A stretch of 64,000 nt of DNA from Phycisphaerales bacterium (GTDB lineage: Bacteria; Planctomycetota; Phycisphaerae; Tepidisphaerales; Tepidisphaeraceae), in the NCBI GenBank assembly GCA_020853095.1, contig JADYZN010000043.1:98662-162661 (forward strand). The letters are read 5' to 3'. The notes beneath the pieces are model-generated. The model was not told the DNA's origin. It ran no database searches and saw nothing but the letters and a program-made list of their open reading frames with translations. Each line of letters opens with the position of its first letter. Positions within the stretch are counted from its first letter, which is position 1. The position numbers and the translations under genes are program-made. This document shows positions 1-64,000 of this stretch, one piece after another.

Positions 1-1
1 C

Positions 2-424
2 GAACCGAGGATGTACGGATCGGTTTCGGATTCCGAATTGCTGCCGCTGCTGAAACAGCACGATCTGACGCCCGGCGATTATGAAGGGCCGGGAAGCTTC
101 GCCACCTATCTGCTGGTTGAATCGCCCAAACACCAGATCGAAATGTTGAGCATCTCGGTGGAAATTCCGGGATATTTGGAAGGGTTGAACCCTCTGAGCA
201 TCGAGGCGGTTTCGCGTCGGCTGGCGCGGATACTGGACGTGCCGATCAACGTGGACAAGCTCCGCAAGGCGAGCAATTCATGGGAACAGCAGGTGACCGA
301 GGCCGTGCAGAAGGATGACAATCTCGCGGCCACGGTGCGCAAGCTCGAAGAGCAATACGACAACGAGTTGATCGGCGTGAAGACCGATGAGGACGATGAC
401 GACGACGATGAGGATGACGATTAA
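2..424 (+). CDS. PAC2-family protein, C-terminal part (5' end cut by window)
   Basis: The reading frame is open from the first bases of the window, so the ATG at position 11 is probably internal and the true start lies upstream. The visible part (about 140 residues) contains the segment LLVESPKHQIEMLSISVEIPGYL and a helical end, which resembles the C-terminal half of the PAC2 (proteasome-assembly-chaperone 2 like) family found in actinobacteria and planctomycetes. The protein ends in an almost purely acidic tail (DEDDDDDDEDDD). Its biochemical role in bacteria is not firmly known. It faces the convergent minus-strand operon that starts downstream. The family call is moderate because the N-terminal half is missing. 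Confidence 0.6.
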   Translation, partial: EPRMYGSVSDSELLPLLKQHDLTPGDYEGPGSFATYLLVESPKHQIEMLSISVEIPGYLEGLNPLSIEAVSRRLARILDVPINVDKLRKASNSWEQQVTEAVQKDDNLAATVRKLEEQYDNELIGVKTDEDDDDDDEDDD

Positions 425-452
425 CCAACACGTTGTCCACGGCGCGGGGATT

Positions 453-1319
453 TCAAGTCACATCCAACGTCAGAAACTTTTTCGCACGATAACCGGAGCC
501 GACGTTGATGGCCTGTAGGTGGCCGATGGCGGCTTCGGCGGGGTAGTGGCTGTGGCCGCAGTAGACGTGGGTGACGTTCGGGAATTGCACCAGGAGCCGG
601 CCGATTTGGTCGCTGCCGAGATAGGCCTTGGCGAAATCCCACTGGACGGAATGGGGTGGGGGCAGAAGCTGCGCAAAGGGCAGATGATGCACGGCGGCGA
701 TGATTTGGCGGGGGAAACGGCTCAGGGATTGAAGCTGGCCGGAGAGCTGGTCGAGCAGGCGGGCCAAAAATTCCTCATCGGTCTGATGCAGTTTGACGAA
801 CTGGCCGTCGTTCCAGCGGGCGACGATGCCGGCGGCGCGGGCGGACACATCGTCGCGGTTGTCCAGCAGGTGTTGGTGCTGATCGAGCCGGTCGGCCGCG
901 CCGGGTGAAACCTTGGCGGCGTAAAATCGTCGCGGGATTTCGAGACTGGACTGTGCGAAGGAATAATCGTACCAGCCGATCGAACCGACGATGGCGACGT
1001 TGCCGGCCACGAACGGTTGATCCTGCAACCAATGCCATCCGAGTTGACCGATGCGTTTGGGCAATTCTTCGGTAAAAATCCGATCACTGTCATCGCGACG
1101 GGTCCACAGTTCATGGTTGCCGGCCACGAACAGTTTTGGGCCGTTGAAACGAAACAGGGAAAGGCATTTTTCCAGGTCATCTCCATCGGCGGAGGCGGTG
1201 TCGCCGACGACCAGCAGCACATCGCCGCCGGCCTGGTTCATCTGTGCGATCAGGTCCACGGCCAATGGATGGGAACGGGGGTGGTTGTAATGAAGGTCGG
1301 CGGTGATCAGCAGTCGCAT
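453..1319 (-). CDS. Calcineurin-like metallophosphoesterase
   Basis: A 288-residue cytosolic protein with the full metallophosphoesterase motif set: D8-x-H10 (TADLH), G39-D40 (VVGD), G67-N-H-E70 (AGNHE), a VHH motif and a final GHSH motif. These residues bind two metal ions and hydrolyse phosphomonoesters, phosphodiesters or nucleotides; the substrate cannot be told from sequence. The ATG at 1319 was chosen because the conserved strand MRLLITADLH starts there and it lies 2 bp after the stop of the upstream gene; an in-frame extension to 1385 would overlap that gene. It is the last gene of a minus-strand run beginning near 8.7 kb. Confidence 0.88.
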   Translation of the reverse strand: MRLLITADLHYNHPRSHPLAVDLIAQMNQAGGDVLLVVGDTASADGDDLEKCLSLFRFNGPKLFVAGNHELWTRRDDSDRIFTEELPKRIGQLGWHWLQDQPFVAGNVAIVGSIGWYDYSFAQSSLEIPRRFYAAKVSPGAADRLDQHQHLLDNRDDVSARAAGIVARWNDGQFVKLHQTDEEFLARLLDQLSGQLQSLSRFPRQIIAAVHHLPFAQLLPPPHSVQWDFAKAYLGSDQIGRLLVQFPNVTHVYCGHSHYPAEAAIGHLQAINVGSGYRAKKFLTLDVT

Positions 1320-1321
1320 GG

Positions 1322-2386
1322 TCAGTTGCCCCGTGATTCGGCCCATGCGCTCAGAAGCAATCGTTGCACCCGCAGAACCGCCCATGCGGTTTGATGGGCT
1401 TTCATTTGCAGCACGGTGGCAGGATGGCCGCGGAGTTGTCCCTGAAAATGGAAAAATTCGACGGTGTTCAGGGTGTTGTCGGCGTTGGTGGCTTGTTTGG
1501 CGGCATGGCCGATCAAAGGAAGGGCATCGTAGCTGAGCAGGGAGACTTCCAGCGTCGCCCGCCAGGGGTCGTTGGTCCGGATCGGATCGGGAAGATCCAG
1601 CGCCGCGACGAACAGCGGCCAGAATTCCTTTCGCAGTTGAAGAAATTCCCCGCGCCCTTCATCGACCATGCGATATTCCATCTCGGCGTGGACGTTGGGG
1701 GCGTGGCGGCGGTCGGCGAAATAGGATTGGCTCTTGTAATCCACGGTGGCGTGCTGGGGCTGCGTGTTGTCTTCGAGATAATGCGCCAGATACCCCGCCC
1801 AGCGGATGGCGTGGTCGTCATCTCCTTCGTGGGTCGGATGCAGCTTGTCGTCCCGAAAACATTCCACCAGCCTCTGGTAACATTGCCGTACGCGAAACGG
1901 GAGCATTCCGGCTTCCTTCCAGCGGGGGTCGTTGATGTCCTGCGGAATGTCATCCAGCGAGGGTTTGGCGGACAGGTCATCGCGGTATCCCATGCGGTGG
2001 CCGGCCGGCAGGAGCAATTCGAGGTCCACAAAATGGAGTTTGCGTTCGGGCACGCCGAAGGGTTTGACCAGGAGATTGCGTTCGTGTGCCGCCAGATCAT
2101 CCGGCCGGGTGGCCCAATGCAGCAGCCCCTGGTATCCGCGGGCCGATTCGCCGACCGTTTGATGAAGGAAGAACCGTTCCTCGCCGGCCATGTCCATCAG
2201 GCCGGGGGTCACTTGTCGCAGCCACTGGCGAAACGCATCGGGCGTTGAAGGATCGGCCACCAGCCGTTCGACGGCGATGCGGGTGAGCTGGATGTGTTCC
2301 TTGTTGGACCACGCGAAACAGGGAAGGCTTGTCCAGGCCAAAGCCAAAGACAAAAGCAACGGAATGATCCAAGCGGTGCGGGCCAT
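1322..2386 (-). CDS. Secreted S1/P1-nuclease / zinc phospholipase C-like protein
   Basis: This 354-residue protein begins with a signal peptide (hydrophobic core about residues 6-20) whose likely cleavage after PCFA25 leaves Trp26 as the mature N-terminus. In the S1/P1 nuclease and zinc-dependent phospholipase C fold the N-terminal Trp coordinates zinc, and further ligands visible here fit: H31, H118-x-x-D121, H202-x3-D206-x5-H212 (HYLEDNTQPQH) and H233-x3-E237. It should therefore be a periplasmic or secreted trinuclear zinc phosphodiesterase acting on nucleic acid or phospholipid. The fold is well supported, the substrate is not. The gene lies 9 bp after the Band-7/propeller gene and 2 bp before the metallophosphoesterase gene, so the three are probably cotranscribed. 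Confidence 0.75.
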   Translation of the reverse strand: MARTAWIIPLLLSLALAWTSLPCFAWSNKEHIQLTRIAVERLVADPSTPDAFRQWLRQVTPGLMDMAGEERFFLHQTVGESARGYQGLLHWATRPDDLAAHERNLLVKPFGVPERKLHFVDLELLLPAGHRMGYRDDLSAKPSLDDIPQDINDPRWKEAGMLPFRVRQCYQRLVECFRDDKLHPTHEGDDDHAIRWAGYLAHYLEDNTQPQHATVDYKSQSYFADRRHAPNVHAEMEYRMVDEGRGEFLQLRKEFWPLFVAALDLPDPIRTNDPWRATLEVSLLSYDALPLIGHAAKQATNADNTLNTVEFFHFQGQLRGHPATVLQMKAHQTAWAVLRVQRLLLSAWAESRGN

Positions 2387-2395
2387 GGGGTGTTC

Positions 2396-3964
2396 CTACG
2401 TGAACGCCAGGTCGGTCATTCGGTGGGTGGTCAGGGCGGTGACGTGCAATTCATGCAGGGGAGAGCGGGGATCCCAGGGCCGCCAGAGGATCAGTTTTTG
2501 CCGGTCGGCCGACATGCCCACCACTCGGTCGGCCGCGCCGCCGATCCAGCGCAATGCCTTGTGGCCGCTGGAAAACTGCGTCACCAGCGGATCGTCCAGC
2601 CCGCAGCAGATCACCGGACCGTCTTCCATCGCCAGCAACAGCCGCACGCCGCCCGGCCACGGGAGTGTGCCGGCGGCCGACAGTCGGCCAAATTGCAGGT
2701 TGGGTCGCGATTCCCGCAACTGTGGTCCATGGCGGCGCAGAACCTGCCCATCCTGCTGGACGATCAACAGCTCATCCTCCTGTGCCGCCAGCGCCAGCAC
2801 TGGCGCGCTGGTGGGGATGGCCAGCCGTTCGACATCGCCCGATCGACTGATGCGGAACAATTCGCGGTCGGAACCGAGGATCATGTGCTGGTCGTTCAAT
2901 GGGTGCAATCGCCGCGGCTGGATTGGCAACGTGCCGCCGGTCAGTTGCTGAAGTTGATCGGGCGACAGTCGCAGTCGGGGCGATTGGGGTTGATCCAGCC
3001 GCCATGCCACGAGTCCTTCTTCGCCGTGCGAGGCCCAGATTTCATCGCCCCAGAGCATCGCCTGGTTGAACCCGCGATCGCCGGGATTGTTGCCGGCGGC
3101 GTAGGCGATGGCTTCGGTCGGCCGTTCCGGATCGACCGCCAGCACGCCGGTTCGCGTGCCGGCCAGCAAAGATCGGCCGCCTTCGATGGTGGCCCCCTGG
3201 ACGCTGCGCAACGTTTCGGGCAGTTCGATCAGATCGACGTAGGGGGGTTCCTGCGGGTTTTCGCGACGGGTGCGGATGCGGACCAGCACGTTGCCCGACA
3301 CCGCCCAGAGACGCGAATGGCTGGTTTGTTCGGCCGAGGACATCAACAGCGTGTCGAGCATCGCCGGCTGGTCGGCCGGGTTGATCTGCCGCAACAGCGC
3401 GCCGGCCGGCAAATCGGGGGCGGCGGCCCGCAACCGTTCAAATTCCTGTAAAAGCCTCGCGGTGTGTTGCAGATGTTCGACCCGGCCGGCGGCGCGCTGT
3501 TCGGCGCGCTGTCGCTGGGCGTGTTCCAACTGATGCTGGCGAAAGCTGGGGCTGTCGAGTTCAACCTCGAAGGGGGCGAGCAATTCCAATCCGCACGAAA
3601 ATGCCACCGCCTCGGCGACCTGCCGGAGGGCGGTTGCCATGGATTTGTGATTGTCTTCGCTGAGGCACGTCTGCACGGTGCGGTTGACGGCGGCCCGGTC
3701 GGCCGCGGCGGTGATGGCCGGTGCGAAATGGGTGATGACGGTGGCCACGTTCAGCGACGGCTGTCGTTCGAGGAACGCTTCGCGCAGCATTTTCTGTTCG
3801 GTGGTGCTGGCCAGCACGCGAACGCCGCAGGAGAAATTGCAGACCAGGCGGTGGCCGTCGCTGGTCACCAGCTCGTCGATCGTCCACCGCAGCCGCATGG
3901 GTTGTGCGCGAACCTCGATGCGCTCGCCGGTACGAACTGCCAGCTCATCTTCGCGTAACGACAT
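2396..3964 (-). CDS. Band-7-like N-terminus fused to propeller-like domain, unknown function
   Basis: A 522-residue protein without a signal peptide. Residues about 1-125 (VTSDGHRLVCNFSCGVRVLA followed by TVITHFAPAI and a helical stretch) resemble an SPFH/Band-7 core, and residues about 130-190 form a charged helix rich in Q, R and E, as follows that core in Band-7 proteins. From about residue 200 to the end there are repeated short beta-rich blocks containing LWAVSGNVLVRIRT, GRSLLAGTRTGVLAVD, MLWGDEIWASHGEEGLVAW and VVGMSADRQKLILWR, which look like blades of a beta propeller. I know of no named family with this combination. It lies 31 bp after the cation antiporter gene in the same direction. 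Confidence 0.5.
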   Translation of the reverse strand: MSLREDELAVRTGERIEVRAQPMRLRWTIDELVTSDGHRLVCNFSCGVRVLASTTEQKMLREAFLERQPSLNVATVITHFAPAITAAADRAAVNRTVQTCLSEDNHKSMATALRQVAEAVAFSCGLELLAPFEVELDSPSFRQHQLEHAQRQRAEQRAAGRVEHLQHTARLLQEFERLRAAAPDLPAGALLRQINPADQPAMLDTLLMSSAEQTSHSRLWAVSGNVLVRIRTRRENPQEPPYVDLIELPETLRSVQGATIEGGRSLLAGTRTGVLAVDPERPTEAIAYAAGNNPGDRGFNQAMLWGDEIWASHGEEGLVAWRLDQPQSPRLRLSPDQLQQLTGGTLPIQPRRLHPLNDQHMILGSDRELFRISRSGDVERLAIPTSAPVLALAAQEDELLIVQQDGQVLRRHGPQLRESRPNLQFGRLSAAGTLPWPGGVRLLLAMEDGPVICCGLDDPLVTQFSSGHKALRWIGGAADRVVGMSADRQKLILWRPWDPRSPLHELHVTALTTHRMTDLAFT

Positions 3965-3995
3965 CCATCACCCTTTCCACTCCACCATGGCCAGG

Positions 3996-5180
3996 TCATT
4001 GGGTTGCCAACGACGGCGCCGGCGGGTCGCGCGGCGGCTTGTCGTGGCCGCCGTTCCCCGTCGGGATATTAAAAAACGCGATGGCCAGAATACCGTAGAC
4101 GCCCAGCAACAGCACGCCCTCGAACCAGTTGGTCTGCGCATCCATCCCCAGCACCACGACAATTCCGACGCACAGCAGCACCGCCACCACCTCCATGGGG
4201 GAAAAAATAAGGTCCATTGGTTCGCCCGGCTGCCATCCGAGATTCACCATCAGGGTGCTCAGCAGGACCAGCACCGGCACGGCGAACAGGGCGATCTGGA
4301 GGCTGCTCTGGTTGGTGATGGTCAGGGCGGTGTCCATGTCGTTGCGGTTGGCCAGCAGGATGGCCGTGGAATGTTCGGCGGCGTTGCCGATGATCGCCAG
4401 CAGGATCACGCCGACGAAAATTTCGTTCCAGCCGAGCTGATGCGCCATCTGTTCGGCCGATCCAACCAGCAGTTCGGCGACGATCCCGATGCCGGCCGAC
4501 GCCAGCAGCAACATGCCGACCGATCGTCCGACCGACCAGTGGCCATTGAGATGCGAAACGCCGGGGTGATCTTCCGGGCTTTGGGCGGGCCTTCGCGAGA
4601 AGATGTGCGCGTGGGTTTTCAACGTGAAGACAAGCCCCAGGGCGTAGACGGCCAGCAGGAGAACGCTGGTCCACAGCGAGACGCTGTGTTCGTGGACGAC
4701 CCGTTGGGCATCGTTCATCTGGATGGCGGTGAAATGGAAAATCGCCGGGAACAACATGCCGGCCACCGCCAGCATGAGCAGGCCGGCGCTGGTTTCGCCC
4801 GACATGCGGTTGAACGTCTGTTTTTCGCGTTTCCATCCGCCCACCAGCATTGATGCGCCGGCCACCAGCAGCAGATTGCCCAGGATCGATCCGGTCAGCG
4901 AGGCTTTGACGATGCCGTTGAGGCCCTTGGTCAGCGCGATGATGGCGATGATCAATTCGGCCGCGTTGCCGAAGGTGGCGTTGAGCAGGCCGCCCCAGGT
5001 GGGGCCGGTGCGTTCGGCCAGATGTTCGGTGGCGACGCCCATCAACCCGGCGAGCGGGATCACGCCGATGCCCGCCAGCGCGAACGTGGCCATCGGTTCC
5101 CATTCGTATTGCCGCAACAGGAAATGGCACACGAACGCCAGCGGAATCGCCAGGTAGGTTCCGTATTTCAGATAACGCAT
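3996..5180 (-). CDS. cax: Calcium/proton antiporter, CaxA type
   Basis: A 394-residue inner-membrane protein with about eleven hydrophobic segments and the diagnostic CaCA-family repeat GLLNATFGNAAELII near the N-terminus, mirrored by EIFVGVILLAIIGNAAEHS in the C-terminal half. These alpha repeats form the ion path of Ca2+/H+ (cation/proton) antiporters, which use the proton gradient to expel calcium. The ATG at 5180 starts the conserved segment MRYLKYGTYLAIPLAF; a TTG at 5216 in the same frame overlaps the preceding stop and is an alternative start. No clear ribosome binding site precedes either. Confidence 0.9.
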   Translation of the reverse strand: MRYLKYGTYLAIPLAFVCHFLLRQYEWEPMATFALAGIGVIPLAGLMGVATEHLAERTGPTWGGLLNATFGNAAELIIAIIALTKGLNGIVKASLTGSILGNLLLVAGASMLVGGWKREKQTFNRMSGETSAGLLMLAVAGMLFPAIFHFTAIQMNDAQRVVHEHSVSLWTSVLLLAVYALGLVFTLKTHAHIFSRRPAQSPEDHPGVSHLNGHWSVGRSVGMLLLASAGIGIVAELLVGSAEQMAHQLGWNEIFVGVILLAIIGNAAEHSTAILLANRNDMDTALTITNQSSLQIALFAVPVLVLLSTLMVNLGWQPGEPMDLIFSPMEVVAVLLCVGIVVVLGMDAQTNWFEGVLLLGVYGILAIAFFNIPTGNGGHDKPPRDPPAPSLATQ

Positions 5181-5212
5181 CGGAGGAATTGTCGGGCCGG
5201 GTTGGATGGCCG

Positions 5213-6235
5213 TCAATGCGCATCGGTCAATTGCAAAATCGCCATGCCGGCCGCGATGCGCACCGAAGCCGAATTGTCCGCCAGCAGCTTTCGCAGCATC
5301 TCCTGGGAGTCGCTTCGGCCGATCGCCCCCAGCGCCAGCGCCGCCAGCGCCCGTTGTCGGGGGTCTGAACTGTCCGCATCCCTGGCCGCGATGGTGTAAC
5401 CTTCATCCGACCCCAGCATCCCCATCGCCCGCGCGGCGATCAGTTTCACTTCCTCGTAATCGGACGTCAGCAAGGCCCGCACGTGCTGAATGATCCGCCG
5501 GTCGCGCGGCTCGGCCAGCGCCAGCAACCCGATCATCTGGTCATCCGGATATCCGCTGACCGTCGCCGCCACCAGGTGCTGCAAACCGCGTTCATCGCCC
5601 AACCGCCACATCGCCTCGGCCACCTGCAATCGCACCGCCGGGTTGATGTCGGTCTGCATCTGTCGGAGGATTTTCAGGGCGCTTTGTTCGCCCAGCATCC
5701 CCAGGGCCATCACCGTGTCGCCGCGCACGAAATCATCCGGGCTGCGGGCATATTGCTCCAGGTCGTGGCTGCGGCTGGTGTCGCCCAGACGATGCAGCGC
5801 GAACAGCGCGGCGATGCGCACGTGCGGATCGGAATCGTCGGCCAGTTTCACCAGATGGGGGTATGCCTCCCTGAGCCGCAGCGTGCCCGCCGCCATCGCT
5901 GCCGATTTGCGCACCAGCGGGTGGCCGTCGGACAACGACCTGATGATGATCGACCGCCCTTCATCCGGCAGCGTTTTTTGAATCGCCTCGATGGCCTGTG
6001 ATCGCAAAACCGGGTCGGAGACGGTGGCCGCCGTCAGCAGCTCGTTTCGCGCTGATTCCCGCAGGGCCAGGTCCAGCGGCCGGGGTTGCAGCGGCGGGGG
6101 GGCCGGCGGGCGCTCCGCATCGCGCCCCCATTTGTCGCGCGGCGGCTCATAGGGCCTCGATGGGCGGCCGCATCCCATGACCGGCAAAGATGCCAATGTC
6201 CCCGCCAGCAGAGTTCGCATCATCCATGTGCCCAT
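5213..6235 (-). CDS. HEAT-repeat lipoprotein
   Basis: The ATG at 6235 gives a lipoprotein signal peptide with a lipobox LPVMGC, so Cys22 is probably lipidated. After a proline-rich linker the protein is built of about eight HEAT/PBS-lyase-like helical repeats (for example HPLVRKSAAMAAGTL, DPHVRIAALFALHRLGD, DDFVRGDTVMALGMLGE). Such repeats form a protein-binding solenoid, so a periplasmic scaffold role is likely, but no partner is identifiable. Its length is 340 residues. It starts 10 bp after the mannosidase stop codon and ends next to the antiporter start, consistent with one operon. Confidence 0.75.
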   Translation of the reverse strand: MGTWMMRTLLAGTLASLPVMGCGRPSRPYEPPRDKWGRDAERPPAPPPLQPRPLDLALRESARNELLTAATVSDPVLRSQAIEAIQKTLPDEGRSIIIRSLSDGHPLVRKSAAMAAGTLRLREAYPHLVKLADDSDPHVRIAALFALHRLGDTSRSHDLEQYARSPDDFVRGDTVMALGMLGEQSALKILRQMQTDINPAVRLQVAEAMWRLGDERGLQHLVAATVSGYPDDQMIGLLALAEPRDRRIIQHVRALLTSDYEEVKLIAARAMGMLGSDEGYTIAARDADSSDPRQRALAALALGAIGRSDSQEMLRKLLADNSASVRIAAGMAILQLTDAH

Positions 6236-6245
6236 CGGCGTAACC

Positions 6246-8744
6246 TCATCGCTGTTTGATCTTCCGTTCCACCACGTCAACCATTTCGGCTTTCCACGTT
6301 GATCCGCGCTGCATCAATCGCCAGGTGGCGATCTTCCACGGCCCGATTTTCGACAGCCTGACCTGTTTGCCGCCAATGACCAGTTTCGGTTCGGTGGCGC
6401 GGCCGGCGGTCTCCTGCAATCGTAAAATCCACCCCTTGCCATCGTCGGCCCGCTTGAACGCCAGCGTCTCCAGATTGGCCGGCTGCAACGACAGGACCGA
6501 TCCGTTTTTTCGCAGTCGTCCCGGATGGGCGGCCGTGGCCAGCGCCACCGGCGGCTCTTCCAGTTCCCGCGCCAGGTCAATCAGTCGCCGGCCGCCGCCG
6601 GTGAGCAGGAATTTGAACCGCAATTCCCCGCAGTCCACCGCCGCCACCCACGGGGTCGTCTCCGGCCCGACATGCACATCGTTCGCATACCGTGACGCCC
6701 GCACCACGGTCGCCCGCAACGCCCCATCCTTGCAATCAAATCCATACAAACCATCGCTGGCGAATCCGAATTTTTCTCCATCCACGCCGGCCGTCTCCAC
6801 CCATCGCCCACCGGGCACTTCGCCCATCGGGCCGCGCTCCACCACCGCGCCGGGAACCTTGAACCGGGCCACATCACCCGCCGGCATGACCAGTTTCATT
6901 CGGGCGCTGCGCTCATTCCACAACACCCGCGCGGCCACATCCACCGCATCCCGCCCGGCATAGACCATGAACGTCAATTCCAGCCATGAATTTCCACCCC
7001 CCATCCGCACCCACAATGCCGAGCGCAATGGGCCGGTCTCCAGCGTCGCCGTTTTGGTCACCTTCCAGCGATGCCGAACGGTCGACAAGTCCACGGATTC
7101 CTTTTCCTCCGCCATCCCACCCCACGAACCCCATTTGTCCTCCACCGTGATCACCCGCAGCAGATCATCGCCAAACAGGCTTTTGCCGTTGCGCAGAATC
7201 CGCACCCCATCATCCCCCGCACTGGCTTGCACGGCGTAAATGCCGTTGGAGATTTCCCCTTCACCGGCTGTGGTTGGGTTGTTGATGCCTGGGGTTTTGG
7301 CCCCTTCAACCCATCCCATGTCAATCACGTTCCATCCCATCGCGGGGATCGACAGCGGCGCCACCACCCGTTTGCGCCAAGGCACGTGGATGAGGGTCAA
7401 ACTCTCATGGGCAACCACCTGAAACGGGATCGGCTTGCCGGATGGCCCGCGGACCCGCAGGGGCATCTCATCAGGGCGGTTTTCATATTTCCAGACCAGC
7501 CGGGAATCTACGCAGAACTCCAGTTCCATGTACCCCTTGTATGGCGTCGGATGGGGATTCCAGACCACAAACGGCACGGCCGTCGGCATGTCCCCCTTCA
7601 CCTTTGCCACGCGGGTATCCAACTGCATCCCCAGCGTGGTCAGCGCCTTCAATTCGGTGGACTGGCTTTGATGAATCACCTCGCCGATCCACGCGATCTG
7701 GTCATCGTACGCCCGTTCAATGCTCGTGCCGGGCAGGATGTCATGAAAGGAATTGAACAAAATCCCGTTCCATGCTTTTCCAAGACAGGCCCGTGGGGCA
7801 AGCGGTGGGGCGGTTGCCAAATTCACCGCCGCCGCCGTGCGTTCGGCCCGTCGCAGCAGATTTTCCGCCCGACGATAGGGAAACTTGAACTTGGCCACCG
7901 AGGCGTAGCACCCCCGCAGAACAAAATTCAATTCGCCGCGGTGGACCGGCACAAAATCTCCGCTCTTTTGGCTGATTTCCTGTCGCAGGGCGTCGAACAG
8001 CCGGTGCAATCCAGAATGGACAACCTTGATTTGTGGATGTGCCGATGCCCAATCCTCGATCTCCCGCATCTGCCGGCGGGTTGGCCCGCCGCCGTGGTTG
8101 CCCAGACCATAAAACACGCCAATGTTGTGCAGGTCTCCCTTTTGCGCCTCGGCCAGCATCTCATCCATCCGCTTTTTCGCGTCAAAACGATCGCTGCCGT
8201 ACCATCCCGCCCCGGGCCGATAGGCCAGGATCCGCGACCCGCCCGGCCCTTCCCACCAGAAGACCGACTTTTCAATCGGCACGATCGCATTGTGCGGCCG
8301 GGTGAACGCCAGCGACTCGATTCCCGCAGCCGCGTAAATCTCCGGCAACCCCGCGCTGTGGCCAAACGAATCGGCCGTCCAGGCCACCCGTGATCGGCGG
8401 CCGAACCGTGATTCAAAATACCGCTGCCCGTGATTCAAATGCCGTGCGAAGGTCTCGGTGTCCGGCAGGTTGGTGTCCGGCTGAATCACCATCCCGCCCA
8501 CCACATCCCATCGTCCCGCCTTCACCTGTTTTTTGATCCGCGCGAACGTTTTCGGGTCGTTTTCCTCGATGAACCGGTAGATTTCCGATTCTCCGCGAAT
8601 AAACGTCATCCGTGGAAATTCATCCATCATGTCCAGGATCGTCCGGCAGGTGATCAACCCCTCGGCCAATCCCTCCTGCCAATCCCACAGCCAAACCGGG
8701 TCGAGATGCGCGTTGCCAATCAGGTGAAACGTGTATGACTGCAT
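6246..8744 (-). CDS. GH38 alpha-mannosidase
   Basis: An 832-residue protein of the usual size for bacterial GH38 enzymes. The N-terminal metal-binding motif NAHLDPVWLW (H13, D15) and the nucleophile motif TADSFGHSAGLPEI (D125) are intact, followed by the helical middle domain and the beta-rich C-terminal domain expected in this family. It should hydrolyse alpha-mannosides with retention, with a divalent metal in the active site. No signal peptide is seen when translation starts at the ATG at 8744, so it probably works in the cytoplasm on imported mannosides or glycans; the upstream in-frame start at 8792 adds an unlikely extension. It is the first gene of the minus-strand run ending at 453. 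Confidence 0.92.
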   Translation of the reverse strand: MQSYTFHLIGNAHLDPVWLWDWQEGLAEGLITCRTILDMMDEFPRMTFIRGESEIYRFIEENDPKTFARIKKQVKAGRWDVVGGMVIQPDTNLPDTETFARHLNHGQRYFESRFGRRSRVAWTADSFGHSAGLPEIYAAAGIESLAFTRPHNAIVPIEKSVFWWEGPGGSRILAYRPGAGWYGSDRFDAKKRMDEMLAEAQKGDLHNIGVFYGLGNHGGGPTRRQMREIEDWASAHPQIKVVHSGLHRLFDALRQEISQKSGDFVPVHRGELNFVLRGCYASVAKFKFPYRRAENLLRRAERTAAAVNLATAPPLAPRACLGKAWNGILFNSFHDILPGTSIERAYDDQIAWIGEVIHQSQSTELKALTTLGMQLDTRVAKVKGDMPTAVPFVVWNPHPTPYKGYMELEFCVDSRLVWKYENRPDEMPLRVRGPSGKPIPFQVVAHESLTLIHVPWRKRVVAPLSIPAMGWNVIDMGWVEGAKTPGINNPTTAGEGEISNGIYAVQASAGDDGVRILRNGKSLFGDDLLRVITVEDKWGSWGGMAEEKESVDLSTVRHRWKVTKTATLETGPLRSALWVRMGGGNSWLELTFMVYAGRDAVDVAARVLWNERSARMKLVMPAGDVARFKVPGAVVERGPMGEVPGGRWVETAGVDGEKFGFASDGLYGFDCKDGALRATVVRASRYANDVHVGPETTPWVAAVDCGELRFKFLLTGGGRRLIDLARELEEPPVALATAAHPGRLRKNGSVLSLQPANLETLAFKRADDGKGWILRLQETAGRATEPKLVIGGKQVRLSKIGPWKIATWRLMQRGSTWKAEMVDVVERKIKQR

Positions 8745-8855
8745 GATTCCGAATGCTTTCGTCAAAACCAAAGGGTTGCGGGAACCAATCACGGTGATCC
8801 CGCGCAGCGGGGATTGTCACGATCGGTTAGACGGTCGCAAGTTTTCGGGCCGGGC

Positions 8856-11051
8856 CTATTGCGTCGCCGGCCGGGTGTCGGGGTTTTGCGACGGTTCGGC
8901 TTCGGCGTGGACCAGCGGGCTGATGACCTGCACCGGTATTTCCGGGGGCAGCAGCGATTCCAGCCGCCTTTGGAAATGACCTTTGATCAGGTGGTACAAC
9001 GCCCCCTGTCGGCTGGTCCCGATCAGCACCTTCTGGCATCCGTAAATCGCCGCATTTTCGGCCATCAGCACGGCCGCATCCGGGCCGGTGTCGTAGACCG
9101 GCAGAATCGCCACCCCCATTTCGTGTCCGAATTCAAGGAATTTCGCGAACGTCTTCAACGCCGCCAGGTCGTTGTCGATGTTCAGGCGCTTGTCATATTG
9201 ATAAGACAGCGCCACCTGCCGGATGAAACAGACCACCAGCGTGCAATCGTTGCGTTTGGCTTCTTCCAGCGCCGCCGTCGCCAGGGCTTCGGAACCGTAG
9301 GTTCCCAGCAGCATCTTCGGACGGGCCAGCGCCTCGCCCGTCAACTGTTCCATGATCGCCTGCCGCAACAGGCTTGGTTTTGCTCCGTGGTGCGCGCCCC
9401 ACCATTTGGTCAATGCCCGGGCGCTCAATCCCACGGCCATCACGATCAAAACGAACGCCAGCGCATGCAGTTTCGTGAAGGCCAGCGTCACCCAGATTGC
9501 CAGCAGGAAGACCCCCAGGATCAACATCGGGGCCTTGCGGTGCATTCGCCGCAGCCGCGGATGAAACGCGCACAATGACACGTTGATCGCCACGGCGCCG
9601 ATCACGCCGATCGCGTACAGCGCAGCCAGACTCTCCAGGTCATGGCTGACCACCAGCACCAGGATCGGCACCGCCGTCGCCAGGATCGCAGCCACCCACG
9701 GGGCGCCAAAACGATTCACCTTTACGAAGACGCTCGGCAATTCCCCATCTCGTGCCACGACGTACACAATGCTCATCAGCCCGTTGACGGCCGTGTTTCC
9801 CGCCGACAACAGCAGCAGTCCGCCCACAATTCGCACGCCCCATTCGCCCCAGGCTCCGACGTACTGCCCGCTCATGAACGCCAGCATGTCGTTGACGTGC
9901 TGTTCGCGATCCAGCGGGAAAATCGCCAGCATGATTACCGACAGGATGATGTTGAAGATCGCCACCTCCAGCGCCACCACCCAGATCGCCCGACGGGCGG
10001 TGTGGGCCACCGGCTTTTTCATCACACCGGTCAGGTTTGCGATCGCCTCCACACCGGACAACGCCAGCACGATGGATACGAACGCAACCCACATGTGGGA
10101 AAACGACTGGTCCAGACTGCCAAGCCGATGCGGCAGTTCCGACCAGTCGATTTTCCCTGAAAAAATCGCGCTGCACGAAATCAACAGCGTGATGAAGACC
10201 ATCCCCAGCGCCGCGAAGATCGCAAACCCCCCCATGTGTTTTGGTCCCAGCAGGTTGAACAGGCCGATCACCGCGATGGCGATGATCGCCCACAACCCCG
10301 GCGAATCCCATGCCAGAAGTTTGTCTCCCGGCGGCTCCTGTGTGCTTTCATAAAGTTGCTGGATCGCGTTCTGGTAGGGCGGGTCGGGCGATAGTTCGCG
10401 AAGTCGATCCCGCTCGGCCGCGGTCATCTCCCGCTCAAAAACCAACATGCTTTTCCCGATAAACGTCAAATGATGGGTCAGGGGGTCGTAGCGTAATAAT
10501 TTGTGAAACACCGGTGAATTTTCCACGCCGTCCGGCAATGCTTTCAATCGGACGTGCTTCTGTTCACGGTCGGATTCAACGTGGTCCCCCGCATCCTGCA
10601 CCTTGACGCTTTCACCTGTGTTGGCGGCGTTGCGGGCTTCTTCGTTCTGGACGTGTTTTTGCAAAGGCAGGCCGAAATAATGGAACCCATCCAGGACGCT
10701 CAGGCTGGCGGTCACGGTGTAATCGGCGAACAACAGCAGCGCCCCGATCACCGCCAGCGTTCGGCTGCGGCTTTTGGCGGCCGTATAGACGCCCCCTCCA
10801 TCCGGATAGATTCGACAAATCTGCGTGTAGGCCCAGCCGACCGCGACGATCAGCAGGCTCATCAGCAAAATCAGGTAAAAGCTGGTTCGGCCGGCGAACA
10901 AAAACGCCAGCCCCAGCACGTACAACCGGCTGGTTCCCCAATCGCCAAACAACAAACCCGCCGCCTGAAGCCAACCCACGTTTCGAGGACGTTCACTGGC
11001 CAGCAACGACAAGGCCGCGGGTTTGCCGCGACCGTTTTCCGAATCGCTCAT
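8856..11051 (-). CDS. KimA-like APC transporter with Usp-like C-terminal domain
   Basis: A 731-residue inner-membrane protein. The transmembrane core has APC-superfamily features also seen in the Bacillus potassium importer KimA (formerly YdaO): the glycine-rich IYPDGGGVYTAAKS (residues 81-94) and LLFADYTVTASLSVLDG (105-121). The C-terminal 140 residues look like a universal stress protein domain (KVLIGTSRQGALYHLIKG), the arrangement found in KimA. Residues about 131-250 form a charged insertion with no membrane segments, which I do not know from KimA. A c-di-AMP riboswitch lies in the leader, which strongly favours potassium (or compatible-solute) uptake over general amino acid transport. 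An amino acid substrate is not excluded. Confidence 0.8.
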   Translation of the reverse strand: MSDSENGRGKPAALSLLASERPRNVGWLQAAGLLFGDWGTSRLYVLGLAFLFAGRTSFYLILLMSLLIVAVGWAYTQICRIYPDGGGVYTAAKSRSRTLAVIGALLLFADYTVTASLSVLDGFHYFGLPLQKHVQNEEARNAANTGESVKVQDAGDHVESDREQKHVRLKALPDGVENSPVFHKLLRYDPLTHHLTFIGKSMLVFEREMTAAERDRLRELSPDPPYQNAIQQLYESTQEPPGDKLLAWDSPGLWAIIAIAVIGLFNLLGPKHMGGFAIFAALGMVFITLLISCSAIFSGKIDWSELPHRLGSLDQSFSHMWVAFVSIVLALSGVEAIANLTGVMKKPVAHTARRAIWVVALEVAIFNIILSVIMLAIFPLDREQHVNDMLAFMSGQYVGAWGEWGVRIVGGLLLLSAGNTAVNGLMSIVYVVARDGELPSVFVKVNRFGAPWVAAILATAVPILVLVVSHDLESLAALYAIGVIGAVAINVSLCAFHPRLRRMHRKAPMLILGVFLLAIWVTLAFTKLHALAFVLIVMAVGLSARALTKWWGAHHGAKPSLLRQAIMEQLTGEALARPKMLLGTYGSEALATAALEEAKRNDCTLVVCFIRQVALSYQYDKRLNIDNDLAALKTFAKFLEFGHEMGVAILPVYDTGPDAAVLMAENAAIYGCQKVLIGTSRQGALYHLIKGHFQRRLESLLPPEIPVQVISPLVHAEAEPSQNPDTRPATQ

Positions 11052-11220
11052 TGTTCTTGTGTCCGAACCCAGGCCGACGGCTTTGGTTCGCGGTCCTGCC
11101 TGCGAACGAATGCCGACTGCCTGTTCACCGCACGACGTTTGCCCGGTATCGGCCGGCTGTTGTGAATGAAGCCGGCCGCAGGAGGAGCTGGACGTTGTGC
11201 CCTTTCAGGACAGCGTCAAT

Positions 11221-11256
11221 CCCTGACATTCCGGCGAAGAATCACCCGAATCAGGG
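11221..11256 (-). promoter_or_regulatory. Hairpin downstream of the riboswitch, possible expression platform
   Basis: On the minus strand CCCTGATTC (11256 downward) can pair with GAATgTCAGGG (down to 11221) around a 10-15 nt loop, giving a stem of about 10 bp with one bulge and a mismatch. It lies directly after the aptamer and about 170 nt before the transporter start. There is no U-tract after it, so it is not a standard intrinsic terminator; it may be part of a Rho-dependent or translational switch. Confidence 0.4.
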
Positions 11257-11268
11257 GACTTGTGCTGT

Positions 11269-11422
11269 CGATCGCCTGCGAGGTTAGCTGACGGGCTGGG
11301 GCCTGAAAGTGCCCTGGAATCTTTGCTGCGACTCCTGCGCCCCGGGTCTGGCCGGTCCTTTGCCCGGCCGCGACCTTATTATGGGTTCCCCGCACCGGGC
11401 CATCGGCCTGGTTTCGGCGGTC
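11269..11422 (-). ncRNA. Cyclic di-AMP riboswitch (ydaO/yuaA class)
   Basis: Read on the minus strand, this segment holds the two conserved blocks of the ydaO/yuaA aptamer in the right order: a GGGGAACCCA block at 11382-11391 and, about 90 nt later, CGTCAGCTAACCTCGCAGGC within 11273-11294. The outer P1 helix can form between the CCGCC near 11416-11421 and the GGCG near 11273-11276. The Bacillus subtilis ydaO aptamer has the equivalent GGGGGACCCA and CCGTCAGCTAACCTCG blocks. In known cases cyclic di-AMP binding turns expression off. Downstream of it lies the KimA-like transporter gene, a classical target. Structure was judged by eye only. Confidence 0.88.
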
Positions 11423-11434
11423 ACTGAAGACAGT

Positions 11435-11464
11435 ACCGTAAACCCCCCGTCCCCAGTATGTCAA
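11435..11464 (-). promoter_or_regulatory. Promoter of the riboswitch-transporter transcript
   Basis: On the minus strand there is a perfect -35 TTGACA (11464-11459), an 18-bp spacer and a -10 TACGGT (11440-11435). The predicted transcription start near 11428 falls just upstream of the 5' strand of the riboswitch P1 helix, which supports both calls. Confidence 0.6.
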
Positions 11465-11493
11465 ATCACCGGCTGTTCATAACCCTAAAAAAC

Positions 11494-11521
11494 TTGACAG
11501 TTTAACGCCCTCTATTACGAT
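11494..11521 (+). promoter_or_regulatory. Promoter of the coiled-coil protein gene
   Basis: A perfect -35 TTGACA (11494-11499), a 16-bp spacer and a -10 TACGAT (11516-11521) lie about 100 bp before the TTG start at 11624. It is divergent from the riboswitch promoter, and the two -35 boxes are only about 30 bp apart, so the promoters could influence each other. Confidence 0.6.
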
Positions 11522-11623
11522 ATTTAGTGTGCGGGAAAGACCTTGCATTCCTTTTAGGTTTTTCTTTCATAGCGGACTTCGATTTTACTGCACTGGCGGA
11601 CAGCTATAGTCCAAGGAGCCACC

Positions 11624-12490
11624 TTGAGCGCCCTCACCAAATTGTTTGTTGTACTACTGGTTGTATGTTCGATGCTTTTGACGGCATCGGTGGTGGTATT
11701 CGTCAACAAAGTTGAGAATTTCGCCCAGACCAATAAGCAGCTTGACGCCCAGCTTGCGGAGGCTCGACGGCTTAAAGAGCAGGGTCAGGCCGACCTGAGC
11801 GCCGCCAATGTGCGGGCCGAGCAGGCGATTGCCCAGGCATCCCAGCAGATCAGCGAAAAGAACACGCAGATCAACGGTTTGCAGCAAAAAGTGGCCGAGC
11901 AGGGCGTGCAGGTTGCCGACCTGTCGAGCAAGGTGCAGTTGCAGGCACTGGCGTTGACTCAGGCCACCGAAGGCCAAAAAGCCGCCCAGGACATGGCCGG
12001 CCGGTTGCACGATCAGACCGGAACGTTGCGCAACACGCTGGATCAGTTGACCAAAAACAACAGCGACCTAAACGCCACGGTTTCCGACCTGACCAACAAG
12101 CTCGAAGTCACCACCCGCGACCTGCGGTTTACCCGCGAGCAGTTGACCGAGGCCCAGAACACCAGCGAAAAACTGGCCGCCAAGGTGCGTGATCTGGGCG
12201 GCAATCCCAGCCAACTGGCCTCGGCCGGGACCAAGGCCGGCGCGCCGGCCATCAACGGGGTCGTCCGCGATGTTCGCACCATCGAAGGCGTTCCCTACGC
12301 CACCATCTCGGTTGGCTCGTCCGATAACGTCACCAAGGGAATGCAGTTCAACGTCATCGACCGCGATCGGGGCGTGTTCCTGGGCATTTTGACCGTGGAC
12401 ACCGTTGAGCCTAACGAGTCGCTCGGCCGTCTTGAAGGTCCGCGCACCGGCGAGATTCGCTCTGGCAGCGAAGTCCGCACCCAGTTGTAA
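11624..12490 (+). CDS. Membrane-anchored coiled-coil protein
   Basis: A 288-residue protein with one N-terminal membrane segment (FVVLLVVCSMLLTASVVVFV), a long coiled coil from about residue 30 to 195 rich in Q, A, L and N, and a compact C-terminal domain (GVVRDVRTIEGVPYATISVG, then NVTKGMQFNVIDRDRGVFLG) that resembles the small beta-barrel at the end of MreC- or FlgT-like proteins. The start is TTG at 11624, preceded by AAGGAG at 11613-11618 with proper spacing. It probably projects into the periplasm as a structural or scaffolding element. The exact family is not recognised. A tiny membrane protein gene follows in the same direction. Confidence 0.7.
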   Translation: MSALTKLFVVLLVVCSMLLTASVVVFVNKVENFAQTNKQLDAQLAEARRLKEQGQADLSAANVRAEQAIAQASQQISEKNTQINGLQQKVAEQGVQVADLSSKVQLQALALTQATEGQKAAQDMAGRLHDQTGTLRNTLDQLTKNNSDLNATVSDLTNKLEVTTRDLRFTREQLTEAQNTSEKLAAKVRDLGGNPSQLASAGTKAGAPAINGVVRDVRTIEGVPYATISVGSSDNVTKGMQFNVIDRDRGVFLGILTVDTVEPNESLGRLEGPRTGEIRSGSEVRTQL

Positions 12491-12528
12491 CCCCAACACC
12501 AAATTCATCCCCATATTCGGGAGCTGTC

Positions 12529-12684
12529 ATGAGTCGAGCTGCTACGGGAGATACGGTCGTCATCAAGCCTTCCAACAACGTTTACACGGTGCTGGTGGTG
12601 ATCGCGACGATTGTTGAAATTCTCGGCCTGATTGTTCTGTTCAGCCGCGCCACCACGATTTTCGGCACCGGCCTGTTGGGCTGA
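12529..12684 (+). CDS. Small single-pass membrane protein, 51 residues
   Basis: A short open frame starting ATG at 12529 behind a GGGAG box (12519-12523), encoding 51 residues. Residues about 19-38 (YTVLVVIATIVEILGLIVLF) form one strong membrane helix flanked by a short hydrophilic head and an FGTGLLG tail. It lies 38 bp after the coiled-coil protein gene and continues the same transcript, so the two may act together in the membrane. No known family is recognised. The following acetyltransferase frame may begin inside this gene. Confidence 0.6.
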   Translation: MSRAATGDTVVIKPSNNVYTVLVVIATIVEILGLIVLFSRATTIFGTGLLG

Positions 12685-13342
12685 GATCAGGGGTGTCGCG
12701 GCCGCGGAAAAGGAATGTCCGCCCCTGCCCGCCGAATCGTTCCAGTTTCTTGATTCCGGTCCATTGGTCGATGGCGATCTGGAATTGATCGCTCCGCAGT
12801 TTGTCTGGATCGACGATGTCCTGGCCGGTTGTCAGCATCCGCTGACCCTTCGCGATGATCCCGCCGAATCGAGAGTCTCCCGCCAACAACTGACCGATTT
12901 TCTGAACAATGCCCCCCATGGCCACCAGCCGGCCAACCCGATGAACGGCATTGTTCCCACGTACCATTTCTGGATGCGGCTGAATCAGCCTCAATGGAAT
13001 GATTCAACACAGGGACCCTTGTTGCATCTGGCGGGCGGGATGGGATTTCGAGTGGGTCATACGCCGGACATCGAGTTGTATTACGGCCATGTCGGTTATC
13101 ACGTTTTCCCCGCCGCCCGCGGCCGGCATTATGCGCAGCGGTCGGTGCAATTGATCCTGCCATTGGCTCGACGGCATGGGTTTAAGGCGCTGTGGATCAC
13201 CTGCAATCCGGAAAACACCGCCTCCCGTCGAACCTGTGAGCGGCTTGGGTGCGAACTGGTCGAAACCGTAACGGTTCCATCCAATCATGCGTTATACCTG
13301 CGCGGAGAGCGCCATAAGTGCAGGTATTTGCTTCGGTTATGA
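12632..13342 (+). CDS. GNAT-family acetyltransferase
   Basis: The C-terminal 150 residues show a GNAT fold: a central strand ending in IELYYGHVGYHVFPAARGRH (acetyl-CoA pyrophosphate-binding loop region) and then LWITCNPENTASRRTCERLG, the usual asparagine/helix motif of N-acetyltransferases. The acceptor cannot be predicted. The start is uncertain: the frame opens with a TTG at 12632 that overlaps the small membrane gene by 53 bp, while a TTG at 12764 (before VDGDLELI) would remove the overlap and give a protein of about 190 residues. I favour a start inside 12632-12764. Confidence 0.75.
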   Translation: MFCSAAPPRFSAPACWAEIRGVAAAEKECPPLPAESFQFLDSGPLVDGDLELIAPQFVWIDDVLAGCQHPLTLRDDPAESRVSRQQLTDFLNNAPHGHQPANPMNGIVPTYHFWMRLNQPQWNDSTQGPLLHLAGGMGFRVGHTPDIELYYGHVGYHVFPAARGRHYAQRSVQLILPLARRHGFKALWITCNPENTASRRTCERLGCELVETVTVPSNHALYLRGERHKCRYLLRL

Positions 13343-13486
13343 ATGATTCCAAACGATGAAATTTGTTGGTGACAGGAGGGCAGGTCCATGGCGACCAGCG
13401 GAGGGTATTTCACTCGCCAATAACTTTTGTAAGTACAGTTGGATATAGAAGATATGACGATTATCTGATTTTTCTTCCCATCATAC

Positions 13487-13504
13487 GCTATACTGTAGGA
13501 TAGC
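13487..13504 (+). promoter_or_regulatory. -10 element and inverted repeat before the RelE-type TA pair
   Basis: TATACT at 13489-13494 is a good -10 hexamer. It sits inside an inverted repeat GCTAT-N8-ATAGC (13487-13504) that ends about 10 bp before the antitoxin ATG. Type II antitoxins typically repress their own promoter, so this is a plausible operator. The -35 region is weak. Confidence 0.5.
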
Positions 13505-13514
13505 TGAGGTGAAC

Positions 13515-13727
13515 ATGATCGAGGCGACATTTGACGAGATTCTGGAAACCATCGAGCGGTGGCCGGCCGATGCGCAAGCGGAGCTGTTGAATGTGATTCG
13601 TCAGCGGCTGGCGGAACGGGGGCGACAGCGAATCATTGAAGAAGTGTTACAGGGGCGGGGGGAATTTGAAAGTGGTTCGGCCGCCCAGGCTGGCGTGGAT
13701 GATCTGTTGCGCGAGATTGAGTCGTGA
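13515..13727 (+). CDS. Antitoxin of a RelE-type toxin-antitoxin pair
   Basis: A small acidic helical protein (70 residues from ATG 13515; a GTG at 13509 is also in frame). The segment MIEATFDEILETIERWPADA followed by a conserved AELLNVIRQRLAER helix is typical of the short antitoxins paired with RelE/YafQ-like toxins; its C-terminal half is disordered-looking and would wrap the toxin. Its stop codon overlaps the start of the toxin gene (GTGA at 13724-13727), ensuring translational coupling. The preceding region is notably AT-rich compared with its surroundings, in line with a mobile module. Confidence 0.7.
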   Translation: MIEATFDEILETIERWPADAQAELLNVIRQRLAERGRQRIIEEVLQGRGEFESGSAAQAGVDDLLREIES

Positions 13728-14005
13728 AGCGGGTCTTAATTCGAACCGCCGCTTTTATCCGTGCGGCCAAACGCCATGTCAAAAGACGGCCGGAAGCATT
13801 GTCAGTTCTTCGTGAAATACTGATCCGGCTGGAAGCCGATGCGTTTGATTCACGGTTAAGGACCCATAAGCTCAAAGGTGATCTGGCGGGCTGTTGGGCT
13901 TGCAGCGGCGGGTATGATCTTCGTATCGTTTTTCAAATCCTTGAACATCAAGGCAGGCCGGCCATTCTTCTGCTGTCGGTGGGGACGCACGACGAGGTGT
14001 ATTGA
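13724..14005 (+). CDS. RelE/ParE-superfamily toxin
   Basis: A basic 93-residue protein starting with GTG inside the antitoxin stop. The pattern MKRVLIRTAAFIRAAKRHVK, then LRTHKLKGDLAGCWACSGGY and DLRIVFQI matches the RelE/YafQ/YoeB fold, including the H-K-L-K-G motif and the arginine of the D-L-R-I-V strand. Such toxins cut mRNA on the ribosome (RelE type) or poison gyrase (ParE type); the HKLKG motif favours the mRNA interferase branch. It forms a two-gene operon with its antitoxin. Confidence 0.75.
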   Translation: MKRVLIRTAAFIRAAKRHVKRRPEALSVLREILIRLEADAFDSRLRTHKLKGDLAGCWACSGGYDLRIVFQILEHQGRPAILLLSVGTHDEVY

Positions 14006-14228
14006 TAGGCACCACTCCTGTTCTGAATTTTGTCCATTCCAGACAAACCCTCGCCCTTGTCGATAGTCTATCATCAAGTATGCGGCCGCTTCGCCGGATG
14101 GGCGAATGATGGCGGCCGGCGGTTGGGCTGGAGTTGAAATCCGTGAAAGGGTTGACCGGCCCGGCGGATCCTTTGCTGGATCGACAATCAGGCGGCCGCA
14201 TGCTGTTGCGGAGGAAACCGTCAATTAT

Positions 14229-15701
14229 ATGCAAAGCCCCTTTTCGGGTTTTGGCCTGAAACCGGTCGAGTTGTCCGATCAGGCCACATTGGACGCATAT
14301 TTCCAGTCTTTATCGTCCCCACTATCGGATTATACCTTTTCACAAATTTTTACCTGGCGCAACAGCCTTCGGATGCTCTGGAAGCAGATCGACGGGCATT
14401 TGTGCCTCTTTGCCAACGGAAGCGGCGACCTGACGTTGCTGATGCCGCCGATCGGCCCGGGCGATGCCACGCGCGCGTTGCGGTCGGCGTTTGAGCTGAT
14501 GGACCAGTACAACTTCGAGGCGGGCGTGCCGGGCAACAGCCGGGTGGAATACGTCAGCCAGGAACTGCTGGATCGGCTCGATCATACCGGCCTGGAGGTG
14601 CAGCCATTGGGGGGCGACTACATCTACGATGTCCGGCGGATGATCGATCTGGCCGGGGGCGATCTGGCCAGTAAACGGCAGGCGAAAAATCGTTTTTTGC
14701 GCAATTACGCCTGGCGAACCGAACCCTATCAACCGGCCAAACACCTTGAATCCTGCCGGTCGCTGCTGCATTCGTGGAAGTCATTTCAGGATCAGCAACA
14801 TGGCCAGGGGGATGGTTTGGCGGCGATCAAACGCCAGAAAGAAGCCTTGGCGTGTGAATTGACGCTTCAATGGGCCAATGAGCTAAACCTTTGTGGGATG
14901 GTTGTTTACGTTCGCGATGCGGCTTTTGGCTCAGGCGATGATAGTTGGGCGATTCGCGGGTTTACCTTTGGCGAGATGCTTGGGCGGGACCAGAGCAGCA
15001 TCGTGGTCGAGAAGACCGATCTGGCCGTGAAAGGATTGGCGCAATTCATCTTCAGCGAGTTTTGTGAAAAGTATTGGAGCCATCGTCCTCTGGTGAACGT
15101 GGGGGATGATTGGGGATTGGAATCGCTGGCCTGGACCAAACAAAGCTATCGGCCGGTGAAACGGCTCCAGAAGTTTGTCGTGCGTCAGAAAAAGGCCTTG
15201 CAGGTGGCGATGCAGGCTCCGAATGTGGAGCCGGTCGTTCGCGAGGCGTGCAGGGAAGACCTGTCGGCGGCGCTTGCCCTGGAAGAATCGTGTTTTCATC
15301 GCGACCGATTTAACCGGCGACAGTTGCAGTATTTACAGCAACGGCGGACGGCGATTTTTCTGGTTGCCGAGGCGCAAGGGCAGGTGGTCGGGCAGGGGAT
15401 TGCGTTGATTCGACAGCATCGACAAGGGTTGTCCGGGCGGATTTACAGTCTGGCGGTGGATGAGAAATGGCGCGGCCGAAAGATCGGCCAACGGCTGCTG
15501 GAAGGTCTGATCCGGCGGTTGAGCGACCGGGGTGCGAGGCGGATCTATCTGGAGGTGGACCAACAAAACGCGGCCGCCTTGAAGCTGTATCAACGGCTGG
15601 GGTTTCGGTGCATTGGCAAGCTGGCGGACTATTACGGGGCCGGCAGCGATGCCTTGCACATGATGTGGGAGCTGCCCATCCGGGCGGTCAGCGCGGCATA
15701 G
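14229..15701 (+). CDS. DUF2156-type acyltransferase fused to a GNAT domain
   Basis: A 490-residue protein with two acyltransferase-like halves. Residues about 1-330 match the DUF2156 / LPG-synthase C-terminal type (SDYTFSQIFTWRNS, EKTDLAVKGLAQFIFSEFCE, VNVGDDWGLESLAWTKQSYR), a tandem GNAT-like fold that in MprF transfers aminoacyl groups from tRNA to lipids. Residues about 345-485 form a standard GNAT domain with the acetyl-CoA loop RGRKIGQRLLEGL and the NAAALKLYQRLGF motif. ATG 14229 was chosen because homology-like sequence begins there. The acceptor is unknown. Its 3' end overlaps the convergent gene ending at 15688 by 14 bp. Confidence 0.72.
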   Translation: MQSPFSGFGLKPVELSDQATLDAYFQSLSSPLSDYTFSQIFTWRNSLRMLWKQIDGHLCLFANGSGDLTLLMPPIGPGDATRALRSAFELMDQYNFEAGVPGNSRVEYVSQELLDRLDHTGLEVQPLGGDYIYDVRRMIDLAGGDLASKRQAKNRFLRNYAWRTEPYQPAKHLESCRSLLHSWKSFQDQQHGQGDGLAAIKRQKEALACELTLQWANELNLCGMVVYVRDAAFGSGDDSWAIRGFTFGEMLGRDQSSIVVEKTDLAVKGLAQFIFSEFCEKYWSHRPLVNVGDDWGLESLAWTKQSYRPVKRLQKFVVRQKKALQVAMQAPNVEPVVREACREDLSAALALEESCFHRDRFNRRQLQYLQQRRTAIFLVAEAQGQVVGQGIALIRQHRQGLSGRIYSLAVDEKWRGRKIGQRLLEGLIRRLSDRGARRIYLEVDQQNAAALKLYQRLGFRCIGKLADYYGAGSDALHMMWELPIRAVSAA

Positions 15702-18174
15702 ACCAAATCCACGTGCCCTGTGTGAAATACAACGCCTTGTCGCCGGCGGCGAGGGATTGAATCCCCTGCGGGGTGTTCAGCAGGAGTTTAAGCCGAGGGG
15801 TGTCCCCATCGTCCAGTTGGACGATGTGGTTGCCGACGGCAAACCAGGCGTGGCTGTCTCGCGCATCGCGACAATCAACCGGTGTGGGTGGAAGGGGCTG
15901 TGGCCAGGGAATCGCCGGCGACAAGTTCAATTGGTCGCGGTCGAATTTCAACAGTCCCAGGTTGGTTGCGATCCAGATGTGGCCGGTATCGGGCACGCGG
16001 ATCAATTTGGGTTCGCCGACAACCCCTTGCAGTTCCTGTTTAAAGATGATTTTCTGCGATTGCGGGTCGAAAGCGAAGAATTGGATCGGTTTGGCCGGCC
16101 GGGTCAGACCGTTGAAGGAATTGCTGGTGACGCCGTAGATCAGTTTGTCGTCGCCGGCAACCGATCCGATGGAGGCTTCCGGGGCGATCAGGTCCGAGCT
16201 CCAGGCGCGGGCCTGATTGGTGGCGATGTCATATTCACTGATGCCGCCGGTTGGTTGGCCATAGGCGGCGGACCAGCCGGAGTAGAGCCTGCCGTCCGGG
16301 CCGATCGTCAATCCACCCTGGGGTCGGATCAGCGAATGCAATTCGGGGGTGTTGTATTGGGCAAGGCGTTTGGGGTTGGCGTTGTTCCATTGATCCCAGG
16401 GTTGGTTGGGATCCCAGACGGCCAGTTCGCCGCCGCTGTAGGAGACGAAGTAGAATTTTCCGCCGATCCATTGGCCGTCGTAGACTTCGCCATTGCCGTC
16501 GGCGACCTGGGGGGTGTTCTGGTGCAATTGAAGGGCAGGGTCGAAGCGGAACAGGGTTTGTCCCATGCTGGGTCCGCCGGTGACGCCGCCGTCGGGATCG
16601 AGGCGGATGAAGTGAATCCCCACCGGCGGAGCATCCTGCGTCAACTGGATCGGCTGGATGGTGGTGGCCATGGGTGCGGCGACGAAATAATCCTGGCCGC
16701 GGATGCCGATGACGCGATCCTGTTGGTCCATGCCGACAACCCGGCCGCCGCGAAGGGGAAGGTCCCAGATTTTTCGAGGTGATTTGCCGGCGTCCAGCAC
16801 GTACACCGCGCCATCGCCGGCGGTCAGCACTTTGCGGGCGGAAGTGGAGGCATCGTGGATTTTGACCCAGAAGTTCCCGGCCGGGGTGGGCAGATCGGCG
16901 TCTTTGAATGCTTTGGCGGCTGAATCAAATTGCCGCAATCGTCCCTTGAGGGTGGCGTAGACGATGCCATCGAGGGTGATCAGTCGGGGTGAATCGGGAT
17001 GCAGGTCGATGAAAAACTGGCTTTTGTCTTTCAGGTTGTATGCGGCGATGCCTGATTTTTCGCTCATGACCGAAGACAACAGCCATCCATCCGAGGTGGC
17101 GCCGATGAATCGAACGTAGGTGTTGCCCTCCGGTCCCATGCGGCCAAGGTCTTCGGTGGCGTTGGTCTTGGGGTTGTAGCGATAGGCATGGCAGGTGGGG
17201 TAGCTGCCGAAATAGACGTTTCCATCGGGCCCTTTGGTGAACTGCCAGGCATAGAGATTGGTCGATTGGGGGATGATCTGGTTGACCAGCACTTTGCGAC
17301 GGCGGAGATCGACAGGGACCAGAAACAGCGGTTCGAGCGATTCAAAGAGGAATTTGCCGGGGGACAATTCAATGAAATCCCACCCACCGCAACCGGCGGG
17401 GAATCGCAGCACATCCGTTTTGGAATTTTCGTAATCGACCAGCAGCGCGGCGCCGCTGCCGGGGCTGGTGCAACTGTTGATGATCAGCAACGGCCGGCCG
17501 GTGTTCGGATCGGGGATGAGGCGCTGTTGCAACGGGCTGACGTTGCGGGCCGGTTCGCCCAATGGCCTGGCATGAACCTTGCCATCGGGAGAGGTGATGT
17601 TTTGAATCTTTTCCTGCGTGGCGGCGTTGTCTTCCATTTTCTCGACACTCACGTTGTCAAACCAGACGCGGCCCACCGCATCGTTCATCTGCAACTGCAC
17701 GATCACCACCTCCGCCGGGATGGGCAGGCGGTAATAGACATCGTATTCGGTCCAGTCGGTCTTGCCGGAGATTCGCGGGGCGTTGTTCTGGCCCGGGGTG
17801 ATGGTCATGAAATTTTCACCGGCCGGCTTTTGCGCCGCGATAATCGCGCCGACGGTCCCCTGGGTCAGGTCGCTGCGGATGGCAAAATGAAACCGGTACA
17901 GCCCCGGCCCGGTCGGCAGGTCGTTGCGGCCAAAATAGGCGTAATGTCGTCCCGCGGCGGCCGCGGCGGGGGAGATCTCCAACAGGCCGGATCGCTTGCC
18001 CGCGAAGACATCGGGGCCGTCGGCCGCGCGGAATACGTTGTCATCGGGCGCCGAGGAGAGGATCCATCCTTGCAGTCCATTTTCAAAACCGCCATTGGGC
18101 AAGGTGTTTGCATGGGCGGCGGTGGCCAGACCGGCCATCAGTACACACGATACGACGCGGATCAGTGATGCCAT
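15688..18174 (-). CDS. Secreted protein with carbohydrate-binding-like and beta-propeller domains
   Basis: An 828-residue exported protein. A signal peptide (VVSCVLMAGLATAAHA) precedes a galactose-binding/CBM-like jelly roll at about residues 25-180 (LPNGGFENGLQGW ... GRVWFDNVSVEKM). The rest is a beta propeller built of repeated blocks such as GPDGNVYFGSYPTCHAYRYNP and GPDGRLYSGWSAAYGQPTGG, and resembles SMP-30/PQQ-type propellers. It probably binds a carbohydrate outside the cell; an enzymatic role is not evident. It is the last gene of the minus-strand cassette under the GntR/LacI-type regulator near 21.5 kb. Confidence 0.7.
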   Translation of the reverse strand: MASLIRVVSCVLMAGLATAAHANTLPNGGFENGLQGWILSSAPDDNVFRAADGPDVFAGKRSGLLEISPAAAAAGRHYAYFGRNDLPTGPGLYRFHFAIRSDLTQGTVGAIIAAQKPAGENFMTITPGQNNAPRISGKTDWTEYDVYYRLPIPAEVVIVQLQMNDAVGRVWFDNVSVEKMEDNAATQEKIQNITSPDGKVHARPLGEPARNVSPLQQRLIPDPNTGRPLLIINSCTSPGSGAALLVDYENSKTDVLRFPAGCGGWDFIELSPGKFLFESLEPLFLVPVDLRRRKVLVNQIIPQSTNLYAWQFTKGPDGNVYFGSYPTCHAYRYNPKTNATEDLGRMGPEGNTYVRFIGATSDGWLLSSVMSEKSGIAAYNLKDKSQFFIDLHPDSPRLITLDGIVYATLKGRLRQFDSAAKAFKDADLPTPAGNFWVKIHDASTSARKVLTAGDGAVYVLDAGKSPRKIWDLPLRGGRVVGMDQQDRVIGIRGQDYFVAAPMATTIQPIQLTQDAPPVGIHFIRLDPDGGVTGGPSMGQTLFRFDPALQLHQNTPQVADGNGEVYDGQWIGGKFYFVSYSGGELAVWDPNQPWDQWNNANPKRLAQYNTPELHSLIRPQGGLTIGPDGRLYSGWSAAYGQPTGGISEYDIATNQARAWSSDLIAPEASIGSVAGDDKLIYGVTSNSFNGLTRPAKPIQFFAFDPQSQKIIFKQELQGVVGEPKLIRVPDTGHIWIATNLGLLKFDRDQLNLSPAIPWPQPLPPTPVDCRDARDSHAWFAVGNHIVQLDDGDTPRLKLLLNTPQGIQSLAAGDKALYFTQGTWIWSMPR

Positions 18175-18183
18175 GGGTCTTCC

Positions 18184-18939
18184 TTATTTCAGGCGGGACA
18201 GCAGATTTTCGGAGGCGACCAACCGGCGGTCCGAATCGGAAAGCTCAAAATGGTCCAGTTTCATGCGGGCGGCGCGGGCGAGAAGAAAGGGGGCGTGGCT
18301 GCCGAAGATGAATCGACTCATCGGCAGGATGCCCTCGAATATCGCGAAGGTGTCGCATCCATCCAGAAACGAAAAATCGATCAGCAGGTTGGGTGAACCA
18401 TCGGCCAGTTTGGCGACTTCGCCGCCGTAGGCGTTGAGGGCGATGATCGGCTGATCCGGGAATTTCTGGCTGAATTGGGCGATTTCTGCGGCATCCACGC
18501 CGCGAACCTGAAGAAACGCCGGCTGGTTGCGCTCATCATTGACGCGCATCTGGATCAGGATCGGCAGCGACAACTCCCTGGCCAGCGCGCCGACCTGTGC
18601 CATCAGGGGCGATAGCGGGGAATAACCATGATAGTTGGGGAATAATTTCAACGCCGCCAGAGGAAATTGTTTTTTTGCCGACAACAGGCCGCTTTGCCAG
18701 TTGGCCAGCAGGGGATTGATCGTCTTGACGGGTCGAAAACGGGGGAATTGATCGAGTTGTTCAAACAACGCCCGGTCGTGGGTGTCGGGTTCGGGGAAAA
18801 GAATCGATTCGATGGCGGAAAGCCAAACCTCGTCGATGGACAACGAGGCGAAGGTCTGCTCCTGCTCGACCAGCGAACGGTCGGTGAAGGCCTGGATCGG
18901 CCAGAATCCCGCCCCGGCATTCACGTCAATGATTCGCAT
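18184..18939 (-). CDS. Amidohydrolase-like protein (degenerate active site)
   Basis: A 251-residue protein with the TIM-barrel layout of COG2159-type metal-dependent hydrolases (MRIIDVNAGAGFWP at the start, ALKLFPNYHGYS, LPILIQMRV, FIFGSHAPF near the end). The metal-binding H-x-H of the first strand is replaced by V-N-A, and other ligands are also missing, so catalysis is doubtful and a structural or partner role with the neighbouring full amidohydrolase is possible. ATG 18939 was chosen; it overlaps the stop of the upstream gene by 14 bp, indicating coupling. Confidence 0.7.
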   Translation of the reverse strand: MRIIDVNAGAGFWPIQAFTDRSLVEQEQTFASLSIDEVWLSAIESILFPEPDTHDRALFEQLDQFPRFRPVKTINPLLANWQSGLLSAKKQFPLAALKLFPNYHGYSPLSPLMAQVGALARELSLPILIQMRVNDERNQPAFLQVRGVDAAEIAQFSQKFPDQPIIALNAYGGEVAKLADGSPNLLIDFSFLDGCDTFAIFEGILPMSRFIFGSHAPFLLARAARMKLDHFELSDSDRRLVASENLLSRLK

Positions 18940-19753
18940 GGGTTGTCGCTGGTTGAGGTTGGAGTTTGAAAAGGGGTTGGGCGTTGTGGAACAGGATGCG
19001 ATCACGATCCTCATCACTGATGCGGCTGCCCAGGATCCGGCCCAGTTGCGAGGGCATCCCGCGGCCCATCATGTCGGTGCCGAAGAGGATTCGTTCGCCG
19101 CCCAGTGTTTGCACCGCGAATTCGAGGGTTCCGCTGAATGGCTGGGAGCCGGAGGTGTCGATCCAGACATTGGGCAGGTCGGCGATGTCGAGGATGCCGC
19201 GCTGGCCGCACCCTTCGAGGTGGGCCATGATGATTTTGGCATCGGGGAACCGGCGCGCCAGGTCGGCGACATCGTGCGGCTCGGATCGTTCCCGCTGCAT
19301 GTTGACTTCATTTTCGGGCATGCACCAGAGGTTCAAGGACCACGAATGGTGCAACACCGGCACGTCAAAGCGGATGGCCTGTTTCATCACGCGGTCCAGC
19401 AGCGTGCTGCGACAGTTGACGTCGACCTCCAGCTTGATGCCGACGAATCCGGGGATGCTCAGGCAACGCTCCAGTTCCTCATCGACAAACCGCGCCGGCA
19501 GGGTGGGATTGATGAAGGCGAACCCGAAAAATCGATCCGGCCGGGCGGCCACCATTTCGGCGGTGAACTCGTTGACCTTGCGAACGGAGGATTCATTTTG
19601 CCCCGGCATCACGTCATATCCCAGCAGGCCACTGTATTGCACGCCGTAATGGTCCATGTGCCTCAGCATCCGGTCGATGGCCTGATCGACGGTCCAGGGG
19701 TGTTGAAATTTCCCGAAGGGTTCGGGATGGGTATGAATGTCGATGATCCGCAT
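18926..19753 (-). CDS. Metal-dependent amidohydrolase (TIM barrel, COG2159 type)
   Basis: A 275-residue cytosolic hydrolase. It starts with the canonical metal motif MRIIDIHTH (H7-x-H9); the glycine-rich segment GFVGIKLEVDVN carries the lysine-bearing strand, then come PVLHHSWS, KIIMAHLEGCG (third histidine) and RILFGTDMM (catalytic aspartate). All catalytic positions are present, unlike in the overlapping downstream paralogue. Members act on C-C or C-N bonds, for example decarboxylation or lactone hydrolysis; the substrate here is unknown. It lies 27 bp after the pseudopilin gene. Confidence 0.8.
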   Translation of the reverse strand: MRIIDIHTHPEPFGKFQHPWTVDQAIDRMLRHMDHYGVQYSGLLGYDVMPGQNESSVRKVNEFTAEMVAARPDRFFGFAFINPTLPARFVDEELERCLSIPGFVGIKLEVDVNCRSTLLDRVMKQAIRFDVPVLHHSWSLNLWCMPENEVNMQRERSEPHDVADLARRFPDAKIIMAHLEGCGQRGILDIADLPNVWIDTSGSQPFSGTLEFAVQTLGGERILFGTDMMGRGMPSQLGRILGSRISDEDRDRILFHNAQPLFKLQPQPATTHANH

Positions 19754-19780
19754 GATGATCTTAAATAGCCCGACGGGGGT

Positions 19781-20536
19781 TTAATATCCACCCAGTTGCT
19801 GAATGAACAGAACCAGCGGATATCCCGCGGCGATCTGCTTCGGTTCGATCGCCGATCGCGGGATGAACGTGACGTGTCCATCCAGAAACAGCGTGTTCCA
19901 CCCTTCCTTGTGATTCCATGTGCTGTACGGATAGCCAATCGTGAACAGCACACCCTGGTCGATCAATACCGCGGTCTGTGCGGCGGATCGGCCGCCGGGG
20001 GATTTTTGGCCAAAACGCCAGCACGCCACATCCGACCAGCCGGCCGCCGGCGGTTGTGGATACCCGTCGGGTGGGCAGAACAGATAAAAATAGGAGATCA
20101 TCCGCGTGTACGCGCCGACGGTCGCCAATCCTTCGCCGTTGTCCGTCCGGTTGGGCAGATAGGTCTGGTCGGCCGGGCAGAACAGCGGATCCAGCGAAGG
20201 CAGATACGCCTGGTTGCCCATGCCATAGGGAGGCTTGTTCACCAGCAGCAACAGCGTGCCATAATCGACGTTGGCGCCATAACTGACGATCGGCCGAAAC
20301 GTGCCATCATAGCGCGGCGGCAGCCATCCCTGGTTGTCGTTGCCGTACATCCGCATCGCCAGCCCGACCTGCCGCATGTTCGAGGCGCAGGAGACCTGTT
20401 TGGCGGATTCGCGCGCCTTGTTCAAGGCCGGCAACAGGATCGAGATCAAAAGGGCGATGATGCCGATGACGACCAGCAATTCCACCAGGGTGAAACCATG
20501 ACGATCTACGCGGTGGTCGTAATTCGGACTGCCCAT
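19781..20536 (-). CDS. Type II pseudopilin-like protein (DUF1559-like)
   Basis: A 251-residue protein with a class III prepilin signal: [20 protein letters not shown] at about residues 13-32, where the prepilin peptidase would cut after glycine and methylate Phe. A variable extracellular domain follows, with [20 protein letters not shown] just after the helix and [15 protein letters not shown] at the end, as in the expanded planctomycete/verrucomicrobial family of such proteins. Its role is probably at the cell surface or in substrate-linked secretion rather than pilus building. It sits between the PEP-CTERM gene and the amidohydrolases in one minus-strand operon. Confidence 0.85.
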
Positions 20537-20566
20537 CAGAACCTCATCCAGGTGAAATCATGCGGT

Positions 20567-21319
20567 TTATTTGCGGCGGCGGCTCAGCAGCCAGGCGCTG
20601 GCCATCACTCCCAGTGCGGACAGAGTGCCGGGTTCGGGGACCGCGTTGATCTGAAGCATCGGCCGGCCGGCCGTATCTTCTGAGGAACGGAACTGGATTT
20701 GGACGTACATGGTATCGGAATTGATCAATAATCCGGCGTTGGGGCCGTCAATCCAGTGCTGGATCAGCGATTGCGGGATCGTCAGGTTGACGGTTGTGTT
20801 GTACAGGCCGCCCACACCGCTGTCCACGGCCGTGTGGTTGTACCCGCCGGCGCCTTCAAGCCCATCTCCGCCAGTCCAGGGTGTGCTTGGGGAACTGAGG
20901 TCTTCATACGTCACCTCGCCGGGGCCGGCCGGTGCATAGGATGTATTGTCACCCTGCAACCAACCGGCGTTGGCGTCGGAAATCGCATAAATGCTAAAGG
21001 CCACACCGGCGTGGTTGTCGGCCATCGTCAAGGTCAATGTCGCATCGCTGGTGGCGGTTTGGCCCGCCAGCGATGAGAGATCAAAAAAGAGTATTGAACG
21101 GTGATCGCCACGGGCCAGCAGTGTGGGATTTGCGCCGGTATTTACACCGATGCCCGGGCCGCCCGCATTGGGATCGCCCGCATAGAGCGCGGCATCCTGA
21201 GTCCCATCGTAGCCGTTGAGGCCATCCTGGAAGGTATATAAGGTGGCCGACGCCAAGGGGGTCAAGGCCAGGATGCCCGCCACGAAACCGAGTGCCGATT
21301 TGGTCAGGGTTGCCGACAT
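20567..21319 (-). CDS. PEP-CTERM sorted secreted protein (DNRLRE-like)
   Basis: The ATG at 21319 gives a 250-residue precursor with a signal peptide ending near ASA, a beta-rich body with SILFFDLSSLAG, DATLTLTMADNHAG and LIQHWIDGPNAGLLI, which resembles the DNRLRE type of secreted domain, and a C-terminal sorting signal VPEPGTLSALGVMASAWLLS with terminal RRRK. Exosortase would cut at the VPEP motif and attach the protein to the surface matrix. It is the first gene of the minus-strand cassette and has a strong promoter. Confidence 0.85.
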   Translation of the reverse strand: MSATLTKSALGFVAGILALTPLASATLYTFQDGLNGYDGTQDAALYAGDPNAGGPGIGVNTGANPTLLARGDHRSILFFDLSSLAGQTATSDATLTLTMADNHAGVAFSIYAISDANAGWLQGDNTSYAPAGPGEVTYEDLSSPSTPWTGGDGLEGAGGYNHTAVDSGVGGLYNTTVNLTIPQSLIQHWIDGPNAGLLINSDTMYVQIQFRSSEDTAGRPMLQINAVPEPGTLSALGVMASAWLLSRRRK

Positions 21320-21374
21320 GTCATATCTCCCATCAAAAAAACATTTCTCCAATGCTCGAAATGCACCGGAGACA

Positions 21375-21403
21375 ATTGTGACACAGGCGAAAGGGGTTGT
21401 CAA
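21375..21403 (-). promoter_or_regulatory. Promoter of the first secretion cassette, with palindrome in the -10 region
   Basis: On the minus strand -35 TTGACA (21403-21398), a 17-bp spacer and -10 CACAAT (21380-21375) form a near-consensus promoter about 55 bp before the PEP-CTERM gene. The palindrome ACAATTGT (21373-21380) overlaps the -10 and is a candidate operator for the divergent GntR/LacI-type regulator. Confidence 0.65.
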
Positions 21404-21512
21404 GAAAATTATGATACAGAATATAGCAGAACTGGAGTTTCTTAAAAAAATTCATAAATACTGGACAGTAATGAAGAAATGAGTATATTAAAACTGCTAT
21501 CAGGTGATATAT

Positions 21513-22613
21513 ATGCCAGTGGTACGGCAGCTTAAACAAAGCAAAGCCCGCGAGGAGGTGCTTCGGCGCATCCAGAATGGGGATTATCGGCCCGGCGAGC
21601 GGTTGCCGCCGGAGCGGGTGTTGGCGCGGGATTTGGGGATGAGCCATATCGCCTTGCGGAAAGGGTTGATGGAGTTGGTGGATGCGGGGGTGATTGTTCG
21701 CCGGCCGAGGGTGGGGGCGTTTGTGCAGCAGACCCGGCCGTTGGAATTGTCCACCCGGCTGGCGATCGTGGTTCCCGATTACATGGGCAGCGGGCATCCT
21801 TTTTTACCGCTGTTGATGGGTGGCGTGCTGTCGGGGTTGGACCAGCGCAGCCATGAGATTTCGATTTTTACCTACAAAGCCGGCACGCAATTCTGGAACG
21901 ACGCCGGCGAGAAGATGCTGGCCCGCGGCATTCATGGGGCGATCATCTTCACCAGCTACATCATTCCACTGGATGAGCTGCGAAAACTGGAACGATCCGG
22001 AATCAAGGCGGTGTTGTTGAACGTGTCGGCGGCCTGTCCTCGTTCGATGATTTCGACGATCACCATCGACATGAGCCTGTCGATGCGCGAGGCGCTGCAG
22101 CGGCTGGTCGATCTGGGACATCGGCGGATCGCCTGGATGTCGTACGAGATCACGCCATTCAGGGAATATGAAGACCAACTGGCCGATGAATTTTCCAGCA
22201 GGTATGGCCTGGGCGAGCCATCCGATTTGATTCACAGGCTTGGGTGTGAGGCGCGGGATTACGATCAGTGGGAGGTGATTCTGCGGGGGGACAATCGTCC
22301 GACGGCGATGATGCTTCAGGATGAATTCATGGCCCACGAGGTCTATCGCGTCTGCCATCAACTGGGCCTTCGCGTGCCGGAGGATCTGTCGCTGGTGGCG
22401 TTCGCCGATGCCCTGCCGCGGTCGTACATCGTCCCGCTGAGCGCGCCGGACACGGTCAGCTCGTGGAACGCCGCTGCCCAGCGTGCCGCCGAGCATCTGC
22501 AATATCTGCTGGAAACCGGCGAAGATCGCACGTTGGAGACGACGTTGCACGCCTCGATTCAATGGAAGGCGTCCACCGGCCCGGCGCCGGTCGAGTGCCC
22601 TTCGTCGTCGTGA
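21513..22613 (+). CDS. GntR/LacI hybrid transcription regulator
   Basis: A 366-residue regulator. Residues about 1-70 form a GntR-type winged helix (EEVLRRIQNGDYRPGERLPP, ARDLGMSHIALRKGLMELVD, GVIVRRPRVGAFVQ), and the rest is a LacI/GalR-type periplasmic-binding-protein fold (LAIVVPDYMGSG, LVDLGHRRIAWMS, RPTAMMLQDEFMAHEVYRVC, PEDLSLVAFAD). AraR of Bacillus has this arrangement and senses a sugar. The ATG at 21513 fits the AGGTG box at 21502-21506 better than the GTG at 21504. It is divergent from the PEP-CTERM/pseudopilin operon and probably controls it in answer to a sugar ligand. Confidence 0.88.
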   Translation: MPVVRQLKQSKAREEVLRRIQNGDYRPGERLPPERVLARDLGMSHIALRKGLMELVDAGVIVRRPRVGAFVQQTRPLELSTRLAIVVPDYMGSGHPFLPLLMGGVLSGLDQRSHEISIFTYKAGTQFWNDAGEKMLARGIHGAIIFTSYIIPLDELRKLERSGIKAVLLNVSAACPRSMISTITIDMSLSMREALQRLVDLGHRRIAWMSYEITPFREYEDQLADEFSSRYGLGEPSDLIHRLGCEARDYDQWEVILRGDNRPTAMMLQDEFMAHEVYRVCHQLGLRVPEDLSLVAFADALPRSYIVPLSAPDTVSSWNAAAQRAAEHLQYLLETGEDRTLETTLHASIQWKASTGPAPVECPSSS

Positions 22614-22614
22614 T

Positions 22615-23892
22615 TTATCGGGTCGATCCCGACATCGCCGATTTGGGGAGCAGCTCGATTTTGACCCGTTCCACCCGTTGCGGCTCGGCCAGCAGGATCG
22701 TGTAGCGCGTGCCGGCGTGTTCAAAGACGGTGCCGGGTTTGGGGATGCCACCGAGGGTGTGGGAGATGAATCCGCCCAGGGTGTTGTAGCCGGCATCCTC
22801 CGGCAGATTCAGGCCCATGAGGCGGTTGATCTCGTCGATGTCGATGCGCGCATCGGCTTCGGCGGCGTTGTCGTTGAGACGTTTGAACATGGCCGGTTCG
22901 ACCGGTTCGTGTTCGTCGCTGATGTCACCGACGAGTTCCTCCAGCACGTCTTCGATGGTGATCAGGCCGGCGGTTCCGCCGTATTCATCCAGGACAATCG
23001 CCAGGTGGACTTTTTGCAGGCGGAAATCCTGGAGCAGGTCGCGCAGGGGTTTGGTTTCAGGGACGTAAAACGCCTGGCGCATGGCGGTGCGGATGTTGAA
23101 TTGTTCGGGGGGTTGTCCCAGGTGTTTCAGCAGGTCGCGGGCGTAGAGGATGCCGACGATGTGGTCGAGGGTTCCATCGTAGATCGGCAGGCGCGAATGG
23201 CCGCTTTCCTCCAGCGCGGCTTTGACCTGCGGCAGGGAGGAGTTCAGGTCCAGCCCGGCGATTTCGGGCCGGGTGGTCATGATCTCGCCGGCCGTGGTGT
23301 CGCGGAAGGAGATGACCGATTCGATCATCTCCCGTTCCTGCACGTCGACCACGCCCTCTTTTTCGCCTTCCTCGACGACCGACAGGATTTCCTGTTCGAT
23401 GTGGGCCGGCGGCGGGTTTTCGCCGATGCCGCTGGCTTTTCGCACCGCCCGGTCCACGCTGTGCAGAATCGCCGTCACCGGCGAGAGGACCACGCGGGAA
23501 AACTGCATCAACGGCAGGAAAATCGCGATCATGCTTTCGGGCGCGTAGCGCGCCAGCGCATGGGGCAGTCCCACCGACAAAAACAGGTTGATCACCCCGC
23601 AGACCAGCACGGCCAGGCCGTATTGCACCCACAGTTCGTAGCGGGTTTGGTGAAAGATCCGGAGGATCAGGATCAGCAGCACCAGGTTGGCCAGCAGCCG
23701 CACCGTGGCGGTGGCGAAGATCAGGTCGCGTTCGTGGCGTTCGAGCGGATCAAGCCAGTTGCCCCGGCCATAGCGGGTCAACAGCGTTTCCAGTTGCGAC
23801 CATGAGTAGTCGCGCAGCGCGTAGGTGAGCGTCGAGAAAATCGTGGCGGCCAGCGCCGCCAGCACCACGCCGGCGACAAACAGGTACATCAT
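22615..23892 (-). CDS. CorC/HlyC-family CBS-domain membrane protein
   Basis: A 425-residue protein with an N-terminal CNNM/DUF21 membrane domain (about residues 1-150), two CBS domains ([14 protein letters not shown] to RDLLKHLG, then [20 protein letters not shown] with [20 protein letters not shown]) and the C-terminal CorC/HlyC domain ([20 protein letters not shown]). Members export or regulate Mg2+ or other divalent cations. It is the last gene of the classical phoH-pgpH-ybeY-corC order, with its start codon overlapping the end of ybeY. It converges on the regulator gene with 1 bp between the stops. Confidence 0.88.
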
Positions 23893-24392
23893 CGCCTGCT
23901 CCCCCTGGTTCCCCCGGCGGCGCCGGCTGTCCGGTCGCGGTCAAACACCTTGCCGATGCCCAGTCGTCGCAGGAGTTGGTCTTCTTTTCGGTGCATCGCT
24001 CGATAATCCGCCTCGGTTCTATCGTCCCATCCGTTCAGGTGCAACAGCCCGTGCAGGGCGTACAGCAGCACCTCATCCCGCAACGCGATGGAACGTCGGC
24101 GGGACTGGCGGCGGGCTTCGGGCACGCAGATCACCAGTTCCCCCTCGACGCAGCGGCCGCGCGGATCGGATTCCAACGCGAAACTCAGCACGTCGGTCGG
24201 GCCGGGGATCGACATGAATTCAAGGTGCAGCCGGCCCATCGTCCGGTCTCCCACCAGCGCCACCGACAGGGAACGAAGCGGAGACTTGAGCAGTTGGTGC
24301 GCTGACAAAAGCCCCTTACGCACATAAGGGGCCACCTCCCGGCCGCTGGAGGCGGAGATCGACAACTCCAATGTCCGGGCGGAGGAGTTCAC
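23889..24392 (-). CDS. ybeY: YbeY endoribonuclease (16S rRNA maturation)
   Basis: A 167-residue protein starting at GTG 24392, whose first bases overlap the stop of the upstream pgpH gene (GTGA). The UPF0054/YbeY motif is HGLLHLNGWDDRTEADYRAM: two zinc-binding histidines are present, but the third histidine of the usual H-x3-H-x5-H is replaced by Asp (GWDD instead of GYDH). The segment IPGPTDVLSFALE is the other family hallmark. YbeY processes the 3' end of 16S rRNA and takes part in ribosome quality control. The longer frame to 24539 lies inside pgpH and lacks similarity. Confidence 0.88.
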   Translation of the reverse strand: MNSSARTLELSISASSGREVAPYVRKGLLSAHQLLKSPLRSLSVALVGDRTMGRLHLEFMSIPGPTDVLSFALESDPRGRCVEGELVICVPEARRQSRRRSIALRDEVLLYALHGLLHLNGWDDRTEADYRAMHRKEDQLLRRLGIGKVFDRDRTAGAAGGTRGSRR

Positions 24393-26707
24393 GCGGTTTT
24401 GACCGCCGAGGTGCGGGTGGATGCCGGGAGTGCCGAGGCCGACGGCGCGGGATAGGCGATTCGCCCGTGGTAAATCCCCAGCAACGTCTTGACCAGAGAC
24501 CGCTCGATCGCTTCGATGTCGCGCATCGTCAGGTCGCACTCGTCAAACTGCCCATCCAGCAGTCGTTTCATGCACAGTTCGTGGACCAGCGATTCGATCC
24601 GGCCGGCGTTGGGTTCGGTCATGGCGCGGGTGGCGCTTTCAACGGCGTCGGAGAGCATGACCACGGCCACTTCGCGGCTGCGCGGGCGCGGGCCGGGATA
24701 GCGATACTGCGTCTCGCTGATGGCCGGCTGGTCGGGGCGGCATTGTTCCTGGTCGGCGCAGGCCTGGTGATAAAAATATTCCACCAGCGTGGTGCCGTGG
24801 TGCTGTTGAATAAAGGGGAAGAGGCTGGTCGGAAGGTTGTACTCCCTGGCCATTTCGATGCCGTCCTTGACATGACCGATGATGATCAGCAACGACACGC
24901 TGGGGGAGAGGTTGATGTGGCGGTTGACGCCGCCGGACTGGTTTTCGATGAAATAGTCGGACTTGTTGATCTTGCCGACGTCGTGGTAATAGGCCCCCAC
25001 GCGGCACAGGAGCGAATTGGCCCCGATCGCCTCGGCCGCCTCTTCGGACAACGTGGCGACCTGGAGGCTGTGATTGTACGTCCCGGGCGCTTCCAGCGCC
25101 AATCGACGCATCAGGGGCTGGCTGGCGTCGGCCAGTTCCAGCAGCGTCATGCTGGTAGTGATGCGGAAGGCTTTTTCGATGAAGGGCAGGATGCCGAGCA
25201 CGACGAACCCGACCGCCAGCCCGGCCGCCCCCGCGTGCAGGCAGTTGGCGCCGATGTAACCCCACGGCTCGATGGGGTCCAGCGCCGTGGCGCCGGTGGC
25301 GGCGGTGGCCAGCATCAGGGCCAGTGCGGTCGCGCCGCCCACCTCGATCAATTTGCTGCGGCTGCGGATGTCATCCAGCAGGAAGCAGCACGTCAGCACG
25401 CCGGCGAAGAGGATGATGAAAAATCCGATCCCCTGATCCAGCGCCACCGTGACCAGGATCGCATGGATGACGCCGATCCCCATCGCGAACCGCTGGTCGT
25501 AGGCGATGGCCAGGATCATCGCCACCAGGATCGTCGGGGCGACCCCGAAGACGTACAGCGGGCCGGTGCCGATTCCCGCCAATTGCGCCAGCAGGAGCAT
25601 CGACAGCATCAGCACGATGATCGCCGCGGCGCGGGCGTGGTTGCGAACGATGCGCGGGTGATACTGGCGGATGTACCCCGCCAGCGCCACCGTGATGGCC
25701 AGCACGATTCCCATCAACCCCATGCGGCTTTTGAGCAAAGCGCCGCCGGGCAGCAGTTCGAGGTAGGCCTGGTGTTCGGCTTTGAGCAGTTGCCAGTCGC
25801 GGTCTTCGATCCGGCCGGCTTTTTTGATGATGCTGTTGGCATGATACGTCACCATGCCGCGCGACGCGGGGACGGCCCGCTCGGCTTCGTTCTGTCGGGC
25901 GGCGGTGGCCTCCTCGTCCAGAACGTGGGTGGGCAGAAGCGTGTTGATCGTGTAGGCGACGATGTCACCCTGGATTTCCTCGGGGAAATTGGCGAAGGCG
26001 GCCGCCTTGAATTTGCTCAGCAGTTCATCCCCCGGCGCGGTGGAGAAGGTTTCGTCGATCTTCACATCCCCCATCGCCGGCAGGGCGAGGCGGGGTGTGA
26101 CGCCGGTGACATCCTGCAGCCGGGAATATTCCTCCAACCGTTGGGTTTCCGGCAGGATGATTAGCGATCGCAGCGCGTGGACGTATTCGCGCACCCCCTT
26201 GGCGTAGCCGGCCCGCCGGGATGAGGAGCGGCTCTGGTCAAAGACTGTCACCGAGGCGCTGTCGAGATTGGAGACAAACGCCCCCAGGTTGACATGGAAT
26301 TTTTCGGACAGATCCGGGGAAAGATCCTGAAACGTCTTGCCGCCGAACCGATCGGGCAGTTTCAGGAGCTGATCCTGCAGCACCGCCCAGACATCGCCAT
26401 TGGCTTTGTAGACGCGCGGGGTGATCAGGCGGGCGTATTGCTGGGCGTTGACCAGTTCGCGCCGATCGGCCACCTGGAAGGTGACGCGGGCATGGATGTC
26501 TTCGGCGACGTATTGACCGGGGCGATAGGGAACGACATCCTCCCGCATCATCAGGATCGTGCAGGCCAGCACGCAGAAAACCAGCGCCAGCCCGATGGAA
26601 GCCAGCGTCCCATCTTCACGCCATCGCTGGAGAAATACGCCGGTGCGATCCGGACGATTCTTGCGGATTTCGGCCCGCCGGGGATTGGTTCGATGAAACC
26701 AGGTCAT
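24389..26707 (-). CDS. pgpH: PgpH-type 7TM-HD cyclic di-AMP phosphodiesterase
   Basis: A 772-residue protein with the PgpH/YqfF plan: one N-terminal membrane helix (TLASIGLALVFCVLACTILM), a large extracellular 7TMR-HDED domain (about 60-320), a block of seven membrane helices (about 325-510) and a cytoplasmic HD domain (about 530-720). The HD motif residues are visible: NHSLQVATLSEEAAEAIG, AYYHDVGKINKSDYF, LIIIGHVKDGIEMA and FIQQHHGTTLVEYFY. In Listeria and others this family degrades cyclic di-AMP. It lies between phoH and ybeY, its usual neighbours, 42 bp after phoH. Confidence 0.9.
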   Translation of the reverse strand: MTWFHRTNPRRAEIRKNRPDRTGVFLQRWREDGTLASIGLALVFCVLACTILMMREDVVPYRPGQYVAEDIHARVTFQVADRRELVNAQQYARLITPRVYKANGDVWAVLQDQLLKLPDRFGGKTFQDLSPDLSEKFHVNLGAFVSNLDSASVTVFDQSRSSSRRAGYAKGVREYVHALRSLIILPETQRLEEYSRLQDVTGVTPRLALPAMGDVKIDETFSTAPGDELLSKFKAAAFANFPEEIQGDIVAYTINTLLPTHVLDEEATAARQNEAERAVPASRGMVTYHANSIIKKAGRIEDRDWQLLKAEHQAYLELLPGGALLKSRMGLMGIVLAITVALAGYIRQYHPRIVRNHARAAAIIVLMLSMLLLAQLAGIGTGPLYVFGVAPTILVAMILAIAYDQRFAMGIGVIHAILVTVALDQGIGFFIILFAGVLTCCFLLDDIRSRSKLIEVGGATALALMLATAATGATALDPIEPWGYIGANCLHAGAAGLAVGFVVLGILPFIEKAFRITTSMTLLELADASQPLMRRLALEAPGTYNHSLQVATLSEEAAEAIGANSLLCRVGAYYHDVGKINKSDYFIENQSGGVNRHINLSPSVSLLIIIGHVKDGIEMAREYNLPTSLFPFIQQHHGTTLVEYFYHQACADQEQCRPDQPAISETQYRYPGPRPRSREVAVVMLSDAVESATRAMTEPNAGRIESLVHELCMKRLLDGQFDECDLTMRDIEAIERSLVKTLLGIYHGRIAYPAPSASALPASTRTSAVKTA

Positions 26708-26748
26708 GTTCAGCCATCCGGCCGGGCCATCAAGACCCGCCGGCTCCT

Positions 26749-27684
26749 TTAATCTTTCTGTCGCTCGTAGGCATCGACGATGTTCTGCACCAGCCGGTGA
26801 CGAACGATGTCGCTTCGTTGAAGCTCGACTTTGCCGATTCCCTTGATTCCCTTGAGTTTATCCATCGCATCGACCAGGCCGCTGGGCTGCTGTTCGGGCA
26901 GGTCGATCTGGGTGGTGTCGCCGGTGACGATCATCTTGGATTCGTTGCCCAGGCGGGTCAGGAACATCAGCATCTGCGATGGGGTGGTGTTCTGCGCCTC
27001 ATCCAGGATGATGACGCTGTCGTTGAGTGTCCTCCCGCGCATGAACGCCAGCGGGACGACTTCGATCACGTCGTTGACCATGAACCGCTTGACCTGCTCA
27101 AAATCCATCATGTCGTGCAGGGCGTCAAACAGGGGGCGAAGGTAGGGGTTGACCTTGGCCTGTAGGTCGCCCGGAAGAAACCCAAGCCGTTCACCGGCCT
27201 CGACCGCCGGGCGGGCCAGGACGATGCGTTTGGCCTGGCCCCGTTTCAGGAGGGCGGCCGCCGCGGCGACGGCCAGATAAGTCTTGCCGGTCCCGGCCGG
27301 GCCGGTGCAAAAGGTCAGGTCGTGGTTGAAAATGGCGTCCAGATACTTTCGTTGGCCCTCGGTTTTGGGGCTGACGGCATTTCCCTTGGCGTAGACTTCG
27401 ACATCGCCCTGTGCCTTATCACGCAGGTCGGTTCGGGCCTTGCTGATGGCATCCCCGACATCCTCGACGCTGAGCCAATCCTGCCGGCGGAGCTTTCGTT
27501 GCATCTGATCGAGCACGGCGGCGGCCTTGGAAACCTGTTCGTTGTTGCCGGACAATCGCAGTTCATCATCCCGGCAGACCAGTTGCACGCCGAAGGTGTC
27601 GCGGATCAAACGCAGATGCCGGTCGGCCGAGCCGAACAGCGCCAAACGCTTTTCAGGTTGTTCCAATGTAATGTTCAGCGTCAC
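26749..27684 (-). CDS. phoH: PhoH-family ATPase
   Basis: A 311-residue cytosolic ATPase. An N-terminal KH-like region is followed by Walker A (FCTGPAGTGKTYLAV), the LARPAVEAGERLGFLPG segment, Walker B (VIILDEAQNTTPSQMLMFLT) and the sensor MIVTGDTTQIDLP, all diagnostic of the YbeZ/PhoH family. PhoH proteins bind RNA and work with YbeY in ribosome maturation. The start is a GTG at 27684. It heads the phoH-pgpH-ybeY-corC operon; 200 bp with no gene separates it from cdsA. Confidence 0.93.
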   Translation of the reverse strand: MTLNITLEQPEKRLALFGSADRHLRLIRDTFGVQLVCRDDELRLSGNNEQVSKAAAVLDQMQRKLRRQDWLSVEDVGDAISKARTDLRDKAQGDVEVYAKGNAVSPKTEGQRKYLDAIFNHDLTFCTGPAGTGKTYLAVAAAAALLKRGQAKRIVLARPAVEAGERLGFLPGDLQAKVNPYLRPLFDALHDMMDFEQVKRFMVNDVIEVVPLAFMRGRTLNDSVIILDEAQNTTPSQMLMFLTRLGNESKMIVTGDTTQIDLPEQQPSGLVDAMDKLKGIKGIGKVELQRSDIVRHRLVQNIVDAYERQKD

Positions 27685-27885
27685 AGCTCAAGCGGGCGAT
27701 GAGAACTCAATTGCCGTCGATCCAAACAATACGTCCGGCGGATCACGATGATCACCCATTACGCCGGAGGAGCATTGTCGCCTTCAGGTCCGAAAATGTC
27801 GAGCCGCGAGCATCCCTGCCGACAGTTCTGAGGGATAAAAGCAAGAACGCGATAAATACGACTTAAAGCCTTTGTTTGTATGTAT

Positions 27886-28758
27886 TTACAGCAAGCTGAA
27901 CAGCAGATATGCGAACGGGGCGGCCAGCAGGGGGCTGTCGATGACGTCCAGTATTCCGCCGAATCCAGGGATGAGTTGGCCGGAATCTTTGACCTCGGCG
28001 TCGCGTTTCATGAGGCTTTCGAGGAGGTCGCCAAGCTGGCCGACGCCGCCGATGATGATGCCGAAGATCAGGCCGCGATACCAGAGCAGTTCCAATGTCC
28101 ATCGGGCGCAGACCGCGCCGACCAGGCCGGCGGTCAGCAGGCCGAAGAACAGGCCTTCCCATGTTTTGCCGGGGCTGAGCCAGGGGATCAGCTTGTGTTT
28201 TCCGAACGCCCGCCCGCCGAAATAGGCGCCGATGTCGGTGAATTTGACCACCAGCAGGATCATGACGATGACCATGGTCGAGCCGTGGAAGCCGGTGGGG
28301 CGAAGCGAGTATTTGACTCGCAAAGCCATCAGGAACCATCCCAGGCCACCCAGGTAGAGGGTGGCCAGCACGGTCCCGGCCATCTGGACGATGGCATCGT
28401 GGGTTTGTTTCATCCAGGCCCGCTGAAAGGCGGCCAGAAGCATGACAAAGACGATGATGAAGGCCATGGAGGAGGCGCTGATCAGGCGAAAACGCTCAAA
28501 TTGCATGCAAAAGGCGTGAATCGCCAGCAATCCCGCGCCGGTGGCCGAGAGGATGCGATAGGGGCGGACGCGCTCGGCGGCGAAAAGGGCGGCCAGTTCC
28601 ACCGTCGCCGGGGGCAGGATCAGCATGAGAATGATCAGCAGCCCCACGCCGCGATAGCCGGTGCGATCCTGCACCCAGGCGTCGAGGAACAGCAGCAGCA
28701 ACAAGGTGGCCAGCATGATCGGGCCGTAGGTCAGGCGGTTGCGCAGGGCTTGTTCCAT
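27886..28758 (-). CDS. cdsA: Phosphatidate cytidylyltransferase
   Basis: A 290-residue inner-membrane enzyme with about eight hydrophobic helices. The C-terminal signature is complete: GIIIGGVGQLGDLLESLMKR followed by EVKDSGQLIPGFGGILDVID, the Mg2+-binding CTP:phosphatidate cytidylyltransferase motif. It makes CDP-diacylglycerol for phospholipid synthesis. It starts at ATG 28758, 29 bp after xseA, in the same direction. Its length is typical. Confidence 0.95.
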   Translation of the reverse strand: MEQALRNRLTYGPIMLATLLLLLFLDAWVQDRTGYRGVGLLIILMLILPPATVELAALFAAERVRPYRILSATGAGLLAIHAFCMQFERFRLISASSMAFIIVFVMLLAAFQRAWMKQTHDAIVQMAGTVLATLYLGGLGWFLMALRVKYSLRPTGFHGSTMVIVMILLVVKFTDIGAYFGGRAFGKHKLIPWLSPGKTWEGLFFGLLTAGLVGAVCARWTLELLWYRGLIFGIIIGGVGQLGDLLESLMKRDAEVKDSGQLIPGFGGILDVIDSPLLAAPFAYLLFSLL

Positions 28759-28787
28759 GGCGAGGGTCTATAAACGATAACGGGGGT

Positions 28788-30239
28788 TTACTCAAACAAT
28801 CCGGGTTGGCTGGAATCATCGACGGTGGATTGAACCTCGCCTTTGGCGAAGCGTGTCAGAAGGCGATCTCCCGGCTTGAGCTGGCTTGGGGAACGGACCA
28901 GCGACTGGTCTTTTTTCATCAGGGTGATGCTGTATCCGCGAGCCAGGACTTGTTGCGGGCCGATGGCGTTCAACAGGCGGTCGAGACGGTGCAGCAGGGC
29001 GGTTCGGCGGTCGTGGGCGCTGCCCCAGGCGCGGTAGAGGCGATGGGACAGGGCGTCGATGCCTTGTCGTTGTCGAGCCATCACAGTACGCGGCTGGCAG
29101 CGATCGAGCTTGAGCCCCAGTTCGCGCAAACGCCATTGGCCGCGGTTCAATCGCTGGGTCATGGCGGCCGACAACGAGCGCCGGCGGTCATCGACCGACA
29201 CCCTAAGCTGGTCCACCCGCGCGGTGGGCCGGCGGAAGATTTCATGGCGCTGGATGCCACCGAGCCACTGTTGTTGCTGTTGGATCAACCGACGCAGGGC
29301 CGTCCGCAGGCGGGTGAGTTGCATCGAGACGCCCTTGGCGGCGGCTTCCCAGTGCCGGACCACCACGCGGGCGGCTTCGGTGGGGGTGTGGGCGTGATAA
29401 TCCGCCACCAGGTCGGAGATGGAGACATCCACCTCGTGACCGATGCCGGTGACGATGGGGATCTGCGAAGCGGCGATGGCGCGGGCGACGACTTCTTCGT
29501 TAAAGGCCCACAAATCCTCCAGCGATCCGCCGCCCCGGCCAAGCAGGATGACATCCACGCCGCCGACTTGCGCATCATGGCGGTTGAGGTGATCCAACGC
29601 CAAGGCGATTTTGTCGCCCGCGCCATCACCCTGCACGGGAACGTGATAAATCATCAGGCGCAGCCAGCGGTATCGCCGCAGGACTTTGAGCATGTCCTGC
29701 AAGGCCGCGGTCGCCCGGCTGGTGAGGATCGCCACCCGCAGCGGATAATCCGGCAGCGGCCGTTTGCGTTCGGAGGAGAACAGTCCTTCTTCCTGAAGTT
29801 TTTTGCGAAGTTGCTGGAAGGCCAGTTCCAAGGCCCCTTGTCCCAGCGGCTGAAGCGAACTGGCGTAGAACTGGTATTTGCCCTTCTGGCCATAAATCGA
29901 CACCCGCCCCTGTGCCAGCAATTCCATTCCCGGCTGTGGGGTGAAATTCAACCGTGCGGCTTCGCGGCGAAACATCACGCAGTCGATGCAGTTGGCGGCG
30001 TCCTTCAGCGTGAAATAGCTGATGCCGGAGGATTCATAGGCCTTGTAGTTGCTCAATTCCCCCTTGATCCACAACCGATCCGGCAGTTGGGATTTAACCG
30101 CCTGGTCGATCCGTGTGGTCAGTTGCGTGATCGTCAGTGGGGCGGGCGCATCGGCCGGGGGCGTCGGCGCGGCGGGCTTGGCCGGCCGGCGGGCAGGACG
30201 ATTCACCTTGGCATGAAAATCAAAAAAATTGCCGCTCAT
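28788..30239 (-). CDS. xseA: Exodeoxyribonuclease VII large subunit
   Basis: A 483-residue protein with the N-terminal OB-fold (LTITQLTTRIDQAV, LWIKGELSNYK, SGISYFTLKDAANCIDCVMF) and the catalytic domain (VAILTSRATAALQDMLKVLR, VDVILLGRGGGSLEDLWAFN, PIVTGIGHEVDVSISDLVAD, HTPTEAARVVV), then a long coiled coil and a C-terminal domain. It degrades single-stranded DNA together with the small subunit XseB, which is not visible in this window. A 35-residue proline/alanine-rich extension precedes the OB-fold. It starts 11 bp downstream of the acetyl esterase stop and is followed by cdsA. Confidence 0.95.
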   Translation of the reverse strand: MSGNFFDFHAKVNRPARRPAKPAAPTPPADAPAPLTITQLTTRIDQAVKSQLPDRLWIKGELSNYKAYESSGISYFTLKDAANCIDCVMFRREAARLNFTPQPGMELLAQGRVSIYGQKGKYQFYASSLQPLGQGALELAFQQLRKKLQEEGLFSSERKRPLPDYPLRVAILTSRATAALQDMLKVLRRYRWLRLMIYHVPVQGDGAGDKIALALDHLNRHDAQVGGVDVILLGRGGGSLEDLWAFNEEVVARAIAASQIPIVTGIGHEVDVSISDLVADYHAHTPTEAARVVVRHWEAAAKGVSMQLTRLRTALRRLIQQQQQWLGGIQRHEIFRRPTARVDQLRVSVDDRRRSLSAAMTQRLNRGQWRLRELGLKLDRCQPRTVMARQRQGIDALSHRLYRAWGSAHDRRTALLHRLDRLLNAIGPQQVLARGYSITLMKKDQSLVRSPSQLKPGDRLLTRFAKGEVQSTVDDSSQPGLFE

Positions 30240-30250
30240 ATGCCCGCCGG

Positions 30251-31198
30251 TTACGGCCGCAACGTCTCCATCATCAGTTTGAATCGCGTCTCGGAGTGCT
30301 CGTAGGGCACTTCATGGCGGTGATAGGGATATATTTCAATCTGTTTTTCGGCGGTGATGTGGTTGTAGACGCCGAAGATGGTGCTGGGCGGACAGACGTC
30401 ATCACACAGGCAGTTGCTGATGACCGTCCGGCATTTGATCCAGGGGGCCAAATTCAGGTTGTCACAATAACTAAGCGTGCGGAAAACGTCACCATACAGA
30501 TGCGGATAATGCTTCAGGAAACTGGTGATTTCAGTATAAGGCAGAACGGGGGACAGCTCGGTCGCGCGGCGAAAGTCGCACAGGAACGGCACATCCGCCA
30601 GCGCCAGGATCGGACGGTCGGACAAGGCCGCCACCGCCAGTGTGAGGCCGCCTCCCTGGCTGATGCCCGTGACGGCCAGCCGGTGTTTATCCACTTCGTC
30701 TCGATGGGCCAGCAGTTCCAGCGCCCGCACCGCATCGGTAAAGACGTATCGGTAATAGTATTGCCTGGGATCGCGAATCCCCTGGGTCATCCATCCGGCA
30801 TAATGCCCATCGGAAGGCACGGTGTCCTGGGATTGGCCCAACTGGCCACGGCAGTCCATGCTTAACACGCATATGCCCTGGGCAGCATAGTGCAGCAATT
30901 CCATCGGCTGTGGCCCCCTTCCGCTGTAACCGTGATAAACGCAGACGCCGGGGTATTTGTCCCGTCCATCCGGGCGCAAATACCATCCCGCCACCCGGCC
31001 CCCTTTATAGCCGTCATATCGCACCGCGTAGCATTGCACTCCCCTGGTTGGCAGGTTGTACGGGATCAATTCCGCATTCAGCGGCTGGCGGGAGGACTCG
31101 GCCAGCGTCTTCTCCCAATAAGCGTCAAAATCCTCCTCGCGATAGAGCGAAGGCTTGTATTGCCGCAACTGTTCCAGCGGCATATCGATCGATGGCAT
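30251..31198 (-). CDS. Acetyl xylan esterase / cephalosporin C deacetylase-like hydrolase
   Basis: A 315-residue alpha/beta hydrolase of carbohydrate esterase family 7 type. The nucleophile elbow GISQGGG, the oxyanion region YHGYSGRG, the DCRGQLGQSQD segment typical of these enzymes, Asp in CDDVCPPST and His in YPYHRHEVP give a complete catalytic triad. It removes acetyl groups from sugar oligomers in the cytoplasm (no signal peptide). The start ATG at 31198 is preceded on the minus strand by AGGAG. It is upstream of xseA with an 11-bp gap and may share its transcript. Confidence 0.9.
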   Translation of the reverse strand: MPSIDMPLEQLRQYKPSLYREEDFDAYWEKTLAESSRQPLNAELIPYNLPTRGVQCYAVRYDGYKGGRVAGWYLRPDGRDKYPGVCVYHGYSGRGPQPMELLHYAAQGICVLSMDCRGQLGQSQDTVPSDGHYAGWMTQGIRDPRQYYYRYVFTDAVRALELLAHRDEVDKHRLAVTGISQGGGLTLAVAALSDRPILALADVPFLCDFRRATELSPVLPYTEITSFLKHYPHLYGDVFRTLSYCDNLNLAPWIKCRTVISNCLCDDVCPPSTIFGVYNHITAEKQIEIYPYHRHEVPYEHSETRFKLMMETLRP

Positions 31199-31282
31199 GA
31201 ATATTCTCCTGATTGGTTAATGATCCATAAAATACCTGCCCGAAGTTGATCTTGCCAATTCTCCAGGACAAGGTGGGCATGG

Positions 31283-31288
31283 TATTGT
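31283..31288 (+). promoter_or_regulatory. -10 hexamer 7 nt before the acetyltransferase ATG
   Basis: TATTGT lies seven bases upstream of the ATG at 31296 and no Shine-Dalgarno is present, so transcription would start at or near the start codon (leaderless). No good -35 is seen. Confidence 0.4.
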
Positions 31289-31295
31289 ATGGCCC

Positions 31296-31856
31296 ATGGA
31301 AATTCGCCCGGTTTCATCCACCGACTTGAATCAGCTCATGGAGATCGACGGGACGATCGAGGCCGCGGAGTTCCTGTTCATCGAACAGGCCGGCCAGGGC
31401 GCCGATACACGGTGGAATCTGCAACCCCGCCCTCTGCGGCAAAAGCAGACCGTCGCCAACCGGCTGGACGATGAGCGATGGTTTGCCATTCGACAGATCG
31501 TCAGCGGGGCCGATGAGGGGTTGGTGTTGATGGCGGATCATCAGCAACTGCCCGTGGCGCTGGTGGCGGCACAACCCCGCCCGCAGCGCAACGTGTTGCA
31601 GATTCTCGATTTGCGGGTGGATTACGATTTTCGTCGCCAGGGGCTGGGCAGTGCGTTGCTGTTCGGGGTCATTCAGCAGGCGCGTGAAAAGGGTTATCGA
31701 GCCGTGTCGGCGTCGGCCAACAGCAACAACGTTCCGGCCGTGCAATTGCTGCTCAAGTGCGGATTTGAACTGTGCGGGCTGGACACCCACCGGCATTCCA
31801 ATCACGACCTGGTGAAAGAGACCGTCAGCCTCTTTTTCTACGCATCATTTGATTAG
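31296..31856 (+). CDS. GNAT-family acetyltransferase
   Basis: A 186-residue protein with the GNAT core: strand 4 and pyrophosphate loop LDLRVDYDFRRQGLGSALLF (R/Q-x-x-G-x-G/A type) at about residues 110-129, then RAVSASANSNNVPAVQLLLKCGFELCG, the usual N-terminal amine or arylamine acetyltransferase motif. The acceptor is unknown. It starts at ATG 31296 and ends 10 bp before mgtE. Confidence 0.8.
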   Translation: MEIRPVSSTDLNQLMEIDGTIEAAEFLFIEQAGQGADTRWNLQPRPLRQKQTVANRLDDERWFAIRQIVSGADEGLVLMADHQQLPVALVAAQPRPQRNVLQILDLRVDYDFRRQGLGSALLFGVIQQAREKGYRAVSASANSNNVPAVQLLLKCGFELCGLDTHRHSNHDLVKETVSLFFYASFD

Positions 31857-31866
31857 AAATCCGACC

Positions 31867-33204
31867 ATGGAATCGAATTCTCCACCGCCTGTTACGCCGC
31901 AATCCCAAACGCAGGCCATCGCCTCACGGGTCGAGGAGATGCCATCGGCCGAGGCGGCGGCCATCCTTGCGAATCTGCCGGTCGAGCAGTCGGCGGATGT
32001 TTGCGAGCATCTCGATCCCAACACCGTCGGCGACATCCTGTCTCAGATGGATGTGCAACTGGCGGCCACGGTGATTACGGACATGGAACCCCCCGAAGCG
32101 TCGGTGGTTTTGTCCGCGATGAACCCCGATGACCGCGTGGACATTCTGGGCCACATCGCCTCTCCTCTGCACGATCAATTGATCGCCGAGATGACCGCCA
32201 AGGATGCGGCGGATGTGTTGCACCTGGAGCAATATCCGCCCGACAGCGCCGGCGGGATCATGACCACCGAGGTGACGGCGCTGGGGGAGCATCTGACGGT
32301 GGAACAGGCCATCGCCGAATTGCGCCGGCTTAATGAAGAGATGGAGCAGATGTTCTACGTTTACGTCGTCGACGCCCGCAAACATCTGATCGGGGTGCTG
32401 TCGATGCGGGATTTGATCTTTGCCCGTCCGGAGATGGAGGTTTCGCGGATCATGCGCACCAACGTGGTTTCCGTGCCGGCCGGCATGGATCAGGAGAAGG
32501 TGGCCCGGATGATGCGCGAAACCGGCTACCTGGCGGTCCCCGTGGTCGATGACCGCCATCGGCTGGTGGGGCTGATCACGCTGGATGACGCGGTGGAGGT
32601 GATCGAGGAGGAGGCGACCGAGGATGTGCAGAAGATGTTCGGCGCCGGCGCCGAGGAACGGCTCAACAGCCCGTGGCAATACAGCTTCCGAAAGCGCGTC
32701 TGGTGGCTGGAGGTGAACCTGGCGACGGCGTTTCTGGCGGGGTCGGTTGTGGGTTATTTTCAGGACACGCTCAGCCGGCTGGCGATCCTGGGGGTTTACA
32801 TGCCCATCGTGGCGGGCAGGGGGGGCAACGCCAGCGCGCAGGCGATGTCGGTTTCCATTCGCGGGCTGGCGGTGGGCAAGGTCAATCGCCGGATGCTGTG
32901 GGAGGTGATGTACCGCGAATTGCTGGTGGGGTTGCTGACCGGCATCGCGATCGGGCTGACCACGGCCATCGTGGCCGTGATGTGGCAGCACAGCCCGATG
33001 CTGGGGCTGGTGGTGGGTTTGGCGCTGATCATCAACCACATTCTGGCCTGCACCAGTGGGGCGGCCATCCCGTTCATCATGAAACGACTGGGGTACGATC
33101 CGGCCCAGTCGGCGACGATATTCGCCACGACAGTGACGGATGTCGCGGGTTTTTTCGCATTGTTCGCGCTGGCGAGCCTGTTCATGCGATACCTGCTGAA
33201 TTGA
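31867..33204 (+). CDS. mgtE: MgtE-type magnesium transporter
   Basis: A 445-residue inner-membrane protein with the MgtE N domain (residues about 20-125, helical repeats such as LPVEQSADVCEHLDPN), two CBS domains (MTTEVTALGEHLTVEQAI and MRTNVVSVPAGMDQEKVA) and a C-terminal membrane domain with five helices, including VYMPIVAGRGGNASAQAMSV, the ion-path motif P-x-x-x-x-x-x-G-N. It imports Mg2+ and is gated by cytoplasmic Mg2+. ATG 31867 was chosen; an in-frame ATT 18 bp upstream is unlikely. It is followed by mfd. Confidence 0.94.
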   Translation: MESNSPPPVTPQSQTQAIASRVEEMPSAEAAAILANLPVEQSADVCEHLDPNTVGDILSQMDVQLAATVITDMEPPEASVVLSAMNPDDRVDILGHIASPLHDQLIAEMTAKDAADVLHLEQYPPDSAGGIMTTEVTALGEHLTVEQAIAELRRLNEEMEQMFYVYVVDARKHLIGVLSMRDLIFARPEMEVSRIMRTNVVSVPAGMDQEKVARMMRETGYLAVPVVDDRHRLVGLITLDDAVEVIEEEATEDVQKMFGAGAEERLNSPWQYSFRKRVWWLEVNLATAFLAGSVVGYFQDTLSRLAILGVYMPIVAGRGGNASAQAMSVSIRGLAVGKVNRRMLWEVMYRELLVGLLTGIAIGLTTAIVAVMWQHSPMLGLVVGLALIINHILACTSGAAIPFIMKRLGYDPAQSATIFATTVTDVAGFFALFALASLFMRYLLN

Positions 33205-33229
33205 GGATGAAAATTTCGGATCCGGCCGC

Positions 33230-33258
33230 TTTACGCCGGTGATGAAGGGCGCTACGAT
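33230..33258 (+). promoter_or_regulatory. Promoter directly before mfd
   Basis: -35 TTTACG (33230-33235), 17-bp spacer and -10 TACGAT (33253-33258). The ATG at 33268 is only 9 bases after the -10, leaving room for a leader of 0-3 nt at most, and no Shine-Dalgarno precedes it. Confidence 0.5.
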
Positions 33259-33267
33259 CTTTCGCCT

Positions 33268-36200
33268 ATGACATCCACCACACCGGCCGCGAAAGCGGTG
33301 GGCCGGCTTGTCCGTGCGCGCCGACTCGATGAACTTGCCCGCCAGCTTGCCCAGGCCAACGCCCTGAGCGCATCGGGCCTGTGGGGCAGCAGCATCGCTG
33401 CGGTGACGGCGGCGGTGGAACAGACCCTGCATCGGCCGGTGTTGGTGGTCTGCGGCCACCTCGATGAAGCCGATGACCTGGCCGATGACATGGAGCTGTT
33501 TCATGGCCGTCGGCCGGAGGTGGTGCCGGCGCTGGAGAGCGGCGGGTCGCTAGGCCGGCTCAGCGAGGAACAGGTCAGCAACCGCCTGCGATTGATCGCG
33601 GGGCTGGGTGAACAAGCCGATGCCGCCAAAAGCAACGGCCAGTCGCGGCCGCCGGGCCTGTGGGTCGCCCCGGTTCAGGCGTTGATGCAGGCCGTCCCAT
33701 CGCGTCAGCAACTGGGCCAGTTGATCCGAACCCTTCGCCCCGGCGATCAGCTGGAACCTGAAAAATTGATCGTCTGGCTGACCGAACGCGGATACAACCG
33801 ACTTGAACAGGTGGAAGTGCCCGGCGATTTCGCCGTGCGCGGAGGGATCATCGACGTTTACCTGCCCGGCGAGTTTGAACAGGCGGGCGAGCTGGTCGGC
33901 CTGACCGTCCGGTTGGACTTTTTTGACGATCAACTGGAATCGATCAAGCGGTTCGACCTTGAAAGTCTCGGCTCGCAACAACCGCTGGATTCGATCCGGC
34001 TGGTCGATGTCAAAGGGGCCTTGCCGGACATCACCGGGGCGACGCATCTGTTTTCCCATCTGCCGGCCGACACGGTGGTGGTTTTCTGGGCGCCGCTGGA
34101 GATCGCCGAACAGGCCAAAAGTTTTCTGGATCGTTTGCCCGAGGCCAACGGGGTTTATCCCCTGTCGGCATTGCTGCGCCACGCATCGGCGTTCACCCGG
34201 CTGGAACTGAGTCAGTTTGGACAAGGCTCGGCCATGCCGTCGATGGTGGGGGCCGACACCGCGCAGGTTCATCTGCCGATCGGATCGCTGCAACGATTTG
34301 AAACCGAGGCATCCAAGGCGATTGTCGAGCTGGCGGAACTGGTGCAAACCCACCGGGTCATGGTTTTCTGTGAAAACACCGGCGAGATGCAGCGGTTTGG
34401 CGAATTGCTGGAACAGCACCAAAAAGGGCTGGGGGAAAAGGTTTCGTTGTACCAGGGGTATCTGCATCGCGGATTTGTCTGGGAACAAGTCGAGGCCGGA
34501 GAGCTTCCGCTGGCGCTGGTGGGACATCACGAGCTGTTTCACCGGTATGAACAGCGAAGGCGGGTGAAAAAAGTCACGGCGTCGCGGCCGGTCGATTCGT
34601 TCCTGGATCTGAAAGTCGGCGATTACGTCGTCCACGTCGCGCACGGAATCGCCCGTTTCATGGGGATGCAGACGATCACCAAGGATGGGCGAAGCGAAGA
34701 ATACCTGAGCCTGCGGTTCGCGGAGAACGCCACGTTGCACGTTCCGGCGGCGCGGATCAACCTAATTCAGAAATACATCGGCGGTTTCCATGGCCACCCG
34801 CAGTTGTCGCGCCTGGGCAGCGGCATGTGGGAAAAGCAGAAGGCCAAGGTGGCCGAGGCGGTGATGGACATGGCCGCCGAACTGCTTGAAATCCAGGCGG
34901 CCCGCGCGGCCGAGCCGGGAATGCCCTATCCGCCCGACACCGAGTGGCAGCACGAGTTCGAGGCTGAATTTCCATATCAGCCGACCGCCGACCAGGTGAT
35001 CGCGGCCGAGGAGATCAAGCAGGACATGTCCCGCAATCGTCCGATGGACCGCCTGTTGTGCGGCGACGTGGGTTACGGCAAGACCGAGATGGCGATGCGG
35101 GCGGCGTTCAAGGCGGTCGAGTATGGCAAGCAGGTGGCGATTCTGGTTCCCACCACGGTGCTGGCCGAGCAGCATTATCGCTCGTTTCGCGAGCGCATGG
35201 TCAATTATCCGTTCACCATCGAGTCGATCAGCCGGTTCAAAACCGCCGGCCAGCAGCGTGAAACGGTCAAAAAACTGGCCGCCGGCGAAATCGACATCCT
35301 GATCGGCACGCATCGGCTCATCAGCAAGGATGTCCACTTCGCCGACCTGGGGCTGGTGGTGATCGACGAGGAGCAGCGATTTGGCGTCACCCACAAGGAA
35401 CGACTCAAACAGATGCGCAAAACCGTGGACGTGCTGACGATGTCCGCCACGCCCATTCCGCGCACGCTGCACATGAGCATGTTGGGGTTGCGCGACATCA
35501 GCTCCCTGACCACCGCCCCGCAGGACCGACGCAGCGTCGTCACCGAGGTGATGACCCACGACAAGGAGCGCATCCGCACGGCGCTGCTGCGCGAGTTGAA
35601 CCGCGAGGGGCAGGTCTATTTCGTCCACAACCGCGTCCACAACATCGCCGACATCGCCGACGAGATTCAGCAACTGGTCCCCGATGCCCGTCTCCTGATC
35701 GGCCACGGCCAGATGGCCGAAGGGGAGCTTGAAGACGTGATGGTCAAGTTCATCCGCCACGAGGCGGACATCCTGGTCTGCACCACCATCATCGAATCGG
35801 GGCTGGACATTCCCAACGTCAACACGATCTTCATCAACAACGCCGACCGGTTCGGCCTCAGCGAATTGCACCAGCTTCGCGGCCGGGTGGGGCGGTGGAA
35901 GCACCGGGCGTATTGCTATTTGTTGCTTCCCTCCGATCGACCCGTCACCCCCATCGCCGCCAAGCGGTTAAAGGCGATCGAGGAGTACAGCCACCTGGGG
36001 GCGGGGTTCAAAATCGCCATGCGCGACCTGGAAATCCGCGGCGCGGGCAACATTCTCGGCCCCGAACAATCCGGCCACATCGCCACCGTGGGTTACGAGA
36101 TGTATTGCCAACTGCTGGAAGAAGCGACCCGGCAATTGAAAAACGAACCCAAGCCCGCCCATCCGGATGCCCACATCGACATCGGCCTGTCGGCGTTCAT

Positions 36201-36651
36201 CCCCCGACAATACATCCCCGGCGACCGCCAGCGCATGGATGTCTACCGCCGGCTGACCCGTTGCACCAGCATGGAGATGATGGCGGAGTTGACCAAAGAC
36301 CTGCACGATGCGTTTGGCGAGCCGCCCCGGCCGGCGATGTTGTTGTTCGCCCTGACCGAAACCCGGCTGCTGGCCGGCCTGTTTGGCATCGAGAGCGTCA
36401 TCAAGCAGCCGCCGGATGTCATCCTGACCGTGCGCGATGCCACCCGCGCGCAGGCCGCCCTCACCGGCGCGCCCGGAACGTTGCGCGTGGTCGATGCGCG
36501 CACGGTTTATTTCCGCCCGCCGCCGGTCTATCTCGAGGCGGATACGCTCCTGATCGTCCTGCGCAACCTGATGTTCGCGGCCTACGAACGCGAGAAAAAC
36601 GGGGAATCGAATTCAACCAATCCAACCAGCAAGGTGAAAAATCATGCGTGA
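33268..36651 (+). CDS. mfd: Transcription-repair coupling factor Mfd
   Basis: A 1127-residue protein of standard length. Domains in order: UvrB-like module (about 1-430), CarD-like RNA-polymerase-interacting domain (LKVGDYVVHVAHGIARFMGM, about 445-510), RecG-like translocase motor with Walker A (CGDVGYGKTEMAMRAAFKAV), DEEQ box (VIDEEQRFGVTHKERLKQ) and motif VI (QLRGRVGRWKHRAYCYLL), then the C-terminal TRCF domain (ENPEPAH-like IDIGLSAFIPRQYIPGDRQR). It displaces stalled RNA polymerase and recruits UvrA. Its end overlaps the aminopeptidase start by 8 bp. Confidence 0.97.
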   Translation: MTSTTPAAKAVGRLVRARRLDELARQLAQANALSASGLWGSSIAAVTAAVEQTLHRPVLVVCGHLDEADDLADDMELFHGRRPEVVPALESGGSLGRLSEEQVSNRLRLIAGLGEQADAAKSNGQSRPPGLWVAPVQALMQAVPSRQQLGQLIRTLRPGDQLEPEKLIVWLTERGYNRLEQVEVPGDFAVRGGIIDVYLPGEFEQAGELVGLTVRLDFFDDQLESIKRFDLESLGSQQPLDSIRLVDVKGALPDITGATHLFSHLPADTVVVFWAPLEIAEQAKSFLDRLPEANGVYPLSALLRHASAFTRLELSQFGQGSAMPSMVGADTAQVHLPIGSLQRFETEASKAIVELAELVQTHRVMVFCENTGEMQRFGELLEQHQKGLGEKVSLYQGYLHRGFVWEQVEAGELPLALVGHHELFHRYEQRRRVKKVTASRPVDSFLDLKVGDYVVHVAHGIARFMGMQTITKDGRSEEYLSLRFAENATLHVPAARINLIQKYIGGFHGHPQLSRLGSGMWEKQKAKVAEAVMDMAAELLEIQAARAAEPGMPYPPDTEWQHEFEAEFPYQPTADQVIAAEEIKQDMSRNRPMDRLLCGDVGYGKTEMAMRAAFKAVEYGKQVAILVPTTVLAEQHYRSFRERMVNYPFTIESISRFKTAGQQRETVKKLAAGEIDILIGTHRLISKDVHFADLGLVVIDEEQRFGVTHKERLKQMRKTVDVLTMSATPIPRTLHMSMLGLRDISSLTTAPQDRRSVVTEVMTHDKERIRTALLRELNREGQVYFVHNRVHNIADIADEIQQLVPDARLLIGHGQMAEGELEDVMVKFIRHEADILVCTTIIESGLDIPNVNTIFINNADRFGLSELHQLRGRVGRWKHRAYCYLLLPSDRPVTPIAAKRLKAIEEYSHLGAGFKIAMRDLEIRGAGNILGPEQSGHIATVGYEMYCQLLEEATRQLKNEPKPAHPDAHIDIGLSAFIPRQYIPGDRQRMDVYRRLTRCTSMEMMAELTKDLHDAFGEPPRPAMLLFALTETRLLAGLFGIESVIKQPPDVILTVRDATRAQAALTGAPGTLRVVDARTVYFRPPPVYLEADTLLIVLRNLMFAAYEREKNGESNSTNPTSKVKNHA

Positions 36652-37774
36652 CCCCAGGCTCGATCGACTGGCATCCGTGCTTGTGAATTACAGCGCGGCA
36701 GTTCAAAAAGACCAGCTTGTCCGACTCAGCGGTACACCGGCGACGATGCCGCTGATTGCGGCGCTGTATGAGCAGGTGTTGGCGGCCGGAGCGCATCCGA
36801 TGGTGCGCATCAATCCGGAGGAATTGACCGAAATTATTCTTAAACATGGCTCCGATCAGCAGTTGCAGTTTTGCAATCCGTTGGGCCTGGCCGAGGTGGA
36901 ACGGCTCGATTGCGCCATCGGCATCTGGGGCGAGGAGAACACGCGAGCGCTGACCAATGTCGATCCCCGGCGCATCGGCCTGCAACAGGCCGCCCGCAAG
37001 CCGATCATGGATCGTTTCATGCAGCGGGCGGCCGAGGGAAAGCTCAAATGGGTCGGGACGCAGTATCCGACGATGGCGTGCGCGCAGGATGCGGAGATGA
37101 GCTTGAGCGAATACGAGGATTTTGTCTTCGGCGCGGGGTTGCTCAATGAGCCGGACCCCGTGGCGGCATGGAAACACCTCAGCACGCGCCAGCAGCGGCT
37201 GGTCGATTTCCTCAACGGAAAGCGCGACTATCGCGTTGTCGCCGCCAATGGGACGGACGTTCGCATGAGCGTGGCGGATCGGACCTGGATCAACTGCGAT
37301 GGGCACGAAAATTTTCCCGATGGCGAGGTGTTCACCGGCCCGGTCATCGACAGCGTTGAAGGGGTGATCCATTTCAGCTTTCCGGTCGTCCATCATGGCC
37401 GGGAGGTGCAGGATGTCCGGTTGACGTTCCGCCAGGGCAAGGTGGTGGATGCCAGCGCGGCCAAGGGGGAGGATTTTCTCATCAGCATGTTGGACATGGA
37501 TGCGGGGAGCCGGTTTCTGGGCGAATGCGCCATCGGCACCAATTTCGGCGTCACCCGATACACGCGCAACACGCTGTTTGATGAAAAGATCGGTGGCACG
37601 GTCCATTTTGCGCTGGGGGCGGGATACCCCGAAACCGGCAACAACAACCAGTCCGGCCTGCACTGGGACATGGTGGTGGACCTGCGTCAGGGGGGATTTG
37701 TCGAGATCGACGGGGAAAAGATCAGCGTGGATGGTCGGTTTGCGCGGGAGGATTGGCCCGGCAGGGGCGGTTGA
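36644..37774 (+). CDS. M29-family metallo-aminopeptidase
   Basis: A 376-residue cytosolic peptidase of the thermophilic aminopeptidase (M29) family. Metal-binding residues are visible near the C-terminus: FLGECAIG (Glu), TVHFALGAGYPETG (His and Tyr) and LHWDMVVDL (H-x-D). The first half has the DQLVRLSGTPATMPLIAAL block typical of the family. It releases N-terminal amino acids from peptides. Its start lies 8 bp inside mfd, so it is translated from the same mRNA. Its end overlaps the convergent small membrane gene by 53 bp. Confidence 0.92.
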   Translation: MRDPRLDRLASVLVNYSAAVQKDQLVRLSGTPATMPLIAALYEQVLAAGAHPMVRINPEELTEIILKHGSDQQLQFCNPLGLAEVERLDCAIGIWGEENTRALTNVDPRRIGLQQAARKPIMDRFMQRAAEGKLKWVGTQYPTMACAQDAEMSLSEYEDFVFGAGLLNEPDPVAAWKHLSTRQQRLVDFLNGKRDYRVVAANGTDVRMSVADRTWINCDGHENFPDGEVFTGPVIDSVEGVIHFSFPVVHHGREVQDVRLTFRQGKVVDASAAKGEDFLISMLDMDAGSRFLGECAIGTNFGVTRYTRNTLFDEKIGGTVHFALGAGYPETGNNNQSGLHWDMVVDLRQGGFVEIDGEKISVDGRFAREDWPGRGG

Positions 37775-38201
37775 GCAGCGGCAGAATCAGGCCGGCGATC
37801 AGGAGCAAGGCGGCCGTGGCGGTGTAGATCATCATGGATTGGCCGTGGGCTTTGCGAAATTCCGGGGTGGCCGTGAGGTGCTGGGCCTGAAGTTCGTTGA
37901 TCCGCGGCGTGATCCAGGCGCTGGAGATGACGGCGCCCAGCGCGGCCAGCGCGAACAGGATGAACAGCACCGATTTCCAACGCGAGGGATGCGACAAAAT
38001 CCATGCAAAGGTTGATAGCAGCGCGATGGCGGCCAGGATCAATTGATACCGCTCAAAGGAGGCGAAAAGGACCGGATTGGCCTGCACCGCCAGGTCGCGG
38101 CTGTGGTTAAAGAGGGATTGAACGGAGATGAAAATCGTCATCAGGCCCCCGAACCACAAGGCCCAGACCAAGGAAATTACAATCGCCAACGCTGTTTTCA
38201 T
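37722..38201 (-). CDS. Four-helix membrane protein (DUF4149-like)
   Basis: A 159-residue protein with four membrane helices (ALAIVISLVWALWFGGLMTI, LILAAIALLSTFAWIL, VLFILFALAALGAVISS and MIYTATAALLLIAGLILPL). The W-F-G-G at the end of helix 1 and the TPRINEL segment between helices 3 and 4 resemble DUF4149/TMEM205-like proteins. Function unknown. The start at ATG 38201 is the only one in front of the hydrophobic region; the longer frame to 38336 is not credible. It overlaps the end of the aminopeptidase gene tail to tail. Confidence 0.65.
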   Translation of the reverse strand: MKTALAIVISLVWALWFGGLMTIFISVQSLFNHSRDLAVQANPVLFASFERYQLILAAIALLSTFAWILSHPSRWKSVLFILFALAALGAVISSAWITPRINELQAQHLTATPEFRKAHGQSMMIYTATAALLLIAGLILPLLNRPCRANPPAQTDHPR

Positions 38202-38307
38202 AAGATAACCCGCCGATGGCGAGTGTAGCGGCGACAATGCGGGTGACAAGCGGACGGTTGGCCAAGGATCGGCCGTCGGGGCATAATGACGCAATTGAGA
38301 CAAACGC

Positions 38308-40899
38308 ATGACCATTGAGACGACCACCACCGCCACGCCCCAAACTCACGCCCCGGCGCATTTGCCGGCCGGCGGCCGTCAGCGGCGGCTGGAATCGCCC
38401 ACCAACCGCATTCGCCGGGATGGGAAGTTTTTTCGGCTGGGCGATGAAAAGTTTTTCGTCAAAGGGGTGACGTATGGCCCGTTCGCCCCCGATGGAGAGG
38501 GCCAACCGCTGCCACCGGCTGACCGGGTGCGGTCGGATTTCGCGTTGATGCGGGAGCTGGGGGCCAATTGCGCGCGGATTTACCACGTGCCGCCGGCCTG
38601 GTTTCTGGATTTGGCGCAGGAGGCGGGGATCAAGATTTTTCTGGACGTGGCCTGGCCCAAAAACCTGATGTTCGTGGGGGATCGGGAATTGACCCGGCAG
38701 GCCCATGAAGCCGTTCGTGCGGCGGCGCGGGCGTGCGGCAATCACCCGGCGCTGTTCGCCCTCAGCGTGGTCAATGAAATCCCGGCCGACCTGGTTCGAT
38801 ATTCGGGGCGAGAGAAGATCGAGGAGTTTATCGACGATCTGGTCCAGACGGCCAAGGCCGAAGCGCCCGATTGCCTGGTGACGTTCGCCAATTTTCCCAC
38901 GACCGAATACATCCAGCCGCGAAACGTCGATTTTCTCTGCTTCAATGTCTATCTGCACGAGGAGAAGACGTTTCGCAATTATTTGGCGCGATTGCAGAAC
39001 ATTGCGGGCGAAAAGCCGCTGATGCTGGGGGAATATGGGATCGACACGTTTCGGGAGCATCCCGAAGCAAGGCAGGCCGAGATTTTGACCGCGCATGTGA
39101 GGGCGGTGTTTGATGAGGGATTGGTGGGGACGTTCATTTTCAGTTTCACGGATGACTGGCATACTCATGGATACCAGATCGAGGATTGGGCGTTTGGCCT
39201 GACCCGTCGGGATCGCACTCCCAAGCCTGCGTTCGCGGCCGTGGCGGAGGTGTTTGGTCGCGTGCCGCAGGTGGCCGAGGCGCAATTGCCATCGTTCAGC
39301 ATCATCATCTGTTCCCACAACGGCGCCAGCACGGTGGAGACCTGTTTGCGTTCGATGGAACGGCTGCGGTATCCGGATTACGAAGTGATTTTCGTGGACG
39401 ATGGGAGTACGGACAACACGCAGGAGATCGTTCAAAAGTTTCCAAATGTTCGCAATATCCGCCAGAAAAATCGCGGCCTGTCCATCGCCCGCAACGTGGG
39501 CCTGGAGGCGGCCAGGGGGGATGTGGTCGTTTACACCGACAGCGATTGCGAGGCGGATGAGGATTGGATTTATTACCTGGCGCTGGCGCTGGTGCGTGGG
39601 CCGCACGCGGGAATGGGCGGGCCGAATTTGATCCCCGATGAGGGGAGCTGGGTGGCCGATTGCGTGGGGTTGTCGCCGGGCGGGCCGACGCACGTCATGG
39701 TGGACGATCGCACGGCCGAACACGTTCCCGGATGCAACATGGCGTTTTATCGCACGGTGTTGATGCAGGTGAACGGGTTTGACAGCCAGTTTCGCAAGGC
39801 GGGGGATGATGTGGACGTGATCTGGCGGATTCAAAACCTGGGATATTCCATCGGTTTTTCCCCGTCGGCGCAGGTCTGGCATTATCGCCGCAACACGGTG
39901 CAGGCGTATTTGAAGCAGCAGCGTGGGTATGGAGAGGCCGAGGCGCTGTTGAAATACAAACACCCGGATCATTTCAACACGCTGGGCGCATCGCATTGGC
40001 GCGGGAGGATTTATGGGGGCGACCAGATCGGCGTGCGCTGGGGCGGGGACGTGGTGTATCACGGGTTTTTCGGGACGGGGCTTTTTCAGTCGATCTATCG
40101 CAAGCCGGCGTCGCTGGCGGCGATGATGATGATGAGCATCGAATGGCATCTGCTGGCCGCGTTCGTGACGATCCTGGGTTTGGCGCTGATGCCGCTGCTG
40201 TGGGTGGCATTGATCATGTTCATGATTCCGCCGGCGCTGGCGATCGTGGCGGCGGCGCAGTCTCCCATGCCGCGTCATCCGCATCCGCTGTCGCGGCCGT
40301 TGATCGCCTATCTGCACCTGCGCCAGCCGATCACGCGGGGTTGGGCGCGCTATTCGGTTCGATTGAAGGCCAAGGTGATGAAAAAGGAGGCGGCCGGCTA
40401 CAAGCGCACCGGGCCGATGCCGTTTGATCCGTACGAAAAACGAACGCTGCGATATTGGAGCAAGGTGGCCGGTCGGCTGGAGATGCTGGACCAGGTCGTG
40501 CGCGAGGCCCGGCAGGCCGGCTGGCGCACGCGGCTGGACAGCGGATGGGAGGGGTGGGACATGGAAATTTACGGCAGCCGATACGTGAAGGTGCGGCTGA
40601 CCACCGCCACCGAACACCACCACGGCAGCGGGATGCTGACCCGGGTCAAGGTGCAGTTGCTGATGAGCCGGTTTTGCCAGGTGTTGCTGGCGGGCAGCAC
40701 GATGCTGGCGGGATTGCTGTTGTTGCACATCCCCTGGCCATTTTGCCGGCCGGCGTTGTTGATTCCGCTGGCGTGGTGGACGATGTACCTGGTGAACAAA
40801 TGGCGCGTCTCCCGGCCGGTGCTGGGATTGATCGACGAAGCGGCGGAGAAGGCGGGCTTTTATCCCGTTCCCGCGCAGCCGGCGGAACAGAATGAGTGA
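38308..40899 (+). CDS. Fusion of a clan GH-A glycosidase domain and a GT2 glycosyltransferase
   Basis: An 863-residue protein. Residues about 40-320 form a TIM barrel of clan GH-A (GH2/GH5-like): KGVTYGPFAP, the acid/base motif SVVNE157 and the nucleophile motif LGE242YG are both present. Residues about 328-580 are a GT2 domain with SIIICSHNGA, VDDGSTD (364-369), the metal motif TDSDC (D411, D413), the acceptor motif AGDDVD and QQRGYGEAE. Membrane helices follow at about 600-650 and 790-830. The GT part should polymerise or extend a glycan at the membrane, and the GH part may trim or transglycosylate it. It opens the glycan cluster and is followed by an ABC exporter. Confidence 0.88.
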   Translation: MTIETTTTATPQTHAPAHLPAGGRQRRLESPTNRIRRDGKFFRLGDEKFFVKGVTYGPFAPDGEGQPLPPADRVRSDFALMRELGANCARIYHVPPAWFLDLAQEAGIKIFLDVAWPKNLMFVGDRELTRQAHEAVRAAARACGNHPALFALSVVNEIPADLVRYSGREKIEEFIDDLVQTAKAEAPDCLVTFANFPTTEYIQPRNVDFLCFNVYLHEEKTFRNYLARLQNIAGEKPLMLGEYGIDTFREHPEARQAEILTAHVRAVFDEGLVGTFIFSFTDDWHTHGYQIEDWAFGLTRRDRTPKPAFAAVAEVFGRVPQVAEAQLPSFSIIICSHNGASTVETCLRSMERLRYPDYEVIFVDDGSTDNTQEIVQKFPNVRNIRQKNRGLSIARNVGLEAARGDVVVYTDSDCEADEDWIYYLALALVRGPHAGMGGPNLIPDEGSWVADCVGLSPGGPTHVMVDDRTAEHVPGCNMAFYRTVLMQVNGFDSQFRKAGDDVDVIWRIQNLGYSIGFSPSAQVWHYRRNTVQAYLKQQRGYGEAEALLKYKHPDHFNTLGASHWRGRIYGGDQIGVRWGGDVVYHGFFGTGLFQSIYRKPASLAAMMMMSIEWHLLAAFVTILGLALMPLLWVALIMFMIPPALAIVAAAQSPMPRHPHPLSRPLIAYLHLRQPITRGWARYSVRLKAKVMKKEAAGYKRTGPMPFDPYEKRTLRYWSKVAGRLEMLDQVVREARQAGWRTRLDSGWEGWDMEIYGSRYVKVRLTTATEHHHGSGMLTRVKVQLLMSRFCQVLLAGSTMLAGLLLLHIPWPFCRPALLIPLAWWTMYLVNKWRVSRPVLGLIDEAAEKAGFYPVPAQPAEQNE

Positions 40900-40902
40900 G
40901 CC

Positions 40903-41010
40903 ACAGATGCACGGAGGGCACAGAGAAGAAGTTCATATTTCAAATTCCAAAATTGAGATTTGAGATTTTCTCTTTGTCTTTCTCCGTGTTCTCTGTGTCT
41001 CTGCGGCGAA
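40903..41010. repeat. Dispersed-type repeat rich in CACAGAG/CTCTGTG
   Basis: This segment between the fusion gene and the ABC exporter starts with CACAGATGCACGGAGGG and ends with CCGTGTTCTCTGTGTCTCTG, which are partly complementary to one another and would fold back. The centre (about 40930-40975) is AT-rich, unlike the coding DNA around it. Similar CTCTGTG/CACAGAG stretches are common between genes of environmental bacteria; I treat it as a non-coding repeat. Confidence 0.5.
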
Positions 41011-41012
41011 TA

Positions 41013-41081
41013 GCCTGTAGAGTGGGCCTTTGGCCCACCGGCAATAATGGAGTTGGTGGGCCAAAGGCCCACCCTACAGGC
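41013..41081. repeat. REP-like inverted repeat, copy 1 (GTGGGCC-TTT-GGCCCAC family)
   Basis: Two 27-nt arms (41013-41039 and 41055-41081) are inverted copies differing at one base, with a 15-nt spacer. Each arm contains its own palindrome GTGGGCCTTTGGCCCAC. Ends are GCCTGTAG and CTACAGGC. It lies just before the ABC exporter gene. A diverged relative lies at 42941-42993. There is no coding capacity, so it depends on an outside transposase if mobile. Confidence 0.75.
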
Positions 41082-41110
41082 AGTGGCTCCGTGACACGTT
41101 AAGGAATTGA

Positions 41111-42943
41111 ATGCGTTTTTATCTGCGGGCGATTTCTTATTTTCGGGCGTATACGGGCGAGATTCTGCTCTCGCTGGTGTTGATCGCGCTGTCCACGTCG
41201 TTCGGGTTGCTGATCCCGTTTCCGATGGCGATTTTTTTTGACTCGGTGATCGGGACGGTGGAGCCGAAGAACTGGATTTACCAGGCGTTTTTCTGGGCGG
41301 CGCCGCAATCCAAGGTGGGGCAGATCATGGCGCTGGCCGGGATCATGCTGGGATTGCGCATCTGCCAGGAATTATTGGGGATGGGCCAGACGCTGTTGAA
41401 CATCCGCATCGGTTACGGCGGGTTGATGCGGGTTCGCTGCGAGCTGTATCGCAAATTGCAGGAATTGTCGCTGGCGTATCACAAGTCGCAGCCGCAGGGG
41501 GATGCGATCTACCGGTTGTCGTATGACACGTATGGTTTTCACACGATCCTGAACGTGCTGGTGCAGACGGTGCTGGTGTCGGCGGTGACGCTGGTGATCA
41601 TGAGCTGGATCATGCTGTCGATGAACTGGCAGTTGACGTTGATCGGGCTGTCGATCTCGCCGCTGCTGTTGTGGACGACGCGGATTTACGGACGGATATT
41701 GCGAAAGAAATCGACCGAGGTGAAGGAGGTCGATTCGCAACTGACCACCACCATCCAGCGTTCGGTGGCGACGATCGGGCTGGTGCAGGCGTTTGGCCGC
41801 GAGGCGGATGAATACGAGGCGTTCAGTTCGACCGTGCAGCGCAGCATCAGCGCCTATCTGAGGCTGCACTGGCAGGAGATGATCTACTGGCTGTTTGTCG
41901 GGTCGATCTTCGGGCTGGGGGGGGCGATGATATTCGGATACGGGGGTTACATCGTCTATCGCGATCAGTTGGTGCTGCATCTGGGGGATGCGGGGATGAC
42001 GATCGGCAAACTGTCGATCTTCATCGCCTACATCCTGGGAAATCTGTACGGGCCGCTCAACAAGCTCAGCACCGCCGGTGCGGCCATCGCCGGCGGCGTG
42101 GCCGGGGTGCAGCGCGTCTTCGAGGTGCTGGACCGCGACCCGATCATCAAGGATGTGCCCAATGCGATTTCGCTGCCCAAACAGCCAAGGGTGCTGGAGC
42201 TGGACCGCGTCGATTTCTGGTACGCGCCGGAAAATCCGGTTTTGCGGGAGCTGTCCTGCACGATCCGGCCGGGGCAGATGGTGGCGTTTGTCGGCTCATC
42301 GGGCGTGGGCAAGACGACGTTGCTGAATCTGCTGCCGCGGTTTTACGATCCGGCGTCGGGCGCGTTGAAACTGGATGGGCACGACATTCGGCAGATCAAA
42401 ATCCGCGATTTGCGGCGGCACGTGGCGCTGGTGTTGCAGGAATCGGTGGTGTTGCCGACGACCGTGTCGGAAAACATCGCCTACGGCCGGCCGGACGCCA
42501 GTGACAGCCAGATCCGCCACGCCGCCGAGATGGCCGGGGCGGCGTCGTTTATCGACAAATTGCCGCAACAATACGCCACCCTCATCAGCGAATCGGGGCA
42601 GAATCTCTCCGGCGGGCAAAAACAGCGCATCAGCATCGCGCGGGCGCTGCTGACCGAGGCGCCGATCATCATCATGGATGAGCCGACCAGTGCCCTGGAC
42701 CCGCAGCACGAGGCGATGATTGTTGATACGCTCCGGCAGCTCAAACGCCAGCGCACCATCATTCTGGTCAGCCACCGTCTCAGCACCGTGGCCGACTGCG
42801 ACCAGATTTTCGTGATGGATGAGGGGCGGATCGTCGAACAGGGAACGCACGATGAACTGGTGAAACATCGGGGGCTGTATTTTAAGATGGCCCGGCATCA
42901 GATGAAACTGGACGATGCTGGGACAACGGTACGAACCGTGTAG
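41111..42943 (+). CDS. ABC exporter, fused membrane and ATPase domains
   Basis: A 610-residue half-transporter of the MsbA/lipid-exporter type. Six membrane helices fill residues about 15-330; the ATPase domain follows with Walker A (VGSSGVGKTTLLNLLP), Q-loop (LQESVVLPTTVSENIAYG), signature (LSGGQKQRISIARALL), Walker B (IIIMDEPTSALDP) and H-loop (ILVSHRLSTVADCD). It works as a homodimer that flips lipid-linked or hydrophobic cargo. Its position between the GH-GT2 fusion and glycosyltransferases suggests a glycan or glycolipid cargo. Its stop codon TAG forms the first bases of a REP-like repeat. Confidence 0.92.
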   Translation: MRFYLRAISYFRAYTGEILLSLVLIALSTSFGLLIPFPMAIFFDSVIGTVEPKNWIYQAFFWAAPQSKVGQIMALAGIMLGLRICQELLGMGQTLLNIRIGYGGLMRVRCELYRKLQELSLAYHKSQPQGDAIYRLSYDTYGFHTILNVLVQTVLVSAVTLVIMSWIMLSMNWQLTLIGLSISPLLLWTTRIYGRILRKKSTEVKEVDSQLTTTIQRSVATIGLVQAFGREADEYEAFSSTVQRSISAYLRLHWQEMIYWLFVGSIFGLGGAMIFGYGGYIVYRDQLVLHLGDAGMTIGKLSIFIAYILGNLYGPLNKLSTAGAAIAGGVAGVQRVFEVLDRDPIIKDVPNAISLPKQPRVLELDRVDFWYAPENPVLRELSCTIRPGQMVAFVGSSGVGKTTLLNLLPRFYDPASGALKLDGHDIRQIKIRDLRRHVALVLQESVVLPTTVSENIAYGRPDASDSQIRHAAEMAGAASFIDKLPQQYATLISESGQNLSGGQKQRISIARALLTEAPIIIMDEPTSALDPQHEAMIVDTLRQLKRQRTIILVSHRLSTVADCDQIFVMDEGRIVEQGTHDELVKHRGLYFKMARHQMKLDDAGTTVRTV

Positions 42944-42993
42944 GGTGGGCAATGCCCATCAATTCAAAATCTGGTGGGCGATGCCCACCCTGC
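42941..42993. repeat. REP-like inverted repeat, copy 2 (GGGTGGGC-AATGCCCA family)
   Basis: Arms at about 42942-42961 and 42973-42992 are inverted copies with two or three mismatches (TAGGGTGGGCAATGCCCATC and its counterpart), separated by an AT-rich 11-nt spacer. The outer TAGGGTGGGC resembles the ends of the repeat at 41013-41081. It supplies the stop codon of the ABC exporter and fills the space before the next gene. Confidence 0.7.
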
Positions 42994-43008
42994 GAAGGCA
43001 AGAATTCA

Positions 43009-44256
43009 GTGAACGCACCGCATCAGAAACTTCGGATCATCGTCGGGGGCATGGTGGGCCAATTTCCGCTTGGCGGGGTGGCTTGGGATTATTTTCATTA
43101 TTGCCTGGGGCTGCACGAGCTGGGCCACGAGGTGTATTACCACGAAGACACCTGGGTCTGGCCGTACGATCCGATCAAGGGGTATCCCACGGATGATCCG
43201 GATTACACCGTGCGGTTCATCCGCGATTTTTTTGATGCCTACGCGCCGCACTTGTCCGGCAACTGGCATTATCTGCTGCTGCACGACAAGAGCTTTGGCA
43301 TGACCCGCGAGCGTTTTGACGAGGTCTGCCGGACGGCCGATCTGTTCATCAACGTCAGCGGGGCGTGCTTTTTCCCCGATCAACTCAATCCACGATGCCT
43401 GAAGGTCTTCATGGACACCGATCCGGGTTACAACCAGATCGTCATGGCGACCAGGCCGGCCTGGTCGGAGCACGTCGATCGCTGGGTGCGACAGGTGCGC
43501 GACCACGACCGGCATCTGACCTATGCCGAGAACATCTACGCGGCCGATTGCCTGATTCCTCGCCTGGGACTTGATTGGCAGATCACCCGACCCATCGCCA
43601 CGCTGGGCTCGTGGCAATCAATCCGGCAAACCCCGCCCCCGGCCGATGCGGCTTTCACCACGGTCATGAGCTGGAATTATTTTCGCGGCAAGCTGGAATA
43701 CAACGGGCGTGAATTTGGGGCCAAAGCGCCCGAATACGACAAATTTCACGACCTGCCCACTCGCGTGCCGGAGATTCCGATGACCCTGGCGGTGGGGGGG
43801 TATCACCAGCCGGCCGAGCAGATTCGCGCAGATGGGTGGAACTGGATCGAGGCGCGCGAATTGACCCGCACGGCCGACAATTACATGCGATTCATCGAGC
43901 GAAGCCTGGGCGAATGGTCGATCGCCAAGAACGTCTACGTGGACACCCTCAGCGGCTGGTTTTCCTGCCGGACGGCCTGTTACCTGGCGGCCGGCCGGCC
44001 GGCGGTGGTGCAGGAGACGGGGTGGTCAAGGTACGTGCCATCGGGCCGGGGGGTGTTCGCCTTCTCCACGATGGCCGAAGCGATGGATGGCCTGCGGCGG
44101 ATTCACGGCCGCTGGAAGGAACATGCCCAGGCGGCCTATGACGTGGCAAGGGAATACCTGGCCCCCGACAAGGTTTTGTCTCCGATGATCGAATCGATCT
44201 ATTCCAGCCCCCGCCGCGACCCGGCCACGCCCGGCATCATCCCGCCGAGTGGATGA
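43009..44256 (+). CDS. GT-B-like glycosyltransferase, paralogue 1
   Basis: A 415-residue protein beginning with a Rossmann-like glycine motif (IIVGGMVGQFPLGGVAWDYF) and ending in a nucleotide-sugar-binding-like region (SGWFSCRTACYLAAGRPAVV followed by QETGWSRYVPSGRGVFAFST). The GRPxVxQETG and G-x-F-x-F block with the acidic/G-rich loop suits a GT-B glycosyltransferase. It shares the same plan and many identical motifs with the protein at 44909-46069. The GTG at 43009 was chosen because the earlier ATG at 42952 would translate the REP-like repeat. Acceptor and sugar are unknown. Confidence 0.68.
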   Translation: MNAPHQKLRIIVGGMVGQFPLGGVAWDYFHYCLGLHELGHEVYYHEDTWVWPYDPIKGYPTDDPDYTVRFIRDFFDAYAPHLSGNWHYLLLHDKSFGMTRERFDEVCRTADLFINVSGACFFPDQLNPRCLKVFMDTDPGYNQIVMATRPAWSEHVDRWVRQVRDHDRHLTYAENIYAADCLIPRLGLDWQITRPIATLGSWQSIRQTPPPADAAFTTVMSWNYFRGKLEYNGREFGAKAPEYDKFHDLPTRVPEIPMTLAVGGYHQPAEQIRADGWNWIEARELTRTADNYMRFIERSLGEWSIAKNVYVDTLSGWFSCRTACYLAAGRPAVVQETGWSRYVPSGRGVFAFSTMAEAMDGLRRIHGRWKEHAQAAYDVAREYLAPDKVLSPMIESIYSSPRRDPATPGIIPPSG

Positions 44257-44264
44257 CGTGAGGG

Positions 44265-44301
44265 TTGCCGGAGGGTGAAGCGGTGTATATACTAACGTAT
44301 A
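44265..44301 (+). promoter_or_regulatory. mazEF promoter and operator
   Basis: -35 TTGCCG (44265-44270), a 17-bp spacer and -10 TATACT (44288-44293). An inverted repeat TATAC-TAAC-GTATA (44288-44301) overlaps the -10, as expected for autorepression by the MazE-MazF complex. An AGGAG box at 44305-44309 then precedes the ATG. Confidence 0.65.
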
Positions 44302-44315
44302 AACAGGAGACGCCG

Positions 44316-44552
44316 ATGACCATCAAGGTGCAGAAATGGGGCAACAGCCTCGGCCTGCGGATTCCAAAGTCGGTCGCCGACAGCACGGGGCTGAGCGCTG
44401 GTTCCCAACTGACGTTGCGGGTTGACGAGGGGGATCTGGTTCTCTCGCCGGTGCAAGTCCCATCGTTGCACGAGCTGCTGACCCGGATCAAACCGGGTAT
44501 GCAACCCGAGCGCGTTGACTGGGGCAAGCCCGTGGGCAGGGAGGCCTGGTAA
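44316..44552 (+). CDS. mazE: MazE/AbrB-type antitoxin
   Basis: A 78-residue protein starting MTIKVQKWGNSLGLRIPKSV, the swapped-hairpin AbrB/MazE DNA-binding domain, with QLTLRVDEGDLVLSPV completing it. The C-terminal third (about 45-78) is the toxin-wrapping tail. ATG 44316 has a good AGGAG box. The stop codon TAA is immediately followed by the ATG of mazF. It represses its own promoter and neutralises the toxin. The module sits between two paralogous glycosyltransferase genes. Confidence 0.92.
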   Translation: MTIKVQKWGNSLGLRIPKSVADSTGLSAGSQLTLRVDEGDLVLSPVQVPSLHELLTRIKPGMQPERVDWGKPVGREAW

Positions 44553-44882
44553 ATGCCCCGGATCACCTGCCCCAGCCGCGGCGACATCATCTGGCTCGAT
44601 TTCGATCCTCAACTCGGCCATGAACAAGCCGGCCGGCGTCCGGCGTTGGTGCTTTCCCATCGGGAATACAACCTCGCCACCGGCATGGCGATTGTTTGTC
44701 CGATGACCAGCAAGGTGGAAAAAGCCTGGCCGTTCACGGTGGTGATCGGTCCGGGCAGCGGCATCATCGCCGATCAGGTCAAGAGCGTCGATTGGCGCAG
44801 CCGTCGATCTGAGCTTAAGGACAAGGCCGATGAGGCGACCGTTGGCCGCGTGATCGCGACTTTCCTGCGGATCATCCAGTAA
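44553..44882 (+). CDS. mazF: MazF/PemK-type mRNA interferase toxin
   Basis: A 109-residue protein with the MazF fold: SRGDIIWLDFDPQLGHEQAG-type opening, GRRPALVLSHREYNLATGMA and ADQVKSVDWRSRR near the C-terminus. The arginine in RRPALVL and the threonine/serine in the PMTSK motif are the usual catalytic elements of the endoribonuclease. It cleaves single-stranded mRNA at short sequences. The start ATG directly abuts the antitoxin stop. Confidence 0.92.
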   Translation: MPRITCPSRGDIIWLDFDPQLGHEQAGRRPALVLSHREYNLATGMAIVCPMTSKVEKAWPFTVVIGPGSGIIADQVKSVDWRSRRSELKDKADEATVGRVIATFLRIIQ

Positions 44883-44903
44883 GAGCCTGTCCGGATAGGC
44901 TCT
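44882..44903 (+). terminator. Hairpin just after mazF, no U-tract
   Basis: AGAGCCT (44882-44888) and AGGCTCT (44897-44903) form a perfect 7-bp stem with an 8-nt loop. It begins at the last base of the mazF stop and ends 6 bp before the next ATG. The lack of a T-run makes termination doubtful; it may instead protect or separate the transcripts. Confidence 0.35.
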
Positions 44904-44908
44904 AAGCC

Positions 44909-46069
44909 ATGAATCACCCCCTCACCATCATCGTCGGCGGCTACATCGTCGGCTATCCGCTGGGCGGGATGACGTGGCATCATCTCAATTATCTGCTGGG
45001 GTTGATGGAGATGGGGCACGAGGTCTGGTTTCTGGAGGATTCGGGTTCGTATTCGATGCCGTACAACCCCGCGCAGCAGCGCTGCGATCCCGATCCGGCC
45101 TATGGGCTGGATTATCTGCGACAGACCTTTGCCCATTACGAGCTGCCGCCGCGATACTGTTATTATTCGCAATTCTGGGACACCTATTACGGCCTGCAAC
45201 AGCGGGAACTCGATGATCTGCTGAAGCGGGCGGACCTGTTGATTTGCGTCAGCGGCGTGACGCCCCTTCGTCCCGAACGGCCCCGCCCGCGGCGGACGAT
45301 GGTGATTGACACCGATCCGGTCTTCACGCAGTTGCGCATGGGGGAAAGCCGCGAATTTTTGGATTATTATCGCTCGTTCGACCACGTCGCCACGTTCGCG
45401 ATGCGCATCGGACAGGCTGATTGTCCGTTGCCCACGCATGGATTGAACTGGATTCCAACCCGCCAGCCGATCGCCCTGCGGCATTGGCCGGTGTCCGAAT
45501 CGACCTCGCGCACCTTCACCACCGTCGGCAAATGGGAACATGGCGGGCGGGATGTGAAGTATCTCGACAAGGTGTATCGTTCGAGCAAAAGCCACGAATG
45601 GATGAAGCTGATCGACCTGCCGTCGCGCGTTTCCTGGCAGATGGAACTGGCGATGCAGGCGATGCCGGCCGAGGTGCATCAACGGTTCACCGAGCGTGGC
45701 TGGTCCCTGGTGGACCCCGAACCGGCATCCATCTCGCCGCAGGCGTTTGCGAGATATATTCAGGATTCGGCCGGCGAATTCACCGTGGCCAAGGAAATTT
45801 ACGCCGGCCTGCCCAGCGGCTGGTTCAGCGATCGCAGTGCCGCGTTTCTGGCCAGCGGCCGGCCGGTGGTGACGCAGGAGAGCGGTTTTGGTCGATGGTT
45901 GCCCACGGGCGAGGGATTGTTCGGCTTTTCCACGCCGCACGAGGCGGCCGGCGCCCTGCAAACAATCGCTTTGGATTATCCCCGCCACGCCCGGGGCGCC
46001 CGACGGATCGCCGAGGAATTTTTCGATGCCCGCGCGGTTTTAGCGGAATTGTTGCAACGGGCGTTGTAG
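44909..46069 (+). CDS. GT-B-like glycosyltransferase, paralogue 2
   Basis: A 386-residue protein with the same layout as paralogue 1: an N-terminal glycine motif (IIVGGYIVGYPLGGMTWHHL, then LMEMGHEVWFLED), a central DTDPVFTQLRM motif (compare DTDPGYNQIVM in paralogue 1) and a C-terminal SGWFSDRSAAFLASGRPVVT-QESGF-GEGLFGFST block. The shared motifs indicate gene duplication, and both probably use related sugar nucleotides in the same glycan. Function is inferred from the GT-B-like end. A class I amidotransferase gene follows after 33 bp. Confidence 0.68.
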   Translation: MNHPLTIIVGGYIVGYPLGGMTWHHLNYLLGLMEMGHEVWFLEDSGSYSMPYNPAQQRCDPDPAYGLDYLRQTFAHYELPPRYCYYSQFWDTYYGLQQRELDDLLKRADLLICVSGVTPLRPERPRPRRTMVIDTDPVFTQLRMGESREFLDYYRSFDHVATFAMRIGQADCPLPTHGLNWIPTRQPIALRHWPVSESTSRTFTTVGKWEHGGRDVKYLDKVYRSSKSHEWMKLIDLPSRVSWQMELAMQAMPAEVHQRFTERGWSLVDPEPASISPQAFARYIQDSAGEFTVAKEIYAGLPSGWFSDRSAAFLASGRPVVTQESGFGRWLPTGEGLFGFSTPHEAAGALQTIALDYPRHARGARRIAEEFFDARAVLAELLQRAL

Positions 46070-46102
46070 TGCGGGTTTTAAGTCTTTGTCAGGAGCAGGC
46101 TT

Positions 46103-46828
46103 ATGGATCGCCCCCTGATCGGCATCACCACCGATACTCACCCCAGGCCGGATCATTATGAATCGCCGATCGCCTATGCGCGGGCGGTCGAGGCGGCGGG
46201 GGGGTTGGCGGTGTTGTTGCCGTATCACGCCGATTTGTCATTGGTTCCGCAATACGCCCGCCGATTGGATGGGATGGTCTTTTCCGGCGGCAATGACCTG
46301 AATCCACAGCATTACGGCCAAACCTTTCATCCCAAGGCCATCCCTATCGACCCGGCCCGCGAGCGGTTTGAATTGGCTTTGCTGGCCGAGGTTGAACGTC
46401 TGCGCGTGCCGATTCTTGGCATCTGTCTGGGTGCCCAGTTGATGAACATTCATCGAGGGGGAAGTCTTCTGCAATTTCTGCCGGATGTGCCAAGACACCC
46501 GCAACTCGAACACCGCAAACTGGGCGAAACCGCGCCGCGGCACAAGGTTGATCTTGATCCCGCATCGCAATTGGGGCGATGGTTGAACAAACGGGAGATC
46601 GATGCCAACTCCTCGCATAAACAGGCGGTGGATCGGCCGGGCCGGGGACTGCGGATCATCGCCACCGCTCCCGATGGGGTGATCGAAGGGATGGAGGATC
46701 CGGATTATCCATTGTTTATGGCCGTGCAGTGGCATCCCGAACGATTGCATGACGAGCCGGATCATCTGTCGATCTTCAGGTTACTGGTTGAGCGTGCCGC
46801 CGGCCGCAAGGCGGGCAACCGGCCATGA
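46103..46828 (+). CDS. Class I glutamine amidotransferase-like hydrolase (peptidase C26)
   Basis: A 241-residue protein with the triad of the PuuD/peptidase C26 branch: nucleophile Cys in ILGICLGAQLMN and His-Glu in AVQWHPERL, plus FSGGNDLNPQHYG at the oxyanion side. Known members hydrolyse gamma-glutamyl amide bonds, for example gamma-glutamyl-GABA. An AGGAGC box precedes the ATG at 46103. The end overlaps the GT4 gene by 4 bp (ATGA), so the two are coupled. Its presence in a glycan cluster suggests removal of a gamma-glutamyl group from a precursor, which is inference only. Confidence 0.85.
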   Translation: MDRPLIGITTDTHPRPDHYESPIAYARAVEAAGGLAVLLPYHADLSLVPQYARRLDGMVFSGGNDLNPQHYGQTFHPKAIPIDPARERFELALLAEVERLRVPILGICLGAQLMNIHRGGSLLQFLPDVPRHPQLEHRKLGETAPRHKVDLDPASQLGRWLNKREIDANSSHKQAVDRPGRGLRIIATAPDGVIEGMEDPDYPLFMAVQWHPERLHDEPDHLSIFRLLVERAAGRKAGNRP

Positions 46829-47928
46829 ACCGGCGAATCCTGCTGTTCATCACCGACCTTGAAATCGGCGGAACCCCATCGGTGGTCCGCGAGCTGGCCA
46901 TCCGCCTTCATCGCCCGCCGGAAGTTTGCATGCAGGTGGCCTGCTTGTCTCCCTGGGGGCCGGTGGCGGATCAGTTAAAACAGGCCGGCATCCCCGTCAC
47001 CGCCTTTGGATTGACCCGGCCATGGCAGTTGTTCAGCGCGGTTGAGCGGTTGCGTCAGTTGGTGCGCGACCAATCGATCGACACGCTGTTCAGTTTTCTG
47101 ATCCACGCCAATACGGTGGCCGCGATCGCCATGCGAAAGCTGGAGAGTGCTGTGGAGGCCGGAGGGGTTCGATTCATCCAGTCGATTCAGACCACACAGC
47201 CTTATCCCCGCTGGCACTGGTGGTTGCAGGGGTGGATTTACGGTCGGGCGAGAAAAATCGCGGTGCCTTCAACGGCGATCGCCAAAGTCGCCCGCCGGCG
47301 CAGCGGCATCCCTTCCGAACGGTTTTACATCATTCCCAACGCGGTGGAGGTCGATCATTTTCCGCGCGTGGCGGTCTTTGGCGATCCGATCACACGCATC
47401 GGGTTTCTGGGGCGGCTTGATCCGGTCAAACGGCTGCCGGTGGCGATTGCGGCGGCGTGGTCGATCCGTCAGACCCCCGCCAAGCTGTTGATATTCGGCC
47501 ATGGCGAGGCTCGCCCCACGCTGCAATCCCACCAGGAGCGGAACTTTCACGACCCGGCCCATGACTGGATCGAATGGAAAGGAGCGGTTGCCGATCCGCG
47601 GCAGGCGCTGGCACAGATGGATGTGCTGGTGCTCCCGTCGCTGGGCGAAGGGTTCGGGCTGGTGTTGATTGAAGCGATGGCCAGCGGCATCCCGGTGATC
47701 GCAAGCGCCGCCGGCGGCATCCTCGATGTCATTGAACATGAACGCACCGGATTGCTGATTCCCCCCGGCCGGCGGGATGACCGGGCCTTCGCGGCCGCGA
47801 TTTTGCGGATTCGACGCGATCCGGACCTGCGCCGACACCTGATCGACAACGCGCTGGTCGAGGTGCGGCGGCGCTTCACGTGGGACACCATCCTTCCGCA
47901 GTATCGCCGATTGCTGCGGTTGGAGTGA
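46825..47928 (+). CDS. GT4-family glycosyltransferase
   Basis: A 367-residue GT-B glycosyltransferase. N-terminal LLFITDLEIGGTPSVVRELA is the typical acceptor-side loop; C-terminal motifs are IGFLGRLDPVKRLPVAIAA, LVLPSLGEGFGLVLIEAMAS (the E-x7-E retaining GT4 motif) and GIPVIASAAGGILDVIEH. It transfers a sugar from a nucleotide donor to a lipid-linked or oligosaccharide acceptor at the cytoplasmic membrane face. It overlaps the amidotransferase gene by 4 bp and closes the plus-strand part of the cluster. Confidence 0.92.
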   Translation: MNRRILLFITDLEIGGTPSVVRELAIRLHRPPEVCMQVACLSPWGPVADQLKQAGIPVTAFGLTRPWQLFSAVERLRQLVRDQSIDTLFSFLIHANTVAAIAMRKLESAVEAGGVRFIQSIQTTQPYPRWHWWLQGWIYGRARKIAVPSTAIAKVARRRSGIPSERFYIIPNAVEVDHFPRVAVFGDPITRIGFLGRLDPVKRLPVAIAAAWSIRQTPAKLLIFGHGEARPTLQSHQERNFHDPAHDWIEWKGAVADPRQALAQMDVLVLPSLGEGFGLVLIEAMASGIPVIASAAGGILDVIEHERTGLLIPPGRRDDRAFAAAILRIRRDPDLRRHLIDNALVEVRRRFTWDTILPQYRRLLRLE

Positions 47929-47968
47929 TCGTTTTGAAAGTCGCCAAGACGGGCGGGCCGTCGCAACT

Positions 47969-48898
47969 TCAATCGTATTTTTCCGGTTCTTCCCCTTTAG
48001 GGCGTGATTTCCAGCGGCGGTGAACCCATAAATACTGTCCGGGGTCCTGTCGGATGAAATCTTCGATGGCCCTGGTGTAACGCTGGGTGATGTATCGCAG
48101 GGGATCTTCCTGATTTTTCCAATCCTCCGGTCGGATGAGGTCCTGCACGGCACACTGGAAGCGAAACTGGTTGTCCAGCCGCCGGGCGTATCCCACCACG
48201 ATCGGGACGTTGTATTCCATCGCCAGCAGGCCGATGGATTTGTAGGTGCTGGCCTTGCGGCCAAAGAAATCGACGAAGATTCCCTTTGATCCGGCGTTCT
48301 GATCGGCGATCAGCGCCACCGCGCCCCCTTGTTCCAGCACCTGCGAGACCTCTCCGGTGGCTCCTTTTTTGGCGATGATCCGCTGTCCTTTTTTCTCGCG
48401 CACCCCCAGCAGCCAGTGGTTGACGTGGGGATTGTCCAGCGGCCGGGCGATGGCGGTGGAATCAAACCCCAGCGTCGCCATGACGTAGCCGAGAATTTCC
48501 CAATTGCCGTAATGGCCGGTCAGCAGAATGATCCCCTGATTTTTTTTCAGCAGCAGAGCCAGCACTTCACGGAACGCATCCAGCTCGACGTATTTCGCCC
48601 AGGTGTCGATGTGGACCATCCGGGTGGTGAACAGCACCTCGACAAAGAGCATGAACAGTTGCCTCATGCTCCGCCGGGCAAGGTCCTGTCGTTGCTTTTC
48701 GCTCAGGTCAGGGAAACTGCGGCGAAGATTCGCCAGCGCCCGCTCGCGATGTTTGCGGTCGACGGCGTACATGAAATCGCCCAGCCAACCGGCCGTGCGC
48801 AGGTTCCGTTCCACGGGGAAACAGTGCAGCCCCATCGTCACCAGCCGCAAACCCAGATATTGCAGCCGGTCAATCCAGTCGATCCGCTCTTTGGCCAT
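47969..48898 (-). CDS. LpxL/HtrB-type lipid A (or glycolipid) acyltransferase
   Basis: A 309-residue membrane-associated acyltransferase. The catalytic motif is LTGHYGNWEILGYV (H-x4-E), and IGLLAMEYNVPIVVGYARR and IEDFIRQDPGQYLWVHRRWK are conserved blocks of the Kdo2-lipid A lauroyl/myristoyl transferase family. One N-terminal hydrophobic stretch anchors it. It adds a secondary acyl chain to lipid A or a related glycolipid. It converges on the GT4 gene. The ATG at 48898 has a -10 hexamer nine bases upstream. Confidence 0.9.
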   Translation of the reverse strand: MAKERIDWIDRLQYLGLRLVTMGLHCFPVERNLRTAGWLGDFMYAVDRKHRERALANLRRSFPDLSEKQRQDLARRSMRQLFMLFVEVLFTTRMVHIDTWAKYVELDAFREVLALLLKKNQGIILLTGHYGNWEILGYVMATLGFDSTAIARPLDNPHVNHWLLGVREKKGQRIIAKKGATGEVSQVLEQGGAVALIADQNAGSKGIFVDFFGRKASTYKSIGLLAMEYNVPIVVGYARRLDNQFRFQCAVQDLIRPEDWKNQEDPLRYITQRYTRAIEDFIRQDPGQYLWVHRRWKSRPKGEEPEKYD

Positions 48899-48907
48899 GC
48901 TCGCGGG

Positions 48908-48913
48908 ATTGTA
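48908..48913 (-). promoter_or_regulatory. -10 hexamer 9 nt before the acyltransferase ATG
   Basis: On the minus strand TACAAT (48913-48908) ends nine bases before the ATG at 48898. No Shine-Dalgarno is present. A clear -35 was not seen. Confidence 0.4.
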
Positions 48914-48962
48914 GTGAGGAACATCGCTTGATGCACCCGGCCGGCGGGGTTAGAAGGAGGAC

Positions 48963-49334
48963 ATGGAACAAACTCCCATTTTGGCTTTGGTTCGCGACCT
49001 GCTGTTCGCCTCGAAAATCACCGGCGAGGCCGCCGCGCAGGGCGTCGTGGTGAAGATCATCCGCAGTCCGTCCGCTCTGGCGGATCAGGCCGGCCGGCTG
49101 TTGCTGGTGGATTTGAACCTTCCCGACGCCATCGGGGCCGCCGTGGAATGGAAAAACCGCCACAATCGCCCGGCGATTGGATTTGTCTCGCACACCGATG
49201 TTGACGCGATTCAACAGGCCCGCTCGGCCGGCCTCGATAAAATTCTCTCCCGCGGCCAATTCGTCCAGCAGCTCGCGGAATTGCTGGTTTGTCATGACAA
49301 ATCCGGCATTGTGCCAACTCCGGATGCGCCATAA
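48963..49334 (+). CDS. Receiver-like (pseudo-response-regulator) protein
   Basis: A 123-residue single-domain protein resembling the CheY receiver fold. The putative phosphoacceptor Asp lies in LLLVDLNLPDAIGAAVEW (about residue 45), a Ser is at the switch position (GFVSHTD), and the terminal lysine appears in GLDKILSRG. The N-terminal acidic pair is reduced to one residue (ALVRDLLFASKI), so phosphorylation may be weak or absent. A good AGGAGG box precedes ATG 48963. It is divergent from the acyltransferase gene and 51 bp before the aldolase. Its partner is unknown. Confidence 0.65.
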   Translation: MEQTPILALVRDLLFASKITGEAAAQGVVVKIIRSPSALADQAGRLLLVDLNLPDAIGAAVEWKNRHNRPAIGFVSHTDVDAIQQARSAGLDKILSRGQFVQQLAELLVCHDKSGIVPTPDAP

Positions 49335-49385
49335 AATAACCGGACGGGTTGATGAACAACCTGCCTAACCGAACGGAGTTGATTT

Positions 49386-50399
49386 ATGCCGCTGATGACG
49401 ACCAAACCCATGTTCGACCTGGCCTATGATGGCGGATTCGCCGTCGGGGCGTTCAACGTCAACAACATGGAGATCACGCAGGGGATCATCGAAGCCTGCG
49501 CCGCCGAAAAAAGCCCGCTGATTCTGCAGATTTCCAAGGGCGCGCGCAAGTACGCCAAGATGAACTACCTCAAGCACATCATCGACGCCGCCGTCGAGGA
49601 ATACCCCGAGCTGCCCATCGCCATCCACCTGGATCACGGCGACACGGTGGACCTGGTCAACACCTGCATCCGCGACGGTTTTACCAGCGTCATGATCGAT
49701 GGTTCGCACCATCCTTATGAGGAAAACGTGAAGGTTTCGGCCGACGCCGTCAAGTCGGCCCACGCCGCCGGCGTGGTGGTCGAGGCCGAACTGGGGATGC
49801 TCGGCGGCATCGAAGAAGACGTTGTCGGCCTCAGTGCCGAAGAATACGAGAAAAACGTCGAAAAATTCCTGACCGATCCGGTTCAGGCGGCCGACTTCGC
49901 CAAACGCACCGGCATCGACAGCCTCGCGGTTGCCATCGGGACCAGCCACGGCGCGTATAAGTTTAAGCACGAAGCCAAGTTGGCGTTCAACCGCATCGAA
50001 CAGATCATGAAAACCTGCCCGGGTTTGCCGCTGGTCATGCACGGCAGCAGCAGCGTGCCGCAGGAATTCATCGACCTGGTGAACAAATATGGCGGCAAGA
50101 TGCCCAATGCCAAAGGCGTCCCGGAAGATCAGATTCACATGGCCGTCAGCAAGTATGGCGTTTGTAAAGTCAACATTGACACGGACTTGCGTCTGGCTTT
50201 GACCGCCAAGATTCGCGAGGTTTTCGCCACCAAGCCCAGCGAGTTTGACCCGCGCAATTATCTTGGCCCCGGACGCGAGGCGATCATCGGCATGGTTCGG
50301 CGTAAACTGCACGTTCTCAACAGCGCCGGCAAGGCCGAAGCGGTCATCCGGCAATGGGAAAAACTGGGCAAACCCCTGCCGTCGTTTTATAAGAAATAA
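49386..50399 (+). CDS. fba: Class II fructose-bisphosphate aldolase
   Basis: A 337-residue zinc aldolase. The conserved zinc and substrate motifs are present: FAVGAFNVNNMEI, AIHLDHGDTVD, SVMIDGSHHPYEEN, VVEAELGMLGG, IGTSHGAYKF, LPLVMHGSSSVPQEF and KVNIDTDLRLA. It cleaves fructose 1,6-bisphosphate into dihydroxyacetone phosphate and glyceraldehyde 3-phosphate, in glycolysis and gluconeogenesis. The length and the C-terminal DPRNYLGPGREAI segment fit the Calvin-cycle-type subfamily. The start ATG has an ACGGAG box. Confidence 0.95.
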   Translation: MPLMTTKPMFDLAYDGGFAVGAFNVNNMEITQGIIEACAAEKSPLILQISKGARKYAKMNYLKHIIDAAVEEYPELPIAIHLDHGDTVDLVNTCIRDGFTSVMIDGSHHPYEENVKVSADAVKSAHAAGVVVEAELGMLGGIEEDVVGLSAEEYEKNVEKFLTDPVQAADFAKRTGIDSLAVAIGTSHGAYKFKHEAKLAFNRIEQIMKTCPGLPLVMHGSSSVPQEFIDLVNKYGGKMPNAKGVPEDQIHMAVSKYGVCKVNIDTDLRLALTAKIREVFATKPSEFDPRNYLGPGREAIIGMVRRKLHVLNSAGKAEAVIRQWEKLGKPLPSFYKK

Positions 50400-50430
50400 C
50401 TTTTTTCGCAGCCAATGCGCCGCGACCATT

Positions 50431-50458
50431 CCCCTCTCCCGGCATTCCGGGAGGGGGC
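50431..50458. repeat. Short palindrome CCCTCTCCCGG / CCGGGAGGGGG
   Basis: An inverted repeat with arms of about 11 nt around a short ATT loop lies between the aldolase and slyD. It resembles the CCCTCTCCC-type palindromes common in intergenic DNA of GC-rich bacteria. It could also cap the fba mRNA; there is no T-tract after it. Confidence 0.5.
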
Positions 50459-50498
50459 AAGGGTCGGGGCATTCAGACTCAAGCCTGCTGGGAACCCG

Positions 50499-50999
50499 AT
50501 GCAAATCGACAAAAATCGCGTTGTCACGTTTGATTACACGTTGACGGATGATCAGGGACAGATGCTGGACAGTTCACGCGGCAAGGAGCCGCTGGTCTAT
50601 CTGCACGGAACCGGCGGGATCATTCCCGGCCTGGAGGCCGCGTTGCAGGGAAAAAATCCCGGCGAGGAGCTTCACGTCAAGCTGGCCCCCGAACAGGCTT
50701 ACGGCTCGCGCGATGAAGCGCTGGTGCGGGCCGTGCCGCGTGACCGCTTTCAGGGCGTGGACAACATACATCCCGGCATGCAGTTTCAGGCCAAAGGCTC
50801 GGCAGGCGAGCGGGTGGTGACGGTGATCAGCCTCGATGAAAAAGAGGTGACGGTGGATGCCAATCATCCACTGGCCGGCGTGACGTTGACGTTCGATGTC
50901 AAGATCGTGGATGTGCGGGCCGCCACCGAGGAAGAACTCTCCCACGGCCACGCCCATGCCCACCCCCATGCCCACGGTTCCGACGATCATCACCACTGA
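50499..50999 (+). CDS. slyD: SlyD-type FKBP peptidyl-prolyl isomerase
   Basis: A 166-residue protein with the SlyD architecture: FKBP strands (VVTFDYTLTDDQGQMLDSS), PLVYLHGTGGIIPGLEAAL, the insert-in-flap chaperone domain (about 75-125), and a metal-binding C-terminal tail of alternating His and Ala (HGHAHAHPHAHGSDDHHH). It accelerates prolyl isomerisation and holds unfolded proteins, and the tail binds Ni2+ or other metals, for example for hydrogenase or urease maturation. ATG 50499 starts the conserved region; the upstream in-frame start at 50415 is unsupported. Confidence 0.93.
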   Translation: MQIDKNRVVTFDYTLTDDQGQMLDSSRGKEPLVYLHGTGGIIPGLEAALQGKNPGEELHVKLAPEQAYGSRDEALVRAVPRDRFQGVDNIHPGMQFQAKGSAGERVVTVISLDEKEVTVDANHPLAGVTLTFDVKIVDVRAATEEELSHGHAHAHPHAHGSDDHHH

Positions 51000-51027
51000 T
51001 CGCAGGACGATTTGATCGTTTTTGGTC

Positions 51028-51837
51028 TTACTGTTTGCTCAACAACCACTCCAGCGACCTTGAAAAAGCGGGGATGGGCGAATCGTGGTTGCCGTCGGGC
51101 ATTTCTTCGTAATAAACGTCGGCGCTGCCGCTCAGGGCGTCGGCCAATTGGCGGGTCGGCTCGTATGGAATGATCAGGTCGGCCGTCCCATGTACCAGCG
51201 ACAGCGGCATGTTCAGTCGATGTCGTTGCGTCCAGGCGGAATGTCGCGCATACAACTGGGGCGACCGTTCAGGCGTCGCTCCATAGCTCATCTCGATCGC
51301 CGTTGCGATCTCGCCTAAAACGGGAATTTGCGCCTCCCGCTCCCTCGCCCAGTGCCAATAGGAAGGCAAATCCGCCGCCGGACAAAGCGCCATCACCCCC
51401 GACCACTGTTCGGGATGTTGCACGGCATAAATCAACGCCGATGTGCCCCCCATCGACCCGCCGCACAAAAACAATTTCCCGGCCGGATGGGTCTGTTTCA
51501 ACCATCCGATCAACCCATGCAAATCATTCACCGCCGCCGGCGACATCCACGCATTGCCCCGCAGGTTCACGGACAATATCCCCAGGCCGGCCGACCGAAG
51601 CGCCGGCAGCCATTGGTCGCGGATGTCCGGCCGGGTCAACAACTGATCCCCGCCGCTCCCGTGACCATGCAGGACCACCGCCCAATCGCATCGCGGCTTG
51701 CCGGGGATCAAAACCCCCCAGTCCGGCTGGCCATCCCAGTCGCTCGTGTAATCCAGCCGCGACACATCATTGCCCGCCTCCGCCGGCGGTGCGGGCCAGG
51801 GGGACAGACGAACCTCCGGCAAAGTCGATTCACTCAT
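51028..51837 (-). CDS. Alpha/beta hydrolase (dienelactone hydrolase/esterase type)
   Basis: A 269-residue protein with the nucleophile elbow CGGSMGGTSALIYAV (Ser), the oxyanion loop VVLHGHGSGGDQL, Asp in LVHGTADLIIPYEPT and His near the end (DGNHDSPIPA), a complete catalytic triad. No signal peptide is obvious. The family contains esterases, peptidases and acyl-CoA hydrolases, and the substrate is unknown. The ATG at 51837 has a -10 hexamer seven bases upstream, so its mRNA may be leaderless. It is divergent from the enolase-superfamily gene. Confidence 0.82.
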   Translation of the reverse strand: MSESTLPEVRLSPWPAPPAEAGNDVSRLDYTSDWDGQPDWGVLIPGKPRCDWAVVLHGHGSGGDQLLTRPDIRDQWLPALRSAGLGILSVNLRGNAWMSPAAVNDLHGLIGWLKQTHPAGKLFLCGGSMGGTSALIYAVQHPEQWSGVMALCPAADLPSYWHWAREREAQIPVLGEIATAIEMSYGATPERSPQLYARHSAWTQRHRLNMPLSLVHGTADLIIPYEPTRQLADALSGSADVYYEEMPDGNHDSPIPAFSRSLEWLLSKQ

Positions 51838-51844
51838 GCAACAG

Positions 51845-51850
51845 ACTATA
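51845..51850 (-). promoter_or_regulatory. -10 hexamer 7 nt before the hydrolase ATG
   Basis: On the minus strand TATAGT (51850-51845) ends seven bases before the ATG at 51837. No Shine-Dalgarno was seen. A plus-strand TATACT lies at 51870-51875 for the divergent gene. Confidence 0.4.
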
Positions 51851-51924
51851 ACCTGTCATTTTCTTGAGTTATACTGATCTGAATCGGCAGAACGGTTTTG
51901 GAATCACGCAATCATTCACCCGAC

Positions 51925-53097
51925 ATGAAAATCGAAACCATCGACTTTTTCTATCTCTCGATCCCCCAGGTTCGGAACATCGGCGATGGCAGCCAGGATT
52001 GCCTCCTGGTCCGAATCCGCGCCGGCCAACAGGTTGGTTGGGGCGAATGCGAAGCCTCGCCGCTGGTCAGCATCGCCAACCTCGTCTGTCCGATGTCCCA
52101 CTCGGCCTGCCGGTCGCCCCTGGATGCGGTTCTTGGCCATCGCATCGATTCCCCGGCCGACATCCATGCCATCAATCACCGGGTTCGCGAGATCGGCCTG
52201 GACATTGCCCAGACCGGCCACACCCTTTCCGGCATCGACATCGCGTTGTGGGATTTGCTGGGCCGCCATCAGGGTCGGCCGGCCCATGAGCTGATTGGTT
52301 ATTCCAAAGCCTATCCCAAGCGCCCATACGCCTCCCAGTTGTTTGGCGACAAACCGCAGGAAACCCTCGAAAAAGGGAAGGCCATGCGACAAGCCGGTTT
52401 CACGGCCGTCAAATTCGGATGGGGACCGTTCGGCCGCGACCTGAAGGCAGACCGTGACCATCTCGCCGCCGCCCGCGAAGGGGTCGGGCCGGATGTTGAG
52501 CTGCTTATCGATGCCGGGACCGTCTGGGTGGACGATGTATCAGAGGCCGCCCGACGCATCGAACAACTGGAGGCCATTCGCGCCGGCTGGCTGGAAGAAC
52601 CCTTCGTCGGCACGGCCGTTCACGCCTATGGCGAACTGGCCGCCCGAAACTCCTCCATCCCGCTGGCCGGCGGCGAAGGGGCCAGCCACCCCGACCTGGC
52701 CCGTCAACTGATCGACTTCGGCGGCATCAAGGTTGTCCAGATCGACACCGGCCGGATCGGCGGCATCACCCCCGCCAAGACCATCGCCGACTATGCCCGC
52801 GCCAAATCCATCCGTTACGTCAACCATACGTTCACCACCCATCTGGCATTGGCCGCCTCCATCGTCCCGTATGCCGGCATGAGCGAGTTTGATCTGTGCG
52901 AATATCCCGTCGAAGCCAGCGAGCTGGCCACCCATTTGACCATCGAGCGGCTTTCCCGTGACAACAACGGACGGGTGCATCTTCCCGATGCTCCGGGGCT
53001 GGGATTGACCCCCAACCTGGCCACGCTCAAAAAATTCCTGAAAAACGTCGAAATTCGTGTGGATGGCAAGACGATCTATTCGACCCCGCCCATCTGA
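51925..53097 (+). CDS. Enolase-superfamily dehydratase/epimerase (mandelate racemase type)
   Basis: A 390-residue protein with the capping domain and the TIM-barrel of the mandelate racemase/muconate lactonizing enzyme family. Metal ligands are visible: Asp in ELLIDAGTVW, Glu in WLEEPF and Glu in AGGEGASH, and acid-base candidates Lys in AVKFGWG, Asp in VQIDTGRIGGIT and His in YVNHTFTTHLA. These enzymes remove the alpha-proton of a carboxylate; the substrate is probably a sugar acid. ATG 51925 (MKIETIDFFYLSIPQ) was preferred over 51898. Confidence 0.85.
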   Translation: MKIETIDFFYLSIPQVRNIGDGSQDCLLVRIRAGQQVGWGECEASPLVSIANLVCPMSHSACRSPLDAVLGHRIDSPADIHAINHRVREIGLDIAQTGHTLSGIDIALWDLLGRHQGRPAHELIGYSKAYPKRPYASQLFGDKPQETLEKGKAMRQAGFTAVKFGWGPFGRDLKADRDHLAAAREGVGPDVELLIDAGTVWVDDVSEAARRIEQLEAIRAGWLEEPFVGTAVHAYGELAARNSSIPLAGGEGASHPDLARQLIDFGGIKVVQIDTGRIGGITPAKTIADYARAKSIRYVNHTFTTHLALAASIVPYAGMSEFDLCEYPVEASELATHLTIERLSRDNNGRVHLPDAPGLGLTPNLATLKKFLKNVEIRVDGKTIYSTPPI

Positions 53098-53158
53098 TGG
53101 GCGTTGCATCGGGCCTGAAAATTGTAGATAAATCCCTGATATTTTTTCGGAGCGTTCC

Positions 53159-54139
53159 GTGACATTAACCCTTGCCGACCTCGCCGCACAGATCAACGCC
53201 CAGGTGATCGGCGATGACACCCAGCAGGTCTCCTCCGCCGCCACGTTGGAAGAGGCCGGCCCGGGGCAGGTCAGTTTCCTGTCCAATCCGCGATACCTCC
53301 CCAAGCTCGCCACCACCCGTGCCACCGCCGTCGTCGCGGCTATGAACATCACCTCCGACCAGGTCACGCTTCTGCGCACCGCCGATCCGTATTACGCCTT
53401 TACCCAGGCGATGGTCATTCTGCACGGCCACCGCCGCCACCCCCACGCCGGCATCCATCCCGGCGCCCACGTCGATCCCACCGCCACCGTCGGCGAAGGT
53501 TCGATCCTCTATCCCGGCGTCTTCGTCGGCCCATCGGCGCGCATCGGCCGGGATTGCATCCTCTATCCCAACGTCGTGGTCTATGACCATTGCGTGATCG
53601 GCGATCGCGTGACCCTGCACGCCGGCACGGTCATCGGGCAGGATGGGTTCGGCTACGCCACCCACAAGGGCATCCACCACAAAATCCCGCAGGTTGGCAA
53701 CGTCATCATCGAGGATGATGTGGAGATCGGCGCCAATTGCGCCATCGAACGCGCCACCCTCGGATCAACGGTCATCGGCCATGGAACCAAGTTCTGCGAC
53801 CTGATCGCCATCGGCCACGGGACCAAGATCGGCCCGCATTGTCTGTTTGTCGCTCAGGTCGGCGTCGCCGGATCGGTCACGGTGGGTCATCACGTCACCA
53901 TGGCCGGCCAGGTCGGCGTCGCAGGCCATCTGAAAATCGGCGACAAAGTCACCATCGGCGCCCAGGCCGGCGTCATCAGCAACCTTGACGACCAGGCCAC
54001 AGTGATGGGCTCGCCGGCCATGCCCGTCTCCCACGGCCGCCGGGTCTACACCTATTTCACCCAGCTCCCGGAACTGGCGGATCGGATCAAGAAGTTGGAA
54101 CAACAAGTCGCCGAACTGGATGCCGCTGAAGGTTCGTAA
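53159..54139 (+). CDS. lpxD: UDP-3-O-acylglucosamine N-acyltransferase LpxD
   Basis: A 326-residue protein starting at GTG 53159. The N-terminal uridine-binding domain (AATLEEAGPGQVSFLSNPRY) is followed by a left-handed beta helix with more than ten hexapeptide repeats (VGPSARIGRDCILYPNVVVY and similar) and the catalytic histidine region HHKIPQVGNVIIEDDVEIG. A C-terminal helix (about 300-320) is as usual. It adds the second 3-hydroxyacyl chain in lipid A synthesis, and its presence implies an outer membrane with lipid A or a relative. It is followed by a sugar dehydrogenase. Confidence 0.95.
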   Translation: MTLTLADLAAQINAQVIGDDTQQVSSAATLEEAGPGQVSFLSNPRYLPKLATTRATAVVAAMNITSDQVTLLRTADPYYAFTQAMVILHGHRRHPHAGIHPGAHVDPTATVGEGSILYPGVFVGPSARIGRDCILYPNVVVYDHCVIGDRVTLHAGTVIGQDGFGYATHKGIHHKIPQVGNVIIEDDVEIGANCAIERATLGSTVIGHGTKFCDLIAIGHGTKIGPHCLFVAQVGVAGSVTVGHHVTMAGQVGVAGHLKIGDKVTIGAQAGVISNLDDQATVMGSPAMPVSHGRRVYTYFTQLPELADRIKKLEQQVAELDAAEGS

Positions 54140-54194
54140 TCCCCGCCATGGGCCGATACAATGCGCCTTCGACATCTTTTGAAATGATTTCTCA

Positions 54195-55367
54195 ATGAAC
54201 AAAATTCGAATCGCCGTTGTTGGACTTGGCCGCCGATCGACGTGGGCGGTGGGCTATCTGGCTTCCGATCCCCGTTTTGAGGTGGTGGCGCTGGTGGACA
54301 CCCTCTCCGCGCGATCGAATACGATCGCAAAACTGTTCAATCTGGCCGACGTTCGCACCTTCAACCGGATCGAAGATTGCCTCAAAGCGGTGGACCTGCA
54401 CGCCATCGCGGTCTTTACACCCGATGGCCATCACGCCGAGGTGGTCATCCCCGCCCTCAAGGCGGGCAAATTCGTCTTCGTCGAAAAACCGCTGGAAATC
54501 ACGCACGACAAATTGGACCAGATCATCGCCGCCGATGCGCAGGCCGGCGGGCGCACCTTTGTCGGGTTCAACCTGCGTTACGCGCCGGTCTATGAAAAGA
54601 TCCACGAGATGATCCGTGCGGGTCGGATCGGCGACATCCTGACCATCCAGGCGGATGAATTTTACGATGGCGGACGCACCTATTTCCGTCGATGGAACCG
54701 CCTGCGGTCGGTGGGTGGGGGGCTTTGGATCACCAAATCCTCCCACGATTTTGACCTGCTCTACTGGATGGCCGGCGCGGCCCCAAAATCCATCCACGCC
54801 ACCGCGTCGCTGAGCTATTACAAGCCCCGTCCTGATGCGGCGATGTATTGCCGCGATTGCCGGTTCAACAACCCCCGTGACTGCCAGGACCGCTGGATTC
54901 CACTGGTGCAAGTCCCCGCCATCGTGGAACTGGATCGGATCACCGAACAGGCCACCGGCCACAAGCCCGACCTGTGCCTGTTTAATTCCGACAAGGACAC
55001 CTTCGACAACGGCATCGCCACGGTCGAATTCGAGAACGACATCCGCGCCACCTACACCGTCAATGTCGTCGCCGGTTTCACCAACCGCCGGATGCGAATC
55101 TCCGGCACGCGCGGCACCATCGACGGCGACCTGGAAAACGCCACCGTCACCGTGACCTATCGCGACCCCACTCGCGTCGAACATTTCAACCTGACCGCCG
55201 AAGGAGGCCACGGCGGCGCCGATGAATTTGTCCTCAGCAATTTCGCCCAATTCGTCGCCGGCCAACCCGCCAAGATCATTCCCCCAACAGAAGCCGCCGT
55301 CGCCGTCCGCATGGGCCTGGCCGCCACGCAATCCTCCGACACCGGCCGGATCGTGTCGATGAAATGA
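54195..55367 (+). CDS. Gfo/Idh/MocA-family NAD(P)-dependent oxidoreductase
   Basis: A 390-residue oxidoreductase. The N-terminal Rossmann fold begins KIRIAVVGLGRRSTWAVGYL, the conserved VFVEKPLEIT carries the catalytic lysine (EKP motif), and FVGFNLRYAPVYEKI, GGGLWITKSSHDFDLLYWM (H-D motif) and the C-terminal beta sheet follow. Substrates are sugars or inositols in carbohydrate metabolism. A cysteine-rich segment CRDCRFNNPRDCQDRW at about 218-235 is an insertion that looks like a metal-binding knuckle; its presence is atypical. It starts 55 bp after lpxD. Confidence 0.88.
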   Translation: MNKIRIAVVGLGRRSTWAVGYLASDPRFEVVALVDTLSARSNTIAKLFNLADVRTFNRIEDCLKAVDLHAIAVFTPDGHHAEVVIPALKAGKFVFVEKPLEITHDKLDQIIAADAQAGGRTFVGFNLRYAPVYEKIHEMIRAGRIGDILTIQADEFYDGGRTYFRRWNRLRSVGGGLWITKSSHDFDLLYWMAGAAPKSIHATASLSYYKPRPDAAMYCRDCRFNNPRDCQDRWIPLVQVPAIVELDRITEQATGHKPDLCLFNSDKDTFDNGIATVEFENDIRATYTVNVVAGFTNRRMRISGTRGTIDGDLENATVTVTYRDPTRVEHFNLTAEGGHGGADEFVLSNFAQFVAGQPAKIIPPTEAAVAVRMGLAATQSSDTGRIVSMK

Positions 55368-55468
55368 GAGAGCTTTCTATAACCTTTTTTACAAAATCCT
55401 GCTTCCTAAATTACCCACAGTCCTTAAGTTAAATCCTTCATTTTTGACCAAAATAGGCAAAAATTTTC

Positions 55469-55498
55469 TTGACGATGGCTGAACTCGCTTTGTACAAT
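55469..55498 (+). promoter_or_regulatory. Promoter of the PEP-CTERM gene at 55.6 kb
   Basis: -35 TTGACG (55469-55474), an 18-bp spacer and -10 TACAAT (55493-55498) lie about 120 bp before the ATG, giving a leader of about 110 nt that carries the stem-loop at 55537-55573. Confidence 0.65.
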
Positions 55499-55536
55499 GG
55501 ATGAGTCAGGTCTGTAGCTGTTGTCCATCACATTTA

Positions 55537-55573
55537 ATTTGAACCCTTCGGGTCGGCGGCGGAGGGTTCAAAT
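55537..55573 (+). promoter_or_regulatory. Stem-loop in the leader of the PEP-CTERM gene
   Basis: ATTTGAACCCT (55537-55547) and AGGGTTCAAAT (55563-55573) form a perfect 11-bp stem around a 15-nt GC-rich loop. It lies about 35 nt before the GGAGG box and ATG 55618. It may stabilise the mRNA or act as a binding site; no known riboswitch is matched. Confidence 0.6.
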
Positions 55574-55617
55574 AGATTTCAAATCCGTCGAGAGGATTTT
55601 ATTTCGGAGGGTAGAGC

Positions 55618-56271
55618 ATGCGTGCATTTCAGATTGGCGGCTTTTTGGCCGCGGGATTGATTCTGGCCCCCATGGCATCCGCCTTGCAGGTGTCCGACAC
55701 CCAGCCTTTTAACGTACAGGTTCCCACCAGCAACCAGTTGGTTCCCGTGGCCCAGTTTGATGACATGGGGGGCACCCGCACGCTCACCTCTATCACGCTG
55801 GAACTCAACAGCACCATCGGAGCCAACACCACCGGTGAAAACGATTCGAACACATCCGGTTCGTTGACCATGAATCTCTCCGGCAACGCCACCGCCGATC
55901 TGTTTGCCCTGAGCACCGCCTCCATCGTCAACACGTCGGCCGGTCCGGTGTCCGTGGCCGCAACCGATGGGATTACTGGTTCAGGCCCGGATTTTCATAA
56001 TTTCGGAGCGGTTTCCGGAAATGATTTTGATTCCGATACCATCGTTAGCGGCTTTGCATCATTTATCGGCCTGGGCACTATCGACGTGTCGGTGGATGCC
56101 AACGGCGGCTTCAACATCAGTGGCGTGAGCAACAGCACTTTGCAGGTATCCAACTTCAACGCCAGTGGAACCGTGACGGTGATCTACGAGTACACGCAGG
56201 TTCCTGAACCCTCGGCCCTGTCGCTGCTGGCATTGGGCGGGCTGGCCATGCTGCGGCGGCGCCGTCGATAA
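55618..56271 (+). CDS. PEP-CTERM sorted secreted protein
   Basis: A 217-residue precursor. A signal peptide (GGFLAAGLILAPMASA) is followed by a Thr/Ser/Asn-rich beta domain (TLTSITLELNSTIGANTTGE, TLQVSNFNASGTVTVIYEYT) that resembles the choice-of-anchor E type of secreted domain, and a C-terminal exosortase signal VPEPSALSLLALGGLAMLRR ending in RRRR. After export it is likely cut at VPEP and retained in the surface matrix. A GGAGG box near 55605 precedes the ATG. No regulator is adjacent here, unlike the other two PEP-CTERM genes. Confidence 0.85.
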   Translation: MRAFQIGGFLAAGLILAPMASALQVSDTQPFNVQVPTSNQLVPVAQFDDMGGTRTLTSITLELNSTIGANTTGENDSNTSGSLTMNLSGNATADLFALSTASIVNTSAGPVSVAATDGITGSGPDFHNFGAVSGNDFDSDTIVSGFASFIGLGTIDVSVDANGGFNISGVSNSTLQVSNFNASGTVTVIYEYTQVPEPSALSLLALGGLAMLRRRRR

Positions 56272-56322
56272 TTCGGCTGGTCGCGGCCGGCATCGGTGAA
56301 TGGGTTCCATCGCGGGCGATGG

Positions 56323-56328
56323 TACAAT
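56323..56328 (+). promoter_or_regulatory. -10 hexamer 6 nt before the acetyltransferase ATG
   Basis: TACAAT ends six bases before ATG 56335. There is no Shine-Dalgarno and no clear -35, which suggests a leaderless transcript. Confidence 0.4.
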
Positions 56329-56334
56329 CTTCCC

Positions 56335-56841
56335 ATGGAACCCCTGTTTGAATTGGGCATCGGCCAAGTGATGCTGCGGCCGTATGATGCCCGCAATGAT
56401 GCTCATTCCATCGCCCGGATCGTCGGCCAAATCTGGCACGGCGGGGGGGATGCATTGATGGAGGGACGATTCGGCCTCATCGCGGACAAACCCTGGGGTC
56501 ATTGGCAATCTCAATCCATCCTGAACTATCTGGCCGCTCCCGATTGCCGGGCATTTGTGGCCGTTGAATCAAATGAGATGGTCGGATTTTGTTCTTACGT
56601 GCTGGATATTCAGCGCCGATTGGGGACGGTGGGATACAACGGCGTGTCTCCGGAGCATCAGGGCCGCCGGATCGGTTCGGCGATGATCTCTTTTGTTATG
56701 GACCAATTCCACAAGGCCGGCATGGAATACGCCGCCGTCCTCGTCGCCACCAACCCCCAGCACGCTCCGGCCCGTCGAGTCTACGAAAACCACGGCTTTG
56801 AACCCCTGATGGGGCTGGATTACAGGGTGCGGAAGTTGTAA
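56335..56841 (+). CDS. GNAT-family acetyltransferase
   Basis: A 168-residue GNAT protein. The acetyl-CoA loop is NGVSPEHQGRRIGSAMISFV (Q-G-R-R-I-G), and AVLVATNPQHAPARRVYENHGFEPL is the usual C-terminal motif. The N-terminal MEPLFELGIGQVMLRPYD begins the fold, so ATG 56335 was chosen over the frame opening at 56296. The acceptor is not predictable. It lies 64 bp after the PEP-CTERM gene but has its own -10 element. Confidence 0.82.
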   Translation: MEPLFELGIGQVMLRPYDARNDAHSIARIVGQIWHGGGDALMEGRFGLIADKPWGHWQSQSILNYLAAPDCRAFVAVESNEMVGFCSYVLDIQRRLGTVGYNGVSPEHQGRRIGSAMISFVMDQFHKAGMEYAAVLVATNPQHAPARRVYENHGFEPLMGLDYRVRKL

Positions 56842-56942
56842 TAGGCTGTTTCGTAATGAAAACTCGTCTATTTCACTCACTAGGAGGCAATCTTCGAACT
56901 GGGGTTCTTGGCTTTGGTGGGCCGTTTGGATAGTCTACGCGC

Positions 56943-58910
56943 TTGCCATTAGCCACACTGACCAACATCGAAAAATCGTTCGGCGACCGGGTTTTGCTCG
57001 ATCGGGCCAATCTCAACATTGAGAAGGGGGAACGCATCGGCCTGATCGGGGCCAATGGGAGCGGGAAGACCACGATCTTCCGGCTGCTGGTCGGCCAGAT
57101 GCAGGCCGAAGCGGGCGTGGCGGCGGTTTCGCGATCAACCACGGTGGGTTATCTGTCACAGGACCCGGTCCTCGATCCGGCCAATTCGGTGATGGATGAG
57201 GCCGAGCTGGCGTTCGCCGAATTGCACGACTTGTCCCATCGGTTGCGCGACCTGGAACACGCGATGGCGGAGGTTGTCGGCGAGGAGCTGGACAAAGTCC
57301 TCCATCAGTACCAGACTGTTCAGCATGAATTTGAACTGGCCGGGGGATACGCCTGGCGGCATCGGCTGGAGGCCACGCTCGAAGGGGTGGGCCTGCTCTC
57401 TTCCACCTGGGAACAGAACGTCTCCACTCTTTCGGGCGGCCAACGCTCGCGGTTGGCGCTGGCCAAGCTGCTGATCAGTCCGCCGGATGTGCTGCTGCTG
57501 GATGAGCCGACCAACCATCTGGACCTGGCGGCCATCGAATGGCTGGAAAAGTACCTGGCCGATTTTCGCGGCGCGGTGGTGCTGATCAGCCACGACCGGT
57601 TTCTGCTGGATCGGCTGGCCACCCGCATCGTCTGGCTGACGCAGTGCCGATTGCAAAGCTATCCGGGCAATTATTCGGCCTTCGTGCAGCAACGGCAGTT
57701 GCAGGAATTGACCCAGGAAAGGCAATACGCCCAGCAGCGGGCGGATATTGAAAAACAGCAGGAATACATCCGCCGATTCAAGGCCGGCCAGCGTGCCCGC
57801 CAGGCGGCCGGAAGGGAAAAACGGCTCGACCGGCTGCTGCGAAGCGATGCGGTGGTGAAACAAGTCGCCGCCGGCCGGCACATTCATCTGTCGTTGGAAA
57901 CCGAAAAGCGGGCCGGCGACCAGGTGCTCACGGTGCGCGAATTGTCCAAACAATACGATGACCGCCGGTTGTGGCAGAACATCGGTTTTCAACTGGTTCG
58001 CGGCCAGCGGGTGGGGATCATCGGACCCAATGGTTCGGGCAAGACCACGTTGCTGGAGGTGCTGATCGGCCGACGCGATGCGGATGAGGGGTTGATCAAA
58101 TGGGGGGCGAACCTTCAGATCGGTTATTACGACCAGAAGCTGGAGGATTTCGATCCCGAGCAGTCCATCCTGCAGACCGTCGCCGAGGATCGGCCGACGA
58201 TGCGCGAACAGGAGCTGCGCGAGGCGCTGGCGGTCATGCTGTTCAGCGGTGATGACGTGGACAAGCCGATGGGCCTGCTCAGCGGCGGAGAACGCGCCCG
58301 CGTGGCGCTGGCCCAGCTCCTGCTCGACCGTCCCAACGTCCTGCTGCTGGATGAACCGACCAATCACCTGGACATCGCCTCGTGCGAGGCGCTGGAAAAT
58401 GCCCTGCGGCAATTCAACGGCACGCTGCTGTGCGTCAGCCACGACCGCTATTTTCTCAACCGCACGGCGGATCGACTGTTGATCCTGCAACCGCCGGGGA
58501 TCGTCGATTTCGACGGCACATACAGCCAGTGGGCCGCCCGGCAGCAATCCCCGCCGGCCGACAAACCCGCTCCAGCCAAATCATTCGCCGCCAAACCCGC
58601 GGCCACCAAGCCCACGGTCTCCAAACCCACGGCCACCAAGCCCGCTTCCAATCGAAAATCCCAGCCTGTGGTGGCCAAGTCGCAGCGCAAGGACAACCCC
58701 TACCTTCGTCCATTCGGTCGGCTTTCAATGGCGGAACTCGAACAGCGGATCAGCGACACCGAAGTCGCCATCTCCGAGGCCCAGTCGCAACTGGCCGATG
58801 CCGAGGTTTTCAAAAACCCCGCCCGCGCCAGGGAAGTTCAAGACAGTTACGACACCTTGAGCCAGCAACTCGAACAACTCGAAACCGAATATTACGACCG
58901 CGAACAATGA
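56943..58910 (+). CDS. uup: ABC-F subfamily ATPase (Uup type)
   Basis: A 655-residue cytosolic protein with two ATPase domains and no membrane segments. Domain 1: IGLIGANGSGKTTIFRLLVG, LSGGQRSRLALAKLL, DVLLLDEPTNHLDLAAIEWL. Domain 2: VGIIGPNGSGKTTLLEVLIG, LLSGGERARVALAQLLLD, NVLLLDEPTNHLDIASCEAL. The interdomain linker is helical (about 230-310). A C-terminal Ala/Lys/Pro/Thr-rich linker (AAKPAATKPTVSKPTATKPA) leads to a coiled coil, as in Uup. ABC-F proteins act on ribosomes or, for Uup, on branched DNA. The start is TTG at 56943. Confidence 0.9.
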   Translation: MPLATLTNIEKSFGDRVLLDRANLNIEKGERIGLIGANGSGKTTIFRLLVGQMQAEAGVAAVSRSTTVGYLSQDPVLDPANSVMDEAELAFAELHDLSHRLRDLEHAMAEVVGEELDKVLHQYQTVQHEFELAGGYAWRHRLEATLEGVGLLSSTWEQNVSTLSGGQRSRLALAKLLISPPDVLLLDEPTNHLDLAAIEWLEKYLADFRGAVVLISHDRFLLDRLATRIVWLTQCRLQSYPGNYSAFVQQRQLQELTQERQYAQQRADIEKQQEYIRRFKAGQRARQAAGREKRLDRLLRSDAVVKQVAAGRHIHLSLETEKRAGDQVLTVRELSKQYDDRRLWQNIGFQLVRGQRVGIIGPNGSGKTTLLEVLIGRRDADEGLIKWGANLQIGYYDQKLEDFDPEQSILQTVAEDRPTMREQELREALAVMLFSGDDVDKPMGLLSGGERARVALAQLLLDRPNVLLLDEPTNHLDIASCEALENALRQFNGTLLCVSHDRYFLNRTADRLLILQPPGIVDFDGTYSQWAARQQSPPADKPAPAKSFAAKPAATKPTVSKPTATKPASNRKSQPVVAKSQRKDNPYLRPFGRLSMAELEQRISDTEVAISEAQSQLADAEVFKNPARAREVQDSYDTLSQQLEQLETEYYDREQ

Positions 58911-59342
58911 ACCGTTATCAATCCCCGCCGCCCCAATGGGCGCGATGATCGGGTCGGCATATGGATGCCATTGCCTTTAAACCGAATCCGGTGAAAATGA
59001 CCCCGGTCAAAACGGTTCCACTCACCGGAACCAGATCAGCGGCCGTGATGAAAGTCAAGCCGAACCCGTTAAGGGCTCATTTCTCATAATGCCTTTATGT
59101 CGTCTGGGTAATGTCCCCTTACCTGAATCTGAGGTTCATCTCCAATCGTCTTGCCCCCTGATGGCATGAAAATGCCGCAAAAGGAGGGGGGATACAAACA
59201 ATACGCACCAAAATTGTCCCATCTAAAAAAAATTGGTCCTTTTCATGGTATTATTTGCTTGACAATTGGTGGTCCTTGGTGTAATTCTTTGTCAGTTCTG
59301 TTTCAAATCATGATGCCACGGGCACGTTTAGGAGGAGTTGGC
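58911..59342. other. Gene-free region before the second cassette, with inverted repeat
   Basis: No convincing gene in 432 bp; a frame open from 59151 is unlikely to start before 59343. An inverted repeat CCGGTGA (58988-58994) / TCACCGG (59022-59028) encloses AATGACCCCGGTCAAAAC, a pattern that recalls the edges of IS21-like elements, so this may be an insertion scar. From about 59200 the DNA becomes AT-rich and holds a promoter at 59259-59285 and two similar motifs, AATTGGTCCTT and AATTGGTGGTCCTT, that could be operators. Confidence 0.5.
59259..59285 (+). promoter_or_regulatory. Promoter of the second secretion cassette
   Basis: -35 TTGACA (59259-59264), a 15-bp spacer and -10 TGTAAT (59280-59285), about 60 bp before the pseudopilin start. 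The sequence GACAATTGGTG here resembles GACAATTGTG at the promoter of the first cassette. Confidence 0.5.
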
Positions 59343-60176
59343 ATGAGATTTCATCTGACAGGGGGGAAGTCGCTGGACAACCGACCAGGAAAAGATCGAT
59401 CTTTTCGTGGCGCCATTGGGTTTACGATTGTGGAGCTGCTGGTCGTCATAGGAATCATAGCGCTGCTCATCGCAATTCTTCTGCCTGTGTTGAATAAAGC
59501 GCGGGACGCCGCCAACGCCGTTGCTTGCGCGTCAAACCTGCGGCAAATAGGCAATGCATTGCGCCTGTATTCCAATGATAATAAAGACATCCTCATTCTG
59601 ATCGATCACCCCTTCCTGGCTCCTCCGTTGCCGGGAACACCGGGAACATTCTGGCCATGGGACCTGTATCCGTATCTTGGAATACCGCCGATGACGGCGA
59701 CAAACGTCTACACAACCTACTGGAAGAATGAGGGGGCTCGATCTCTGTTCCTTTGTCCTTCACGCATTAACGGAGAGGGCTTTTATGGTGCCGGCATACA
59801 ATATGGCATGAACACGCTTGTTGGTTCGCGGTGGGACTATGGTACGCGCACCAAATTCAGTGTCATGCAGAAATGGTCACAAATGCCTCGCCAGTCGGAA
59901 CTCATCTATATCGCGGAGACCATGGGAGATGGGGAGCGTCAGGATCCGCGGCTTCGATACCTGACTGGTGTAGAGACGGGTTACGTCATTTATTCCCGCA
60001 ACTGGGGAATTGGATTTGACGTGCCCATGACCGATCGACATTCAAAGGGTGGAAATGTACTCTTTTTCGACAATTCGGTTCGTCGGGTTGGTTTTGAGGA
60101 GACGTTCCCCATGCTGGGCGAACCGACCGGGGCCGCCAATCCGAAAAACCGGATGTGGGATCCATCGATCAGGTAA
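59343..60176 (+). CDS. Type II pseudopilin-like protein (DUF1559-like)
   Basis: A 277-residue protein with a prepilin-type start: [20 protein letters not shown] at about residues 26-45, cut after Gly by prepilin peptidase. [20 protein letters not shown] just after the helix and [14 protein letters not shown] at the end match the pseudopilin of the first cassette. ATG 59343 is preceded by AGGAGG (59330-59335). It is the first gene of the second secretion cassette. Confidence 0.87.
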
Positions 60177-60188
60177 GCCGGAGGGCCG

Positions 60189-61400
60189 GTGACGGCCAAT
60201 CAAATGAGCGTGACAATCAACAAAACCTCAGCCAACTCACGGAAAAGGCAGTCGCGGAGCGCCTCCGGGACCGCGGTGCTTGCAAATAGTTTTCTGGGAA
60301 CGGAGGGATTGCTCGGACAGGCTTGTTTCAAATACGTGGACCTGGCTCATCAGATCGTGCGCGATATCGCCCGAAAGGGGCTCAAGCCGGGGGATCGCCT
60401 GGGCACGGAAGATGAGCTGGTGAAAGAGCATGAATTGAGCCGGAACACCGTGCGCCAGGCCCTTGCGATTCTGGAGAAGGAAGGATTTGTTTCGCGTCGG
60501 CAGCGAATGGGAACGTATGTTCAGCGGAGTGTGGGTCTGAGTCCTGACAAGGATGTCGCGGCCCCACAAGGCACGGTGTTAATGGTCGTGCCGGAGTGTG
60601 GGTGGCTGGATGCCGAAGTTGATCTGGCGTCATTTACCATTTTTCGCTCGATGGTAAGTGAACTGGGAACACTGGGGTTTGCGGTTCGCGTCGTTGCGCT
60701 GCGAGGGACCATTGCCGAGATGCGTGAGCGATTCGCGTTGGCTCTCAGGGTCGATCAGGTGGACGGGATTTGTGCGTATTCCGTCAACATGGAGCCATTT
60801 CGTGATCTGATGTCGGACACACCTCTTGTGACAGTCGGCATGCGGTATTCCCACGTTGGGTGCTGGATTACCTTGGATTTTGAGAAAATAACGTATGAAC
60901 TGACCAAGTACCTGATTGGCCGCGGCCACCGGCGGATCGCGATCATAGGCGGATCATGGAGTGATGTTCGAAGTTTTTCGCCGTATGCGTCGGGCTATCG
61001 TCGCGCCTTTAAAGAAGCGAATCTCCCGTTTCATCGCGAGTTGCTGCACCAGGCCCATGAAGATGAATCGCTTGTGGAACTTGCCGACGCGGTATTGAAG
61101 AGTCAACAGCCGACGGCGGTGTTCGCGGAGGAAGCAAAGGTTTGCCAGGCGGTGCTCGCGGCCGCGAATGCCCTGAATCTCAAGATTCCCGATGATCTTT
61201 CCGTTGTGTCAGAAGGACAAATGGCCCATTGCATCACGTCGCCGGTCCGAATGACGGTGGTGCTGCCAGACAACATCGCCATTGGTAAGGAAGCGGTGGA
61301 CCGCTTGGTGGACAACATTCGCGGTGGCAATCCGATTCCAATTATCGGCCGGGCCGGGCCCATCGTCGAAGGAGAATCGGTTCGTACTCTCAGGGTTTGA
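60189..61400 (+). CDS. GntR/LacI hybrid transcription regulator
   Basis: A 403-residue regulator with an N-terminal extension of about 45 residues, a GntR winged helix (VDLAHQIVRDIARKGLKPGD, EHELSRNTVRQALAILEKEG, QRMGTYVQR) and a LacI-like sensor domain (TVLMVVPECGWLD, LIGRGHRRIAIIGGSW, PDDLSVVSEGQMAH). It shares its plan with the regulator at 21513. A GGAGGG lies close before a GTG at 60189, and ATG 60204 is an alternative. It probably binds a sugar and controls the pseudopilin gene before it and the PEP-CTERM gene after it. Confidence 0.87.
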   Translation: MTANQMSVTINKTSANSRKRQSRSASGTAVLANSFLGTEGLLGQACFKYVDLAHQIVRDIARKGLKPGDRLGTEDELVKEHELSRNTVRQALAILEKEGFVSRRQRMGTYVQRSVGLSPDKDVAAPQGTVLMVVPECGWLDAEVDLASFTIFRSMVSELGTLGFAVRVVALRGTIAEMRERFALALRVDQVDGICAYSVNMEPFRDLMSDTPLVTVGMRYSHVGCWITLDFEKITYELTKYLIGRGHRRIAIIGGSWSDVRSFSPYASGYRRAFKEANLPFHRELLHQAHEDESLVELADAVLKSQQPTAVFAEEAKVCQAVLAAANALNLKIPDDLSVVSEGQMAHCITSPVRMTVVLPDNIAIGKEAVDRLVDNIRGGNPIPIIGRAGPIVEGESVRTLRV

Positions 61401-61491
61401 CCACGTTGTCGCAAAAGAACACGCGAAGAAAGGAGGTTTAGCCGATCGCGTCGAAGAATTCGTAAAAATGGTCGAAACATTTGTATTTGCC

Positions 61492-61520
61492 TTGAATTGT
61501 GTTATAGTTGGTATTATTGT
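61492..61520 (+). promoter_or_regulatory. Promoter of the PEP-CTERM gene at 61.7 kb
   Basis: -35 TTGAAT (61492-61497), 17-bp spacer and -10 TATTGT (61515-61520) in an AT-rich stretch. The leader to ATG 61668 is about 140 nt. Confidence 0.5.
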
Positions 61521-61667
61521 GTAATTGTTCCTGTTGATGGCAGTTCAGCCGTCGAAGGCTGGCGGGGCATGTTTCAAGCTCGCAAGAGTGTGAACAGTGC
61601 AAGGAACTGTCGTCTTACGGGTGTTTCTCTGGTTTAGGAATGGTTTTCAACTCTTATGGAGGCAGGT

Positions 61668-62546
61668 ATGCGATCCACTCTTTTAGCCGTTGCTGTTTCA
61701 ATTGGTCTGACTGGCGCTGCGCAGGCGACTGTGCTGCTCGATCAGAATTTCGATGATACCGGTGTCTTTGTAAACGGGACCACCCTGACTGCGACCGGAA
61801 TTGGCAACCCAGCCACATCGGTCGGAGAATGGACGACCGTGGAAGATGTGCTGCCCGGGGCTGCTGTTACGAACGCCGAGTCGTTTTCCAGCGCGCAGAG
61901 TCTGGCCGTGAACAGAAACGGCAGTAACACGGCCGGCACGGGTCAGTTTCTGGGTTCATTTGATAACGCGGTTTCCACCGGCATCGTGGAGGTCTCTTTC
62001 CGTGCCAAGAGGACCAGGGCTGGATGGGATTCCGATGATCCGGCAGACGGCATCGGCAACGAATTTACGGGGTCCGCAAGCACGTTTCAGGTTGGAACGA
62101 CAAGCAACTTGAACCTGACATTCCCCGCTTCCACGGACATCGGGTTCAAGCTTCACTCCGATAACAGTCTTTATGTGTTCGATAATGGATCGCCGACTCA
62201 GGTTGTCAGCAATATCGATACGCTGGATTTTTCAGCCAATGGGACGTGGCATGGCTACAAGCTGGTGATCAATCTCGACGCCCACACCTATGATGCCTAT
62301 TACTCCGCGGACGGTACGGATGCGGGTTTTGTGCAGGTTTTCAATGACGCCGCTTACAGTGCCGCCAATGTGGCAAGCATCGACGCGGTGACCGGCCGGT
62401 CAGCGTTTTACACCATTGATCGCGGGCCGGTCTTTTACGACAACGTCTACGTTGCCCAGGTACCGGAGCCGGCGTCGTTGTTGATGCTGACGCTGGGTGC
62501 CGGATTCGTAACGCTGAAGCGATGCCGACGCGCAATCGCATCGTGA
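61668..62546 (+). CDS. PEP-CTERM sorted secreted protein
   Basis: A 292-residue precursor. A signal peptide (LLAVAVSIGLTGAAQA) precedes a lectin-like jelly roll (LLDQNFDDTG, TGIVEVSFRAKRTR, NGTWHGYKLVINLDAHTYDA, RGPVFYDNVYVAQ), probably carbohydrate-binding, and a C-terminal signal VPEPASLLMLTLGAGFVTLK followed by a basic end. ATG 61668 was chosen because GGAGG (61658-61662) sits five bases before it; the ATG at 61656 lies upstream of this box. An intrinsic terminator follows the stop codon. Confidence 0.85.
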   Translation: MRSTLLAVAVSIGLTGAAQATVLLDQNFDDTGVFVNGTTLTATGIGNPATSVGEWTTVEDVLPGAAVTNAESFSSAQSLAVNRNGSNTAGTGQFLGSFDNAVSTGIVEVSFRAKRTRAGWDSDDPADGIGNEFTGSASTFQVGTTSNLNLTFPASTDIGFKLHSDNSLYVFDNGSPTQVVSNIDTLDFSANGTWHGYKLVINLDAHTYDAYYSADGTDAGFVQVFNDAAYSAANVASIDAVTGRSAFYTIDRGPVFYDNVYVAQVPEPASLLMLTLGAGFVTLKRCRRAIAS

Positions 62547-62589
62547 TATCGTAGAGTGTCTGCAAATGATGCATGGCAAGACTCAACGC

Positions 62590-62627
62590 ACACAAAGGAG
62601 GTTGAAAGACTTCCTTTGTGTTTTTTT
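62590..62627 (+). terminator. Intrinsic terminator after the PEP-CTERM gene
   Basis: ACACAAAGGA (62590-62599) pairs with TCCTTTGTGT (62612-62621) in a 10-bp stem with a 12-nt loop, directly followed by a run of T to 62627. It separates the PEP-CTERM gene from the next gene at 62666, which would then depend on read-through or on a promoter not seen. Confidence 0.85.
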
Positions 62628-62665
62628 CAAGAAGCTGTTTATGGCCCGATTAGCTGGAGGGCATT

Positions 62666-64000
62666 GTGCTAAGAGTTCATCCAATAACGATTATCGCGGT
62701 GCTGTTCGGGCTTTTTTATGGAGCGATGCCGGGCAAGGCCGTCGATCTGGACAGGGGGCATCAGATTCTGCTTCAGCGGGGGTTTCAGGTTCAGGGTATC
62801 GCCTTTCCGGGCGAAGGCGGCCTGGTGAGCCTGGAGAGGTTTCGCCAATCCAACATGACCGGTCTTGACACCTGGTACAATCCATTCCGGGCCGGTGATT
62901 TTGACGAAACACCCACGTTGCAATGGAAGCGCCTGATCCGCTATGGCGACTCGACGGAATTGCAAAGTTCGGAAACCCCCTATCTCTCAAATCTGGTGGC
63001 CGTTCAGTATGGCGACGAGGAGTCTCTGACCCCAGACGTGGTTGCAGCGCATACGCAGGCGCTTGCGGAACTGCGAACGCGCTATCCGAATGCGATCAGT
63101 TACACCAATCAATATGGCACACAGGAAAGCCTTGCGACCTTGAAGCAGTACGTCTCTGTCGCCAAGCCGGACATGGTGATGTTCGACACCTATCCATTCA
63201 ATGGGAACACGACCGGCGGCAGCCCAAGGAATTTTTACGCCGACTTGCAGAAATACCGCCAGCTTGGACTGGGCGGGCATGATGGAACAGGGACAAGGCC
63301 GATTCCGTACGGCGCGTTTATGCAGACGTGGGTGCTGGAAAGTGGTTACACGCTTTCCGAATCCGAGATGAGACTGAACAACTTCTCGGCGATATCGTTT
63401 GGCAACACCGTTCTTGAGGCATTTCTTTATCGGGCGCCCACGCATTTTATCAGTGGAACCATTCAACCCGTTTTCTTTACCGGATACGGAGATACTCAAC
63501 CGACCGATCGGTTTTATCAATATGCAGAAATGAATCAGGAAATCAGGAACCTTGGCCCCGCCATGATCCGGCTGATTTCCACGGATGTTCGGATCGTCCC
63601 GGGTCGCCATGATACCTGGTATGGGGATGCCGAGAATACGCTTCCGAGCGGCGTCGGCCGCTGGAGCGCTGGCGCCGATCCTTACATCAAGGATATTTCC
63701 GCCAGCAATCCCGGTTCCAAAAACGATGGCCTGGACGGCGACGTGCTGATCGGCTATTTCAAGCCGTTGGGCGAATCATTCACGTCACACGGACATGAAG
63801 GGGATGTTTACTTCATGATCGTGAACGGCCTTTCGAGTTCCACCGGTTCCGCCGTTGACTGCCGCCAGAACGTGCGCATCGATTTTGATTTCTTGGGAAC
63901 CAACATCAACAGCCTGCTGCGTCTGGATCGTGACAGCGGCCTGACGGAGATGGTCGTGCTGGATTGGGATGGCGGCTCGCGATACCACTTGAACCTGCTC
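62666..64000 (+). CDS. Secreted glycoside-hydrolase-like protein, 3' end cut by window
   Basis: An open frame from GTG 62666 to the window end (445 codons), preceded by GGAGGG. A signal peptide (TIIAVLFGLFYGAMPGKA) is followed by a sequence typical of TIM-barrel glycosidases of uncertain family: GLDTWYNPFRAGDFDETPTL, AKPDMVMFDTYPFNGN, AFMQTWVLESGYTLSE and, near the end, a beta-sandwich (DVYFMIVNGLSSSTGSAVD). No catalytic pair can be assigned with certainty. It follows the terminator of the PEP-CTERM gene and probably is the hydrolytic part of the second cassette. The protein continues past the window. Confidence 0.7.
   Translation, partial: MLRVHPITIIAVLFGLFYGAMPGKAVDLDRGHQILLQRGFQVQGIAFPGEGGLVSLERFRQSNMTGLDTWYNPFRAGDFDETPTLQWKRLIRYGDSTELQSSETPYLSNLVAVQYGDEESLTPDVVAAHTQALAELRTRYPNAISYTNQYGTQESLATLKQYVSVAKPDMVMFDTYPFNGNTTGGSPRNFYADLQKYRQLGLGGHDGTGTRPIPYGAFMQTWVLESGYTLSESEMRLNNFSAISFGNTVLEAFLYRAPTHFISGTIQPVFFTGYGDTQPTDRFYQYAEMNQEIRNLGPAMIRLISTDVRIVPGRHDTWYGDAENTLPSGVGRWSAGADPYIKDISASNPGSKNDGLDGDVLIGYFKPLGESFTSHGHEGDVYFMIVNGLSSSTGSAVDCRQNVRIDFDFLGTNINSLLRLDRDSGLTEMVVLDWDGGSRYHLNLL

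Follow-up and report, generated by a model that had tools for sequence, protein, structure and literature searches.

Most known examples of the c-di-AMP/potassium circuit come from Firmicutes, actinobacteria and cyanobacteria, and the presence of a c-di-AMP riboswitch in front of a transporter gene in the window (the whole 64,000-nucleotide stretch of a Phycisphaerales contig analysed here) raises the questions of what the riboswitch controls in a planctomycete and by what means it would do so. We consider it likely, with a probability of roughly 0.8, that a riboswitch of family RF00379 here controls a KUP-family K+/H+ symporter belonging to a clade beside KimA in a Phycisphaerae planctomycete.

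The preliminary description had claimed a ydaO/yuaA aptamer, and the Rfam covariance model agrees: cmscan matches RF00379 (the c-di-AMP/ydaO riboswitch) at 61.1 bits (E 1e-11) against a gathering cut-off of 38 bits, with the model covered over its full length (positions 1–134 of 134), and this is the only Rfam match in the window. The conserved core of the RF00379 alignment corresponds to the blocks GGGGAACCCA and CGTCAGCTAACCTCGCAGGC picked out earlier, and the interval given then, 11269–11464, comprises the aptamer together with its promoter, the 3′ edge of the aptamer lying 11 nt lower. Judged by its sequence, the window aptamer adds a new member to RF00379 and is predicted to bind c-di-AMP; the transporter gene starts 206 nt downstream of it (Table 1). 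The proposed TTGACA/TACGGT promoter is present upstream of the aptamer with a spacing of 18; its TACGGT fits the −10 consensus at only three of six positions and the promoter falls under the scanner threshold, so that it is unlisted, and a similar pair, TTGAC-N16–18-TAnnnT, occurs at the equivalent place in most orthologous leaders. The intergenic region that holds the riboswitch also contains a divergent promoter-like site (TTGACA-16-TACGAT, 11494–11521, + strand), and a 288-residue coiled-coil gene (11624–12490, + strand) departs from this region in the opposite direction.

Table 1. Features of the riboswitch–transporter locus, in window positions.
Feature	Position	Strand	Basis
KimA-related gene for a predicted KUP-type K+/H+ symporter, 731 residues, 12-TM APC fold with Usp-like cytosolic domain	8856..11051	−	Sequence, profile and fold matches
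Hairpin 2 (P-D), apical loop GCAGGA (11094–11099) complementary to the UCCUGC bulge	11070..11123	−	Folding; covariation of arms
Conserved platform element (match of covariance model R1)	11084..11208	−	Covariance model; distribution
Hairpin 1, stems P-A, P-B and P-C, bulge UCCUGC (11178–11183)	11130..11200	−	Folding; covariation of P-C
Non-conserved spacer hairpin separating aptamer from platform	11209..11257	−	Missing or different in relatives
c-di-AMP riboswitch aptamer RF00379 with long hairpin insert	11258..11429	−	61.1 bits against gathering threshold of 38
CGCAGG, 3′ strand of aptamer P1 and junction; candidate alternative partner CCUGCG (11177–11182)	11275..11280	−	Complementarity; folding energies
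Promoter, TTGACA (11459–11464), 18-nt spacer, TACGGT (11435–11440)	11435..11464	−	Sequence; recurrence in orthologous leaders

The genome, which had been called planctomycete-like from its letters, is indeed of this kind, with the 12 named proteins nearest to the transporter all coming from Phycisphaerae or Planctomycetota MAGs (identity up to 86%). The window's own assembly has a completeness of 96%, contains two copies of RF00379, and encodes one c-di-AMP synthase (DAC) domain (PF02457, E 1.7e-36), by which the host is predicted to make c-di-AMP. Contamination is unlikely because the arrangement of aptamer and gene recurs across the class in many MAGs that are independent of one another. The position of the aptamer in the 5′ leader of a gene of the K+, osmotic or cell-wall kind is kept across relatives; RF00379 precedes the orthologous gene over the cut-off in seven of them (L004, L006, L008, L009, L011, L013 and L015) and just below it in an eighth (L012). 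More than one transporter copy per locus is seen in L006, L008, L009 and L011; in L006, L009 and L011 the riboswitch sits between tandem copies, and RF00379 over the cut-off was not found directly before the first paralogues of these three arrays. In L008 there are back-to-back divergent c-di-AMP riboswitches (4231–4443 on the − strand and 4545–4709 on the + strand, about 100 bp between them), and L005 and L007 each have a minus-strand riboswitch copy upstream of the transporter.

How the aptamer would act on the gene is suggested by a second conserved element in the leader, which the preliminary description missed. Its consensus is UGAAAGRGCACRACG..GCUCUCCUGC-(hairpin)-CGAGC..CGUYGUGCG-(hairpin with loop GCAGGA), and when each sequence was folded on its own (MFE), the same two hairpins came back in most leaders. 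The arms of P-C and of P-D covary: when 3′ arms were exchanged between leaders, with near-duplicates removed, the mean energy went from −16.1 kcal/mol for cognate arms to −9.8 kcal/mol for swapped arms in P-D, and from −15.2 to −8.9 kcal/mol in P-C, with none of 5000 permutations as good in either case; arm extraction followed simple rules and in the larger set went wrong once, for L004. Covariation is not significant in P-A and P-B, which are too conserved for it; they are paired in 90% of cells as against 14–57% when slid. The long-range UCCUG/CAGGA pairing is near-invariant, and its covariation support comes mainly from one leader, L078, in which both partners have shifted together to CCUUCC/GGAAGG.

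The covariance model finds the platform in 12 of 298 genomes of the class at E ≤ 1.4e-6, each time directly after RF00379; three more matches near 1e-3 in these genomes look like chance, and there is no solid match outside the class among 304 genomes of the phylum. Five leaders left out of the building of the model are recovered by it (L075, L013, L011, L098 and L078; E 2e-20 to 1.5e-5). The platform is found ahead of the KUP-type genes of one family and the TrkH-type genes of two more, and because it is shared before both types of gene, aptamer and platform behave as one module; a conserved structured platform common to the leaders of unrelated transporters could reveal switching other than by a plain terminator. 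No platform could be recognized in L081 and L083, where the aptamer is present together with a member of the same gene family.

Several identities for the platform were considered and rejected. No Rfam 15 family matches it at E ≤ 1, those up to 10 being at chance level; it is not an independent mobile element, as its solid matches never lie away from RF00379; an intrinsic terminator is not found after the aptamer on the − strand, where the sole listed site (11013–11033) lies inside the gene; and neither reading frame nor spacing is conserved in the way that a small leader ORF or a Shine-Dalgarno role for GCAGGA would predict. Neither a U-rich terminator nor an obvious Shine-Dalgarno sequence adjoins the platform. 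With no family in Rfam 15 and no matching description found, the platform is a previously uncatalogued RNA element.

The element probably serves a c-di-AMP OFF switch as its expression platform, deciding between on and off. Transcription would start just upstream of the aptamer. At high K+, and hence high c-di-AMP, the aptamer would close with the P1 strand CGCAGG occupied, and the leader would form the two hairpins, joined by the UCCUGC bulge and the GCAGGA loop, in which state expression would be OFF; at low c-di-AMP, CGCAGG could instead pair with CCUGCG, breaking the platform and allowing the importer to be made. We infer the ligand binding and the switching pairing, as well as the output, which may be transcriptional or translational. 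The OFF direction in the planctomycete leader is suggested by analogy with B. subtilis, where c-di-AMP represses kimA and ktrAB through this riboswitch (PMC10284832). When P1 and P2 of the aptamer are enforced, the downstream leader folds into exactly the two platform hairpins at −167.9 kcal/mol; with the CGCAGG–CCUGCG pairing forced the energy is −170.6 kcal/mol, and the unconstrained fold is at −174.0 kcal/mol. The native and alternative states are within 3 kcal/mol, in energies that leave out ligand and tertiary contacts and so speak to the plausibility of a switch only.

We think it unlikely that the two-hairpin element is instead a second, independent sensor, that is, an orphan aptamer for K+ or another osmotic signal, for example, within a two-input tandem riboswitch. 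Independent aptamers normally also occur alone, whereas this element was never found apart from RF00379; moreover, there is no separate terminator or ribosome-binding site between it and the aptamer, and its bulge is complementary to an aptamer strand. Its aptamer-like look (conserved loops and bulges, covarying stems, predicted long-range pairing) and its occurrence in both KUP-type and TrkH-type leaders would suit a sensor, as would the existence of tandem Na+/c-di-AMP riboswitches (PMC9337991), and if there were a second aptamer it would make a switch with two inputs, c-di-AMP plus a second ligand, on planctomycete K+ importers. It seems similarly doubtful that the apical loop GCAGGA serves as a site for CsrA/RsmA, with control of the platform lying with CsrA and not with RNA–RNA pairing. 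The signature of CsrA sites is (A)NGGA in a hairpin loop, which the GCAGGA loop bears, and there are two csrA genes in the genome; however, L011 has kept the complementarity (CCUGC/GCAGG) and lost the GGA (GCAGGU), the partners in L078 change in concert, and in most leaders the loop lies at least 40 nt from the start codon.

The reading that we prefer, a c-di-AMP switch acting on a K+ importer, has parallels elsewhere in the phylum. The suggestion that this locus would extend the c-di-AMP/K+ link to another phylum proves right and understated, in that RF00379 is present in 46 of 392 genomes drawn from Planctomycetota (and in 66 of 298 drawn from the class), with K+ genes behind it; c-di-AMP synthase is present in 361 of the 392. 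The 102 genes behind RF00379 include 27 of TrkH type, at least 40 APC/KUP, six KdpA, one Kup and five Band_7, these counts being lower bounds with the gene in each case chosen mechanically as the longest frame. Among the genes that follow RF00379 in the phylum, those for K+ systems predominate, and the c-di-AMP/potassium circuit is laid out in Planctomycetota as a regulon, with KUP-type, TrkH, KdpA and Kup genes behind one aptamer type. We found no open-access paper linking c-di-AMP riboswitches to Planctomycetota; the Rfam member list may already include such species.

Genes of other kinds also lie behind the aptamer. In L016, L043, L100, L102, L103 and L116 the riboswitch precedes genes for large membrane proteins, the majority of which have an SPFH/Band_7 (flotillin-like) domain, and we know of no SPFH/Band_7 protein among c-di-AMP riboswitch targets; in L041 and L063 it precedes HAMP/PAS sensor proteins, one of them a histidine kinase. 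The second riboswitch of the window's own genome (51 bits; G000:C67:32364–32558, − strand, and L046 8034–8249, − strand) is followed by a 72-residue protein with no Pfam match. Homologues are present in 11 genomes of the same family, with RF00379 close upstream in 11 of 11, and the 72-residue protein is thus apparently a conserved small protein under c-di-AMP control. Small-protein leaders (L082, L084, L086, L088, L089, L092, L093 and L096) share a different platform, a GGGATCAACGC/GCGTTTCGATCC hairpin just past the aptamer. Some have a T-rich run behind this hairpin, and most have an AAGGAG-type ribosome site before the start codon.

There remains the identity of the transporter itself, which the preliminary description gave as a KimA-like importer with a Usp-like tail and the classical target of this riboswitch. 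The resemblance to KimA stands. B. subtilis KimA is the sole PDB sequence relative of the window protein (single sequence; profile E 2.3e-14), and its structures 8b70, 8b71 and 6s3k are the three best Foldseek matches (E 4e-14 to 5e-12), two of them with bound c-di-AMP; the AlphaFold model, of moderate confidence (mean pLDDT 68.7), has a KimA-like fold with a cytosolic C-terminal domain. As for the tail, no Pfam match to it was obtained in the window protein, but PF00582 is matched in the Usp-like tails of sister proteins. The functional residues of KimA have been named, and KimA is without the VFGD/IYGD motif of other KUP proteins (PMC6994465). Residues D36, Y43, D117, Y118 and T121 of KimA correspond to D37, Y44, D110, Y111 and T114 in the window protein, and S125, E233, N237 and Y377 to S118, E335, N339 and Y479, all invariant or nearly so in 16 sequences, so that the acidic and polar K+/H+ residues of the KUP family (D36, D117, E233, Y43, T121 and Y377) are all present; D36 and Y43 were placed by a D-x6-Y register as in Kup, the phmmer register at TM1 being different. 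T230 is replaced by S332. It is very improbable that the gene encodes an ordinary amino-acid permease of the APC superfamily and not a K+ transporter, since although amino-acid permease models are its best Pfam (AA_permease_2) and NCBIfam matches, KimA is the only sequence match in the PDB, the KUP signature LFGDWGTSRLY in TM1 aligns with a true Kup of the same class, the K+/H+ residues are retained, and the RF00379 regulon of the phylum is mostly K+ uptake.

The notion of a classical target, in contrast, goes too far. A second planctomycete group behind RF00379 matches KimA at 4.4e-75, compared with 2.3e-14 for the window family, which is therefore not the closest to B. subtilis KimA among the KUP/APC proteins of the phylum; in profile comparison it lies close to a third group (6e-138 for A8), with KimA proper far away (3e-15). 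Because that other group is far nearer to KimA, and because the KUP TM1 motif is present, the window protein is, on sequence grounds, a KUP-type transporter of a sister clade to KimA and not KimA itself, with K+ transport predicted.

Compared with KimA of B. subtilis (6s3k, 8b70, 8b71), it shares the 12-TM KUP/APC fold with a cytosolic C-terminal domain, the K+ and H+ residues and a c-di-AMP riboswitch upstream, but is distant in sequence and has the GD motif in TM1. It also has serine (Ser440, variable in the family) at the position of the c-di-AMP-contacting Arg337, a residue that is non-essential for c-di-AMP inhibition of KimA (PMC10284832), and, following TM3, an insert some 110 residues long (residues ~131–243, coding 10323–10661) that is probably extracellular and that no species but that of the window and L004 has at full length. 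With the Kup/HAK/KT transporters (PF02705) it shares the TM1 motif FGD.GTS.LY and the essential acidic residues, but it has no Pfam K_trans match, its tail is Usp-like and not K_trans_C, and its pairwise match with planctomycete Kup is confined to the TM1 motif. A close parallel to the proposed switch is the Dehalobacter tandem Na+-I/c-di-AMP riboswitch, in which the right strand of P1 was proposed to compete with a regulatory hairpin (PMC9337991), and here too that strand can pair with the regulatory hairpin that follows; there, however, the second element is upstream with its own terminator, whereas the window element has no Rfam match. Relative to the ydaO/yuaA (RF00379) leaders of kimA and ktrAB in B. 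subtilis, the window leader matches the whole 134-position model and has a K+ importer behind it, but differs in its planctomycete host, in the long hairpin insert of the aptamer, and in having a two-hairpin platform in place of an intrinsic terminator.
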